Below, piece after piece: positions 1 to 43,452 of a stretch of DNA of 43,452 bases. Source of the DNA: Micromonosporaceae bacterium (lineage in GTDB: Bacteria; Actinomycetota; Actinomycetes; Mycobacteriales; Micromonosporaceae); the NCBI GenBank assembly GCA_016926535.1, contig JAFGOK010000100.1, forward strand, positions 1-43,452. The letters run 5' to 3'. The notes beneath the pieces were generated by a model. That model was not told the origin of the DNA and ran no database searches. It saw only the letters and a program-made list of their open reading frames with translations. Position 1 is the first letter of the stretch. The number at the start of each line of letters is the position of its first letter. A program made the translations under genes and the position numbers.

Positions 1-167
1 GCCAGGTGCCGTTGCGGGAGATGAAGATCGCGTCATGGTGGTTGCCGGGGGCAGTGATCTTCCTGCTTGGCAGCATTCCGACGGCGAAGCTCGGTAGGAC
101 CACGGTGCGGTAGCCGGCCGGCATCGGTCTTGGTCCAGGGCTGGCGGAAGAATCCTCTGCCCTTCAT
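1..167 (-). pseudogene. Tyrosine recombinase (phage-type integrase) fragment, frameshifted, runs off left edge
   Basis: Read on the minus strand, this stretch gives KGRGFFRQPWTKTDAG, then (one frame over) YRTVVLPSFAVGML and HDAIFISRNGTW. These are the blocks around the middle of the catalytic domain of actinomycete integrases, ahead of the RHxxAT box, which would lie beyond the window. The two parts are separated by what looks like a 4-nt duplication at about 113-122 (gccggccggc), so the gene is frameshifted as well as truncated. Recognition is by motif style only. It marks old mobile DNA at the left border of the cluster. Confidence 0.6.
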
Positions 168-720
168 TCGGAAGGAGGCCGGTCCTCAGGCGTGTGCCCA
201 CCCGGGACCTGGTCCGTCGTTGGGAAGAACCGTTGCGGGAATCGTCCGAAGGTCAGCAGGACGGTCAGGGTCAGGGGAGCGTCGGGCGCGGGGCCGGTGG
301 TGATGCCGAGCAGGAACCGGCAGTATCGCCCCACACACAACGAACTACCCAGCCACACCGCCCTTTGCACGTACGCTCAGAGTCGGATGGTCGAGGACCT
401 CAGGCAACCAACCGTATTCTTTGTCGCGCACACGATCACGTCAAGACCGCTCCGCGGTATCCGCCCGACAGCAGGCGAAAAACCCCGACCAGACCTCTCT
501 GCGTGGACTCTGAATCGTCAGGACCAAAGATGCCTAAAATGCATTGACACTTATAATGATGTGACGGTGATGCCCCGACTCGCCCTCTGGCCTATCCTGT
601 ACCTGCCTACCGCGCGGGTGTGGCATCAGGCCGAAGGATTGGCCGTGCCGGTAGGACGCCATTTCCTTGGCTATCTAGTCTTGGGCCGTCGTGTTTCAGA
701 CTGGCGAGAAGAGGAGCAGG
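168..720. other. Region without a recognised gene, left of the Tld pair
   Basis: No convincing gene is visible. The 373-aa plus-strand ORF starting at 192 is an out-of-frame shadow running into the TldD-like gene, and the 68-aa minus ORF (164-370) has no recognisable family. A TATAAT hexamer at 552-557 and TTGACA at 544-549 stand out from the GC-rich background, but they are too close together to form one -35/-10 pair. At most one of them is a promoter element for the Tld operon. An AGGAG ribosome binding site lies at 712-716. Confidence 0.4.
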
Positions 721-2067
721 ATGAACCTGGTTTCTCCGCAGGCAGACGAGTACGAGGTGGTCAGGCGGGCACTGCTCCGGTCCACATCGGTCGGCGTCGA
801 CTCAGCCAACGTCTTCATCGAACGCCGCCGCAAGGTGGCCGTGCGATTCGCGGACAGCCGTATCGTGGACCTGGCGGTGAGTCGCCGGGCTGGCAGCTGC
901 GCCCGGTGGATCTCCTCCAGGGATTCCCGGTACCGGGCTGTCGACAGCATCGACCCGTCGACCGTTGCCCTGTGTGTCGGTGGGGACTCGACACAGCTGA
1001 CTCGCCTCCCGACATCGGGGACCGCCGGTGGCGCGATCGAAACGGCCGAGGACGTCAAGAAGCTTGTTGGCGAACTCGATCGGGCCGCTCGGGACACCGA
1101 TTCGCGCGTACGGCAGGTGCTCGTCGACGCGGAGTGGCAGGAGCAGTTGGTAGTCGTGGTTACGCTCGACGGCATCGTCGCCGAGAAGCGCCATCTGCGC
1201 TATTTGACCGTCAGGGTCGTCGCTGGGGAGGGCTGCCGTGTTGCTGCCGGCTTTTATACTCCGGCCAGTTCCGATCCGTCATCCGGCTTGGACCCGGTAC
1301 AGATCGGCCGTGAGGCGGCGCGTCGTGCGGTGACCTCGCTCGCGGGCTGGCCGGTGCCTCCCCGCCGCATGCCTGTCGTGGTCGGTCCGGGGCGAGGCAT
1401 GGTGTTGATTCACGAGGCGTGCTGCCATCCGCTGGAAGCGGACGAGATTTCCCGTGGATCGATCTACGCCGGATGTCTCGGCCAGCGTATTGCGGCGCCG
1501 GGGGTGTCCATCGTCGATGACCCGCTCGTGCCGACCGGGGTCGGAACTTACCAGTGGGACGATGAGGGTACGCCAGCATCGGCGACCATCATGGTCGAGG
1601 ACGGAATTCTGCGGTCATATCTCACGGACGCGGCGACCGCAGTTCAGCTTGGAGTCCGGAAAACGTCGAACGGACGTCGCGAGGGTTTTCTGGACATCCC
1701 GATTCCTCGAATGAGCAACACGTGCGTACGACCTGGCGACCTCGATCCCGAGCAGATCATCGCCAACACCACGTCTGGGCTGTATGCCCAGCATGTCGGC
1801 GGCGGCGAGGTGGTGGAGGCCACCGGCGACTTCGCATTCCGGGTTCTGAACGGTTTTCTCATCGAGGATGGGAAACTCGCCGACCCGGTTCAGGAGACGA
1901 CCGTCCAGGGCAACGGTACCGAGGTTCTCCTCGGAATCGACGCGGTGGGCAACGATGTGCGTCTAGGAGCGGCGAAGTGCGGGAAATTCTCGGCATTGGT
2001 GCCCGTCGGAGTGCAGGGGCCGACGCTCCGCATCCGGTCACTGCTGGTGGGCGGGACCGGCGAATGA
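721..2067 (+). CDS. TldD-like metallopeptidase (TldD/PmbA family, catalytic subunit)
   Basis: This 448-aa protein belongs to the TldD/TldE (PmbA) family of zinc peptidases that act as a TldD-TldE heterodimer on small, unfolded or modified peptides. The metal-binding HExxxH is present as HEACCH (residues 231-236). The C-terminal family signature, with GAAKCGKF and VPVGVQGPTLRIRSLLVGGT, is intact. The ATG at 721 follows AGGAG at 712-716 and is preferred to the ORF-track start at 691. It overlaps the TldE-like gene by ATGA, so the two are coupled. In E. coli the pair trims microcin B17 and degrades CcdA. Here the substrate is unknown: inferred options are release or trimming of a LysW-linked or peptidyl intermediate, or a resistance function. 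Confidence 0.85.
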   Translation: MNLVSPQADEYEVVRRALLRSTSVGVDSANVFIERRRKVAVRFADSRIVDLAVSRRAGSCARWISSRDSRYRAVDSIDPSTVALCVGGDSTQLTRLPTSGTAGGAIETAEDVKKLVGELDRAARDTDSRVRQVLVDAEWQEQLVVVVTLDGIVAEKRHLRYLTVRVVAGEGCRVAAGFYTPASSDPSSGLDPVQIGREAARRAVTSLAGWPVPPRRMPVVVGPGRGMVLIHEACCHPLEADEISRGSIYAGCLGQRIAAPGVSIVDDPLVPTGVGTYQWDDEGTPASATIMVEDGILRSYLTDAATAVQLGVRKTSNGRREGFLDIPIPRMSNTCVRPGDLDPEQIIANTTSGLYAQHVGGGEVVEATGDFAFRVLNGFLIEDGKLADPVQETTVQGNGTEVLLGIDAVGNDVRLGAAKCGKFSALVPVGVQGPTLRIRSLLVGGTGE

Positions 2068-3374
2068 GCATCGAGGCGTTGCTGGAGACCTATCTGGACG
2101 AGTGCGCACGGCAGGGTGTGCAGGCCGAAGCACGCGCTGTCGCGAGTCGGCGGGAGGAACTGGTTGCCCGCAACGGGGCAGTCGAGTCTGACGGGGTAGC
2201 CGACGATACGGTGGTCAGCCTTGCAATGGGGGAAGGCGACCGCCGAGTGGTTCTTGCGAACGGTGTCGATGCCGACCCGAGAGAGGTGGTCGACGAAGGC
2301 GTCGCAGTCCTGCACGCCATGTCGGCCTTCGACGGCACCGGGCGAGTCGGGATGGTCGCCAACGCCGGGAGCGGGCAGTGTGCGGGGCGCACCGCCGGGT
2401 CTCTTGCCGAGGTGCGCGACGAGCTGCTGGATCGTTCAAGGCTCGCCGAAGCACGAGAGTGCGAACTCCGCTCGACCCAGATCGCACGCAGCGTCCACTT
2501 CGTTTCGTCGAAGACCCGGCTGACATACCGAACCTCGTTGGCATCACTTCTGTTGCGGGCGACTAGATCGAACGAGGATGACGAAGCTGTCCACGTGGAC
2601 TCCTCTGACTCCGGTCCGGACATGCGGGTACTTTTGGACGCTTTCGACACTCGCATCCTGCATAACGTCCGGCGGCAGTTGACCGCACCGGCACTGCCGG
2701 TGGCCAGGGCACTGCCGGTCCGCGTCGTGTTGGACGGGAGGGTGGCGGCCGCGCTGGTCTGGATGCTCGCCGAGTCCCTGTCTGCCGAGGCCGTGGAGCA
2801 GGGGTGGAGTCTGTTCCAGGGACGCCTCGGTCAGACAGTGAGCTCGGACCTAGTCTCAGTCGTCGATGACCCGATGCTGGCCGGTGGTCCCCGCTGCTTC
2901 CCGTTCGACGACGAGGGGGTGCCAGCGTGTCGGAGAACGTTTATCGATCATGGCAAGTTGACGGGTTTCCTCGGCTCGCGAGCCTTCGTCGAGACTGTCG
3001 AGGGCAGCCGTCCAGGCCATGCGCGACAACCCGATGCGACCTCCGCACCTCGACCGGCACCGAGCAACTTCTTCATCGAACCCGCTGAGACCCCCTTGCT
3101 GTTGGATGCGCCAACGCTGCGGATCGTACAGACGCACGGCATTCGATTGGCGAACAACATCACTGGCGAGTTCTCGACCGGTGCCACCGGCCTGGTGGAG
3201 GACGATGGCAAGGTATGGCGGGTGACCGGCCTGAGTATGGCTGGCAACGTTATCGATCTGTTTCGCGGGGTCGAAGGGCTGGGCACCGGGCTCCAGTGGT
3301 CGGTTCCGGACGAGACCGAGGCGTCGTTCGGATCGCCCGACCTGCTGGTCCGTGGTCTGACCATTGGAAGGTGA
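2064..3374 (+). CDS. TldE/PmbA-like partner subunit
   Basis: This 436-aa protein is of the size and type of TldE, the non-catalytic partner of TldD. It lacks an HExxxH motif in the position used by its neighbour, as expected for TldE. It keeps family features such as LVSVVDDP, the FDDEGVP block near the middle and the C-terminal NITGEFSTGATG and WRVTGLSMAGNVIDLF segments. The ATG at 2064 overlaps the TldD stop (ATGA), indicating translational coupling and 1:1 expression. The longer ORF from 1722 is the same frame read back through tldD and is not the start. It converges on the MFS gene with a 48-nt gap. Confidence 0.8.
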   Translation: MSIEALLETYLDECARQGVQAEARAVASRREELVARNGAVESDGVADDTVVSLAMGEGDRRVVLANGVDADPREVVDEGVAVLHAMSAFDGTGRVGMVANAGSGQCAGRTAGSLAEVRDELLDRSRLAEARECELRSTQIARSVHFVSSKTRLTYRTSLASLLLRATRSNEDDEAVHVDSSDSGPDMRVLLDAFDTRILHNVRRQLTAPALPVARALPVRVVLDGRVAAALVWMLAESLSAEAVEQGWSLFQGRLGQTVSSDLVSVVDDPMLAGGPRCFPFDDEGVPACRRTFIDHGKLTGFLGSRAFVETVEGSRPGHARQPDATSAPRPAPSNFFIEPAETPLLLDAPTLRIVQTHGIRLANNITGEFSTGATGLVEDDGKVWRVTGLSMAGNVIDLFRGVEGLGTGLQWSVPDETEASFGSPDLLVRGLTIGR

Positions 3375-3422
3375 CTTCGCTGGGGATTGGGGCTGCGATA
3401 AGCCGTGACAGTGTGTGCTGCG

Positions 3423-4673
3423 CTAGTTCGAAATCGCTGGACTTGTCGTCGCGACGAGTCTGGTTCGCTCACCCCACTGAACCACTGCCGGTGTGACCAG
3501 GCCAGACAGGGCGAACAGTAGGCCAAGTCCGATCCACCCGACTCGTCCGAGACTCAGCACCAACCCGATCATCAGGACCGGAGACACCGCCGATGCAGCC
3601 GACATGCCGATCCCCAGCAGACCCTGGTACTGACCCTGTGCGTACTCCGGCGCCAAGCCAAAGCTCACGGCATATGAACCCGCCGTGTAATGGAGCTCTC
3701 CGATTGTATGGATGGTCACGGCACCGATCAGAAGTAGAATGGATGTCCATCCTGGAACGCCTGCTGCCAGGCCGATCAGGGAGCAGCTGGCCAGAAATAT
3801 CACGCCTGACCGACGCAGCGCGGCACCTCCACGTCGGACTGTATCGACATTTCGACCCACCCGAGCCTGGAGCAGTACCACTAGTGCGGTGTTTATCACG
3901 AGAAAGATCGATATGATCCATCTCGGGGCGTGAGTGTGATCGACAACCCAGAGTGGTAGCGGTGTCATGATCACCGAGAACTGCATGGAGATCACGGCAT
4001 CCACGATCGTGAAGGCAACGAACGACTTGTCGGTCAGCGCCGTCCAGGGCTTGTGGTGTCCCTCTGGCTTGGGCAGCGGTTCGTAGCGCGGCAGGCGGCC
4101 AAGTATCGCCCAGGTGCACACGAAGGTCAGCGCATTGATGATGATGAGCGACTGGTATGCCTGGGCTGTGCCGATCGCCACGGCCACCCCGCACCCCAGC
4201 GCGCCTACCGAGATCGCGAGGTTGCCGATCGCCGCCAGGACGTTCGGGAAGGCGGCGTTCTCTCTGCCGCCAACCCGTCGGATCAGCGCCCGGTTCACCG
4301 CGACATATGCGGTGAGGCAGATGACCTCCAACGAGGTGACGATCACGAACGGCACAAAGCTGTGGATGAATACGTAGCAGACCGTGATCGCCGCCTCGAT
4401 AAGCAAGATCGTTCGAGCTACTTCACGCGGGCCGAGACGGTCCGCCAGATCCCCGATCAGGGGTGCGCCAGGAAGCCCGACAGCGCCGGCCAACGTCAGA
4501 CCGACGCCGACTTGCCATGTCGACAGGTGCACGACACGGGTGAAGAAGAGCGTCATGGCGGTCAGGACCAGTCCTCCGCCGAAACAGTTGACCAGGGAGG
4601 CTAGTCCGAGAATCCGTGGCGCACCCGGATCGGGAATCAGCGCCTCGCGCATCCCAAAGGAGTGAAGCTTCAA
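3423..4673 (-). CDS. MFS transporter, probable product exporter
   Basis: This 416-aa hydrophobic protein has about 12 predicted membrane segments and the MFS loop 2-3 signature as GDLADRLGPREVART. The first half is GLASLVNCFGGGLVLTAM...; a hydrophilic central loop (PLPKPEGHHKPWTALTDK) separates the two six-helix halves. The start is taken as TTG at 4673, preceded by AAGGA. It is the last gene of the minus-strand operon of two ATP-grasp ligases and an SDR, starting just after the SDR stop. The context suggests export of the finished compound or self-protection. Substrate cannot be read from the sequence. Confidence 0.8.
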   Translation of the reverse strand: MKLHSFGMREALIPDPGAPRILGLASLVNCFGGGLVLTAMTLFFTRVVHLSTWQVGVGLTLAGAVGLPGAPLIGDLADRLGPREVARTILLIEAAITVCYVFIHSFVPFVIVTSLEVICLTAYVAVNRALIRRVGGRENAAFPNVLAAIGNLAISVGALGCGVAVAIGTAQAYQSLIIINALTFVCTWAILGRLPRYEPLPKPEGHHKPWTALTDKSFVAFTIVDAVISMQFSVIMTPLPLWVVDHTHAPRWIISIFLVINTALVVLLQARVGRNVDTVRRGGAALRRSGVIFLASCSLIGLAAGVPGWTSILLLIGAVTIHTIGELHYTAGSYAVSFGLAPEYAQGQYQGLLGIGMSAASAVSPVLMIGLVLSLGRVGWIGLGLLFALSGLVTPAVVQWGERTRLVATTSPAISN

Positions 4674-4682
4674 CAGGGTCCT

Positions 4683-5450
4683 TCAGTACTTGCTGTTCTG
4701 TTCGGCCGGGCGCAGCCGCAGACCGTGCACGCCGCCGTCCACGGCGAGTATGGTGCCCACCGAAGCGCCCGACAGCGGGCTCGCCAGGTAGGCGACCGCG
4801 TAGGCCACCTCGTCGGCCGTCACCAGCCGACCCATCGGCTGGCGCGCGTTGAGCTTGGCCCGTTCCGCTGCCGGATCATCGGTCTTGTCGAGCAGCCGGT
4901 TCACCCATGGTGTGTCCGCTGAACCGGGGGCGACACAGTTGACCCGGATGCCTTCCCCGAGGTGGTCAGCCGCCATGGCCAGCGTCAGTGCGTACACCGC
5001 ACCTTTGCTGGCCGAATACAGCACTCGCTTCTGCATCCCAGCCCACGCGACGATCGAGCACATGTTGACGATTGCCGCTGCAGGTGAGCGCCGCAGGTGC
5101 GGCAACGCGTGTCTGGCGACCCTGACCATCCCGATCAGGTTGACGTCCAGCACCCGCAGCCACTCCTCATCGGTGTTGCCGGTGACATCTCCGATCGCGC
5201 TGATCCCGGCATTGTTGACCACCACGTCCAGCCTGCCGAACCGCTCGACCACGGTATCCACGGCCGACTTGACCATGGCGTCGTCTGTGACGTCGGTCTT
5301 GATGCCTACGAGGTCGTTCGGGAGGCCGTCCGGGTTCAGGTCGAGCACGGCGACCTCGGCTCCTCTGCTGTGCAGCAGTTTCGCCGTGGCCAGGCCGATT
5401 CCCGACGCACCGCCGGTAACGATTGCGACCAGACCTGCGAAGTCACTCAC
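4683..5450 (-). CDS. Short-chain dehydrogenase/reductase (SDR)
   Basis: This 255-aa classical SDR has the cofactor loop TGGASGIG near the N terminus, the NNAG motif, and the catalytic Tyr/Lys as YSASK with an upstream Ser (CSIVAW). An acidic residue at the end of beta-2 (AVLDLN) favours NAD(H) over NADP(H). The GTG at 5450 is chosen because GGAGAG lies 5 nt upstream; the ORF-track start at 5516 would overlap the upstream ATP-grasp gene. It sits between ATP-grasp and MFS genes. Inference: oxidation of the C5 hydroxyl of the DADH-derived unit to a ketone, so that the class III aminotransferase can install the amine that is later guanidinylated. Confidence 0.85.
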   Translation of the reverse strand: MSDFAGLVAIVTGGASGIGLATAKLLHSRGAEVAVLDLNPDGLPNDLVGIKTDVTDDAMVKSAVDTVVERFGRLDVVVNNAGISAIGDVTGNTDEEWLRVLDVNLIGMVRVARHALPHLRRSPAAAIVNMCSIVAWAGMQKRVLYSASKGAVYALTLAMAADHLGEGIRVNCVAPGSADTPWVNRLLDKTDDPAAERAKLNARQPMGRLVTADEVAYAVAYLASPLSGASVGTILAVDGGVHGLRLRPAEQNSKY

Positions 5451-5512
5451 GAGTTCTCTCCTATTCGCTCTGGGACACCTGGAAAATGACGGTGACGTAG
5501 CGAGGCGTCGGT

Positions 5513-6721
5513 TCACGCCTCGTTACCGTTCGGCTGTGCCGGGAACAAGCATCGGCGGTTCTGGACGAGACTCTCGTGGTCGACCGCCATGTGCACCAGT
5601 GCACCGCCGCGCGACAGGTTGTCTGTCCATCCGGTCGCTTCCGACGCGGTGGTCACGGTGGAGAGGACCACGCCGGAGGCCCATGATCCGTGCGGGTCGG
5701 TAATCCGTAATCCGGCGATCTCGTCGGCGTCGGGAAAGACGACCTCTGCCGCGCCTACCGGTGTGCTGGGCAGCTCGACCGGTCGTCCGCAAGCTATCCG
5801 AACGACCTGCTCAAACAGATCGATACCCCAAGCCGCCCCCACCATGTCCATGATGTAGTCGCCGGGAGTGCGGACGGCCGCCTCCATGACGACCGGTCCG
5901 GTGTCGGTCTGACGCAGCTCCACGTGCGCGATGCCACTGTGCATGCCGAGAGCGTCGAGGACCGCAACAGCCGATGACCGCAGCTGTGCGTAATCGTCCT
6001 CGGCCAGCCTGGCCGGTGCGAGGTGACCGACCTCGACGAAATAGGGCGGGCCAGTCGTTCGTTTGGCGGTCACATTGGCGAACACCGGTTTGCCGGCCTG
6101 GAACAGCACCTCGACGGAGAACTCCGGTCCGTCGACGAACTCCTCCAGCAGGAACGTCGTTGGCCGTTCTGTGCCGTACCAGGCTTTCAGTTCTTCGAGG
6201 CTGGTCACCAACTGGACGCCTTCGCTACCGGCGCGATCGATTGGCTTGACCACCACACGACCGAGCGCAGCCATCCACTGGGCCCCCTCGTCGAAGTCAT
6301 GCACGTGATGCCACCGTGGCTGGTTGATGCCTCGTCGCGCGAAAGCGGCTCGTTGCAGCGTCTTGTCACGAGATGTCAACGCCGCCCGCAGGCCAGTCCC
6401 AGGCCGGTGGTACTCATCGGCGATCAACGCTGCGGGGATCACATGGTCCTCGCTGAACGCGACCACCCCCTCGGGCGGACGGTCGCCGAGGGCCTCGCAG
6501 GCGGCTGTGTACCAGTCCGATGACACCAGGGTGTCGCTCTGCAGCGGGATGGCCCTGACGTCCTCTCCCAGCAATCGCCGTGTCTCCGGTGTGGCGAAGT
6601 TCGCGGCATGGTCGATCACTGTCATGGACAGACCCAGTCGGCGACCCGCAACGAGATACGGTCTCCCCTGACTGCCTAGACCGACCAGCACTAGTCCGTT
6701 CGGCGCGCGAAACCCTGACAC
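5513..6721 (-). CDS. ATP-grasp carboxylate-amine ligase 1
   Basis: This is a 402-aa ATP-grasp enzyme that activates a carboxylate as an acyl phosphate and joins it to an amine. Visible motifs are the N-terminal nucleotide-type fold (LVLVGLGSQGRPYL), the ATP-grasp lysine region VVVKPIDRAGSEGV, the hinge LLEEFVDGPEFSVE and the metal-binding region HVELRQ...VVMEAAVRTPGD. GTG at 6721 is favoured because GGGAGG lies 7 nt upstream; the ORF-track TTG start would include that site. It follows ATP-grasp ligase 2 by 17 nt. An in-frame TTA codon (complement of 5708-5710) hints at bldA-type control. Likely role by inference: forming a peptide bond to the azabicyclic amino acid. Confidence 0.85.
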   Translation of the reverse strand: MSGFRAPNGLVLVGLGSQGRPYLVAGRRLGLSMTVIDHAANFATPETRRLLGEDVRAIPLQSDTLVSSDWYTAACEALGDRPPEGVVAFSEDHVIPAALIADEYHRPGTGLRAALTSRDKTLQRAAFARRGINQPRWHHVHDFDEGAQWMAALGRVVVKPIDRAGSEGVQLVTSLEELKAWYGTERPTTFLLEEFVDGPEFSVEVLFQAGKPVFANVTAKRTTGPPYFVEVGHLAPARLAEDDYAQLRSSAVAVLDALGMHSGIAHVELRQTDTGPVVMEAAVRTPGDYIMDMVGAAWGIDLFEQVVRIACGRPVELPSTPVGAAEVVFPDADEIAGLRITDPHGSWASGVVLSTVTTASEATGWTDNLSRGGALVHMAVDHESLVQNRRCLFPAQPNGNEA

Positions 6722-6738
6722 TGTTGGGCCTCCCAACC

Positions 6739-8040
6739 TTAAGCGACGGGTTTGGTCTGGATGTGGATTGCGGCGGCCAGTCGCCTGCCGTTAGCGATCG
6801 CCTCGGTGGCGGTGGCGCCGCGGGCAATGACGTGACCGATCTTGTCCTCGTTCCAGGTCAGTGGTGGCACCTCATCGCCCGGCGCCACCGCCAGCCTGAG
6901 GTCGACGAATGCCGGGTCGGCGCGCACGGCGTCGATGCCGGTGACCTCCACGACCTGTCCAGGCTCCGGGGTGAGGAACCGGATGGCTGCGCCACCGCGA
7001 GGATCTGGCGACGCGGTCAGCGGCTCCAGTACGCCGAACCCGGAGGCCAGCGCGTAGCGCTCCATGTCGACGCCGTAGACGACCTCGGCCAGCTCGTTGA
7101 TCCGGTCACCGCCGACCCGGTTGTGCGATTCGACGATCCGTGGGCCGCGCGAGGTCAACTTGACCTCGGTGTGGCCTGGGCCATGGCGCAGCCCCACCGC
7201 GTCGAGGAAGTCCGTAACCAGTTGCGTGACCTCGCGCAGCGTCTCTGGCGAGCAACGACTGGGTTGGGAATGTCCGATTTCGACGAAGCCGCCGGGGCCA
7301 CCACACTCCTTGTCCGTCATCGCGACAACCACGTGCCGGCCATCGAAGGTCAGCGTTTCCACGCTGATCTCTGGGCCGTCCAGGTACTCCTCCATGAGAA
7401 AGTCGTCGAAGGAATCGGTGAAGGACAGGTCCTTGGCCTCGAAGCTCCCGTCGAGCGACCTGAACCTGTCGGCAGCGGCGTCCACATCGGTCTGGTCCCG
7501 GATGCAGAAGACCGCGAGACTGCCTGATTCGCGGACCGGCTTGATGATGACGGGGAGGCCGTGCGCCTGGACGAAGTTCCGAACGTCCTGCGCGGTCCGG
7601 CCGACCGCGCAGGCTACCGGACTGATGCCCCGCTCAGCCAGATGCCGGCGCATCTGCCACTTGTCCAGCAGCAGCTGCACGGTGGCGACGGAGTCGCCGT
7701 AGAGGCCGAGCGCCTCGTTGATCCGCGCAGCGGGCAACAGTCCAAGCTCGAACAGCGAGATGGCCGTTTGGAACGGATATGTCGTGTGTAGCGCCCGGAC
7801 CAGTGGTAGAAGTCGGTCAATGTCACCGTAGTCGAGCAGTAGTGCCTGATCGACATATGGCCAGTGACCACGGTCATACTCATCCGGAAACTGGGCGTGA
7901 ATCACGTCCAGGCCGAGTTCCCGTGCTTTGCGTACATGCTGGAGTTTGCCGCCGATCATCAGGATACGAGGCCGTTGGATGGCGACCGTCGAAGACCGTT
8001 GACCGGTGGGTACGACATCGTCGGACAACGTGGCTCCCAT
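6739..8040 (-). CDS. ATP-grasp carboxylate-amine ligase 2
   Basis: This 433-aa ATP-grasp protein shares architecture with its downstream neighbour: VIIKPVRESGSLAV, LMEEYLDGPEISVE, a CGGPGGFVEIGHSQPS loop, and HTEVKLTSRGPRIVESHNRVGGDRI as the metal- and phosphate-binding end. The VESHNRxGGDRI signature is seen in amino-acid ligases of the BacD/biotin-carboxylase-like type. The ATG at 8040 is chosen; upstream in-frame codons exist to 8184 but would run through an inverted repeat and have no good RBS. Two adjacent ATP-grasp ligases suggest two amide-forming steps, or one inactive partner. Substrates are unassigned. Confidence 0.8.
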   Translation of the reverse strand: MGATLSDDVVPTGQRSSTVAIQRPRILMIGGKLQHVRKARELGLDVIHAQFPDEYDRGHWPYVDQALLLDYGDIDRLLPLVRALHTTYPFQTAISLFELGLLPAARINEALGLYGDSVATVQLLLDKWQMRRHLAERGISPVACAVGRTAQDVRNFVQAHGLPVIIKPVRESGSLAVFCIRDQTDVDAAADRFRSLDGSFEAKDLSFTDSFDDFLMEEYLDGPEISVETLTFDGRHVVVAMTDKECGGPGGFVEIGHSQPSRCSPETLREVTQLVTDFLDAVGLRHGPGHTEVKLTSRGPRIVESHNRVGGDRINELAEVVYGVDMERYALASGFGVLEPLTASPDPRGGAAIRFLTPEPGQVVEVTGIDAVRADPAFVDLRLAVAPGDEVPPLTWNEDKIGHVIARGATATEAIANGRRLAAAIHIQTKPVA

Positions 8041-8140
8041 TCTCGTGCTTAACGTTCTGACGACTCTGCGGTCATATGTTCGTGCACATGCGACCGGCGT
8101 CGTCGAGGCAATCGAACCATGGTGCGGCATACCCGATGGT

Positions 8141-8176
8141 GATCCCACCGGTGGGCATCTCACCACCGGTGGGATC
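8141..8176. promoter_or_regulatory. Perfect 14-bp inverted repeat, probable operator
   Basis: GATCCCACCGGTGG and CCACCGGTGGGATC are exact reverse complements separated by 8 nt. Each arm itself holds the palindrome CCACCGGTGG, so there are two copies of the palindrome 18 bp apart on the same face of the helix. It lies about 100 bp upstream of the ATP-grasp 2 start, in the 295-nt gap after the class III aminotransferase gene. There is no T-tract on either strand, which argues against an ordinary terminator and for an operator of a dimeric regulator, though an RNA hairpin cannot be excluded. Confidence 0.55.
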
Positions 8177-8335
8177 AGGCGCAATGTGGTACAGGACCAC
8201 CGCCGAGAACCCTACCACGGTACGGCGTCGGTGAGCGGTCATCGTGATTTGCACATGGGTCGGCATTAATGATTATCAATCGAAACGGATGCCAGAGACA
8301 CTGTCATCAGCAGGGATCTGTGACAATGTCTTATG

Positions 8336-9541
<1,206 letters not shown>

Positions 9542-9616
9542 TTCGACAGGCTAGACTCTGTTGGCGATGATTTCAGCCTTTGCAGAATCACAGATGTTTC
9601 CGGATCACTGCTCGGG

Positions 9617-9669
9617 TTGACTCGACAGTCGCTCGAATCCCATGATGTGTTCCGAAGATATTCGGAACA
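9617..9669 (+). promoter_or_regulatory. Candidate promoter and 9-bp inverted-repeat operator before the response regulator
   Basis: TTGACT at 9617-9622 and CATGAT at 9641-9646 (18-nt spacer) make a plausible -35/-10 pair. Immediately downstream, TGTTCCGAA (9648-9656) and TTCGGAACA (9661-9669) form a perfect inverted repeat around GATA. The repeat would overlap the transcription start and lies within the 175-bp region between the divergent aminotransferase and response-regulator genes. The layout suits autoregulation or control by another cluster regulator. Confidence 0.5.
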
Positions 9670-9716
9670 GTACCGCGATGGTGTCAGACGACTGTGCTCG
9701 ATCGAGACGGAACACA

Positions 9717-10406
9717 ATGACCATTCGAGTGCTCATCTGCGACGAGCTGCCGGTTATTAGGGACGGCTTGCGGACGCTGCTCGATTCCGTGTCGTGCATC
9801 GACGTGATCGACACGACCGATGACGGCATGGATGCCATCGCCCTGACGCGGGCCGCACGACCCGATGTCGTGGTCACCGATCTGAACCTGCGGATCATTT
9901 CCGGCCTGGAAATGATCCGCAGACTCGGCAAAGAGGACGCACCGCCCAACTTCGTGGTTTTCACCAGATCCGTCGGCGACGATACGGTCAGCGACGTGCT
10001 GCACGCCGGCGCCAGCTGTCTGTTGGGAAAGGACGCGAGCCCGCAGGAGCTGGTGGACGCGATTCGGGCGGCGGCCGCCGGCCGGACCCTGCTCGCGTCG
10101 GACGTCGTGCAACGTCTGGTCACCTGGTTCCGTGCGCAGTCGGACACCCGGGAGTTCGCGCCGTGCCCGGAGTTGACCGAACTCACTCCGCGGGAGCGGG
10201 ACGTGACCCAGATGGTGGCGTGGGGCATGTCCATCGAGGAGGTTGCCCGCGAGCTGACCATCGGGGTGGCCACGGTCCGTACCCATCTCTACCGGGTGTG
10301 CACCAAGCTCGGCGTGCGCGACCGCGCGCAACTCGTGTCACTGGCCTACCAGTCTGGACTCATCCAGCCGGTGGAACGCACCCGCGGCGGTGAGCGGTCC
10401 CGATAG
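9717..10406 (+). CDS. NarL/FixJ-type response regulator (receiver + LuxR HTH)
   Basis: This 229-aa protein has an N-terminal receiver domain with acidic D9/E10, phospho-acceptor D55 in VVVTDLN, T83 and K105, all in canonical spacing, so it appears able to be phosphorylated. The C-terminal LuxR/NarL helix-turn-helix is LTPRERDVTQMVAWG...VATVRTHLYRVCTKLGV. The ATG at 9717 is chosen over the in-frame start at 9642 because the latter lies in the promoter/operator region. No histidine kinase gene is in the window, so it is an orphan here. It probably controls part of the cluster, perhaps through the repeat in its own leader. Confidence 0.85.
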   Translation: MTIRVLICDELPVIRDGLRTLLDSVSCIDVIDTTDDGMDAIALTRAARPDVVVTDLNLRIISGLEMIRRLGKEDAPPNFVVFTRSVGDDTVSDVLHAGASCLLGKDASPQELVDAIRAAAAGRTLLASDVVQRLVTWFRAQSDTREFAPCPELTELTPRERDVTQMVAWGMSIEEVARELTIGVATVRTHLYRVCTKLGVRDRAQLVSLAYQSGLIQPVERTRGGERSR

Positions 10407-10433
10407 CTGGGGAATCTGCGAACAGGCTGACGC

Positions 10434-11516
10434 TCACCGCGGCTGGGACACTGCCATGACCAAACCTCGCTCGTCGTCATCGGTGACGGCGCGCCTGGCC
10501 GAGTCGAGGCGGGCAGCGCCGGCCAGCCGCCACAGCGCGGCAGGTTCGCCGTACCGATTGGACTCGGCGGCGGCCAGCCGGAAGTACCGGTGCAGACCGA
10601 GTTCCGCCGTCATTGACCATGCTCCGCAGTTCTGCATACACACCCGCACCACGTCGCGCGCGGTCTCGGCGGCCATCGCCAGTGTCACGACCGGTGCGGT
10701 GCCGACCTGATCGTGACCGGCGTCCACCAGCCAGGCCCCCCGGTACACCAAGGCTCTAGTCGCGCGCAGTGCCACCAAGGCACGCGCCAGCGAGAAGGAG
10801 ACGGCCTGCAGGTCACGTAGCGTGGTGTCGAACTGCCGCCGGACACCGGTGTGGCGCACCGTGATCAGGGTTGCGCCGTCGGCGATACCCAGCAGATAGG
10901 CGGCCTGCCGGAGTCGTGCTCGGGCCAGTGGACCCGTGGGCGAGTCGTCCAGCCTCGCCACCACGTCCGTCTCGGCGATCGGGGTGGACGCGAGCTGGAC
11001 GACCGGTGGCCAGCACCCGGTCTCGAGGCTGCGGCCAGGCGCCCCGGGCGGCACCGCAACGAGTGTCGGATGGCCGCCAGCACGAACGGCCACCAAAAGC
11101 GTCCTGGGCTCAGAATCGTCGACGGTGACCGCTCCGGTCAGCTCCCAGCCGCCGGCCCGTGGCGTCGCGATGACACCGGTGCCGATCGGCAGTGCCTCCA
11201 AGCCGGCCAGCGCCGCGCCAGTCGGGAAACCCACATCGGCCGCCATCGCGTCGGCCCGATAGGGGTTGCCGCATGCCGCTCGGCCCAGTTCCTCGCTGAC
11301 CAGCACTCCTGCTGTCAGTCCGAGGTCGAGGCCGCCGGCGGAGCAGGGGCGTTCGAAGTCGGCCGCGCCCAGCTGGTCGAGCATGGCGCGGGCCGGACCG
11401 GAGGCTCCATCGGTCACAGGTGCACCATGCACTTCGAATCGCACAGGCACCCGGGCGAGGGCCGCCCGCAACACCGTGCGCAACTCGTCGATGAGCGGAT
11501 CGGGGGTCAGGTCCAC
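10434..11516 (-). CDS. Acyl-CoA dehydrogenase-like protein 1 (short, divergent)
   Basis: This 360-aa protein is shaped like an acyl-CoA dehydrogenase: an N-terminal helical domain (FERPCSAGGLDLGLTAGVLVSEELGRAACGNPY), a middle beta domain (TGAVTVDDSEPRTLLVAV) and a C-terminal helical domain (RQFDTTLRDLQAVSFSLARALVALRATRAL). The RQFDxxLxxxQAV block is the typical R-Q-F-G/D helix. The usual GTSE or EGTS base region is not evident, so this may be the structural partner of the next gene. Start GTG at 11516, 1 nt after the stop of ACAD 2 and preceded by GGAGAGG. Probable heteromer with ACAD 2, last in the lysX-lysK-NRPS operon. It would reduce the EtfBA encoded at 40-41.7 kb. Confidence 0.75.
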   Translation of the reverse strand: MDLTPDPLIDELRTVLRAALARVPVRFEVHGAPVTDGASGPARAMLDQLGAADFERPCSAGGLDLGLTAGVLVSEELGRAACGNPYRADAMAADVGFPTGAALAGLEALPIGTGVIATPRAGGWELTGAVTVDDSEPRTLLVAVRAGGHPTLVAVPPGAPGRSLETGCWPPVVQLASTPIAETDVVARLDDSPTGPLARARLRQAAYLLGIADGATLITVRHTGVRRQFDTTLRDLQAVSFSLARALVALRATRALVYRGAWLVDAGHDQVGTAPVVTLAMAAETARDVVRVCMQNCGAWSMTAELGLHRYFRLAAAESNRYGEPAALWRLAGAARLDSARRAVTDDDERGLVMAVSQPR

Positions 11517-11517
11517 G

Positions 11518-12672
11518 TCAGCACCTCTCCTGTCCCATTGAGTCGAAGGCGGTGGTGATGATCTTCAACATCACTTCGGAGGTCCCCGCGGACAGGGTCA
11601 GCCCAGGCGCCTCCCGGTATGCGGAGTCCAGAATCACGGCCGCCCTGGTGCGGTTCGCGCGCTGCTCTGGGCTTGGGATGTCAGCGGCCCACAGGGCGAT
11701 GCTCTGGGCGAGTTCACTGCTGTGGTACTTGGCGATGGCGGCGACGACCGGATCTATCCGGTCGGCCGCAAGCCCGGTGAGCACTTCCCAGACCAGGACT
11801 TCGTCGGCCGCGAGCGCGCCGTCCCAGCGACCGATCTGTTCGAGGTAGGCGTCGGGCGGCGCGTCCGGCACCCGCTGGATCAGTGCCTCCAGCGCGGCCT
11901 GCAGCCAGCACTCCGACTTGAGGTGGTGGTCGAGCCCGGTGCGCTCGACGGCCAGGGCCTCGTTGAGTAGCGCCCACCCCTGGTCTCTCAGTCCGAGTAG
12001 GTCGTCAGCTGACACCGGTACCGAATCGAGGTCGACCCGGTGGAACTGCTCATCACTGATACCGGGCATCACCGTCACCGTCACGCCGGGGGCGCCCAAG
12101 TCGATCAGGAACAGGCTGATTCCCTGGTACTTTCCGGCTTCCGGTGTGGTGCGGGCTGCGCAAAGTCCAAGATTGGCGAATCGCGTCTTGAGGTTGAGAA
12201 CCTTGGTGCCAGTGATTCGGTAACCGTCGCCGTCCGGTTCGGCCACGGTGCGCAGCGAGCCGAGATCTGATCCCGCGTCCGGTTCGGTGTAGAGCACCGA
12301 AGCGAAGCGCTCGCCGCGAGCCAGCGCGGGCAGGTGCCGTCGCTTCTGCTCCGCACTTCCGGCCATCAGGAGGAACTGGCCGACGATCTGGATGGTGTTG
12401 ACATGCAACGTGTCTGGCACACCCGCACGCACCAGCTCCTCGGCGACGATCGCGGCATCGGTGAGCGGACGGTCTGCCCCGCCGAATTCGGCTGGCCAGT
12501 GCACGGCGAGCAGTCCGAGATCGCCAAGTAGGCAATACAGCGGCCGGGCGTCCGGCTCGACGCAGTCCGTGGCAGTTACGTCCGCCACCGCGGTACGTAT
12601 CTTGGCAGAGCGGAGCGCCTGCCGCACGTCCGTCCGGAACCGTTGTTGGTCTTCGGTGAAGCCGAACCGCAT
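11518..12672 (-). CDS. Acyl-CoA dehydrogenase-like protein 2
   Basis: This 384-aa flavoprotein is a more typical acyl-CoA dehydrogenase: HWPAEFGGADRPLTDAAIVAEEL, the FAD-binding block YTEPDAGSDLGSLRT, the ITGTKVLNLKTRFA segment and the C-terminal EAPGLTLSAGTSEVMLKII, the usual flavin-contact/base region. It starts at ATG 12672 after GAGGAG, 10 nt downstream of the NRPS stop. ACADs introduce an alpha,beta double bond in an acyl thioester. Here the likely substrate is a residue held on the NRPS carrier domain rather than a fatty acyl-CoA. That could give a dehydroamino acyl unit whose beta carbon accepts the aziridine or amine nitrogen to close the pyrrolidine. This substrate is inference. Confidence 0.82.
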   Translation of the reverse strand: MRFGFTEDQQRFRTDVRQALRSAKIRTAVADVTATDCVEPDARPLYCLLGDLGLLAVHWPAEFGGADRPLTDAAIVAEELVRAGVPDTLHVNTIQIVGQFLLMAGSAEQKRRHLPALARGERFASVLYTEPDAGSDLGSLRTVAEPDGDGYRITGTKVLNLKTRFANLGLCAARTTPEAGKYQGISLFLIDLGAPGVTVTVMPGISDEQFHRVDLDSVPVSADDLLGLRDQGWALLNEALAVERTGLDHHLKSECWLQAALEALIQRVPDAPPDAYLEQIGRWDGALAADEVLVWEVLTGLAADRIDPVVAAIAKYHSSELAQSIALWAADIPSPEQRANRTRAAVILDSAYREAPGLTLSAGTSEVMLKIITTAFDSMGQERC

Positions 12673-12682
12673 GTGCGTCTCC

Positions 12683-15600
12683 TCAGGGAGAGAGTATTTG
12701 TTCGATGGTGGCGACGATCTGGCTCAACGCTGGTTCCGTGAACAGTGTGTAGTGGTCTCCGGGCAGGTCGTTACTCTGGAATGGTCCGGTACACACGGCC
12801 CGCCAGCGCTCTTCCAGGGCGGCGCGGGGCGAGGCGGCCAGCAGAGTGACCGGCCCGCCGTATGGGCCCGACGGGTGATAGCACTGCAACGCCAGCGCGC
12901 AACTCCGGAAGATGGCGTAGCGGTCGGTCAGCTCGGCGTCGCTGAGCTCCAGGTGGACGTCAAGTGACGCCAACGTCTTGCGGAGATCGGTCAGGTCGGC
13001 GGCCGGATCGTCCAGCACCGCGTGTACCGGCCGACCGTTCCGACCCGCGAGTCTTGCGACGTCGTGCACGAATCGTCGCCGCACCGTCAGCTCGTCGAGC
13101 GGGTCGGCGTCGCTGCCGTGTTCGGCGTCCAGCAGCACCACCGGCGGACGGGCGCCGGTGTCCTGCTCCAGCTGCCTGGCGATCTCGAAGGCGAGCACGC
13201 CTCCGTAGGACCAGCCGGTCAGACAGTATGACTCCGGCAGGTCTGTCGCGGCGAGCGTCCGCGCGATCCTGGTGGCCGTCGCCGTCAGACCGTCTCGGGC
13301 AGGTACGGTGGCATCTCGGAGATCGGCGGCGAATCCGGCTACGCCGATATCCGAACGCAGCGCTCTGACCAGCGGGATGTAGCAGAACAGCTCGCCGCCT
13401 GACGGGTGCAGCAGGATCACCCGCGCCGGACTGGGCGATCGCATCAGCACCGGGTCACCGCTGCGTTGTGCGGTGCGTACAGTGTCGATGGCGGCGGCCA
13501 GGTGCGCGACGGTGGGGGAGAGAAAGAAGTCGGTGAGCGTGATTTCCACCCCGAACCTGCGCTTGATTGCCGACATCAACTGGGTGGCCTGCAGACTGTT
13601 TCCTCCTGCCTGGAAGAAGTCGTCGTGCACGCCGAGCCGGTCATTGCGCAGCAGCGGGGAGAGCACGTCGTGCAGCAGCACCCTTTCGGTCGGAGTGCGC
13701 GGCTGGTTGCCTGGCCCGTTGTCCGCCGAGTTCAGGCTCGGCGCGGGCAGTCTGCGCCAGTCGACCTTGCCGCTGCTGGTCAGCGGAAGCTCGGGCAGGA
13801 CGACGAAGTACGACGGAATCATGTATGACGGCAGAAGTGCTCCAAGATGCTTACGCACCTCTGGCAGCTGCTGCTCTGTCACTCCGGTCAGGTAACCAAC
13901 CAGGTGCTTGTCTCCGGCGCCGTCGGTCCACGGTTGCACAGTGACCGACTCGACTCCGGTGACACTGGCCAACGCCGACTCCACCTCGCCGAGCTCAATT
14001 CGCAGACCACGGATCTTGACTTGCTGGTCAATCCGACCGAGGAAGACCAGCCGGCCGTCCGGCAACCGCTTCACCAGGTCGCCGGTCCGGTACAACCGCC
14101 CGGTCGGCGCGGTGCCGAATGGGTCGGCGACGAACTTCTCAGCGGTCAGTTCTGCCCGGTCGAGGTAGCCGCGGGCCAGCCCGGCACCGCCGATCACCAG
14201 TTCGCCCGGTACGCCAATCGGCACCTGGCGGAGGTTGCGGTCCAGCACGTGCGCGACGTGGTTGGCCATCGGCAGGCCGATCGGCGGGGAGGCGTCCCAG
14301 CTGCCTGGACACTCCTCGATGATCATTGTCACAGTGCACTCGGTCGGCCCGTAGCCGTTGAACAGTCGCCGGCCGCGATTCCACCGGTTCACCAGTTCGC
14401 CGCTGAACGCCTCGCCGCCAACGAACGCAATCCGCAACTCGGTGAACTTCTCCGGCGCCAGCAGCGGCATCACCGTCGGCGGCAGATCGATGACGGTGAT
14501 GCGGGCCCGCTCCATCAGCGACTGAAGGCGGTCGATGGATCGTCGCTCGTCGTCGGTGGCCAGGCACAATCGCGCTCCGGTCAGTAACGCGGAGAACGTT
14601 TCGAACACCGAGACGTCGAAGGTGACCGATGCGAACCCGAGCACCCGATCGGCCGGGGTCAAATCGAACAGCTCACGCGTGGAGTCAATGAAGTTGACCA
14701 CGCCACGATGTTCGAGCAGCACGCCCTTTGGCCGGCCGGTGCTGCCGGACGTGTAGATGATGTACGCGACGTCGCCGGGATCGGCGGCGAGCGGAGGGTT
14801 GGCGGTGGGCATCGCCATCAGGTCGGCACGAACGTCGTCCAGCACCACGACCGGTGCCGGGACCGCGTTCAGCGGTCCGGCGACCTCGGCATGCGCGAGC
14901 ACCGCACGCACGCCCGCGTCGCAGACGATTTCGGCGATCCTCATCGGGGGATGCGTCGGATCGAGCGGCACATAGGACGCACCGGTCTTGAGCACCGCGA
15001 GCATTGCCGTTGTCAGGTCCACATTCCTGCGCAGGCACAGCCCGATCCGCGTGCCCGGCGCTGCGCCGTGCTGGCGTAGCAGGGCGGCGAGCCTGTTCGT
15101 CCGAGCGTTGAGCTCTGCGTAGCTGGTCTCGACGCCCTCTACCAGGACCGCGACGCTGTCCGGCGACTCCGCCACCCGCGTCTCGAACTGCTCCACGATG
15201 GTAGTCTCGCGGACCGGACGGACCGGTCCACTGCTGACCCTGGCAAGAAACTCCCTGTCCGCAGGGCCCAGCATGTTCACCGCGGACAGGGGAACGTCCG
15301 GTTCTGCGGTCAGGGAACGCAGCAGTCCGTCGTAGTGCCGGGCAAATCTGGCGATGCTCTCCGCATCGAACAGGTCGGTGTTGTATTCGATCTCCAGCCG
15401 TCCATCGGCGCCGGGAACCGTTGCCGCCCGCACGTTCCAGCTCATGTCGAATCGGGAAACCCCAAGGCTAACCTGCTCCTCTGACGTCACAAGTCCCGGT
15501 AGGCCGGTCGGAGGATCGGCGTCCTGCTGGGTGAACACGATCTGGAAGATCGGCGACCTTGAGGGGTCGCTGGGCGGATCCACCGCGTCGATCAGCTTGT

Positions 15601-16708
15601 CGAATGGCAGATCATCGTGCGCGTGCGCGTCCCGCACCACGTGCTTGACCCGTCCGACCAGCTCGCGGAAGGTCGGATCGCCAGAGACGTCCCCGCGCAG
15701 CACCGCCATGCTGGCGAAGCATCCGATCATCCATGACACGGACTCATGCCGCCGGTTGGCGTCCGGCGAACCGATTACGAGGTCGTCCAGACCGGAGTAG
15801 CGGTGCAGCAGGGTGAAGAACGCGGCGACGAGTACGACAAACGGAGTCGCGCACACCTCGCGGGCCAGATCGTTCGCCTGGGACAGTCCCTGGTGTCCGA
15901 CCGTGAACCGGTCGACGGCTCCGGCCAGGGTCACCGTGTCACCCCGTGCCCGGTCGGTCGGGAACTCCAGCGTCTGCGCGTCTGCCAGGCTTTCCCGCCA
16001 GTGCGCTGCAAGGTTGTCCAGCTCAACGGGGCGAAGCCGATCGCGTTGCCACGCCGCGTAGTCCGGGTACTGCAGCTGAAGCGCAGGCAACTCCGGCTCG
16101 TCGCCGTCGCGCAAAGATCGGTAGATCTCGGCCAGCTCACCAGCCAGCACACCGATGGACCAGCGGTCGAACGTGACCAGGTGCGCATCGAACAGGAACA
16201 GGTGGTCGTCGGACTCCACCTTGATCAAAACCGCACGCCACAGCGGCGCCCTGCTCAGGGCGAAGGGGACTGGGATCCGTTCCGCTGCGAGAATTCGTGC
16301 CGCGGCGAGCCGCTGCTCGTGATGGTCGCCGGCCACCTCGATCAGGGGCAGTTCGACCGAGACCTCGGGGACGACGATTTGCACCGGACCGTCCGCGCGC
16401 TCGACGATTGCGGTCCGCAACGACGCGTACCGGGCCACCACTGCGGTCAGTGCCGAACGCAGCGCGCCCACATCCAGGTCACCCAGCAGCCGGGTGCACC
16501 ACGACGTGTGGTGGGCGGGGCCGTCAGGTGCCATGCGGTTGAGGAACCACCAGGTCAGCTGCTGGTGCGACAGCGGTGCCGGACCGGTGTCTCTGCGTGG
16601 CGTCGGGCCCTGACCGGCCACCTCTTGTGCCCGTGCCCGCAGCTGTGCGAGGAACTGCGTCCGGCGCTCTGCGGGCAGCTCTGCGAGGCGCTGAGTCATG
16701 TCGGTCAT
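12683..16708 (-). CDS. Single-module NRPS: C-A-PCP-TE, with degenerate C-domain active site
   Basis: This 1341-aa protein has four domains. C (about 45-480) has LSHQQLTWWF, QYPDYAAWQ and PSDPSRSPIFQ, but the HHxxxDG motif reads HLVTFDR (176-182), with Leu at the catalytic His. A (about 510-1000) has IIYTSGSTGRPKG, FNGYGPTE, YRTGD and the A10 lysine. Aligned to GrsA, the pocket reads roughly D-V-F-D-F-G-G-V-T-K, not a code I recognise; Asp278 would suit a cationic side chain. PCP (about 1030-1095) has FFQAGGNSLQ. TE (about 1110-1341) has GWSYGG and GDHYTLF. Start ATG overlaps the lysK stop (ATGA). An in-frame TTA lies at the complement of 14585-14587. It probably loads and releases one amino acid on the carrier, possibly the azabicyclic unit. 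Confidence 0.92.
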   Translation of the reverse strand: MTDMTQRLAELPAERRTQFLAQLRARAQEVAGQGPTPRRDTGPAPLSHQQLTWWFLNRMAPDGPAHHTSWCTRLLGDLDVGALRSALTAVVARYASLRTAIVERADGPVQIVVPEVSVELPLIEVAGDHHEQRLAAARILAAERIPVPFALSRAPLWRAVLIKVESDDHLFLFDAHLVTFDRWSIGVLAGELAEIYRSLRDGDEPELPALQLQYPDYAAWQRDRLRPVELDNLAAHWRESLADAQTLEFPTDRARGDTVTLAGAVDRFTVGHQGLSQANDLAREVCATPFVVLVAAFFTLLHRYSGLDDLVIGSPDANRRHESVSWMIGCFASMAVLRGDVSGDPTFRELVGRVKHVVRDAHAHDDLPFDKLIDAVDPPSDPSRSPIFQIVFTQQDADPPTGLPGLVTSEEQVSLGVSRFDMSWNVRAATVPGADGRLEIEYNTDLFDAESIARFARHYDGLLRSLTAEPDVPLSAVNMLGPADREFLARVSSGPVRPVRETTIVEQFETRVAESPDSVAVLVEGVETSYAELNARTNRLAALLRQHGAAPGTRIGLCLRRNVDLTTAMLAVLKTGASYVPLDPTHPPMRIAEIVCDAGVRAVLAHAEVAGPLNAVPAPVVVLDDVRADLMAMPTANPPLAADPGDVAYIIYTSGSTGRPKGVLLEHRGVVNFIDSTRELFDLTPADRVLGFASVTFDVSVFETFSALLTGARLCLATDDERRSIDRLQSLMERARITVIDLPPTVMPLLAPEKFTELRIAFVGGEAFSGELVNRWNRGRRLFNGYGPTECTVTMIIEECPGSWDASPPIGLPMANHVAHVLDRNLRQVPIGVPGELVIGGAGLARGYLDRAELTAEKFVADPFGTAPTGRLYRTGDLVKRLPDGRLVFLGRIDQQVKIRGLRIELGEVESALASVTGVESVTVQPWTDGAGDKHLVGYLTGVTEQQLPEVRKHLGALLPSYMIPSYFVVLPELPLTSSGKVDWRRLPAPSLNSADNGPGNQPRTPTERVLLHDVLSPLLRNDRLGVHDDFFQAGGNSLQATQLMSAIKRRFGVEITLTDFFLSPTVAHLAAAIDTVRTAQRSGDPVLMRSPSPARVILLHPSGGELFCYIPLVRALRSDIGVAGFAADLRDATVPARDGLTATATRIARTLAATDLPESYCLTGWSYGGVLAFEIARQLEQDTGARPPVVLLDAEHGSDADPLDELTVRRRFVHDVARLAGRNGRPVHAVLDDPAADLTDLRKTLASLDVHLELSDAELTDRYAIFRSCALALQCYHPSGPYGGPVTLLAASPRAALEERWRAVCTGPFQSNDLPGDHYTLFTEPALSQIVATIEQILSP

Positions 16709-17829
16709 CGGGAGCCCCTTTCGGGACGCGGCGCACCGATCATTTGGCGGTTCGGGCGAACGGGCAGTTGGGCGAGTTCCGAGATGGCAGTGGACAGCAC
16801 CTCGATGCCGCGCAGATAGTCCGACAGCACGATGTACTCGATGTCGGCGTGATCGAGGTGACTGTCACCTGGGCCGTACGTCGCCATCGGGATGTCCCAG
16901 ACTTCGGCGAGGGTGTTCATGTCCGAGGTGGCTGTCCTCACCAGCGACCGGGGTTGGGCGTGCAACCGCCGGATTCCGGACGTCAGCGCGCGGGCCACCG
17001 GGTTGCTCCGGCTCGCCCGGCACGCCTTCACCGAGTTCAGCACGTCGAGGTCACCCATTGGCAAGCGGCTGCGCAGCATGCGTACCAGTGTTTCGGCGTC
17101 GAACCCCGGCGGAGTCCGAACACTGAGGTCCACCGTTGCCGACGTCAGGTCGGCGTCGAGCCGGCAGAGCGTTGCGCCCGGTCGGGTGAACGTGCGGTGG
17201 CCGACGTCCGGTCCGAGCAGGTCGACCAACGCGGTCCAGGCGGTGACGGCCAGCTCGGATGCTTTTGGCGCCGGGTTGCTCGCGTGGGTGGCAGGGCACT
17301 TGACGGTGTAGCGCAGGTCGAGCTTGCCCCGGTACCCCAGTATCACGCTCGACCAACCGCTCGGCTCGCCGATGATGAGCGCATCCGGCCGGTCGTGGGT
17401 GGACCGGATCTCCATCGCCCCGCGGGATCCCGGCGTCTCCTCCTCGACTACGCCGATGACCACGATCCGCCCGGGGAGGTCGACGGCACCGGCCGTTGCG
17501 CAGATCATCGCCGCGAGCGGCCCCTTCGCGTCCACCGCGCCCCGGCCATAGAGCTTGCCGTCTTCGGAGCGGACCGGGAGCTGGCTTGGGACGGTGTCCA
17601 AATGTCCCAACAGCATCAACGTAGGGCCATCTCCGCGCTCGATCACGCCGATGACGTTGCCGACCACGTCGATGTGTGCTCGGAAACCCAGATCCGTCAT
17701 GGTTTCAACCAGGAAGCCGGCCAGCGCGCGTTCCTGATAGGACGGGGAAGGGATCTCCAGCATGCCACGCAGCAGTCCAACGGCGTACGTGTCGGTGACC
17801 GTGCCGGACGAATTGAAGGCCAGGTTCAT
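16705..17829 (-). CDS. LysK-like M20 metallopeptidase (AmCP product release)
   Basis: This 374-aa M20 family amidohydrolase has GHLDTV (H76, D78), YGRGAVDAKGP (D100), the EEET segment and GEPSGW. The late motif TSDMNTLAEVWDIPMATYGPGDSHLDH is characteristic of LysK, which hydrolyses the amide between the C-terminal glutamate of LysW and the alpha-amino group of its cargo. The start ATG at 17829 overlaps the lysX stop by ATGA, and its own stop overlaps the NRPS start, so release from the carrier and NRPS handling are translationally linked. In this cluster it should free the DADH-derived amino acid from the AmCP. Confidence 0.88.
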   Translation of the reverse strand: MNLAFNSSGTVTDTYAVGLLRGMLEIPSPSYQERALAGFLVETMTDLGFRAHIDVVGNVIGVIERGDGPTLMLLGHLDTVPSQLPVRSEDGKLYGRGAVDAKGPLAAMICATAGAVDLPGRIVVIGVVEEETPGSRGAMEIRSTHDRPDALIIGEPSGWSSVILGYRGKLDLRYTVKCPATHASNPAPKASELAVTAWTALVDLLGPDVGHRTFTRPGATLCRLDADLTSATVDLSVRTPPGFDAETLVRMLRSRLPMGDLDVLNSVKACRASRSNPVARALTSGIRRLHAQPRSLVRTATSDMNTLAEVWDIPMATYGPGDSHLDHADIEYIVLSDYLRGIEVLSTAISELAQLPVRPNRQMIGAPRPERGSR

Positions 17830-18704
17830 CGTTGCGTCCGTTCTACCAGGTACTCCACGATGCGGTCCGCGACATCGACCCGGCCGGCGAGCGCTGCTTG
17901 GAAGCCGGTGAACTCGACCCGGTGGTTGACCTCCAGCACCAGCAGTCGTCCGTCGTGGTCCTCGATCAGGTCGACACCGGCGATGTCCGCGCCGACGGCG
18001 GCGGCAGCATCGATCGACAACTTGGTGATCTCCGGTGTCACCTCGCAGGGCTGGGTCCGCGCACCGAGCGCCACGTTGGTTCGCCACAGTTCCCCGGCTC
18101 GGTAGACGGCGCCCAGCAGGTCACCGCCGACCACAATCACTCTGATGTCCCTGCTGGGCTTGTCGATCAGTTCCTGCACGTATCCGAGGTGCGCCTGCGG
18201 GCCGGGCAGTGCGGCGACGTATTCGAACACACCTTCTGCGGAAGCGCGGTCAAACAGTCGGACCACCAGCCGACCCCAGGAGCCGACCAACGGCTTGACC
18301 ACTGCCGGATAGCCGATGGAGTCCAGCGCTGCCAATGCGGCCTGCGGGGTGAGGCCGAGCGCCGTGCGCGGGGTGGCGATTCCAGCCGCCTGCAGCGCCA
18401 TCGTCGTGCGCCACTTGTCACCGCAAACCTCGGTTGCGTCCGCGTTGTTGACCACCTCGACTCCCGTCGAGGCGAGGCAGCGGGCTGCATACGCCGCGCG
18501 GACCTGCCCGATCTCCCGGTTCAATACGAAATTCCAGGAACGACCAGGCCCTCCGGCCAGGAACCATTGTTGTCGGGTGTCGATGTGGTCGAATGGAATA
18601 TTGCGTCGACCGAGTGCGTCGAACAGTCGTTTCTCATCCGCGCCGATCCGGCTGGCAAGGACGCCTATCCGACCGTCGCCCGGGTGCGTCGGTGTCGCTG
18701 ACAC
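17826..18704 (-). CDS. LysX-like ATP-grasp ligase: attaches amino acid to LysW
   Basis: This 292-aa protein is of the LysX/ArgX family, which joins the alpha-amino group of glutamate or 2-aminoadipate to the C-terminal Glu of LysW using ATP. Characteristic blocks are NFVLNREIGQVRAAYAARCL, the ATP-grasp region YPAVVKPLVGSWGRLV, YVQELIDKPSRDIRVIVVGG, and LVLEVNHRVEFTGFQ near the C terminus. GTG at 18704 is chosen because GGAGG sits 4 nt upstream; the ORF-track start lies 66 nt further out. It begins a coupled operon (lysX-lysK-NRPS-ACADs) and faces the sulfotransferase across a 277-nt divergent region. By analogy with vazabitide biosynthesis the substrate is probably glutamate. Confidence 0.9.
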   Translation of the reverse strand: MSATPTHPGDGRIGVLASRIGADEKRLFDALGRRNIPFDHIDTRQQWFLAGGPGRSWNFVLNREIGQVRAAYAARCLASTGVEVVNNADATEVCGDKWRTTMALQAAGIATPRTALGLTPQAALAALDSIGYPAVVKPLVGSWGRLVVRLFDRASAEGVFEYVAALPGPQAHLGYVQELIDKPSRDIRVIVVGGDLLGAVYRAGELWRTNVALGARTQPCEVTPEITKLSIDAAAAVGADIAGVDLIEDHDGRLLVLEVNHRVEFTGFQAALAGRVDVADRIVEYLVERTQR

Positions 18705-18981
18705 GTGACCTCCGTGGTAGCGCTGCTGATTGACCAGACGGCACAGGTGAATTGCCGTGCTGGACGGCATGGTACGGGGATGTCGACGCCAGGCGCGTCC
18801 GCGACAGGTTCATTGACTGGGACGCATCACGTTGACGCTGTGCTTCGGTGTTGCGTGTTTCGCTTACCCGACCAAGTGTCGTCGATGCCTCGCGCTTGAC
18901 CCGTTTTCGGCCACCTGCCACGGTGATTCTCCGCTCGTTTCGCCCGGCTGCGCCAGCCGCACCAGTGGAAATGGAGAGATC

Positions 18982-19713
18982 ATGGAGCAGATGCCAGATC
19001 GGATACCGGTGATCGCACTATGGAGTGCGCCGCGCTGCCGGTCTACCGCTTTCGCACGGATGATGGCCGAGAGAGGCGACCGCGTCGTGGTGCACGAGCC
19101 GTTATCTCAGGTGGTCGATTTCGGCGAGGTGAAGGTCGACGACCGAATCGCGCACACCGAGCATGACGTACTCGCCGCGCTGCGTGCCATCGCGGCGGAG
19201 AAGCCCGTGTTCTTCAAGGACACCACGGACTTCCATTACCCGGGACTGCTCGCCGATCAGGCATTTCTGGCAGCCGCGACACACACGTTCATCATCCGAC
19301 ACCCTGCCGAGGCCATTGCGTCGCACTACCTGCTCAATCCGGACCTCGGGCGTGACGAGATCGGCTTCGCCCGGTTGCATGAGATCTTCAACGCCGTCCT
19401 GGTCGCCACGGGCACCACACCCGTCGTGATTGACGCAGACGACCTGGTGGACCGGCCAGCCGATACCGTGCGGGCATACTGCTCTGCGGTGGGCATCCCC
19501 TTTGTGCCGGATGCGCTGAGCTGGCAGTCGGGCATGCGACCGGAATGGCAGGCGACCGGTCGGTGGCACGAGTCGACCAGCAGTACCGTCGGCTTCACCC
19601 GGACCACGGACGGGCGGGTTGAGGTGGTCACAGAGAATCCGGTGCTGCGGGCCTACTGCGATTACCACCTTCCGTACTACGAGCAGTTGCGCACCGTAGC
19701 GCTTCGGCCGTGA
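18982..19713 (+). CDS. PAPS-dependent sulfotransferase
   Basis: This 243-aa protein has the 5'-phosphosulfate binding loop as WSAPRCRSTAFARMM (17-24 core) and the 3'-phosphate binding segment IRHPAEAIASHYLL, the two hallmarks of cytosolic sulfotransferases. The ATG at 18982 after GGAGAG is preferred; the track ORF starts 150 nt earlier without an RBS. It stands alone, divergent from lysX. In ficellomycin, vazabitide and azinomycin pathways a hydroxyl next to the amine is sulfonated to make the leaving group for aziridine closure; this enzyme fits that step, with PAPS supplied through CysD/CysN. It carries an in-frame TTA codon at 19102-19104, a possible bldA control point. Confidence 0.85.
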   Translation: MEQMPDRIPVIALWSAPRCRSTAFARMMAERGDRVVVHEPLSQVVDFGEVKVDDRIAHTEHDVLAALRAIAAEKPVFFKDTTDFHYPGLLADQAFLAAATHTFIIRHPAEAIASHYLLNPDLGRDEIGFARLHEIFNAVLVATGTTPVVIDADDLVDRPADTVRAYCSAVGIPFVPDALSWQSGMRPEWQATGRWHESTSSTVGFTRTTDGRVEVVTENPVLRAYCDYHLPYYEQLRTVALRP

Positions 19714-19898
19714 TCACCGCACGGTCCCCATGGTTCTCCGGATCGAGATGGCTCGCCCCGATTGGACAGTAGGGACAAGGCCGAGAATTGCGTAAATCGA
19801 CCCGGGGGCGGGCAGTCGCCTTCATGAGCGAATCGGGAACTCGTGTTGTCTTCACGACCTCGTCGTTCTCGCCGCTTATCCGCTTTGGACATGATTCG

Positions 19899-20261
19899 CT
19901 AGACGCCGTAGACGGCGAAGGCGTCGGCGCGGTCATGCAGTCCACGGCGGGCGTGTGCGATGTTCGCCCCTGCCGCAAATCGGATCGTGCTGATCGACAG
20001 GTTACGGAAGGTTGCCAGGAGCACCAGAATCACCCGCCGTCGGTGCCGTTGCCCGCGCGGGTCGCGGAGGTCGGGAACCTGCGCCAACCGGGTCACCAGG
20101 CCCGACGACACCTGGTTGGGGTCGGTGGCGAGTTCGGCTTCCCACATGGCCAGGTCGGCTAGGTGCCCAGCAGCGGGGTTGACCGGCGAAGATGTCGACC
20201 CGGGCACGGCTCCTGAACACGATTCTCTGGCGTAGACAACCTGAGGATCGGCAGAAGTCAT
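19899..20261 (-). pseudogene. ISAs1-family transposase remnant with large internal deletion
   Basis: The minus-strand frame joins an ISAs1-type N terminus (LAQVPDLRDPRGQRHRRRVI) directly to an ISAs1-type C terminus (LLATFRNLSISTIRFAAGANIAHARRGLHDRAD...YGV). About 250 residues that carry the DDE catalytic core in full-length elements are missing, so this is an in-frame internally deleted, inactive remnant of about 120 aa. It lies in the 786-nt gap between the sulfotransferase and the StrR-like regulator. The rest of that gap (19714-19898 and 20262-20499) shows no gene. Two small inverted repeats before the regulator (CTCACG/CGTGAG at 20395-20413; CGGCTT/AAGCCG at 20425-20443) could be regulatory. 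Confidence 0.7.
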
Positions 20262-20499
20262 GCTCGTTTGCCACTTTGCGGCAAGAAAAGTGTTTTCGCC
20301 GCGAAACCGATCAAAAAGTGAGAACAACCGGGTCATGGTGTTGTATTCGGCTCTGCCGATGGATACTCTGCGCCAAGCGGGGATTCTGAACGACCTCACG
20401 TTACGCGCGTGAGCAGTCGTTAAGCGGCTTTTACCAGAAGCCGGCGTGCAGTCTTGCCCCGTTCGGGAGTGACTACGTCGACTCACACGGAGAGAGCCA

Positions 20500-21582
20500 G
20501 TGGCAGGACACGTGATCGAGCAATCCCTGGTGGATCACACGGCGAATGGACAAGCGAGTAATGCCGCACTTGGGCCATTGTGTCCGTGCGGCGCGGAGGA
20601 GTCGGAGATACGCCAAGTGCCGATTCACTCGCTCTATGCTGCTGACTCACCGAGATTGGGCGGCGAGAATCCCGAACATACCCGGATACTGATGAAGGCG
20701 CAGGTTGAGTTGCCGCCCATCATTGTGCATCGGCAGACAATGCGGGTGATCGATGGAATGCATCGCCTTCGGGCCGCGCTTCTCGCTGAACGGGAAACGA
20801 TCGCGGTCCGGTTTTTCGACGGCAGCGTGGAGGACTCGTTCATCCAGGCGGTCGTGGCGAACAGCAAGCACGGACTGCCACTCTCGCTGGCCGATCGCAA
20901 GGCCGCCGCCGCTCGAATCGTCTCATCCCATCCACATTGTTCAGACCGATCAATAGCGGCCATTACCGGCCTTGCGCCGAAGACCGTCGGGGTCATCCGC
21001 CAGCTCGACGATGCCGGAGCGGCGACGGTGACCCGGATTGGCCGTGACGGCAGGGTGCGATCCTTGAACACCGTCGAACGGCGTCGTGTGGCGAGCGAAA
21101 TGATCACCCGACGGCCGGACGTCTCGCTTCGCACGGTCGCCCGGGAGGCCGGGATATCTCCGGCGACAGCTCGTGATGTGCGGGACAAGATGCGCGCGGA
21201 GGGGCGGTCACAACGGTCGGACGGGACGTTCCAGTCGCCGTCGCAGAAGGATCAGGGCCCGGAGCGCCCGGACCGGGAAAACGACCGCAGCCGTCGATCC
21301 GGGATACGCGACAAGACGGCTGTACTGGGCGGCCTCATGCGCGACCCGTCACTGCGGTTCACCGAATCGGGGCGGGCGTTGCTGCGCTGGCTGGTGTCAC
21401 GAACCGGCGGGCCGGAGGGGTGGAGCGAGTTCGTCGGCACGATCCCGCCGCACTGCCTGTACCAGCTTGCGGATCTTGCCAGGGCGTGTGCGACAGAATG
21501 GTTGCAGCTCGCCGATGACCTGGAGCAACGGACTGGGAAGACAGAGCCCATGGGATCAGTCGGCAGGTGTGCAACTGAGTAA
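20500..21582 (+). CDS. StrR/ParB-like pathway-specific transcriptional activator
   Basis: This 360-aa protein belongs to the StrR/NovG group of antibiotic activators, related to ParB. Its N-terminal ParB-type block (VPIHSLYAADSPRLGGENPEHTRIL, LPPIIVHRQTMRVIDGMHRLRAA, VRFFDGSVEDSFIQAVVANSKHGLPLSLADR) is followed by a helix-turn-helix (SDRSIAAITGLAPKTVGVIRQ) and a second HTH-like stretch (VSLRTVAREAGISPATARDV). GTG at 20500 is preceded by GGAGAG. Members bind GTTCRACTG-N11-CRGTYGAAC sites. Such a site overlaps its own stop codon, upstream of the aziridine operon, so it probably activates that operon. Confidence 0.85.
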   Translation: MAGHVIEQSLVDHTANGQASNAALGPLCPCGAEESEIRQVPIHSLYAADSPRLGGENPEHTRILMKAQVELPPIIVHRQTMRVIDGMHRLRAALLAERETIAVRFFDGSVEDSFIQAVVANSKHGLPLSLADRKAAAARIVSSHPHCSDRSIAAITGLAPKTVGVIRQLDDAGAATVTRIGRDGRVRSLNTVERRRVASEMITRRPDVSLRTVAREAGISPATARDVRDKMRAEGRSQRSDGTFQSPSQKDQGPERPDRENDRSRRSGIRDKTAVLGGLMRDPSLRFTESGRALLRWLVSRTGGPEGWSEFVGTIPPHCLYQLADLARACATEWLQLADDLEQRTGKTEPMGSVGRCATE

Positions 21583-21600
21583 AGGAGTCAGTTGCACACC
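21566..21600. promoter_or_regulatory. StrR/NovG-type operator (perfect 13-bp inverted repeat, N11 core spacing); could also act as terminator
   Basis: GGTGTGCAACTGA (21566-21578) and TCAGTTGCACACC (21588-21600) are exact reverse complements. The inner part is GTGCAACTG, 11 nt, CAGTTGCAC, which equals the StrR/NovG consensus GTTCRACTG-N11-CRGTYGAAC except for one symmetric change in each arm. The stop codon of the StrR-like gene lies in the spacer. The site is about 175 bp upstream of the long biosynthetic operon. There is no U-tract after it, so an operator is more likely than a Rho-independent terminator, though the hairpin would be stable. Confidence 0.65.
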
Positions 21601-21705
21601 CCAGATCTACACCCACGCGCGCGGTGGAGCCCGGGAATCCCGTTGTCCCTGAGTTCACTCAATACGTCAAAACATCAATTCGGACATTTACGGTAACCAT
21701 TATGC

Positions 21706-21736
21706 TGACGACCGGGGCGAATTGGTGACCTAGACT
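21706..21736 (+). promoter_or_regulatory. Candidate promoter of the AziU2-to-amidinotransferase operon
   Basis: TAGACT at 21731-21736 fits the actinomycete -10 pattern TAGRRT. A weak -35 (TGACGA, 21706-21711) lies 19 nt upstream, which is long. The poor -35 would suit a promoter that needs an activator bound at the nearby StrR-type site. Confidence 0.35.
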
Positions 21737-21775
21737 GTCGCGATCGAACATCACTTCAGTGAGAGGGCTCACTTG

Positions 21776-22366
21776 ATGGATATATCGGTGACCTCTGTCA
21801 TTACCCGATTCTGTGATCCGGTCGACATCTCCGATCACCGAAACAACACGGCCATTTCAGCGGCAACGAAGACCGAACTGGGACATTTCAATGTCTGGGG
21901 AAACTCGCTCGCCGCCGAGTACCTGCCGGCGGGTGGAAGTCTGGTCCACGTGGCCGGCATTCCGTTTCAATTCCCTCCGGTATGCGACGGACCAGACAAT
22001 ATCCGTTGCGCCGGGCAGTCTCTCAGAGTGTCGACGGGTCGTTACGACTGGATGCACGTGCTGGCGGCGGCGGAACGACGCTGTGAGGACATTGTTGAGC
22101 TAAGCTTCGTCGACGGCTCGGTCGACGCGGAAACACTGCGCGTCTCCGACTTCTGGGCCGCGCCCGCGTGGTTCGGTGAACTCAAGGCGTTTGAAAGCCC
22201 GGTCATGCACTATCCGCACCATGTGCAGCGGTTCGTTCCCGCGGTTATGTGGGCACAGCGAGTGCCGGTAACTCGGCGCGCCGATCTGACTGGTATCCGA
22301 CTGCCTCGCAACATCGCGATGCATGTCTTCGCGGTCACCCTCCAGCGGACGGAGGCCACGGCATGA
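21776..22366 (+). CDS. Unknown small protein, candidate AziU2-like subunit of the aziridine-forming enzyme
   Basis: This 196-aa protein has no motif of a common enzyme family that I can recognise, no signal peptide and no membrane segment. ATG at 21776 follows GAGAGGG at 8 nt. Its stop overlaps the start of the 350-aa next gene (ATGA), suggesting a heteromeric complex. In vazabitide (Vzb10/11) and azinomycin (AziU3/U2) the aziridine is formed by sulfate elimination by a two-protein enzyme unlike known families. The size, pairing and context here (sulfotransferase, PAPS genes, LysW set) make this the best candidate for the small subunit. The assignment rests on context, not on a visible motif. 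Confidence 0.55.
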   Translation: MDISVTSVITRFCDPVDISDHRNNTAISAATKTELGHFNVWGNSLAAEYLPAGGSLVHVAGIPFQFPPVCDGPDNIRCAGQSLRVSTGRYDWMHVLAAAERRCEDIVELSFVDGSVDAETLRVSDFWAAPAWFGELKAFESPVMHYPHHVQRFVPAVMWAQRVPVTRRADLTGIRLPRNIAMHVFAVTLQRTEATA

Positions 22367-23415
22367 GCACCGACCGACAGCCACAGACGTTCATGATCAC
22401 CGGATCCGAACCCGAGTTGTGGTATCGCGACCTGATCAGCTGCCTTCAGGCCACGTTCGGCTCGCTGTTGATCCGGGAGGGCATCGATCCACTGACCGTG
22501 CTCGGCGCGGGCTGGCGATTCCTGCACCTGCCCGGTGACGTCAGGTCCGAGGAGTTCTACTACCCGTGTGAGCCGGACGAGTCCGGCAACACCGACGTAG
22601 GTGCCGCGCTAGCACCGCACCACGACCTGCACTCGCGCTGGTGGTGCCCTGCCGATACGAACGACCTCTGGCGGGAGGTGCGTGACACGCTGGCCGACGA
22701 CCGATTGGTGATCGCCGCGGTGGACAACTTCCACCTGCCGTTCCGGCCAGCCTACAGCGACGTGCACGCCGCGCACCTCGTGGTGGTATACGGCCTGGAT
22801 GAGGTCCGCGGACTGGTGTACGTCTCGGACGCGATGCCGCCCGCGTTCTGCGGAGTCATCCCGATCGAGGTGTTCTCCCGCAGCTGGGGTTCGGCCAACC
22901 CGACCGACGTCCAGGACGCGTTCTTCAGTGACTCGCAGATCGGCCGGCGCTGCCTCGACGTCCGCCTCTCCGCCAAACCTCCCGTACTGACGCCCGAGTT
23001 GCTCGGCGAATTCCTGCGCGTCAACGTCACCGCCTTCACCACGGCGACCTCGGCGCGCACCGGTCTCGCTGGATTCGGCGAGTTCGCCGCCGAACTCCTC
23101 AACCGGTGCCGTGCCGGCGACGTCACCGTGTTGCGTGAGCTGTACCCGTTCGGCTGGGGCATGCAGGCGCAGGCATCGTTGCACGGGGAACTGCTGCGTC
23201 GCTGCGGTCATGAATGGAGTGACCCGGTGCTTGCCGGGGCTGGCCGGGCGGTCGAAACCGTCGCGCACGCGTGGACCGGACTCCGGATCACCGGCGCGCA
23301 CGGGGTCGACGATCCCGGTGCGGTCTTCGCCGATATCGCGCACCACGTCACGGTGCTGGCCGGTGCGTATGCGAGTGCGGTCGACGCCGTGGGCGCGGCG
23401 GCGGAGCGACTGTGA
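22363..23415 (+). CDS. BtrH-N-like protein, candidate AziU3-like subunit of the aziridine-forming enzyme
   Basis: This 350-aa protein starts with a region resembling the BtrH N-terminal (papain-like) fold: [28 protein letters not shown], then [38 protein letters not shown]. Cys27, His138 and Asp156 fall where a papain-like catalytic set would sit. The C-terminal third is helical and Ala/Leu-rich, without recognised motifs. It overlaps both its neighbour upstream (ATGA) and the region of the aminotransferase start downstream (GTGA). By pairing and context it is the candidate large subunit of an AziU3/U2- or Vzb10/11-type aziridine synthase. An acyltransferase or carrier-release role like BtrH is the alternative. 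Confidence 0.6.
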
Positions 23416-23459
23416 CCGCACGACGGTTCGATCGCCGTGACCATGTCGAGAGGACAGTG

Positions 23460-24755
23460 ATGGGCAAACTGGCAGCGTTTGGCGGCCCTGCCGCCGTACC
23501 GAGGAACCGGCGCCGCGTGGACTGGCCGGTGATCGAGGACGCGGACCGCAAGGCCGTCATCGACGCACTCGACGGCGGCAGACTAGTGTCCAACACGGAT
23601 GGAACGAACCCGGTCTCCACCCTGGAGGAGCACTGGGCGCACCGGTTCGGCTTTGAGCACTGCGTTGCGGTGTCCACAGGCACCGCGGCACTGTCTCTCG
23701 CGCTGGCCGCAATCGGAATCGGGCCGGGCGACGAGGTGATCGTGCCCGCGCTCAGCTTCATCGCCACGGGGCTGGCGCCAGTGCACCAGATGGCCGTTCC
23801 GGTGTTCGCGGACATCGATCCGGTCACGTTCAACCTCGACCCGAACGACGTGGAGCGTCGGATCACTCCCCGGACCGCGGCGATCATTCCGGTGCACCTG
23901 CACGGTGCGCCGGCCGATATGGATCGACTGATCAGCATCGCCCGCAAGCACAGCCTCGCCGTGGTTGAGGACGCCGCGCAGGCCCCCGGGGCGACCCATC
24001 GTGGTCGGTCGGTCGGCGGGATCGGCGACGTGGGTGCGTTCAGCCTTCAGACCACCAAGAACATCCCCACCTGTGGTGAAGGCGGCCTGCTGGTGACCAG
24101 CGATGCCGAGTTGGCCCAGTCGATGCGCAGGGGACGGCAGTTCGGCGAAGTGATCGAGAGCGGCCGCGAGCGTGACTACGTGTCCTACGGCCTCGGCTGG
24201 AATCACAAGATGAACGCTGTCCAAGCCGCGTTCACCGACGCCCAGCTCACTCGGTTCGACGACTACGAATGCGCGCGACAACGCAACATCACCGAGTTTC
24301 TGGCGCGACTTGCGATGCTGCCCGGCTTGCAGGTGCCGACCGCCCGCCCGGAGACCACGCACGTCTGGCACATCCTGCGGTTCCGGTTCGACCCCGCCGC
24401 GTTCGATCTGGACCCGGTACGCTCGGAGGCCCTGCGCTCAACCCTGCGGCGGCTGCTGCGCGCCGAGGGCGTTCCGATGTCGCAGTACCAGCTCATGCCG
24501 CTGCCCGACCAGAAGGTGTTCGTCGATCGGATCGGGTTCGGCGCCGGCTACCCATGGTCGGTGATCGGCACCCCTGAACCGGTCAAGGATTCGGACTACC
24601 CGGTGACCCGCACGGTTATCGCCGACTCGCTGACCCTCCAGAAGCGCCATCTCCATCCGGGCTCAGGCGATCTCCTTTGCCGCTACGCGGACGCCTTCGA
24701 GAAGGTGTGGGCTAACGCCGACCTGGTGACCACACTCGTGGCGGCCGCGTCATGA
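23460..24755 (+). CDS. DegT/DnrJ/EryC1-type PLP aminotransferase (C6 amination of the C7 chain)
   Basis: This 431-aa fold-type I aminotransferase is of the DegT/AHBA-synthase/StsC group: [42 protein letters not shown], the PLP-stacking EDAAQAPGA (D171) and the Schiff-base region [16 protein letters not shown] (K200). ATG at 23460 follows GAGAGGA; a GTG at 23412 in the same frame overlaps the previous stop and would add 16 residues. It is followed by the split transketolase. Expected role: transamination of the 6-keto group formed by C2 transfer, giving LysW-bound DADH. The stop and next start overlap (ATGA). Confidence 0.88.
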
Positions 24756-25594
24756 CCGGCGTCCAGGTCCCAGTGCGAGACACCCTGGAATCTCTCGCCG
24801 CACGCATCCGCTCGCACGTCGTCAACATGTGTGCTGGGCCGGAAGGTGGCCATCTCGGCGGCGCGCTGTCATGCATTGAGGTGCTCACCGCACTGTACTT
24901 CTCGGTGCTCAAGGTGGACCCGCAGCGGTCGGACGACCCGGCACGCGACCGCTTTCTGCTCAGCAAGGGCCACGCCGCCATTGCCCTGTACGCGACGCTG
25001 GCCGAGCGGGGTTTCCTTCCGGTCGAGGAACTCGCCGGATACGGACGGCCTGGCAGCAGGCTGATGGGTCATCCGGTCCGCGCGGTGCCCGGTGTGGAGT
25101 TGCCGACCGGGTCGCTCGGCCACGGTCTCGCGCTCGCCTGCGGGCTCGCTCTGGCCGCCCGATACGCCGGCCGTGACTCGCGCAGCTTCGTGCTGCTGGG
25201 CGACGGCGAACTCCAGGAAGGTTCGGTGTGGGAGGCTGCCATCGCGGCCGCGTCGCTCCGGCTGGACCGGCTGGTGGCCGTGGTGGACCGCAACGGCCTT
25301 CAGCTGACCGGTCCGACCGAGCGGATCGCGCCGATGGAGCCGATGGCAGAACGCTGGCGCGCCTTCGGCTGGGCGGTCCGAGACGTCGATGGGCACGACC
25401 TTCCCCAGCTGGCAGATCACCTCGCCGCAGCACCGTGGGAACCTGGTCGGCCGAGCGTTCTGATCGCCCGCACGGTCAAGGGCCATGGACTTCCGTTCCT
25501 CGCCGGTCGGGCAGCCAATCACTATGTGACGCTGTCGCCGCGCAACCACGCGCGGGCCATCGACGCGTTGCACAGCACGGACGCCGTCCGATGA
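24752..25594 (+). CDS. Transketolase-like, N-terminal (TPP-binding) subunit
   Basis: This 280-aa protein equals the N-terminal half of transketolase: [55 protein letters not shown] and the TPP motif GDGELQEG (150-157) ending in VVDRN. With the next gene it forms a split transketolase, as in vazabitide biosynthesis, where the pair transfers a two-carbon ketol unit to LysW-bound glutamate semialdehyde to make the C7 skeleton. The start overlaps the aminotransferase stop and the stop overlaps the start of the C-terminal subunit (both ATGA). Confidence 0.9.
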
Positions 25595-26559
25595 ACCGGG
25601 CGACCCGGGATGCCTACCGGGACTGTCTGCTGCCCTTGCTGAATCAGCATCCCGATCTGATCTGCCTGGACACAGACACCGGTCTGTTCGGTGCGCAGTT
25701 CGCCGCGGCAGCTGGCGACCAGTACCTGAACCTCGGCATCGCCGAGCACAACCTGATGGGTATCGCGGCCGGACTGGCCGCGGGCGGGCGAATGCCCTTC
25801 GTCAACACGATGGCCAGCTTCGCCGCATGCAGGGCGCTGGAGGCAATCAAGATCGACATTGCTTACAACCAGCTGCCGGTCCGTATCATGGCCACCCACG
25901 GTGGTCTCGCCGCCGGTCACCTCGGTCCGACGCACCAGGCCTTGGAGGACTTGGCCGTGCTTCGGGTACTGCCGGGCATGACGGTGGTGGTGCCGGTCGA
26001 CGCCGCCGCCACGGTGGCCTTCGTCAAGCAGAGCCTGGGTCTTGCTGGACCGCTCTACGTGCGACTCGGCCGTAAACCGTCGCCACCGCTGCCAGTGCTC
26101 CCCGCTCCGGTCATCGGGCAGGCTCAGACGCTGCGACAGGGTGCGGAGGTGCTGCTCGCGTGTTGCGGCCCGTTCGCGGTGCTCGGGTGCCTCACCGCAG
26201 CGGGAGCGCTCGCCGAACAGGGCATTGAAGCCACCGTACTGAACGTGCACACCCTTCGGCCGCTCGACACGGCGACCCTGGTCGCTGCGGCGCAACCGGC
26301 CACCCTTGTGGTGACGGTGGAAGAGCACTGGCGCGCGGGCGGTCTCGGGGGAGCGGTGGCCGAAGCACTGGCGGAGGCGGAGCCCAGGAAAGTGCTCAGG
26401 CTGGGCATGCCGGACCACTTCGTTGACGCCGTCGGCAGCCAGGAGTATCTCGTCACGCACTACGACCTCACCGCGGAGCGGGTCGTGAGGACGGTCAGCA
26501 CCGCTCTCGACAGCGCGGCCCGCTCCGGGACGATCAATCGAAAGGACCCAACGACATGA
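25591..26559 (+). CDS. Transketolase-like, C-terminal (pyrimidine-binding) subunit
   Basis: This 322-aa protein carries the pyrimidine-binding and C-terminal transketolase domains: LNLGIAEHNLMGIAAGLAAGG with the Glu that activates TPP, ATHGGLAAGHLGPTHQALEDLAVLRVLPGM, and a C-terminal domain with VTVEEHWRAGGLGGAVAEAL. It completes the split enzyme. The long ORF-track start at 25228 is a shadow; ATG 25591 overlaps the previous stop. Its own stop overlaps the lysW ATG, so carrier and C2-transfer enzyme are coupled, in line with a carrier-bound acceptor. Confidence 0.9.
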   Translation: MNRATRDAYRDCLLPLLNQHPDLICLDTDTGLFGAQFAAAAGDQYLNLGIAEHNLMGIAAGLAAGGRMPFVNTMASFAACRALEAIKIDIAYNQLPVRIMATHGGLAAGHLGPTHQALEDLAVLRVLPGMTVVVPVDAAATVAFVKQSLGLAGPLYVRLGRKPSPPLPVLPAPVIGQAQTLRQGAEVLLACCGPFAVLGCLTAAGALAEQGIEATVLNVHTLRPLDTATLVAAAQPATLVVTVEEHWRAGGLGGAVAEALAEAEPRKVLRLGMPDHFVDAVGSQEYLVTHYDLTAERVVRTVSTALDSAARSGTINRKDPTT

Positions 26560-26729
26560 CCACAGTGCACATCTGTCCGAAGTGCGAGGACCAGGTTCAG
26601 ATCAGCCAACCAGCGCGACTCAATGAGATCGTCGAGTGCGCCGGCTGCCACTGCGAGCTGGAGATCGTGGCGCTGAATCCGCCGGTGCTGGCTCTCGCAC
26701 CCGAGGTCGAAGAGGACTGGGGGGAGTAG
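26556..26729 (+). CDS. lysW: LysW-type amino-group carrier protein (AmCP)
   Basis: This 57-aa protein was below the ORF-track cutoff. Near the N terminus it has CPKC and CAGC, the four-Cys zinc site of LysW, followed by an acidic tail ending in EEDWGE. The C-terminal EDWGE is the LysW signature; the gamma-carboxyl of the last Glu forms the isopeptide bond to the alpha-amino group of the cargo. It begins within the stop of the transketolase C-subunit (ATGA) and precedes lysY and lysZ. It protects the amino group and presents the side chain to LysZ, LysY, the transketolase and the aminotransferase. Its presence in a secondary-metabolite operon is what identifies the pathway. Confidence 0.95.
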   Translation: MTTVHICPKCEDQVQISQPARLNEIVECAGCHCELEIVALNPPVLALAPEVEEDWGE

Positions 26730-26769
26730 TGGCCGGCTACGCAGGCACGTCATTGACCGGGTCCTGGTC

Positions 26770-27795
26770 GTGATCCGGGTTGTGGTGGTCGGCGCGGCCG
26801 GCTACATCGGTGGGGAACTGCTGCGACTGCTGATCGGTCATCCCGAGGTCGAGACAGTGGCCGCGGTGTCTTCCCGCTTCCCTGGCAGGCGGGTCGATGG
26901 CGTGCATCCGAATTTGCGATCAGCCACCGACCTGCTGTTCTGCTCGGCCGACGACGTGGAAGAGTGCGACACGGCATTCCTAGCCCTGCCGCACCGCACC
27001 GCCATGGCCCAGATCGACCGCTGGATCGCAAGGGCCAAGCAGGTCATTGACCTCACCGGGGACTTCCGGTTGGGCGATCCAGAGGTATATCGGCGCTACT
27101 ACGGGAGCGAGCATGTCGCAACGCACCTAATCGACGCCTTCGTTCCCGGCATACCCGAACTACACCGGGAGAGTCTGCGCAGCGCCGATCTGATCAGTGT
27201 GCCTGGCTGCGTGGCGATGGCGGGCGTGCTCGCGTTGTACCCGCTGGCGGTGCGAGGTCTGGTCGAGCCGACGGCCCAGTTCGACGCGCGCACCGGCTCC
27301 AGCGGCTCCGGTGCCACGGCAGGTGCGGCGAATCTGCACTCCGTACGTAGCGGAGCGATGCGGGTGTTCGCACCGACTGGGCACCGGCACGAGGCGGAGA
27401 TCTCTCGACACCTCGGCATCGCAGCCGCGATGACCGCGACCGGAGTCGAAGCGGTACGAGGTGTGCAAACGATCTGCCACGCCACGCTGCGCCCCGATGT
27501 GGACACGTCGGCGGTGCGGAGAGCATTTCGCGAGCAGTACCGCAACGAGCCATTCGTCCGTCTGGTCGCCCACCAGCGTGGCAACTTCCGCTACCCCGAA
27601 CCGAAGATTTTGGTGGGATCGAACTTCTGCGATGTCGGATACGCCGTCGACGAGGAGGCCGGACGGCTGGTGACGATTGCGGCCCTGGACAACCTGATGA
27701 AGGGCGGTGCGGGCAATGCGGTCCAGTGCCTGAACATCCGGATGGGCTGGCCGGAGACTCTCGGCCTGTCCTTCCCCGGTCTGCATCCCATCTAG
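26770..27795 (+). CDS. LysY/ArgC-like LysW-acyl-phosphate reductase
   Basis: This 341-aa protein is of the ArgC/LysY family: N-terminal NADP fold VVVGAAGYIGGELLRLLIGHPEVE, ALPHRTAM, VIDLTGDFRL and the active-site Cys in SVPGCVAMAG (C147), with GSSGSGATAG and HRHEAEIS in the catalytic part. It reduces the LysW-linked gamma-glutamyl phosphate to the semialdehyde. GTG at 26770 is the first plausible start after lysW, 40 nt downstream. It is followed by the kinase gene. The ArgC-like rather than arginine-operon assignment follows from the lysW neighbour. Confidence 0.9.
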   Translation: MIRVVVVGAAGYIGGELLRLLIGHPEVETVAAVSSRFPGRRVDGVHPNLRSATDLLFCSADDVEECDTAFLALPHRTAMAQIDRWIARAKQVIDLTGDFRLGDPEVYRRYYGSEHVATHLIDAFVPGIPELHRESLRSADLISVPGCVAMAGVLALYPLAVRGLVEPTAQFDARTGSSGSGATAGAANLHSVRSGAMRVFAPTGHRHEAEISRHLGIAAAMTATGVEAVRGVQTICHATLRPDVDTSAVRRAFREQYRNEPFVRLVAHQRGNFRYPEPKILVGSNFCDVGYAVDEEAGRLVTIAALDNLMKGGAGNAVQCLNIRMGWPETLGLSFPGLHPI

Positions 27796-27817
27796 GCCCC
27801 AGTGAACTGGAGACACC

Positions 27818-28660
27818 ATGGCCACCAGACCGCTGATCGTCGTCAAGTGCGGCGGGAACCCTGTCGTCGACGCCGCGGGAGTCTGCGCCGACGTAGCCGG
27901 GCTCGTTGGACGGGGACAGCCTGTGCTCCTGGTGCACGGGGGTTCCGGTGAGATCGCACGACTGGCGGCGAGACTCGGCATCCCGCAACGGACCCTGGTC
28001 GCCCCGGACCAGGTGTCCACCAGGTACACCGACCCGGCGACGCTGGAGGCGGTCATCCTCGCGCTGGCCGGTGCTGTCAAACCCAGGATCGTCGCGGAGC
28101 TGTCCCGGCTCGGGGTGCCGGCGGTCGGTCTCACCGGCTTGGACGGCGGCATGCTGCGTGCTCGCCGCAAGTCTGTCGTGCGCTCCGTTGTGGATGGTCG
28201 AAAGACGCTGGTGAGGGACAATTTGAGCGGTCGGCTCAGCGAGGTCGACACCACGCTGGCAAAGACCCTGCTGCGGTGCGGCTTCGTACCGGTGATCTCG
28301 CCACCAGCGATCGACGAGTGTGGTCACCCGGTGAACGTCGATGCCGACCGGGTGGCGGCAGCGCTCGCTGTGGCACTCGGCGCCGGTCATTTGGTGCTGC
28401 TGACCGGAGCACCGGGGGTACTTGCCAATTCGGAAGACGAGAGCAGCGTCTTGGGCGGTTACCAGGTGCCGATGGCCGGTGCGCCTGGCCGGTTCGCCGG
28501 AGGTGGCATGGCACTCAAGCTCGTTGCGGCCCGAGAGGCTTTGACCGGCGGCGTGCCGTCGGTGTGCATAGCGGACGGCCGGGTGTCTGACCCGGTCAGT
28601 CGGGCACTTGCCGGATCCGGGACCGCGGTCACCATGGCCCGCGTACAGCTTTCAGCATGA
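27818..28660 (+). CDS. LysZ/ArgB-like LysW-amino acid kinase
   Basis: This 280-aa amino acid kinase of the ArgB/LysZ group has VKCGGNPVVDAAG, LVHGGSGEI for ATP and substrate, PRIVAELSRLGVPAVGLTGLDGGML, and the C-terminal ATP site LLTGAPGVLAN with GGMALKLVAAREAL. It phosphorylates the side-chain carboxylate of the LysW-bound amino acid. ATG 27818 follows GGAGA. It lies 22 nt after lysY and 13 nt before the amidinotransferase. No argJ, argD or argF is present, which rules out an ordinary arginine operon. Confidence 0.9.
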   Translation: MATRPLIVVKCGGNPVVDAAGVCADVAGLVGRGQPVLLVHGGSGEIARLAARLGIPQRTLVAPDQVSTRYTDPATLEAVILALAGAVKPRIVAELSRLGVPAVGLTGLDGGMLRARRKSVVRSVVDGRKTLVRDNLSGRLSEVDTTLAKTLLRCGFVPVISPPAIDECGHPVNVDADRVAAALAVALGAGHLVLLTGAPGVLANSEDESSVLGGYQVPMAGAPGRFAGGGMALKLVAAREALTGGVPSVCIADGRVSDPVSRALAGSGTAVTMARVQLSA

Positions 28661-28673
28661 GAGGAGCAGTCAG

Positions 28674-29714
28674 GTGAGCTTGGTCAATGTGTATACGGAA
28701 TGGGATCCGCTTGAGGAGATCATTGTTGGAACGATGGCCGGCGCACGGGTGCCAATCGCAGACCGGAGTCTTATTGCCACGGAATACCCGGACCTCAACG
28801 ACCCACAGCAGATTCCCTCCGGACCGTTTCCCGGTCAGGTGGTCGAGGAGACCGAGGCCGAGCTCGCCGAGCTGGCGAACATTCTTACCGATCTCGGCGT
28901 GACCGTACGACGACCCGGCGGTCGTGATCATAAGTCGATGGTGTCCACTCCGGATTGGAGCACGGACGGGTTCTACGACTACTGTCCCCGGGACGGATTT
29001 CTCGCCGTCGGCGACTCGATCATCGAAACACCGATGGTGCTGCGGTCACGGTTCCTCGAGGGGTTCGCCTACAAGGAACTGTTCCTGGAGTACCTCGAAA
29101 GCGGTGCGCGCTGGCTCTCGGCGCCCAAGCCACAGTTGACCGACGACATGTACGAGCCGGGCGCGCCGGCGGGGCAGCGGCTGCGCAATCTGGAACCGGC
29201 CTTCGACGCGGCGAATGTGCTCAGGTTCGGTACGGATCTGCTGTACCAGGTCTCTGACAGCGGAAACGCACTCGGCGCGCGCTGGCTCCAGTCGGCCCTG
29301 GGCGAGCAGTACACCGTGCATCCGTGTGAGAACCTGTACACGGACACCCACATCGACTCGACCTTGGTGCCGCTGCGTTGCGGGTTGGTGCTGGTGAACC
29401 CGGCCCGAGTCAATGACGACAACATGCCGGCGTTCCTGCGCGACTGGGACCGGGTGGTCTGTCCGGAACTGGTGGACACCGGCTTCGTCGGTGACCACCC
29501 GAGGTCCTCGGTGTGGATCGGAATGAACTTCCTGGTCGTCGCGCCCGGGAAGGCTGTTGTGGACAAGCGACAGCTGGAGCTCATCCGGGTGCTGGAACGT
29601 CACGGCGTGGAAGTGATCCCAGCGCAGCTCACCCACACCAGAACCCTAGGCGGTGGCTTCCACTGCGTGACGCTGGACGTGCGCCGTGCTGGTGAGCTTG
29701 CCACATACCGGTAG
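28674..29714 (+). CDS. Amidinotransferase, StrB-like (L-arginine:amine amidinotransferase)
   Basis: This 346-aa enzyme is close to inosamine-phosphate amidinotransferase: VNVYTEWDPLEEIIVGT at the N terminus, TPDWSTDGFYDYCPRD, EPAFDAANVLRFG, HPCENLYTDTHIDST and the catalytic Cys in LGGGFHCVTLD (C331), with Asp and His of the triad in place. It moves the amidino group from arginine to an amine to make a guanidine. GTG 28674 after GAGGAG is the start, not the ORF-track 28608. It is the last gene of the long operon and is followed by a strong hairpin. It suggests that the product carries a guanidino group, as ficellomycin does on its bicyclic ring. Confidence 0.92.
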   Translation: MSLVNVYTEWDPLEEIIVGTMAGARVPIADRSLIATEYPDLNDPQQIPSGPFPGQVVEETEAELAELANILTDLGVTVRRPGGRDHKSMVSTPDWSTDGFYDYCPRDGFLAVGDSIIETPMVLRSRFLEGFAYKELFLEYLESGARWLSAPKPQLTDDMYEPGAPAGQRLRNLEPAFDAANVLRFGTDLLYQVSDSGNALGARWLQSALGEQYTVHPCENLYTDTHIDSTLVPLRCGLVLVNPARVNDDNMPAFLRDWDRVVCPELVDTGFVGDHPRSSVWIGMNFLVVAPGKAVVDKRQLELIRVLERHGVEVIPAQLTHTRTLGGGFHCVTLDVRRAGELATYR

Positions 29715-29721
29715 AGGACCC

Positions 29722-29774
29722 GACCTGCCAGCTCTCCGCTGACCGAACACCGATCGGTGGCGAGCTGGGAGGTC
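29722..29774 (+). terminator. Hairpin terminator after the amidinotransferase gene
   Basis: GACCTGCCAGCTC (29722-29734) and GAGCTGGGAGGTC (29762-29774) pair over 13 positions with one mismatch, around a loop that itself contains the palindrome CACCGATCGGTG. It starts 8 nt after the amidinotransferase stop. No clear U-tract follows, as is common for actinomycete terminators. It separates the long operon from cysDN. Confidence 0.55.
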
Positions 29775-29818
29775 ATCCATCTTGTGCTGTCGATATGTCT
29801 ATGACTTCTCAGGCGAAC

Positions 29819-29845
29819 ACTGGGTTTACTGGGTTTACTGGGTTT
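29819..29845 (+). repeat. Three perfect tandem 9-bp repeats (ACTGGGTTT) in the cysD leader
   Basis: ACTGGGTTT occurs three times head to tail immediately upstream of the GGGGGTG ribosome binding region of the cysD-like gene. The array could arise by slippage and might alter spacing or mRNA structure at the start of the sulfate-activation operon. Confidence 0.8.
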
Positions 29846-29857
29846 CGGGGGTGATTC

Positions 29858-30766
29858 GTGAGCCGAATGTTGTACCGCGTCTCCCACCTGGATGCGCTCG
29901 AAGCCGAGAGCGTGTTCATCCTGCGTGAGGTGGCCGCCGAGTTCGAACGGCCGGTTCTGCTGTTCTCCGGTGGCAAAGACTCGATTGTGATGCTCAAACT
30001 CGCAGAGAAGGCGTTCACCCCGGCGCGAATACCTTTCCCGGTGATGCATGTTGACACGGGACACAATTTCCCCGAGGTTCTCGCCTGCCGCGATCGGCGC
30101 GTTCGCGAACTCAACGTGCGACTCATCGTGGCCAGTGTGCAGGACGCGATCGACGCCGAGATGGTCCGGGAACCCGCAGACGGGATGCGCAACCGGATCC
30201 AGACACCGGTGCTTCTCGACGCCATTGGGAAGCACCGCTTCGACGCGCTTTTCGGCGGCGCCCGCCGGGACGAGGAGAAGGCCCGGGCCAAGGAACGGGT
30301 TTTCAGCTTCCGAGACGACTTCGGCCAGTGGGACCCGCGCAATCAGCGACCGGAGCTGTGGGCGCTGTACAACGCACGGATCGATCCAGGCGAGTCGATC
30401 CGGGTCTTTCCACTCTCGAACTGGACCGAACTTGACGTCTGGCACTACATCGCCAGAGAGCACATCGAGCTGCCGAGCATCTACTTCGCGCATGACCGCA
30501 AAGTGGTCGAGCGCGACGGCATGCTGTACGCGATCAACGACTTCCTGCCGATTCGGGGCGGAGAGACACCGTTCGTGGAACGGGTGCGATATCGCACGGT
30601 CGGCGATGCCTCATGCACCGCCACGGTGCGTTCCGACGCGGACAGCATCACGAAGGTGATCGACGAGGTCGCCGCGACTCGGATCACCGAACGCGGGGCG
30701 ACTCGTGGTGACGACAGGGTCAGCGAGGCGTCAATGGAAGACCGCAAACGTGAGGGGTACTTCTAG
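29858..30766 (+). CDS. cysD: Sulfate adenylyltransferase subunit 2 (CysD)
   Basis: This 302-aa protein is the small, catalytic subunit of ATP sulfurylase: PP-loop LLFSGGKDSIVML (37-42 core), MHVDTGHNFPEV, FGGARRDEEKARAKERVFSFRD, VFPLSNWTELDVWHYI, and the C-terminal ERKREGYF-like ending (DRKREGYF). With CysN it makes adenosine 5'-phosphosulfate from sulfate and ATP. GTG 29858 is preceded by a G-rich RBS. Its stop shares one base with the cysN GTG. In this cluster it feeds PAPS to the sulfotransferase. Confidence 0.95.
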   Translation: MSRMLYRVSHLDALEAESVFILREVAAEFERPVLLFSGGKDSIVMLKLAEKAFTPARIPFPVMHVDTGHNFPEVLACRDRRVRELNVRLIVASVQDAIDAEMVREPADGMRNRIQTPVLLDAIGKHRFDALFGGARRDEEKARAKERVFSFRDDFGQWDPRNQRPELWALYNARIDPGESIRVFPLSNWTELDVWHYIAREHIELPSIYFAHDRKVVERDGMLYAINDFLPIRGGETPFVERVRYRTVGDASCTATVRSDADSITKVIDEVAATRITERGATRGDDRVSEASMEDRKREGYF

Positions 30767-32058
30767 TGATGGCCACATGTCAGGAGACGTCGCCGCAGCG
30801 GCCGGTGGACCTGCTGCGGTTTGCCACGGCCGGTTCCGTGGATGACGGCAAGTCGACGCTGATCGGACGGCTGCTGTACGACGCGAAGGCCATCTTCGCA
30901 GACCAGCTGGCAGCTGTAGAGGCGACATCCCGCTCCCGTGGCGACGACTACACCAATCTCGCGCTGCTCACCGATGGCCTGCGCGCGGAGCGGGAGCAGG
31001 GCATCACCATCGACGTGGCGTACCGGTACTTCGCAACGCCACAGCGGAAGTTCATCGTTGCGGACACGCCGGGCCACGTCCAGTACACCCGCAACATGGT
31101 GACCGGCGCATCCACCGCCGATCTGGCGCTGATCCTTCTGGACGCGCGCAAGGGCGTGCTGGAGCAGTCGCGCCGACACGCGTTTCTCTGCTCCCTGCTG
31201 CGCGTGCCGCACATGGTGCTCTGCGTCAACAAGATGGACCTGGTGGACTACTCGCAAGAGGTGTTCGACCGGGTAGTCGGCGACTTCAGCGCCTTCGTCG
31301 CGGAGCTCGACGTCCCGAGCCTGGTCATGATCCCCATCTCGGCCCTGCACGGTGACAACCTGGTCGACCAGAGCGGCAACATGCCGTGGTACGAGGGGCC
31401 AACCCTGCTGCACCACCTGGAACACGTCGCTGTGGCCTCGGACCACAACCTGGTCGACGTGCGCTTTCCGGTACAGTGCGTGATTCGACCGCAATCGACG
31501 TCCGCGTCCGACTACCGCGGGTACGCAGGTCAGATTGCCTCCGGCATCCTGAAGGCCGGCGACGAGGTGATGGTCCTACCATCCGGGTTCACAACGACGA
31601 TCAAGCGCATCGAAGCCGGTGGCAGCGAGGTGCCCGAGGCGTACCCTCCCATGTCGGTGACGATCCACCTGACTGATGAGATCGATGTGGGTCGCGGGGA
31701 CATGATCTGCCGGCCGGACGGTGCTCCGATCGTCGCGCACAACATCGAGGCGATGATCTGCTGGATGGACGAGTACCGCCCGCTGAAAGTCGGTGCCAGG
31801 TACGCGATCAAACACACCACCCGCTCGGTTCGGGCTGTGGCCAGCGATCTGCGGTACTGCCTGAATGTGAACACACTGCACCGGGACGCGTCGGCGATAC
31901 AGCTGTCGCTCAACGAGATCGGTCGGGTACGACTACGCACAGCGGCTCCGCTGCTGGCGGACGAGTACCGCTGCAACCGCACCACGGGTGGGTTCATCGT
32001 CATCGACGAAGGCACCAACCGGACCGTCGGCGCAGGCATGATCATCGGCCTGTCGTGA
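30766..32058 (+). CDS. cysN: Sulfate adenylyltransferase subunit 1 (CysN), GTPase, no fused APS kinase
   Basis: This 430-aa EF-Tu-like GTPase has the P-loop GSVDDGKSTLIGRLLYD, the switch region EREQGITIDVAYRYF, DTPGHVQYTRNMVTGAS and NKMDLVDY. It couples GTP hydrolysis to APS synthesis by CysD. It ends after the beta-barrel domains, without the C-terminal CysC (APS kinase) domain found in many CysNC fusions. Because sulfotransferases need PAPS, an APS kinase must come from outside the window. GTG at 30766 (or ATG 30769) overlaps the cysD stop. Confidence 0.95.
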   Translation: MMATCQETSPQRPVDLLRFATAGSVDDGKSTLIGRLLYDAKAIFADQLAAVEATSRSRGDDYTNLALLTDGLRAEREQGITIDVAYRYFATPQRKFIVADTPGHVQYTRNMVTGASTADLALILLDARKGVLEQSRRHAFLCSLLRVPHMVLCVNKMDLVDYSQEVFDRVVGDFSAFVAELDVPSLVMIPISALHGDNLVDQSGNMPWYEGPTLLHHLEHVAVASDHNLVDVRFPVQCVIRPQSTSASDYRGYAGQIASGILKAGDEVMVLPSGFTTTIKRIEAGGSEVPEAYPPMSVTIHLTDEIDVGRGDMICRPDGAPIVAHNIEAMICWMDEYRPLKVGARYAIKHTTRSVRAVASDLRYCLNVNTLHRDASAIQLSLNEIGRVRLRTAAPLLADEYRCNRTTGGFIVIDEGTNRTVGAGMIIGLS

Positions 32059-32113
32059 GCGAGGCGCCCGACGTAGACCTGCTGATGCTGGGAAGTCCTC
32101 GGAGATTGGATCA

Positions 32114-33181
32114 TTGGTCATGAGAAGTCGACGGCTTTGCATCCTGGCCCTCCTCGGCCTGCTTGCCACGGCGACGTTCGGCGGCACGGGCTGTGGCGGC
32201 GGTGGGGACGGCAGTCGTGGGTCTGGCACCGCCGGTGACCCGGTCGCGGTGCGCCTCGGGTACTTCCCGAACCTGACCCATGCCCCGGCGCTGGTCGGCG
32301 TGGCGAAGGGCATCTTCGCCGAGAAGCTGGGCAGGGACGTCAGGCTGGAGACGAAGATCTTCAGTGCCGGACCGGCCGAGGTGGAAGCGCTCTTCTCCGG
32401 AGCCGTCGACATCGGCTACATCGGGCCGAACCCCACCATCAACGGCTTCGCACAGTCTGGAGGCGAGGCACTGCGAGTCATCTCCGGCGCTGCGTCCGGT
32501 GGGGCCGCCCTGGTGGTCAGGACCACGATCACCACGGCGGCCGACCTGAAGGGCAAGAAACTGGCAACCCCCCAACTCGGCAATACCCAGGACGTCGCAC
32601 TGCGGTACTGGCTCAAGCAAAACGGTCTCACCGCCACCAGGGAAGGTGGCGGTGACGTATCCATCAAGCCGCAGGAGAACGCCGACACCCTGACCACATT
32701 CACCAGCGGTGCCATCGACGGAGCCTGGGTCCCAGAACCATGGGTGACCCGGCTGCTGGATGCGGGCGGCAAGGTGCTGGTGGACGAGAAGACGCTCTGG
32801 CCAGAGGGTCGATACATACTGACGAATATCGTCGTGAGCACGAAGTTCCTCGACGCGCACCCCGACGTGGTTCGGAAGTTCCTGGCGGGCCAGGTCGCGG
32901 TAAACGACTACCTCCACAGCAACCCGGCAGAGTCGCAGCGAGCGGTCGGCGACCAGATCGGTAGGCTCACCGGCAAGCCGCTGGATGCCAGATTGATCCA
33001 GAAAGCGTGGCCGTCGCTGGAGTTCACCAACGACCCGCTTGCCGCCACACTTTTCGTCGGCGCGAAGCACGCCGAGGAGGTCGGTCTGCTGCAGCCAATG
33101 ATGCTGGACCGGCTGTATGACCTGACGCTGCTCAATGAGGTGCTCAAGGCGAACGGCGCGGCAGAGGTTTCGGTGCCGTGA
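32114..33181 (+). CDS. SsuA/NrtA-type ABC substrate-binding lipoprotein (sulfonate/sulfate ester family)
   Basis: This 355-aa lipoprotein has a positively charged N terminus, a hydrophobic core LALLGLLATATFGG and a lipobox-like GGTGC, then a Gly/Ser linker. The mature part follows the SsuA/TauA/NrtA pattern: VRLGYFPNLTHAPALVGVAKGIF, GAVDIGYIGPNPTI, LKGKKLATPQLGNTQDVALRYWL, GAIDGAWVPEPW. TTG 32114 has GGAG at 9 nt; ATG 32120 is an alternative. It is coupled to the ATPase gene (GTGA). The neighbouring cysDN suggests a sulfur source, probably organosulfonate, for PAPS. Confidence 0.88.
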   Translation: MVMRSRRLCILALLGLLATATFGGTGCGGGGDGSRGSGTAGDPVAVRLGYFPNLTHAPALVGVAKGIFAEKLGRDVRLETKIFSAGPAEVEALFSGAVDIGYIGPNPTINGFAQSGGEALRVISGAASGGAALVVRTTITTAADLKGKKLATPQLGNTQDVALRYWLKQNGLTATREGGGDVSIKPQENADTLTTFTSGAIDGAWVPEPWVTRLLDAGGKVLVDEKTLWPEGRYILTNIVVSTKFLDAHPDVVRKFLAGQVAVNDYLHSNPAESQRAVGDQIGRLTGKPLDARLIQKAWPSLEFTNDPLAATLFVGAKHAEEVGLLQPMMLDRLYDLTLLNEVLKANGAAEVSVP

Positions 33182-33927
33182 GTACCGCCGTGGCGCTGGA
33201 ATCGGTATCCATGGTGTACGGTCACGGGCGAAACGCGCTGCTCGCGCTGGACCAGATTTCGCTGACCGTACGCACCGGCGAGCTGGTTTGCCTGGTCGGC
33301 GCTTCCGGCTGCGGCAAGAGCACGCTGCTGTCCCTCATCGCCGGCCTGGACCGACCCAGCGGCGGCACGGTATGGGTGGACGGTGCGGGAACGCCGGGTC
33401 TGATGTTCCAGGATCCGGCGCTGTTTCCGTGGTTGAGCGTGGCCGGGAACGTGGAGTTGCCGCTGAAGCTGGGACGGGTGCCGCAGGACGTGCGTCGCCA
33501 GCGGTGCACCGAGTTGCTGGCTACCGTCCACCTGAGCGAGTTCGCCCGAAAGCGACCACACGAGTTGTCTGGCGGCATGCGTCAGCGAGTGGCGCTCGCC
33601 CGCACCCTGGCCCTGCACACACCGGTGTTGCTGATGGACGAGCCGTTCGGCGCGCTGGACGCCATGACCCGCGACCGGCTGCACGACGAGCTGGAACGCA
33701 TCTGGACCGAGCGTGGTCTCACCATCGTGTTCGTCACCCACAATGTCCGGGAGGCGGTGCGGCTGGCCGATCGGGTGGTGCTGCTGTCCAGCCGGCCAGG
33801 CCGGGTGATCTGGGAGCAGGTGGTGGATCTGCCACGACCACGACGCATCGACTCACCAGCTGCGGCAATCCTGGCCGCGGGGATCACCGATCGACTCCGG
33901 GCCGCCGTGGCATGCCATGACGACTGA
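33178..33927 (+). CDS. SsuB/TauB-type ABC transporter ATPase
   Basis: This 249-aa ATPase has Walker A GASGCGKST, Q-loop MFQDPALFPWL, signature LSGGMRQR, Walker B VLLMDEPFGALD and the switch His in VFVTHNVREAV, all intact. The FPWLSV block is typical of the nitrate/sulfonate/taurine group. GTG 33178 overlaps the stop of the binding-protein gene, and its end overlaps the permease start. Confidence 0.92.
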   Translation: MSTAVALESVSMVYGHGRNALLALDQISLTVRTGELVCLVGASGCGKSTLLSLIAGLDRPSGGTVWVDGAGTPGLMFQDPALFPWLSVAGNVELPLKLGRVPQDVRRQRCTELLATVHLSEFARKRPHELSGGMRQRVALARTLALHTPVLLMDEPFGALDAMTRDRLHDELERIWTERGLTIVFVTHNVREAVRLADRVVLLSSRPGRVIWEQVVDLPRPRRIDSPAAAILAAGITDRLRAAVACHDD

Positions 33928-34804
33928 CTGCGCGCCGGTGCCCCTGGACGGCACTGATCCCGGCCCGGCTGGCCCGAACGTGCTGCGGACCGCGGCCGGG
34001 CGGGGCATCTCGACCCGCGGTGCGCGGGTGTGGTCGAGTGTGTGGCCAAAACTGCTGGCGATCGGCAGTTTCCTGGCCTTCTGGCAGGTCGTGGTCTGGG
34101 CCGAGTGGCGACCGGACTACATCCTGCCGGGGCCGGGACCGGTCCTCCGGCAACTCGGCCACGACCTGACTACCTGGGAGCTCTGGTGGGCCATCGGCAC
34201 CACGATGCGTCGTGGGCTGGTGGGCTTTGCGCTGGCCGCCGCGATCGGGCTGGTGGTGGGGCTGGCGGTGGCGCGCAACCGCGTCCTTCGCTCGGCCATC
34301 GGTTCGATGATCACAGGACTGCAGACCATGCCGTCGATCGCCTGGTTCCCGTTGGCGATCCTGCTGTTTCAGATCACCGAGAGTGCGATCCTCTTCGTCA
34401 TCGTGCTCGGTGCCGCGCCCTCGATCGCCAACGGAGTGATCGCGGGTGTGGACCACGTGCCACCCCTGCTGCTGCGGGCGGGCCGGAATCTCGGCGCCCG
34501 GGGCATCGCGCTGTACCGGCACGTCATCTGGCCAGCCGCCCTGCCCTGGATAGCCGCAGGACTCAAGCAGGGCTGGGCGTTCGCCTGGCGCAGCCTGATG
34601 GCAGGGGAACTGCTGGTGATCATCGCAGACAGACCCTCGATTGGCGTACGACTCCAACTCTCCCGGGAACTGGTACAAGCTACGAACATGATCGCCACGC
34701 TGATCGTAATCCTGATGATCGGCGTGCTGGTGGACGTCGGCTTCACAGCGATCGACCGGCGACTGCGCGCGCGGCGGGGCGTTCTGGACCAGACCACCCG
34801 GTGA
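33917..34804 (+). CDS. SsuC/TauC-type ABC transporter permease
   Basis: This 295-aa membrane protein has about six transmembrane segments and the permease EAA-type loop AGRNLGARGIALYRHVIWPAALPWIAAGLKQGWAFAWRSLMAGEL. The SxxNGVxAGV-like region (SIANGVIAGVDHVPP) is typical of sulfonate/nitrate permeases. It overlaps the ATPase gene by 11 nt and converges on the Fe-S oxidoreductase gene. With the two genes before it, it forms a complete importer. Confidence 0.9.
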   Translation: MTTDCAPVPLDGTDPGPAGPNVLRTAAGRGISTRGARVWSSVWPKLLAIGSFLAFWQVVVWAEWRPDYILPGPGPVLRQLGHDLTTWELWWAIGTTMRRGLVGFALAAAIGLVVGLAVARNRVLRSAIGSMITGLQTMPSIAWFPLAILLFQITESAILFVIVLGAAPSIANGVIAGVDHVPPLLLRAGRNLGARGIALYRHVIWPAALPWIAAGLKQGWAFAWRSLMAGELLVIIADRPSIGVRLQLSRELVQATNMIATLIVILMIGVLVDVGFTAIDRRLRARRGVLDQTTR

Positions 34805-34817
34805 ACCGTGATCGCGC

Positions 34818-36920
34818 TCAATCCGGACGGATGCCGCGCAGCAGGTACTGGGCGACGTCGATGACTTCGACGTCGGTTTCGGGCTGGGTGGCGACCGCGT
34901 CGGTGAGTACGCTGCGGCAGAACGGGCATCCGGTGGCGATGGTGGTCGCGTTCGTGGCGAGCGCCTCAGCGACCCGGCCCAACTCGATCCGCTTGCCTAC
35001 CGGGTGTTCGAACCACATCCGGCCGCCGCCAGCGCCACAGCAGGTCGAATTGTCTCGCGCGCGTGGCATCTCGTGCAGCCGGGCACCGCTGGCTGCGAGG
35101 ACTGCGCGGGGCGGGTCGTAGACCTGGGTGTGCCGGCCCAGGTAGCACGGGTCGTGAAAGGTCACCGGAGCACCGTCCGGAGCAGGGCGAGGCGCCGGGA
35201 GGCGCTGCTCGTGCAGCAATCGTTCCAGCAGCTGAGTGTGGTGCCAGACCGTGTACTGCCCATCGAGCTGTCGGTAGTCATGGGCGAGGGTGTTGCGGCA
35301 GTGCGGGCATGCGGTGACGATGATCCGCGCGTGGGGTGGCCGGTTGGCGAACGCCTTGTCGAGACGGGCGATGTTGGTGGTCGCGAGGTCCTGATACAGC
35401 ACCTCGTTGCCGGTGCGGCGGGCCGGGTCACCGCAGCATTGCTCGCCGTCGCCGAACATGGCGTACCCGACTCCGGCGCGGTGCAGCAGCTGGGCCACGG
35501 CGCGTGTGGTCTCGCGCGCGTGGTCGTCGAAGGCGCCTGCGCAGCCGACCCAGAGCAGGTACTCGATGTCACTGTCGAGCGGGCCGTCGATGAGGGGAAC
35601 GTCGAAGGGCAGGGTGCGACTCCAGTCGGTCCGCTGGGCGGCGGGCTGCCCCCACGGATTGCCGTGGCGTTCGAGGTTGCGGTAGGCCGTGGTGAGTCCC
35701 CGGGGGAACGCCGAGCGCATGAGGACCTGGTGGCGGCGCAGATCGATGAGGTGGTCGAGGTGTTCGACGTGGATCGGGCAGGACTGCACGCAGGCACCGC
35801 AGGTGGTGCAGGACCACAGGGCATCCGGCCCGATCAGGTCATCCTGCCCGTCGACTGTGCTGCTGGCTGTTGTTGTGGCGGTTGCGGTTGCGGTGGCGGT
35901 TGCGGTGGCGAATATCTGCTCGCGCAGTCCGGTGATCAGGCTCTTCGGTGACAACGGTGCGCCGGCGTTCCACGCCGGACACGCGGCCTGGCAACGGCCA
36001 CAGTCAGTGCAGCTGACCAGGTCGAGGCGGCCCTTCCAGGTGAGGTCGCCGCCGACCGCGAGGCCGAACGTGTCGCGGTCGGGGTCCGCGTCGGCCAGGT
36101 CGAGGACCTTTCCCCGGGACAGCATCGGCCGGACCGCGCCGAGTGCTGGCGTCGCACCAACTTCCCGTTTTGCGTAGATGTTAACGATCGCGGTGAACCG
36201 GTGCCAGGCGACGCCCATCGTCGGTCGGGTTGCGATCGCCGCCAGCCACGCCGTCGCGATCAGTACTTTGGCGGACGCCAGGACGGACACGGCGGTCGGG
36301 TTGACCGGCGCGAAATCGGCGAGCAGATAGGTCACCGGCGTGGCCCAGCGAGGTGGATCGGTCAGACCGGCGGAGAGCGCCGTGGCGCGGATGGCGAGTA
36401 CGGTCAATCCCTCGGCGGCGACGACTGCCTCGACGAAGTACGCATGACGGGCGTTCGACCCGTAGAACCGTGATCGCCGGCCGAGCCACCGCGGGTGCTG
36501 ACCTTGCCGGATGGTGATCAGGACAGCGATACCGACGACCGTGCCGACTGCGGCAACCTCGACGAGCAGCTCGTACGGGCCCCACCCCGCCAGCAGCGGC
36601 AGTCGGGTGGTCGGGTCGACGACCTCGGCATAGGCGAGGACGACATTCGGCAGCAGGGCACAGAATCCGACCATCACCAGCCAGTGGGTCACCCCGACGA
36701 CCCGGGACCGGTGACGTATCCGGCGATGACTGGCGATTTCCCAGAGCGTGGTCAGTGCCCGACGGCACCAGTGTCCGTGACGGGTGGGGTCCGGCTGGCC
36801 GGCGCGGATCAGGGCGACGATCCGAAAAACGCTGCGGGTGAGCATGATGCCGGCGACTGCCGTGGTGAGGGCACAGATCATCGCCAGGAACAGGCGGAAT
36901 TCGAGGTCTGGCACGCGCAT
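34818..36920 (-). CDS. EtfD-like membrane Fe-S oxidoreductase (HdrD/CCG family)
   Basis: This protein of about 700 aa has an N-terminal membrane domain of about five helices with a NarI-like layout (VTHWLVMVGFCALLPN), then two 4Fe-4S motifs (CTDCGRCQAACP and CTTCGACVQSCP) and two C-terminal CCG domains (GDGEQCCGDPARR; NSTCCGAGGG). This is the architecture of EtfD (Rv0338c type), which takes electrons from EtfBA, reduced by acyl-CoA dehydrogenases, into the menaquinone pool. EtfBA and two ACADs are in the same cluster. The start is uncertain: ATG 36920 is preferred, in-frame codons reach 36986. An unusual (Ala-Thr)6 linker lies between the two ferredoxin motifs. Confidence 0.85.
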   Translation of the reverse strand: MRVPDLEFRLFLAMICALTTAVAGIMLTRSVFRIVALIRAGQPDPTRHGHWCRRALTTLWEIASHRRIRHRSRVVGVTHWLVMVGFCALLPNVVLAYAEVVDPTTRLPLLAGWGPYELLVEVAAVGTVVGIAVLITIRQGQHPRWLGRRSRFYGSNARHAYFVEAVVAAEGLTVLAIRATALSAGLTDPPRWATPVTYLLADFAPVNPTAVSVLASAKVLIATAWLAAIATRPTMGVAWHRFTAIVNIYAKREVGATPALGAVRPMLSRGKVLDLADADPDRDTFGLAVGGDLTWKGRLDLVSCTDCGRCQAACPAWNAGAPLSPKSLITGLREQIFATATATATATATTTASSTVDGQDDLIGPDALWSCTTCGACVQSCPIHVEHLDHLIDLRRHQVLMRSAFPRGLTTAYRNLERHGNPWGQPAAQRTDWSRTLPFDVPLIDGPLDSDIEYLLWVGCAGAFDDHARETTRAVAQLLHRAGVGYAMFGDGEQCCGDPARRTGNEVLYQDLATTNIARLDKAFANRPPHARIIVTACPHCRNTLAHDYRQLDGQYTVWHHTQLLERLLHEQRLPAPRPAPDGAPVTFHDPCYLGRHTQVYDPPRAVLAASGARLHEMPRARDNSTCCGAGGGRMWFEHPVGKRIELGRVAEALATNATTIATGCPFCRSVLTDAVATQPETDVEVIDVAQYLLRGIRPD
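35875..35910. repeat. Hexanucleotide tandem repeat (GCGGTT/GCGGTG) coding an (Ala-Thr)n linker
   Basis: About six units of GCGGT(T/G) run head to tail and read on the minus strand as Ala-Thr repeats, between the two 4Fe-4S motifs of the EtfD-like protein. The unit length is a multiple of three, so slippage would change linker length without a frameshift. Confidence 0.85.
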
Positions 36921-37122
36921 GCTCCGTTGCGACCGTGGACACGAATGCCGCATCGTATCAATCCCGGGTGACTCAATCGTGACCATCGTTGATGCCGATC
37001 ACGGATCGCAGACGCGATTGCCTGCCGGCGTTGGCGATGGATGTGAGACAATGATTGCCGATTTCTGGTTCGGGCCAGTGAAGCGTGCTTCCACGGGTGG
37101 GATCATCGATTCGGAGCAGCAT

Positions 37123-38460
37123 ATGAACCGACAGCGCACCGAACGAATTCGGCGCGGCGGTCTGTGGTGGAATCGCGACTTCCGTCTGCTCTGGTCAGGG
37201 GAGACGATTTCCCAGATCGGAGCACAGATTTGGCTGATGGCGATTCCATTGACCGCGATCAGCGCGCTGCACGCCGGGCCCACCGAGGTTTCCTTGCTGA
37301 CCGCACTGCAGTACGCGCCGGTCGTCCTGATCACGCTGTTCGCCGGAGTATGGATGGACCGGCATCGACGTCGACCGGTGCTGGTCGTGACAAACCTCGT
37401 TCGCCTCCTGCTGATCGTGCTGATTCCGATGGCCTACCTGACCGACATGCTTTCGCTCGGTCTGCTGTACCTGGTTACTCTCGTCGTCGGGTTGCTTACG
37501 GCAGTGTCGGACGTCGCGTACTTGGTCTACCTGTCGTCCCTGGTGCCGCGCGGGCAGTTGATCGAGGCGAACGCGAAGCTTGAGGGGGCATATTCGATCG
37601 CGGAGATCGGCGGGCCGGGTATGGGCGGGGTGCTCGTGCAGTGGCTGACCGCGCCGGTGGCACTGGTCGCCAACGCCGGGACGTGCCTGTTCGCCGCCGT
37701 GGCTTTCCTCGGTATCCGCAAACCCGAGGCCGTACCCGAGTCGGTGAACCGACGAGACAACAAGCGCGGGGCGATCTTCCGCGAGATCGTCGACGGGATC
37801 CGAGCTGTCCTTCGACATCGGATCCTGCGGCTGCTGGTGCTCCAGGGCGCCGTCTTCAACCTGTTCGAGCGGATCGTGCTCACGCTGTACCTGCTGTTCG
37901 GTGTCCGCGAGCTTGGGCTCGATGCGGGTCACATCGGCCTCATCCTCACCACGGCCAGCTTTGGTGGCCTGATCGGAGCGTTGGTCGCCGACCGGGCGGC
38001 GTCGGCGATCGGTGTCGGCCGAAGCATCGTCGTCTCGATGGTGATCAGCGCCGTTGGACTGGTGGTGATTCCACTGGCCCCGCCGACGCGGTCAATCGCG
38101 ATCGCCGTGTTGATCACAGGCTTCGTGTTGCACGGCTTCGGGCTAAGCGTCTTCCATGTGCACGCATTGAGCGTGCGCATCGCGGTTGCCCCACCCGAAC
38201 TGCTTGGCAGGATCCAGGCGACCTTCCGTCTGGTGCTCTACGGCATGGTCCCGATTGGCGCACTGTTCGCCGGCCTGTTCGGGAATCTGGTCGGCATTCG
38301 CGCAGCGATGATGCTGGGTGCGGTGCCGCTGTTGGCACTGTCCATTATGTTCTGGTTCAGTGCGTTGCGTCATGCCGACGTCTCGGCAGTCGAGCCGGGC
38401 GACGACGGCGCCACCGCCTCCGGCAGCCGTGAACCCGGGAAGTTCGTCGGCGTGACCTGA
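37123..38460 (+). CDS. MFS exporter, EntS/MFS_3 type
   Basis: This 445-aa protein has about 12 transmembrane helices: NRDFRLLWSGETISQIGAQIWLMAIPL at the N terminus is typical of the EntS-like MFS_3 group, with the loop FAGVWMDRHRRRPVLV, VPRGQLIEANAKLEGAYSIAEIGGPGMGG in the middle and a hydrophilic C-terminal tail. ATG 37123 has GGAG 6 nt upstream; the ORF track extends it back into the divergent region. It is a second exporter of the cluster, divergent from the EtfD-like gene. Its substrate is probably the final compound or a peptide conjugate. Confidence 0.85.
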   Translation: MNRQRTERIRRGGLWWNRDFRLLWSGETISQIGAQIWLMAIPLTAISALHAGPTEVSLLTALQYAPVVLITLFAGVWMDRHRRRPVLVVTNLVRLLLIVLIPMAYLTDMLSLGLLYLVTLVVGLLTAVSDVAYLVYLSSLVPRGQLIEANAKLEGAYSIAEIGGPGMGGVLVQWLTAPVALVANAGTCLFAAVAFLGIRKPEAVPESVNRRDNKRGAIFREIVDGIRAVLRHRILRLLVLQGAVFNLFERIVLTLYLLFGVRELGLDAGHIGLILTTASFGGLIGALVADRAASAIGVGRSIVVSMVISAVGLVVIPLAPPTRSIAIAVLITGFVLHGFGLSVFHVHALSVRIAVAPPELLGRIQATFRLVLYGMVPIGALFAGLFGNLVGIRAAMMLGAVPLLALSIMFWFSALRHADVSAVEPGDDGATASGSREPGKFVGVT

Positions 38461-38472
38461 GCCGGACAAGGG

Positions 38473-39597
38473 TCAGGGTTGGCTGTGCCACTCGGTGCGA
38501 TCGGCGATGGCATGAGCGAGTGTGCGGTCGGTCAGCAGTTCGTCGATGAACGCCGCATTGTGCTGGTGTACTTCCCGTTGTGCCGCCACGAGTGGACTGT
38601 GGGCCGCGAGATCCAGCAACCAGAGCGGACGAATGACGGCACCGCGCCACACCTTGGCCCTGGTGGCCTTGATTCCAGCGTGTATCCAACGGATCTCCCG
38701 GTCGGCCGCCCAGCGAAACTGCTCGTAGTAGAGCAGGTTGAAATACTCGTAGGCGTTGCGTAGCCGCGAATAGTCGAGCCCGCTCCAGCGCAGGAATATC
38801 GTGTCGTGCCACACGTAGTACAGGCAGAAACCGACGGGAGTGTTTTCCAGCGTGCACAGGGCGACCATGGCGGCATCGCCGAGACATTGTTCGTGATTGT
38901 GAAACGAGACCAGGTCTTCGGCCACCGTGGCCTCGAAGCCGTACTTGGACTCCGTGCGCAGCGCAAGCGGCACGATAGCCTCGATGCATTCCCGCAGCGG
39001 CAGGTGTTGGATTCGGTAGCCAGCCGAGGTGAACGCGGCAATCTCTCTCTTGATGGAGATCCGCCTCTTGGCGCTCATGGCGGCGAGCCAGGCGTCGAAC
39101 CCGCCTTCGGGGACTGGCAGCCAGGCATCGCATTCCAGCAGCACGGCGGGAGCTGGGACGCCTGCCGTCCGGAACAGTCGAACGTCCTCGGTGGTCAGGT
39201 ACATAGCTACGCATGCCTCGCCGGACGCCTGCGCCCGGAGCTCGGTAACCAGTTGAGTGACCGCGTCAGGTTTCGGCTGGGCAGTGACCCGCAGCAGGTG
39301 TGTCTGGTAGCCCTCACACGGGCCGACCAGCAGACCGTCCCGCGAGAGCTGCGGCAGCGACCGGCAGGACAGTTGGGTGTTCCAGTCGTACGACGAACTC
39401 GCAAGGCCCGCCCCGCTGAACACCGGAACCGCGACCTCAGCAGCCGTGTCGTTGCCGGCGACGACCACTGCGTCGACCGCCGTGCCATGTTCGGTGGCGC
39501 AGAAATCGAGCCAGTTCGCGCTGGAGTAGAAGTTGCGGCCCACCAGTTCGTCCCACGTGGCTCGCGAGATGGTGCTGGGCTTCAGATGGACAGACAT
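38473..39597 (-). CDS. FemAB-like / GNAT-fold protein (candidate aminoacyl- or acyltransferase)
   Basis: This 374-aa protein resembles the FemAB-like GNAT group (two GNAT-type halves). Visible blocks are FYSSANWLDFCATEHG at the start, MSAKRRISIKREIAAFTSAGY, a conserved helix region, and PVGFCLYYVWHDTIFLRWSGLDYSRLRNAYEYFNLLYYEQFRWAADREIRWIHAG. Members include tRNA-dependent peptide-bond-forming enzymes and N-acyltransferases. ATG 39597 follows a GGGGAG/GGAG element. In this cluster it could attach an amino acid such as valine to the azabicyclic unit, or protect an amine. It is divergent from etfB. Confidence 0.65.
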   Translation of the reverse strand: MSVHLKPSTISRATWDELVGRNFYSSANWLDFCATEHGTAVDAVVVAGNDTAAEVAVPVFSGAGLASSSYDWNTQLSCRSLPQLSRDGLLVGPCEGYQTHLLRVTAQPKPDAVTQLVTELRAQASGEACVAMYLTTEDVRLFRTAGVPAPAVLLECDAWLPVPEGGFDAWLAAMSAKRRISIKREIAAFTSAGYRIQHLPLRECIEAIVPLALRTESKYGFEATVAEDLVSFHNHEQCLGDAAMVALCTLENTPVGFCLYYVWHDTIFLRWSGLDYSRLRNAYEYFNLLYYEQFRWAADREIRWIHAGIKATRAKVWRGAVIRPLWLLDLAAHSPLVAAQREVHQHNAAFIDELLTDRTLAHAIADRTEWHSQP

Positions 39598-39761
39598 GCT
39601 CCGACTCCCCGGTCAGCGACACGTGACGGCAGTCGACCCCGTTGACGAATGCCATGAACGCCACAGTATCTGCCGATCCGCCAGTCATCTACTGCGACCC
39701 GCGTCGAGATATGCCCGTGTCGATCCAGTTCGACCAGAAACCTTTGTTGGGTTCAGGGCAA

Positions 39762-39790
39762 TTGCACCCATGGAACTCTCCGTGTAGTTT
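39762..39790 (+). promoter_or_regulatory. Candidate promoter of etfBA
   Basis: TTGCAC (39762-39767) and TAGTTT (39785-39790) are separated by exactly 17 nt and fit the actinomycete vegetative pattern. The predicted start site would leave a leader of about 15-17 nt before the ATG at 39813, which holds the strong ribosome binding site AGGGAGGAG. Confidence 0.45.
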
Positions 39791-39812
39791 GTCTACGACG
39801 TTAGGGAGGAGC

Positions 39813-40592
39813 ATGAAAGTAGTCGTCTTGGTAAAGTGCGTTCCTGATTCGCAACTCGCGAGAAGCCTGGTCGCGCCAAAATGGAACATGAAACGCTGCG
39901 ATGTGAGTGAGATTGTCTCCGAGTTGGATGAGTACGCCCTTGAAGAGGCGCTCCGACTTGCCGAGACGCACAGCGGTTCCGTGACTGCCGTGACTGTCGG
40001 TCCCGCCCGTGCAGTAAAGGCGGTGGAGACCGCGTTGCAGCGTGGTGCTGAGTCGGGCGTGCATATCATGGACGATGCGTTGGCCGGTTCAGACGTTGTC
40101 GCAACCGCAGTAGTATTGTCAGCCGCCGTGAGGCGACTGTGCCCGGATGTCGTGATCGCTGGTATGGCTTCCACGGACAGCGGGACGAGTCTTGTGCCGT
40201 CCATGATTGCGGAGATGCTTGGCTGGCCGTTGCTGGGTTGCGTCGACGAGGTCTTGACGGATGGTTCGGTACTCCGGGTACGGCGTGAACGCGATCATGG
40301 TCTGGAGGTTCTCGAAGCTTCCATGCCGGTGATTGTCACCGTGACGGACCGGGCCAGCGAGCCGCGTTTCCCGTCTTTCCGGACCATTCTGGCGGCGAAG
40401 AGGAAGACCATTCACAGCTGGTCGCTTTCTGATCTCGGAATCTGCTCCAGCGAGGTCGGGTGGGACGCCGCGCGAACCTCGGTGGAGTCGGCTGTGGAGC
40501 GCCCATCACGTGGTGCCGGACACATTGAGAAGGATGAGGGGCACGGTGGCATTCGGCTGGCTGAGTTCCTGTTGGAGAGAAACCTGTTGTGA
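39813..40592 (+). CDS. etfB: Electron transfer flavoprotein beta subunit
   Basis: This 259-aa protein follows EtfB: KVVVLVKCVPDSQ at the N terminus, ELDEYALEEALRLAE, VGPARAVKAVETALQRGAESGVHI, and the conserved GMASTDSGTSLVPSMIAEMLGWPLL adenine-nucleotide region. ATG 39813 follows AGGGAGGAG. With EtfA it carries electrons from the two ACAD-like proteins to the EtfD-like oxidoreductase. The gene uses more A/T-ending codons than the cluster core, which may mean separate acquisition. Confidence 0.93.
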   Translation: MKVVVLVKCVPDSQLARSLVAPKWNMKRCDVSEIVSELDEYALEEALRLAETHSGSVTAVTVGPARAVKAVETALQRGAESGVHIMDDALAGSDVVATAVVLSAAVRRLCPDVVIAGMASTDSGTSLVPSMIAEMLGWPLLGCVDEVLTDGSVLRVRRERDHGLEVLEASMPVIVTVTDRASEPRFPSFRTILAAKRKTIHSWSLSDLGICSSEVGWDAARTSVESAVERPSRGAGHIEKDEGHGGIRLAEFLLERNLL

Positions 40593-40640
40593 GTGGGTCG
40601 CAGACCTCCGGGTCTTCCTCGGGGTGCTTGGAGGTTCCAG

Positions 40641-41714
40641 TTGTCGAGCGTCTATGTACTAATTGATCGTCCGCACGGTGAGGTTTCCGAGGCGGCATTG
40701 GGACTGCTCACCCTTGCTGGACAATGGGGCGACCCCGTTGCGATCGTCCTGAGCGAACGCGCTTCGGATGAGGGATGCGACCGCGACAGCGCGGGTATCG
40801 AACCGTCGGAAATGGTTGCCCTGTCGAGAGCTGGAGCGGTCGAGATCATCGTTGCTCGGCCAGTTGGCGTCTCTCCGGAGTCTGGCTGCGTGGTCCACTC
40901 GGGCGAACTGATGACCGACGCCGCCACTGCTGCACTCTCCGAGCGGCGTACGGCAGCCGAACTAGCCGATGTCGTTCTGGCCAGCGGCACTCCTGAGGGT
41001 CGAGAGATCGCAGGCAGACTCGCGGTGAGGTTGAAGGCAGCAGTCATCACGGATGTCGTCGCGCTCTTGCCGGTCACCTCGGACTCCGGATTTCGTGTCA
41101 AGAAGACAGCGCTCGCTGACGCATTCGAAGTGATCGTTCGCAGCACCCGAAGGGCGGCGGTCATCGTCGTTGCGCCTGAAGTGGCGTCGGCGGTATGGGC
41201 GAAGACCTGCGAGACGGCTGTCTTCCGTGACGTGGTGCCGCGGGTTCGTCCGCTGAAGTGCCCCCTCCGTATGGGAACTTCAGCGATTCGAGTCGTTGAA
41301 CGTCGGGCAAGAGACATGTCGGAACGTCCGGATCTCTCCAAAGCAAAAGTCGTCGTGGCTGGCGGTCGGGGCACTCGAGGGGATTTCACATCGATCGAGG
41401 CTCTCGCCGACGCACTGGGCGGAGCCACCGCGGCGTCGTGGGCAGCAGTGAGTGCGGGCTGGTGCAGCGCCGATCGGCAAGTGGGGCAGACAGGTCAACG
41501 GGTGTCGCCGCGCCTGTATGTGGCCGCTGGCATCTCTGGATCCGTTCACCACAGGGTCGGAATGCAAGACTCACAGGTTGTCGTTGCCGTGAACAAGGAT
41601 CCCGACGCACCCATTTTCGGGATCGCTGACTTCGGTATCGTAGGTGACCTGTTCACTGTCCTGCCGCAGGCCGTCGAGGAGATTGCGAGGATCAGGGGAA
41701 GGATAGGTACCTAA
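40641..41714 (+). CDS. etfA: Electron transfer flavoprotein alpha subunit
   Basis: This 357-aa protein has the EtfA C-terminal FAD domain: VVVAGGRGTRGDF, SAGWCSADRQVGQTGQRVSPRLYVAAGISGSVHHRVGM, and VVVAVNKDPDAPIFGIADFGIVGDLFTVLP, essentially the textbook motif order. The start is TTG 40641 with GGAGG 6 nt upstream, not the ORF-track 40593. It lies 48 nt after etfB. Its last 144 nt overlap the convergent GNAT ORF. Confidence 0.93.
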   Translation: MSSVYVLIDRPHGEVSEAALGLLTLAGQWGDPVAIVLSERASDEGCDRDSAGIEPSEMVALSRAGAVEIIVARPVGVSPESGCVVHSGELMTDAATAALSERRTAAELADVVLASGTPEGREIAGRLAVRLKAAVITDVVALLPVTSDSGFRVKKTALADAFEVIVRSTRRAAVIVVAPEVASAVWAKTCETAVFRDVVPRVRPLKCPLRMGTSAIRVVERRARDMSERPDLSKAKVVVAGGRGTRGDFTSIEALADALGGATAASWAAVSAGWCSADRQVGQTGQRVSPRLYVAAGISGSVHHRVGMQDSQVVVAVNKDPDAPIFGIADFGIVGDLFTVLPQAVEEIARIRGRIGT

Positions 41715-42299
41715 CTCGCGTCCCGTCGACGCACCGGGACCGACCGGTTGTGAGCCTCTGAATACAACCGCGGAGGGGGAACAGAGACGGAGAGACATTC
41801 TGACATTGTCGAATCGTTCGTTGTCAACTTCAATGACATTTGGCTGCCTTCCCCACTCCGCGAACCCCAGGTGCTGATAGAGTTCAATAGCCGCATGATT
41901 GTTGCCACGAACACTGAGCGAGAGCATCTCAAGGTCGGTCTTGCTGGCCGACTGAATTAGGCGCTGGACAATCTCCTTTCCGATACCCCTGCCTTGACAG
42001 GTCGGGAGTACCATGACTTTCTCAACCTCGGCGGAATGGGCAAGATAGGGCTCCGTTCGGCGTCTCCAGTGTCCCATTCCTACGACGGTCTCGTCGTACA
42101 GGGATACGAAGAAACAGGAGTGACCACGATGGACAGTATCGAGAAGGCTGTTCAGCCAGATGGCGACCTCATCTCGTGAGGGTGGCTGAGAGTAGCCGAT
42201 CGCCCCACCGGTCATCACTACTTCTCTGAGGAGATTATGGATACCATCCACCAATTCAGTTGTCGCATTCCGCGTCTCGACACAGATCCGTCTCTCCAT
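41571..42299 (-). CDS. GNAT family N-acetyltransferase
   Basis: This is a 242-aa ORF with a clear GNAT domain in residues 1-175: VEKVMVLPTCQGRGIGKEIVQRL holds the acetyl-CoA pyrophosphate loop (QGRGIG), followed by LSLSVRGNNHAAIELYQHLGF. The last 60 or so residues lie antisense to the etfA 3' end and show no domain, so the functional protein may effectively end earlier. GNAT enzymes next to toxic-amine clusters often acetylate the product for self-protection; that role is inferred here. Start ATG 42299 has only a weak RBS (GGGG). Confidence 0.75.
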   Translation of the reverse strand: MERRICVETRNATTELVDGIHNLLREVVMTGGAIGYSQPPSRDEVAIWLNSLLDTVHRGHSCFFVSLYDETVVGMGHWRRRTEPYLAHSAEVEKVMVLPTCQGRGIGKEIVQRLIQSASKTDLEMLSLSVRGNNHAAIELYQHLGFAEWGRQPNVIEVDNERFDNVRMSLRLCSPSAVVFRGSQPVGPGASTGRELGTYPSPDPRNLLDGLRQDSEQVTYDTEVSDPENGCVGILVHGNDNL

Positions 42300-42543
42300 C
42301 AGTACCCCAGCCTCTCGTGACTTGCAACATCGGCCCCAATTTCCTGCGATGCTGCCGATCTGGAGGCCAAAGGATATCGCTGAACCCGGTAGTGTGCAGG
42401 TCCACAGGTCTGGCGTAACTATCGTGATAAATATCTGTTAATGCCGCATAAGCTTCGAAAGGAGCTAATGGGGTCTGGGGCGAACGTACTGGGTCGCCAG
42501 GCGCGCATGCAGGGGGATTCCATAGTCGGCAATAGCTTGTTGA

Positions 42544-42906
42544 TCAACGTTTGAGTGCCGCAGACAGGACCGGCAGGATCCGCATCCGGTCCGCCGCGAT
42601 ACTCTCGGTCAACCGTTTGACCTGGGAGATCCCCGCCATCCGGAACAAAGACAAGACCAGGTTCCGCAGGAGCGCCATGGACTGCGGGCCGTTGCCGATG
42701 TAGGCACCCTGGGCATCCTCGCCGAAAACAACGTCGCGGGACCAGTGCACAAGATTCTCTATGTCCCAGTGTTTCCTGACGAATCCGGCGATCCGGGCAG
42801 GTGTGGCCCGGCGGGCCGGCAGGCTCGTGACCCCGTAGACGACCTCCTTGCTGACCCGCACCCCGAACGCATCGAAGCGCTCCCGGAGCATCCGGAACAG
42901 GGTGTG
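42544..42906 (-). pseudogene. ISAs1-family transposase, C-terminal fragment
   Basis: The frame carries the C-terminal third of an ISAs1-type DDE transposase: VVYGVTSLPARRATPARIAGFVRKHWDIENLVHWSRDVVFGEDAQGAYIGNGPQSMALLRNLVLSLFRMAG. The last DDE residue region (WDIENLxHW, DVxFGEDA) is kept, but the frame is broken at about 42906 and everything upstream is lost. It differs in sequence from the remnant at 20 kb. A 28-aa ORF on the other strand (42468-42554) with AAAGGAG overlaps its end. Confidence 0.8.
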
Positions 42907-43183
42907 TCAAGTAGGTGTAGCCAGATATCTACAGAGCGTTATCTGGAAATTGCAGTGTGGAGTTTGCGCAGGTCCGTGCTCTGTTGAGCTGCTCCTGGCT
43001 TCCTGCAAATACACCCGCAAGCCTGCCCGTTCACGGGCGGGTAGTTGACAGGAATCGGGTTTTTGATCTCCCTGGCCGCGATGGCCGAGGGTGCGTCCCT
43101 TGGCGAGGGCCGCCTGCTGGCGGGTCCCGGCCGATGGTGCACGGAGCGTGATGGCCAAGCGGGGCCTGGCCGGTCGGACTCGG
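42907..43183. other. Region without a recognised gene between transposase fragment and antitoxin
   Basis: No family is recognisable in the overlapping short ORFs on either strand (98 aa and 67 aa on minus, 66 aa on plus). The break in the transposase at its left end suggests that this is a recombination junction. Confidence 0.3.
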
Positions 43184-43204
43184 AGTGCTAGCATTGATAG
43201 CACT
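43184..43204. promoter_or_regulatory. Inverted-repeat operator of the FitA-type antitoxin gene
   Basis: AGTGCTA (43184-43190) and TAGCACT (43198-43204) are exact reverse complements with a 7-nt spacer, 14 nt upstream of the antitoxin ATG. RHH antitoxins usually repress their own operon through such a palindrome. Confidence 0.6.
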
Positions 43205-43218
43205 AGGGGGTGGTCGTC

Positions 43219-43452
43219 ATGGCCGCAGTCACCATCCGCAATCTCGACGATCGGATCAGGGAGCGTCTCCGGGTCCGTGCCGCGATGAATGGCCGGTCGA
43301 TGGAGGCGGAGATTCGGGTGATCCTCGCCGACGCCGTTGCCGACTCCCCTGAGGGGAGTGATCTTTTCTCGACCCTGCTGGACCGGTTCGGCCAGGTTGG
43401 TGGGGTCGACCTTGAGTTGCCCCGGCGGGCCACTCCGGCCAGGGCCGCGGAC
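43219..43452 (+). CDS. FitA-like ribbon-helix-helix antitoxin (runs off right edge)
   Basis: The frame starts at ATG 43219 and is open to the end of the window (78 codons, no stop), so it is absent from the ORF track. MAAVTIRNLDDRIRERLRVRAAMNGRSMEAEIRVILADAV is a typical FitA/VapB-type ribbon-helix-helix N terminus, followed by the acidic, proline-containing tail that would bind a PIN toxin. The toxin gene should lie just beyond the edge. It marks the accessory DNA outside the cluster. Confidence 0.85.
   Translation, partial: MAAVTIRNLDDRIRERLRVRAAMNGRSMEAEIRVILADAVADSPEGSDLFSTLLDRFGQVGGVDLELPRRATPARAAD

Follow-up and report, generated by a model that had tools for sequence, protein, structure and literature searches.

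A cluster of a Micromonosporaceae bacterium (assembly GCA_016926535.1, contig JAFGOK010000100.1) carries a palindrome across the end of a StrR-like regulatory gene and shortly ahead of an operon, which raises the question of whether this palindrome is an operator, which protein it belongs to and which genes it serves. The stretch of 43,452 nucleotides analysed here (hereafter the window) contains upstream genes for LysX-type and LysW-hydrolase-type proteins, an NRPS module and a sulfotransferase, as well as the putative operon, which encodes, in this order, a 197-aa protein, a BtrH_N protein, a DegT aminotransferase, two transketolase halves, a semialdehyde dehydrogenase, an amino-acid kinase and an ADI-like protein (Table 1). 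The cluster genes fit what we take to be a carrier-protein-borne azabicycle pathway of the azinomycin/vazabitide type. The first-pass annotation had described a perfect repeat at the stop codon, one symmetric base per arm off the family consensus and with a spacer of 11, and had read it as the StrR/NovG-type operator of the adjacent StrR-like gene in front of the aziridine operon. The described geometry proved exact, and the reading is strongly supported by spacer counts across the family, by matrix scores and by comparison with sister clusters.

Table 1. Features of the regulator-operator locus (positions in the window)
Feature	Position	Strand	Remark
Sulfotransferase gene	18832..19713	+	directly before the 21773 gene in sister clusters
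Interval absent from seven sister clusters	19714..21757	.	
ISAs1-type transposase remnant	19902..20192	-	directly upstream of the StrR-like gene; middle deleted
StrR-like regulator P0001, 360 aa	20500..21582	+	
Full inverted repeat, perfect	21566..21600	.	13-bp arms, 9-nt loop
Core operator GTGCAACTG-N11-CAGTTGCAC, probably StrR family, GTGC subtype	21569..21597	.	
Stop codon TAA of the StrR-like regulator	21580..21582	+	inside operator spacer
Probable -10 TAGACT of the aziridine operon	21731..21736	+	aligned with TAGATT in sister clusters
Putative aziridine (azabicycle) operon	21773..29714	+	extent inferred from orientation

The palindrome and its core

The arms of the full repeat (arm 1, 21566-21578, GGTGTGCAACTGA; arm 2, 21588-21600, TCAGTTGCACACC) comprise 13 nt each, are 100% complementary and stand 9 nt apart. 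Nested within them, the StrR-type core reads GTGCAACTG-AGTAAAGGAGT-CAGTTGCAC, in which the spacer measures exactly 11 and the consensus GTTCRACTG-N11-CRGTYGAAC is missed at two positions in total, one symmetric base per arm. Each arm fits the founding consensus GTTCRACTG at 8/9 positions, the remaining one being a G at position 3, a position that varies family-wide (T, G, C, A) and is C in Dbv4/Bbr. The spacer region (21580-21594) also contains TAAAGGAG, a ribosome-binding-like stretch over the stop codon that is followed by a TTG opening a frame of ~34 codons, probably by chance. Other long perfect inverted repeats of the window, at 8140-8177 and 9888-9922, have 15-bp arms with loops of 8 and 5 and are unrelated in sequence to the operator.

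Operator class across homologous regulators

The core was sought in 79 loci of regulator homologs and ten from related genomes (89 in all), in which gene starts were taken as the longest ORF and locus counts are inflated by closely related loci. The core GTNCRA-N17-TYGNAC occurs 74 times in the 89 loci, as opposed to 2-10 matches at any one of the other spacers between 9 and 27. Likewise, the 9-bp arms, scored by a matrix, give 83 matches at spacer 11 in the 79 loci and at most six at any of the remaining spacers between 3 and 21. By a matrix of 29 columns that was trained on homolog loci with the window left out, the window operator reaches 30.7 bits, whereas reversed control DNA (1.8 Mb) tops out at 16.4 bits; in 217 kb of related operon loci, fetched regardless of StrR, the maximum is 11.8 bits. 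The preference for spacer 11 and the matrix score across homolog loci thus strongly support, on comparative grounds, the assignment of 21569-21597 to the StrR-family operators.

Regulators outside the training set (L119-L144) mostly carry a site of at least 20 bits in their 4-kb loci, and exact copies of the window arms are present among them. In the A40926 cluster the matrix match GTCCAG-N17-TTGGAC (16.6 bits) fits the published Dbv4 consensus (PMC6022936), and on a plasmid, a cluster that includes a StrB1-type amidinotransferase has a site of 40.7 bits within its regulator gene. On the other hand, 46/107 homologous regulators lack a site of at least 18 bits near their gene; L004/L020, the closest homolog of P0001 by identity (55%), shows none within 20 kb. 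The loci of the first 20 relatives yielded no site and were at first considered as an argument against the operator class, but in the larger sample only part of the family is without a site.

Within the window, 0.21 matches to the consensus at three or fewer mismatches are expected on both strands, and the operator is the only place observed. A second window site at 2459 was discarded as a loose core match inside an ORF with no matrix support. The whole-genome scan proposed by the first-pass annotation as a check was run by pattern searches only and returned one convincing site in the 4.94 Mb of the genome (82% complete): nowhere else are the operator's arms matched with two or fewer mismatches, one other place has three, and the operator is the sole perfect match to the family consensus. 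Extra genome sites at 2-3 mismatches to the family consensus were rejected, being no commoner than in the reversed control (103 vs 109). Moreover, P0001 is the only StrR-like gene found in this genome at 82% completeness. That the sole StrR-like gene adjoins the sole convincing site argues for the operator of that very regulator, and the palindrome is very probably its own binding site.

The regulator P0001 and its relation to known systems

P0001 comprises a ParB-like N domain, a helix-turn-helix region, a beta hairpin, a second tri-helical HTH and C-terminal helices. It reaches no curated cut-off of Pfam or NCBIfam and so is unnamed there, with weak Pfam HTH matches at 193-236. An AlphaFold2 model (mean pLDDT 79.7; about 90-97 across residues 31-120) places short strands at 179-180 and 186-187 and helices at 191-204, 210-217 and 221-236, and ParB, Noc and KorB head its PDB matches (E 2e-6). 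StrR has a tri-helical HTH preceded by two short strands (189-230; PMC10886168), and as far as the model goes, the architecture of P0001 is the one described there. The protein is homologous to a StrR-like protein encoded beside vanY-N in Nonomuraea gerenzanensis (E 2.6e-75). Judging from the neighbouring gene and the make-up of the dbv cluster, the latter is most likely Dbv4. In the ParB-like domain, residues 85-89 and 121-133 form invariant DGxHR and N..HG.xL motifs, which resemble nucleotide-binding motifs of ParB/sulfiredoxin-fold proteins, also among the fold matches.

The StrR operators of the streptomycin clusters are cited in PMC8306873 as GTTCGActG(N)11CagTcGAAc. The window operator shares with these the 9-bp arms, the exact 11-bp spacer and the location in an antibiotic cluster with a StrR-like gene, but differs by G for T at arm position 3, symmetrically in both arms, by A for G at arm position 5, by its place over the regulator's stop codon and by the pathway. 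The Bbr/Dbv4 operators of glycopeptide clusters, GTCCAR(N)17TTGGAC (PMC6022936), have the 6-N17-6 geometry of the window operator, whose half-sites are GTGCAA instead of GTCCAR. Also similar are the GTGCAAC-type operators of L119, L091, L144, L054, L055, L057, L068, L062 and L095, which share the arm subtype, a cognate-looking regulator and an Arg at the R225 position. The 9-bp arms of L119, L091 and L144 are identical to those of the window, although several operators of this type lie inside or upstream of the regulator gene, not at the stop codon, and in other clusters.

In a tree of the 61 regulators with sites, the neighbours of P0001 are L119/L120, L091 and L038, a placement that is not firmly supported; L119 and L091, the nearest on this weakly supported placement, carry exactly GTGCAACTG..CAGTTGCAC. 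An Arg at the R225 position of the recognition helix is present in 13/13 regulators with symmetric GTGC operators (window included), compared with 8/33 of those with GTTC (Fisher 2e-6). When kinship is allowed for, three independent supported pairs are left, all in the expected direction (p 0.25). As a specificity determinant, R225 was therefore not retained, the striking raw counts losing significance once kinship is counted, and the R225-GTGC match of regulator and operator is suggestive only.

Probable joint insertion of regulator and operator

Seven syntenic sister clusters exist in the family (L165-L171), in which most proteins are 65-88% identical and some of which have fewer genes conserved. 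Neither a StrR-like gene nor the operator was found in any of these seven. In the sister clusters a short intergenic region, of greater length in L171, lies between the sulfotransferase gene and the 21773 ortholog; in the window the distance is ~2 kb. DNA similarity to the sister clusters ends at 19713-19722 and resumes at 21758-21813, with weak promoter similarity from about 21684. The transposase remnant within the interval matches residues 4-63 (67%) and 394-432 (72%) of a 432-aa relative. The simplest expectation, an operator conserved across orthologous operons, was given up on its absence in 7/7. Since seven sister clusters are devoid of both elements and the window holds both in an interval of ~2 kb, regulator and operator look like they arrived together as one inserted cassette. 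This is the economical reading of the alignments, the alternative being their loss in all seven relatives.

The promoter of the aziridine operon

The operator centre (21583) lies ~150 bp upstream of the probable -10. A consensus scan yielded no sigma-70-type promoter. The good -10 and poor -35 had been taken by the first-pass annotation to denote an activator-dependent promoter. However, the -10, along with a GGTAAYCA element upstream of it, is aligned in L168, L170 and L171, which are clusters without regulator or operator. Because the promoter predates the insertion of the regulator, the poor -35 cannot count as evidence for StrR dependence. Upstream of the 21773 ortholog, the same three clusters feature an inverted repeat, GATTACC...GGTAATC, with its halves ~40 bp apart, which is possibly the operator of another, older regulator; at about 21690-21705 the window retains only the right half, GGTAACC.

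Operator placement across the family

Placement was counted for 107 non-identical regulators at a threshold of at least 18 bits at the own gene, which 61/107 reach. The operator lies upstream of the gene in 17 regulators, inside the gene, 485-596 nt before the stop, in 28, and at the stop codon (-12 to +43; within 45 nt) in 12, the class of the window; five more have it further downstream of the stop, so that 17 lie at or after the stop. These upstream, inside and stop places are nearly exclusive (one overlap vs 11.6 expected, by a statistic that ignores kinship). The operator of L038 overlaps its stop codon as well. In those loci of the stop-codon class that were inspected, a reading frame in the same orientation comes next, within about 30-550 bp (ORFs uncurated).

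The intragenic operators (L037, L045, L050, L054-L059, L064, L065, L068, L074, L078, L080, L084-L088, L093, L099, L104, L106, L119, L120, L144, L177) lie, in 28/28 cases, in one frame, in the linker that precedes the beta hairpin and the second HTH. The two arms vary in concert at position 3 (T/T in 20, G/G in seven, T/C in one, with no T/G mix) and mostly match at position 5 (A/A in 15, G/G in 10, mixed in three), and the residues encoded by the arms covary as S..N or A..H. Given this concerted variation, conservation of the protein is ruled out as the sole reason for the intragenic sites. A survey of binding sites in biosynthetic clusters reported that they are rare in coding sequence, and it reported none in terminator regions (PMC12527672). 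No description of the three-place pattern was found in the open-access literature, though an operator within strR itself may already be known.

Probable function and competing explanations

In our judgement it is highly probable that the palindrome serves the StrR-like regulator as its operator, that gene and operator were co-inserted and that StrR-type control was thereby imposed on the cluster. Bound as a dimer, the regulator would contact both GTGCAACTG half-sites through its second helix-turn-helix. Gene and operator would have been inserted jointly, behind the sulfotransferase gene and ahead of a promoter that the aziridine operon already possessed. The most likely form of the resulting control is that 21773-29714 is activated from a distance of about 150-160 bp, and the regulator gene may itself be subject to feedback. 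By comparison across loci, the operator class, its link to the regulator family and the joint absence from the sister clusters are evident at the sequence level; P0001 itself would presumably be the protein that binds. Since known StrR-like proteins activate biosynthesis genes (PMC10886168), activation of the operon is, by analogy, the likeliest role.

A StrR-family operator could also serve mainly as feedback on the regulator gene, by autoregulation or as a road-block, with the aziridine operon driven independently by its old promoter, a reading to which we give a real but minor chance. It would accord with the single operator per regulator locus family-wide, with the three nearly exclusive positions, 28 of them inside coding sequence, with the -10 that sister clusters keep in the absence of any operator, and with Bbr, which reportedly binds upstream of its own gene and regulates it (PMC6022936). 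It is opposed by the activator function of the known StrR-like proteins and by the co-directional frame next to the stop-codon class, as expected if the next operon is activated.

A role of the hairpin in terminating transcription of the regulator gene, with the resemblance to an operator being secondary or accidental, appears very unlikely. As RNA, the perfect 13-bp stem at the gene end would attain about -23.6 kcal/mol, the window holds other long perfect inverted repeats, and, compared with the other classes, stop-codon sites have slightly stronger hairpins and more GGT/ACC pairing at their flanks, by which a double role as terminator and operator is conceivable. However, hairpin strength does not differ clearly between placement classes, no T-run follows the stem (next bases CCAGATCTACACCCACGCGC), and the hairpin is absent from the terminator-scan output. 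An intrinsic terminator was hence rejected, the more so as conserved arms with a spacer of exactly 11 are also present within coding sequence and ahead of genes, positions in which a terminator would serve no purpose. A chance palindrome is a practically negligible option, for although two-copy inverted repeats of at least 10 bp are common in this DNA, this one far exceeds the matrix maximum of the 1.8 Mb control and adjoins the genome's only StrR-like gene.

If the preferred reading of a co-inserted activator and operator holds, the locus offers a well-defined system, with a single site, in which to test a StrR-like regulator of an aziridine cluster, and this cluster, having acquired regulator and operator jointly, can be compared with seven natural clusters that have neither. 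In addition, the family-wide placement pattern would aid target prediction in silent clusters, and it poses the question of what role an operator plays inside the regulator's own coding sequence.

A more far-reaching and distinctly doubtful idea is that StrR-like regulators are KorB/ParB-like clamps, whose N domain would bind a nucleotide, close, load at the palindrome and slide to promoters. The N-terminal domain and the next helices of the P0001 model match those of ParB, Noc and KorB, which are CTP-dependent DNA clamps, but overall TM-scores are low and the operators differ. If true, such a clamp would account for the fact that an operator can be tolerated upstream of the regulator gene, within it (about 500 bp from its start) or at its stop codon. 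It would likewise account for the ability of regulator and operator to travel as an independent unit to a place ahead of any operon, as appears to have occurred here.
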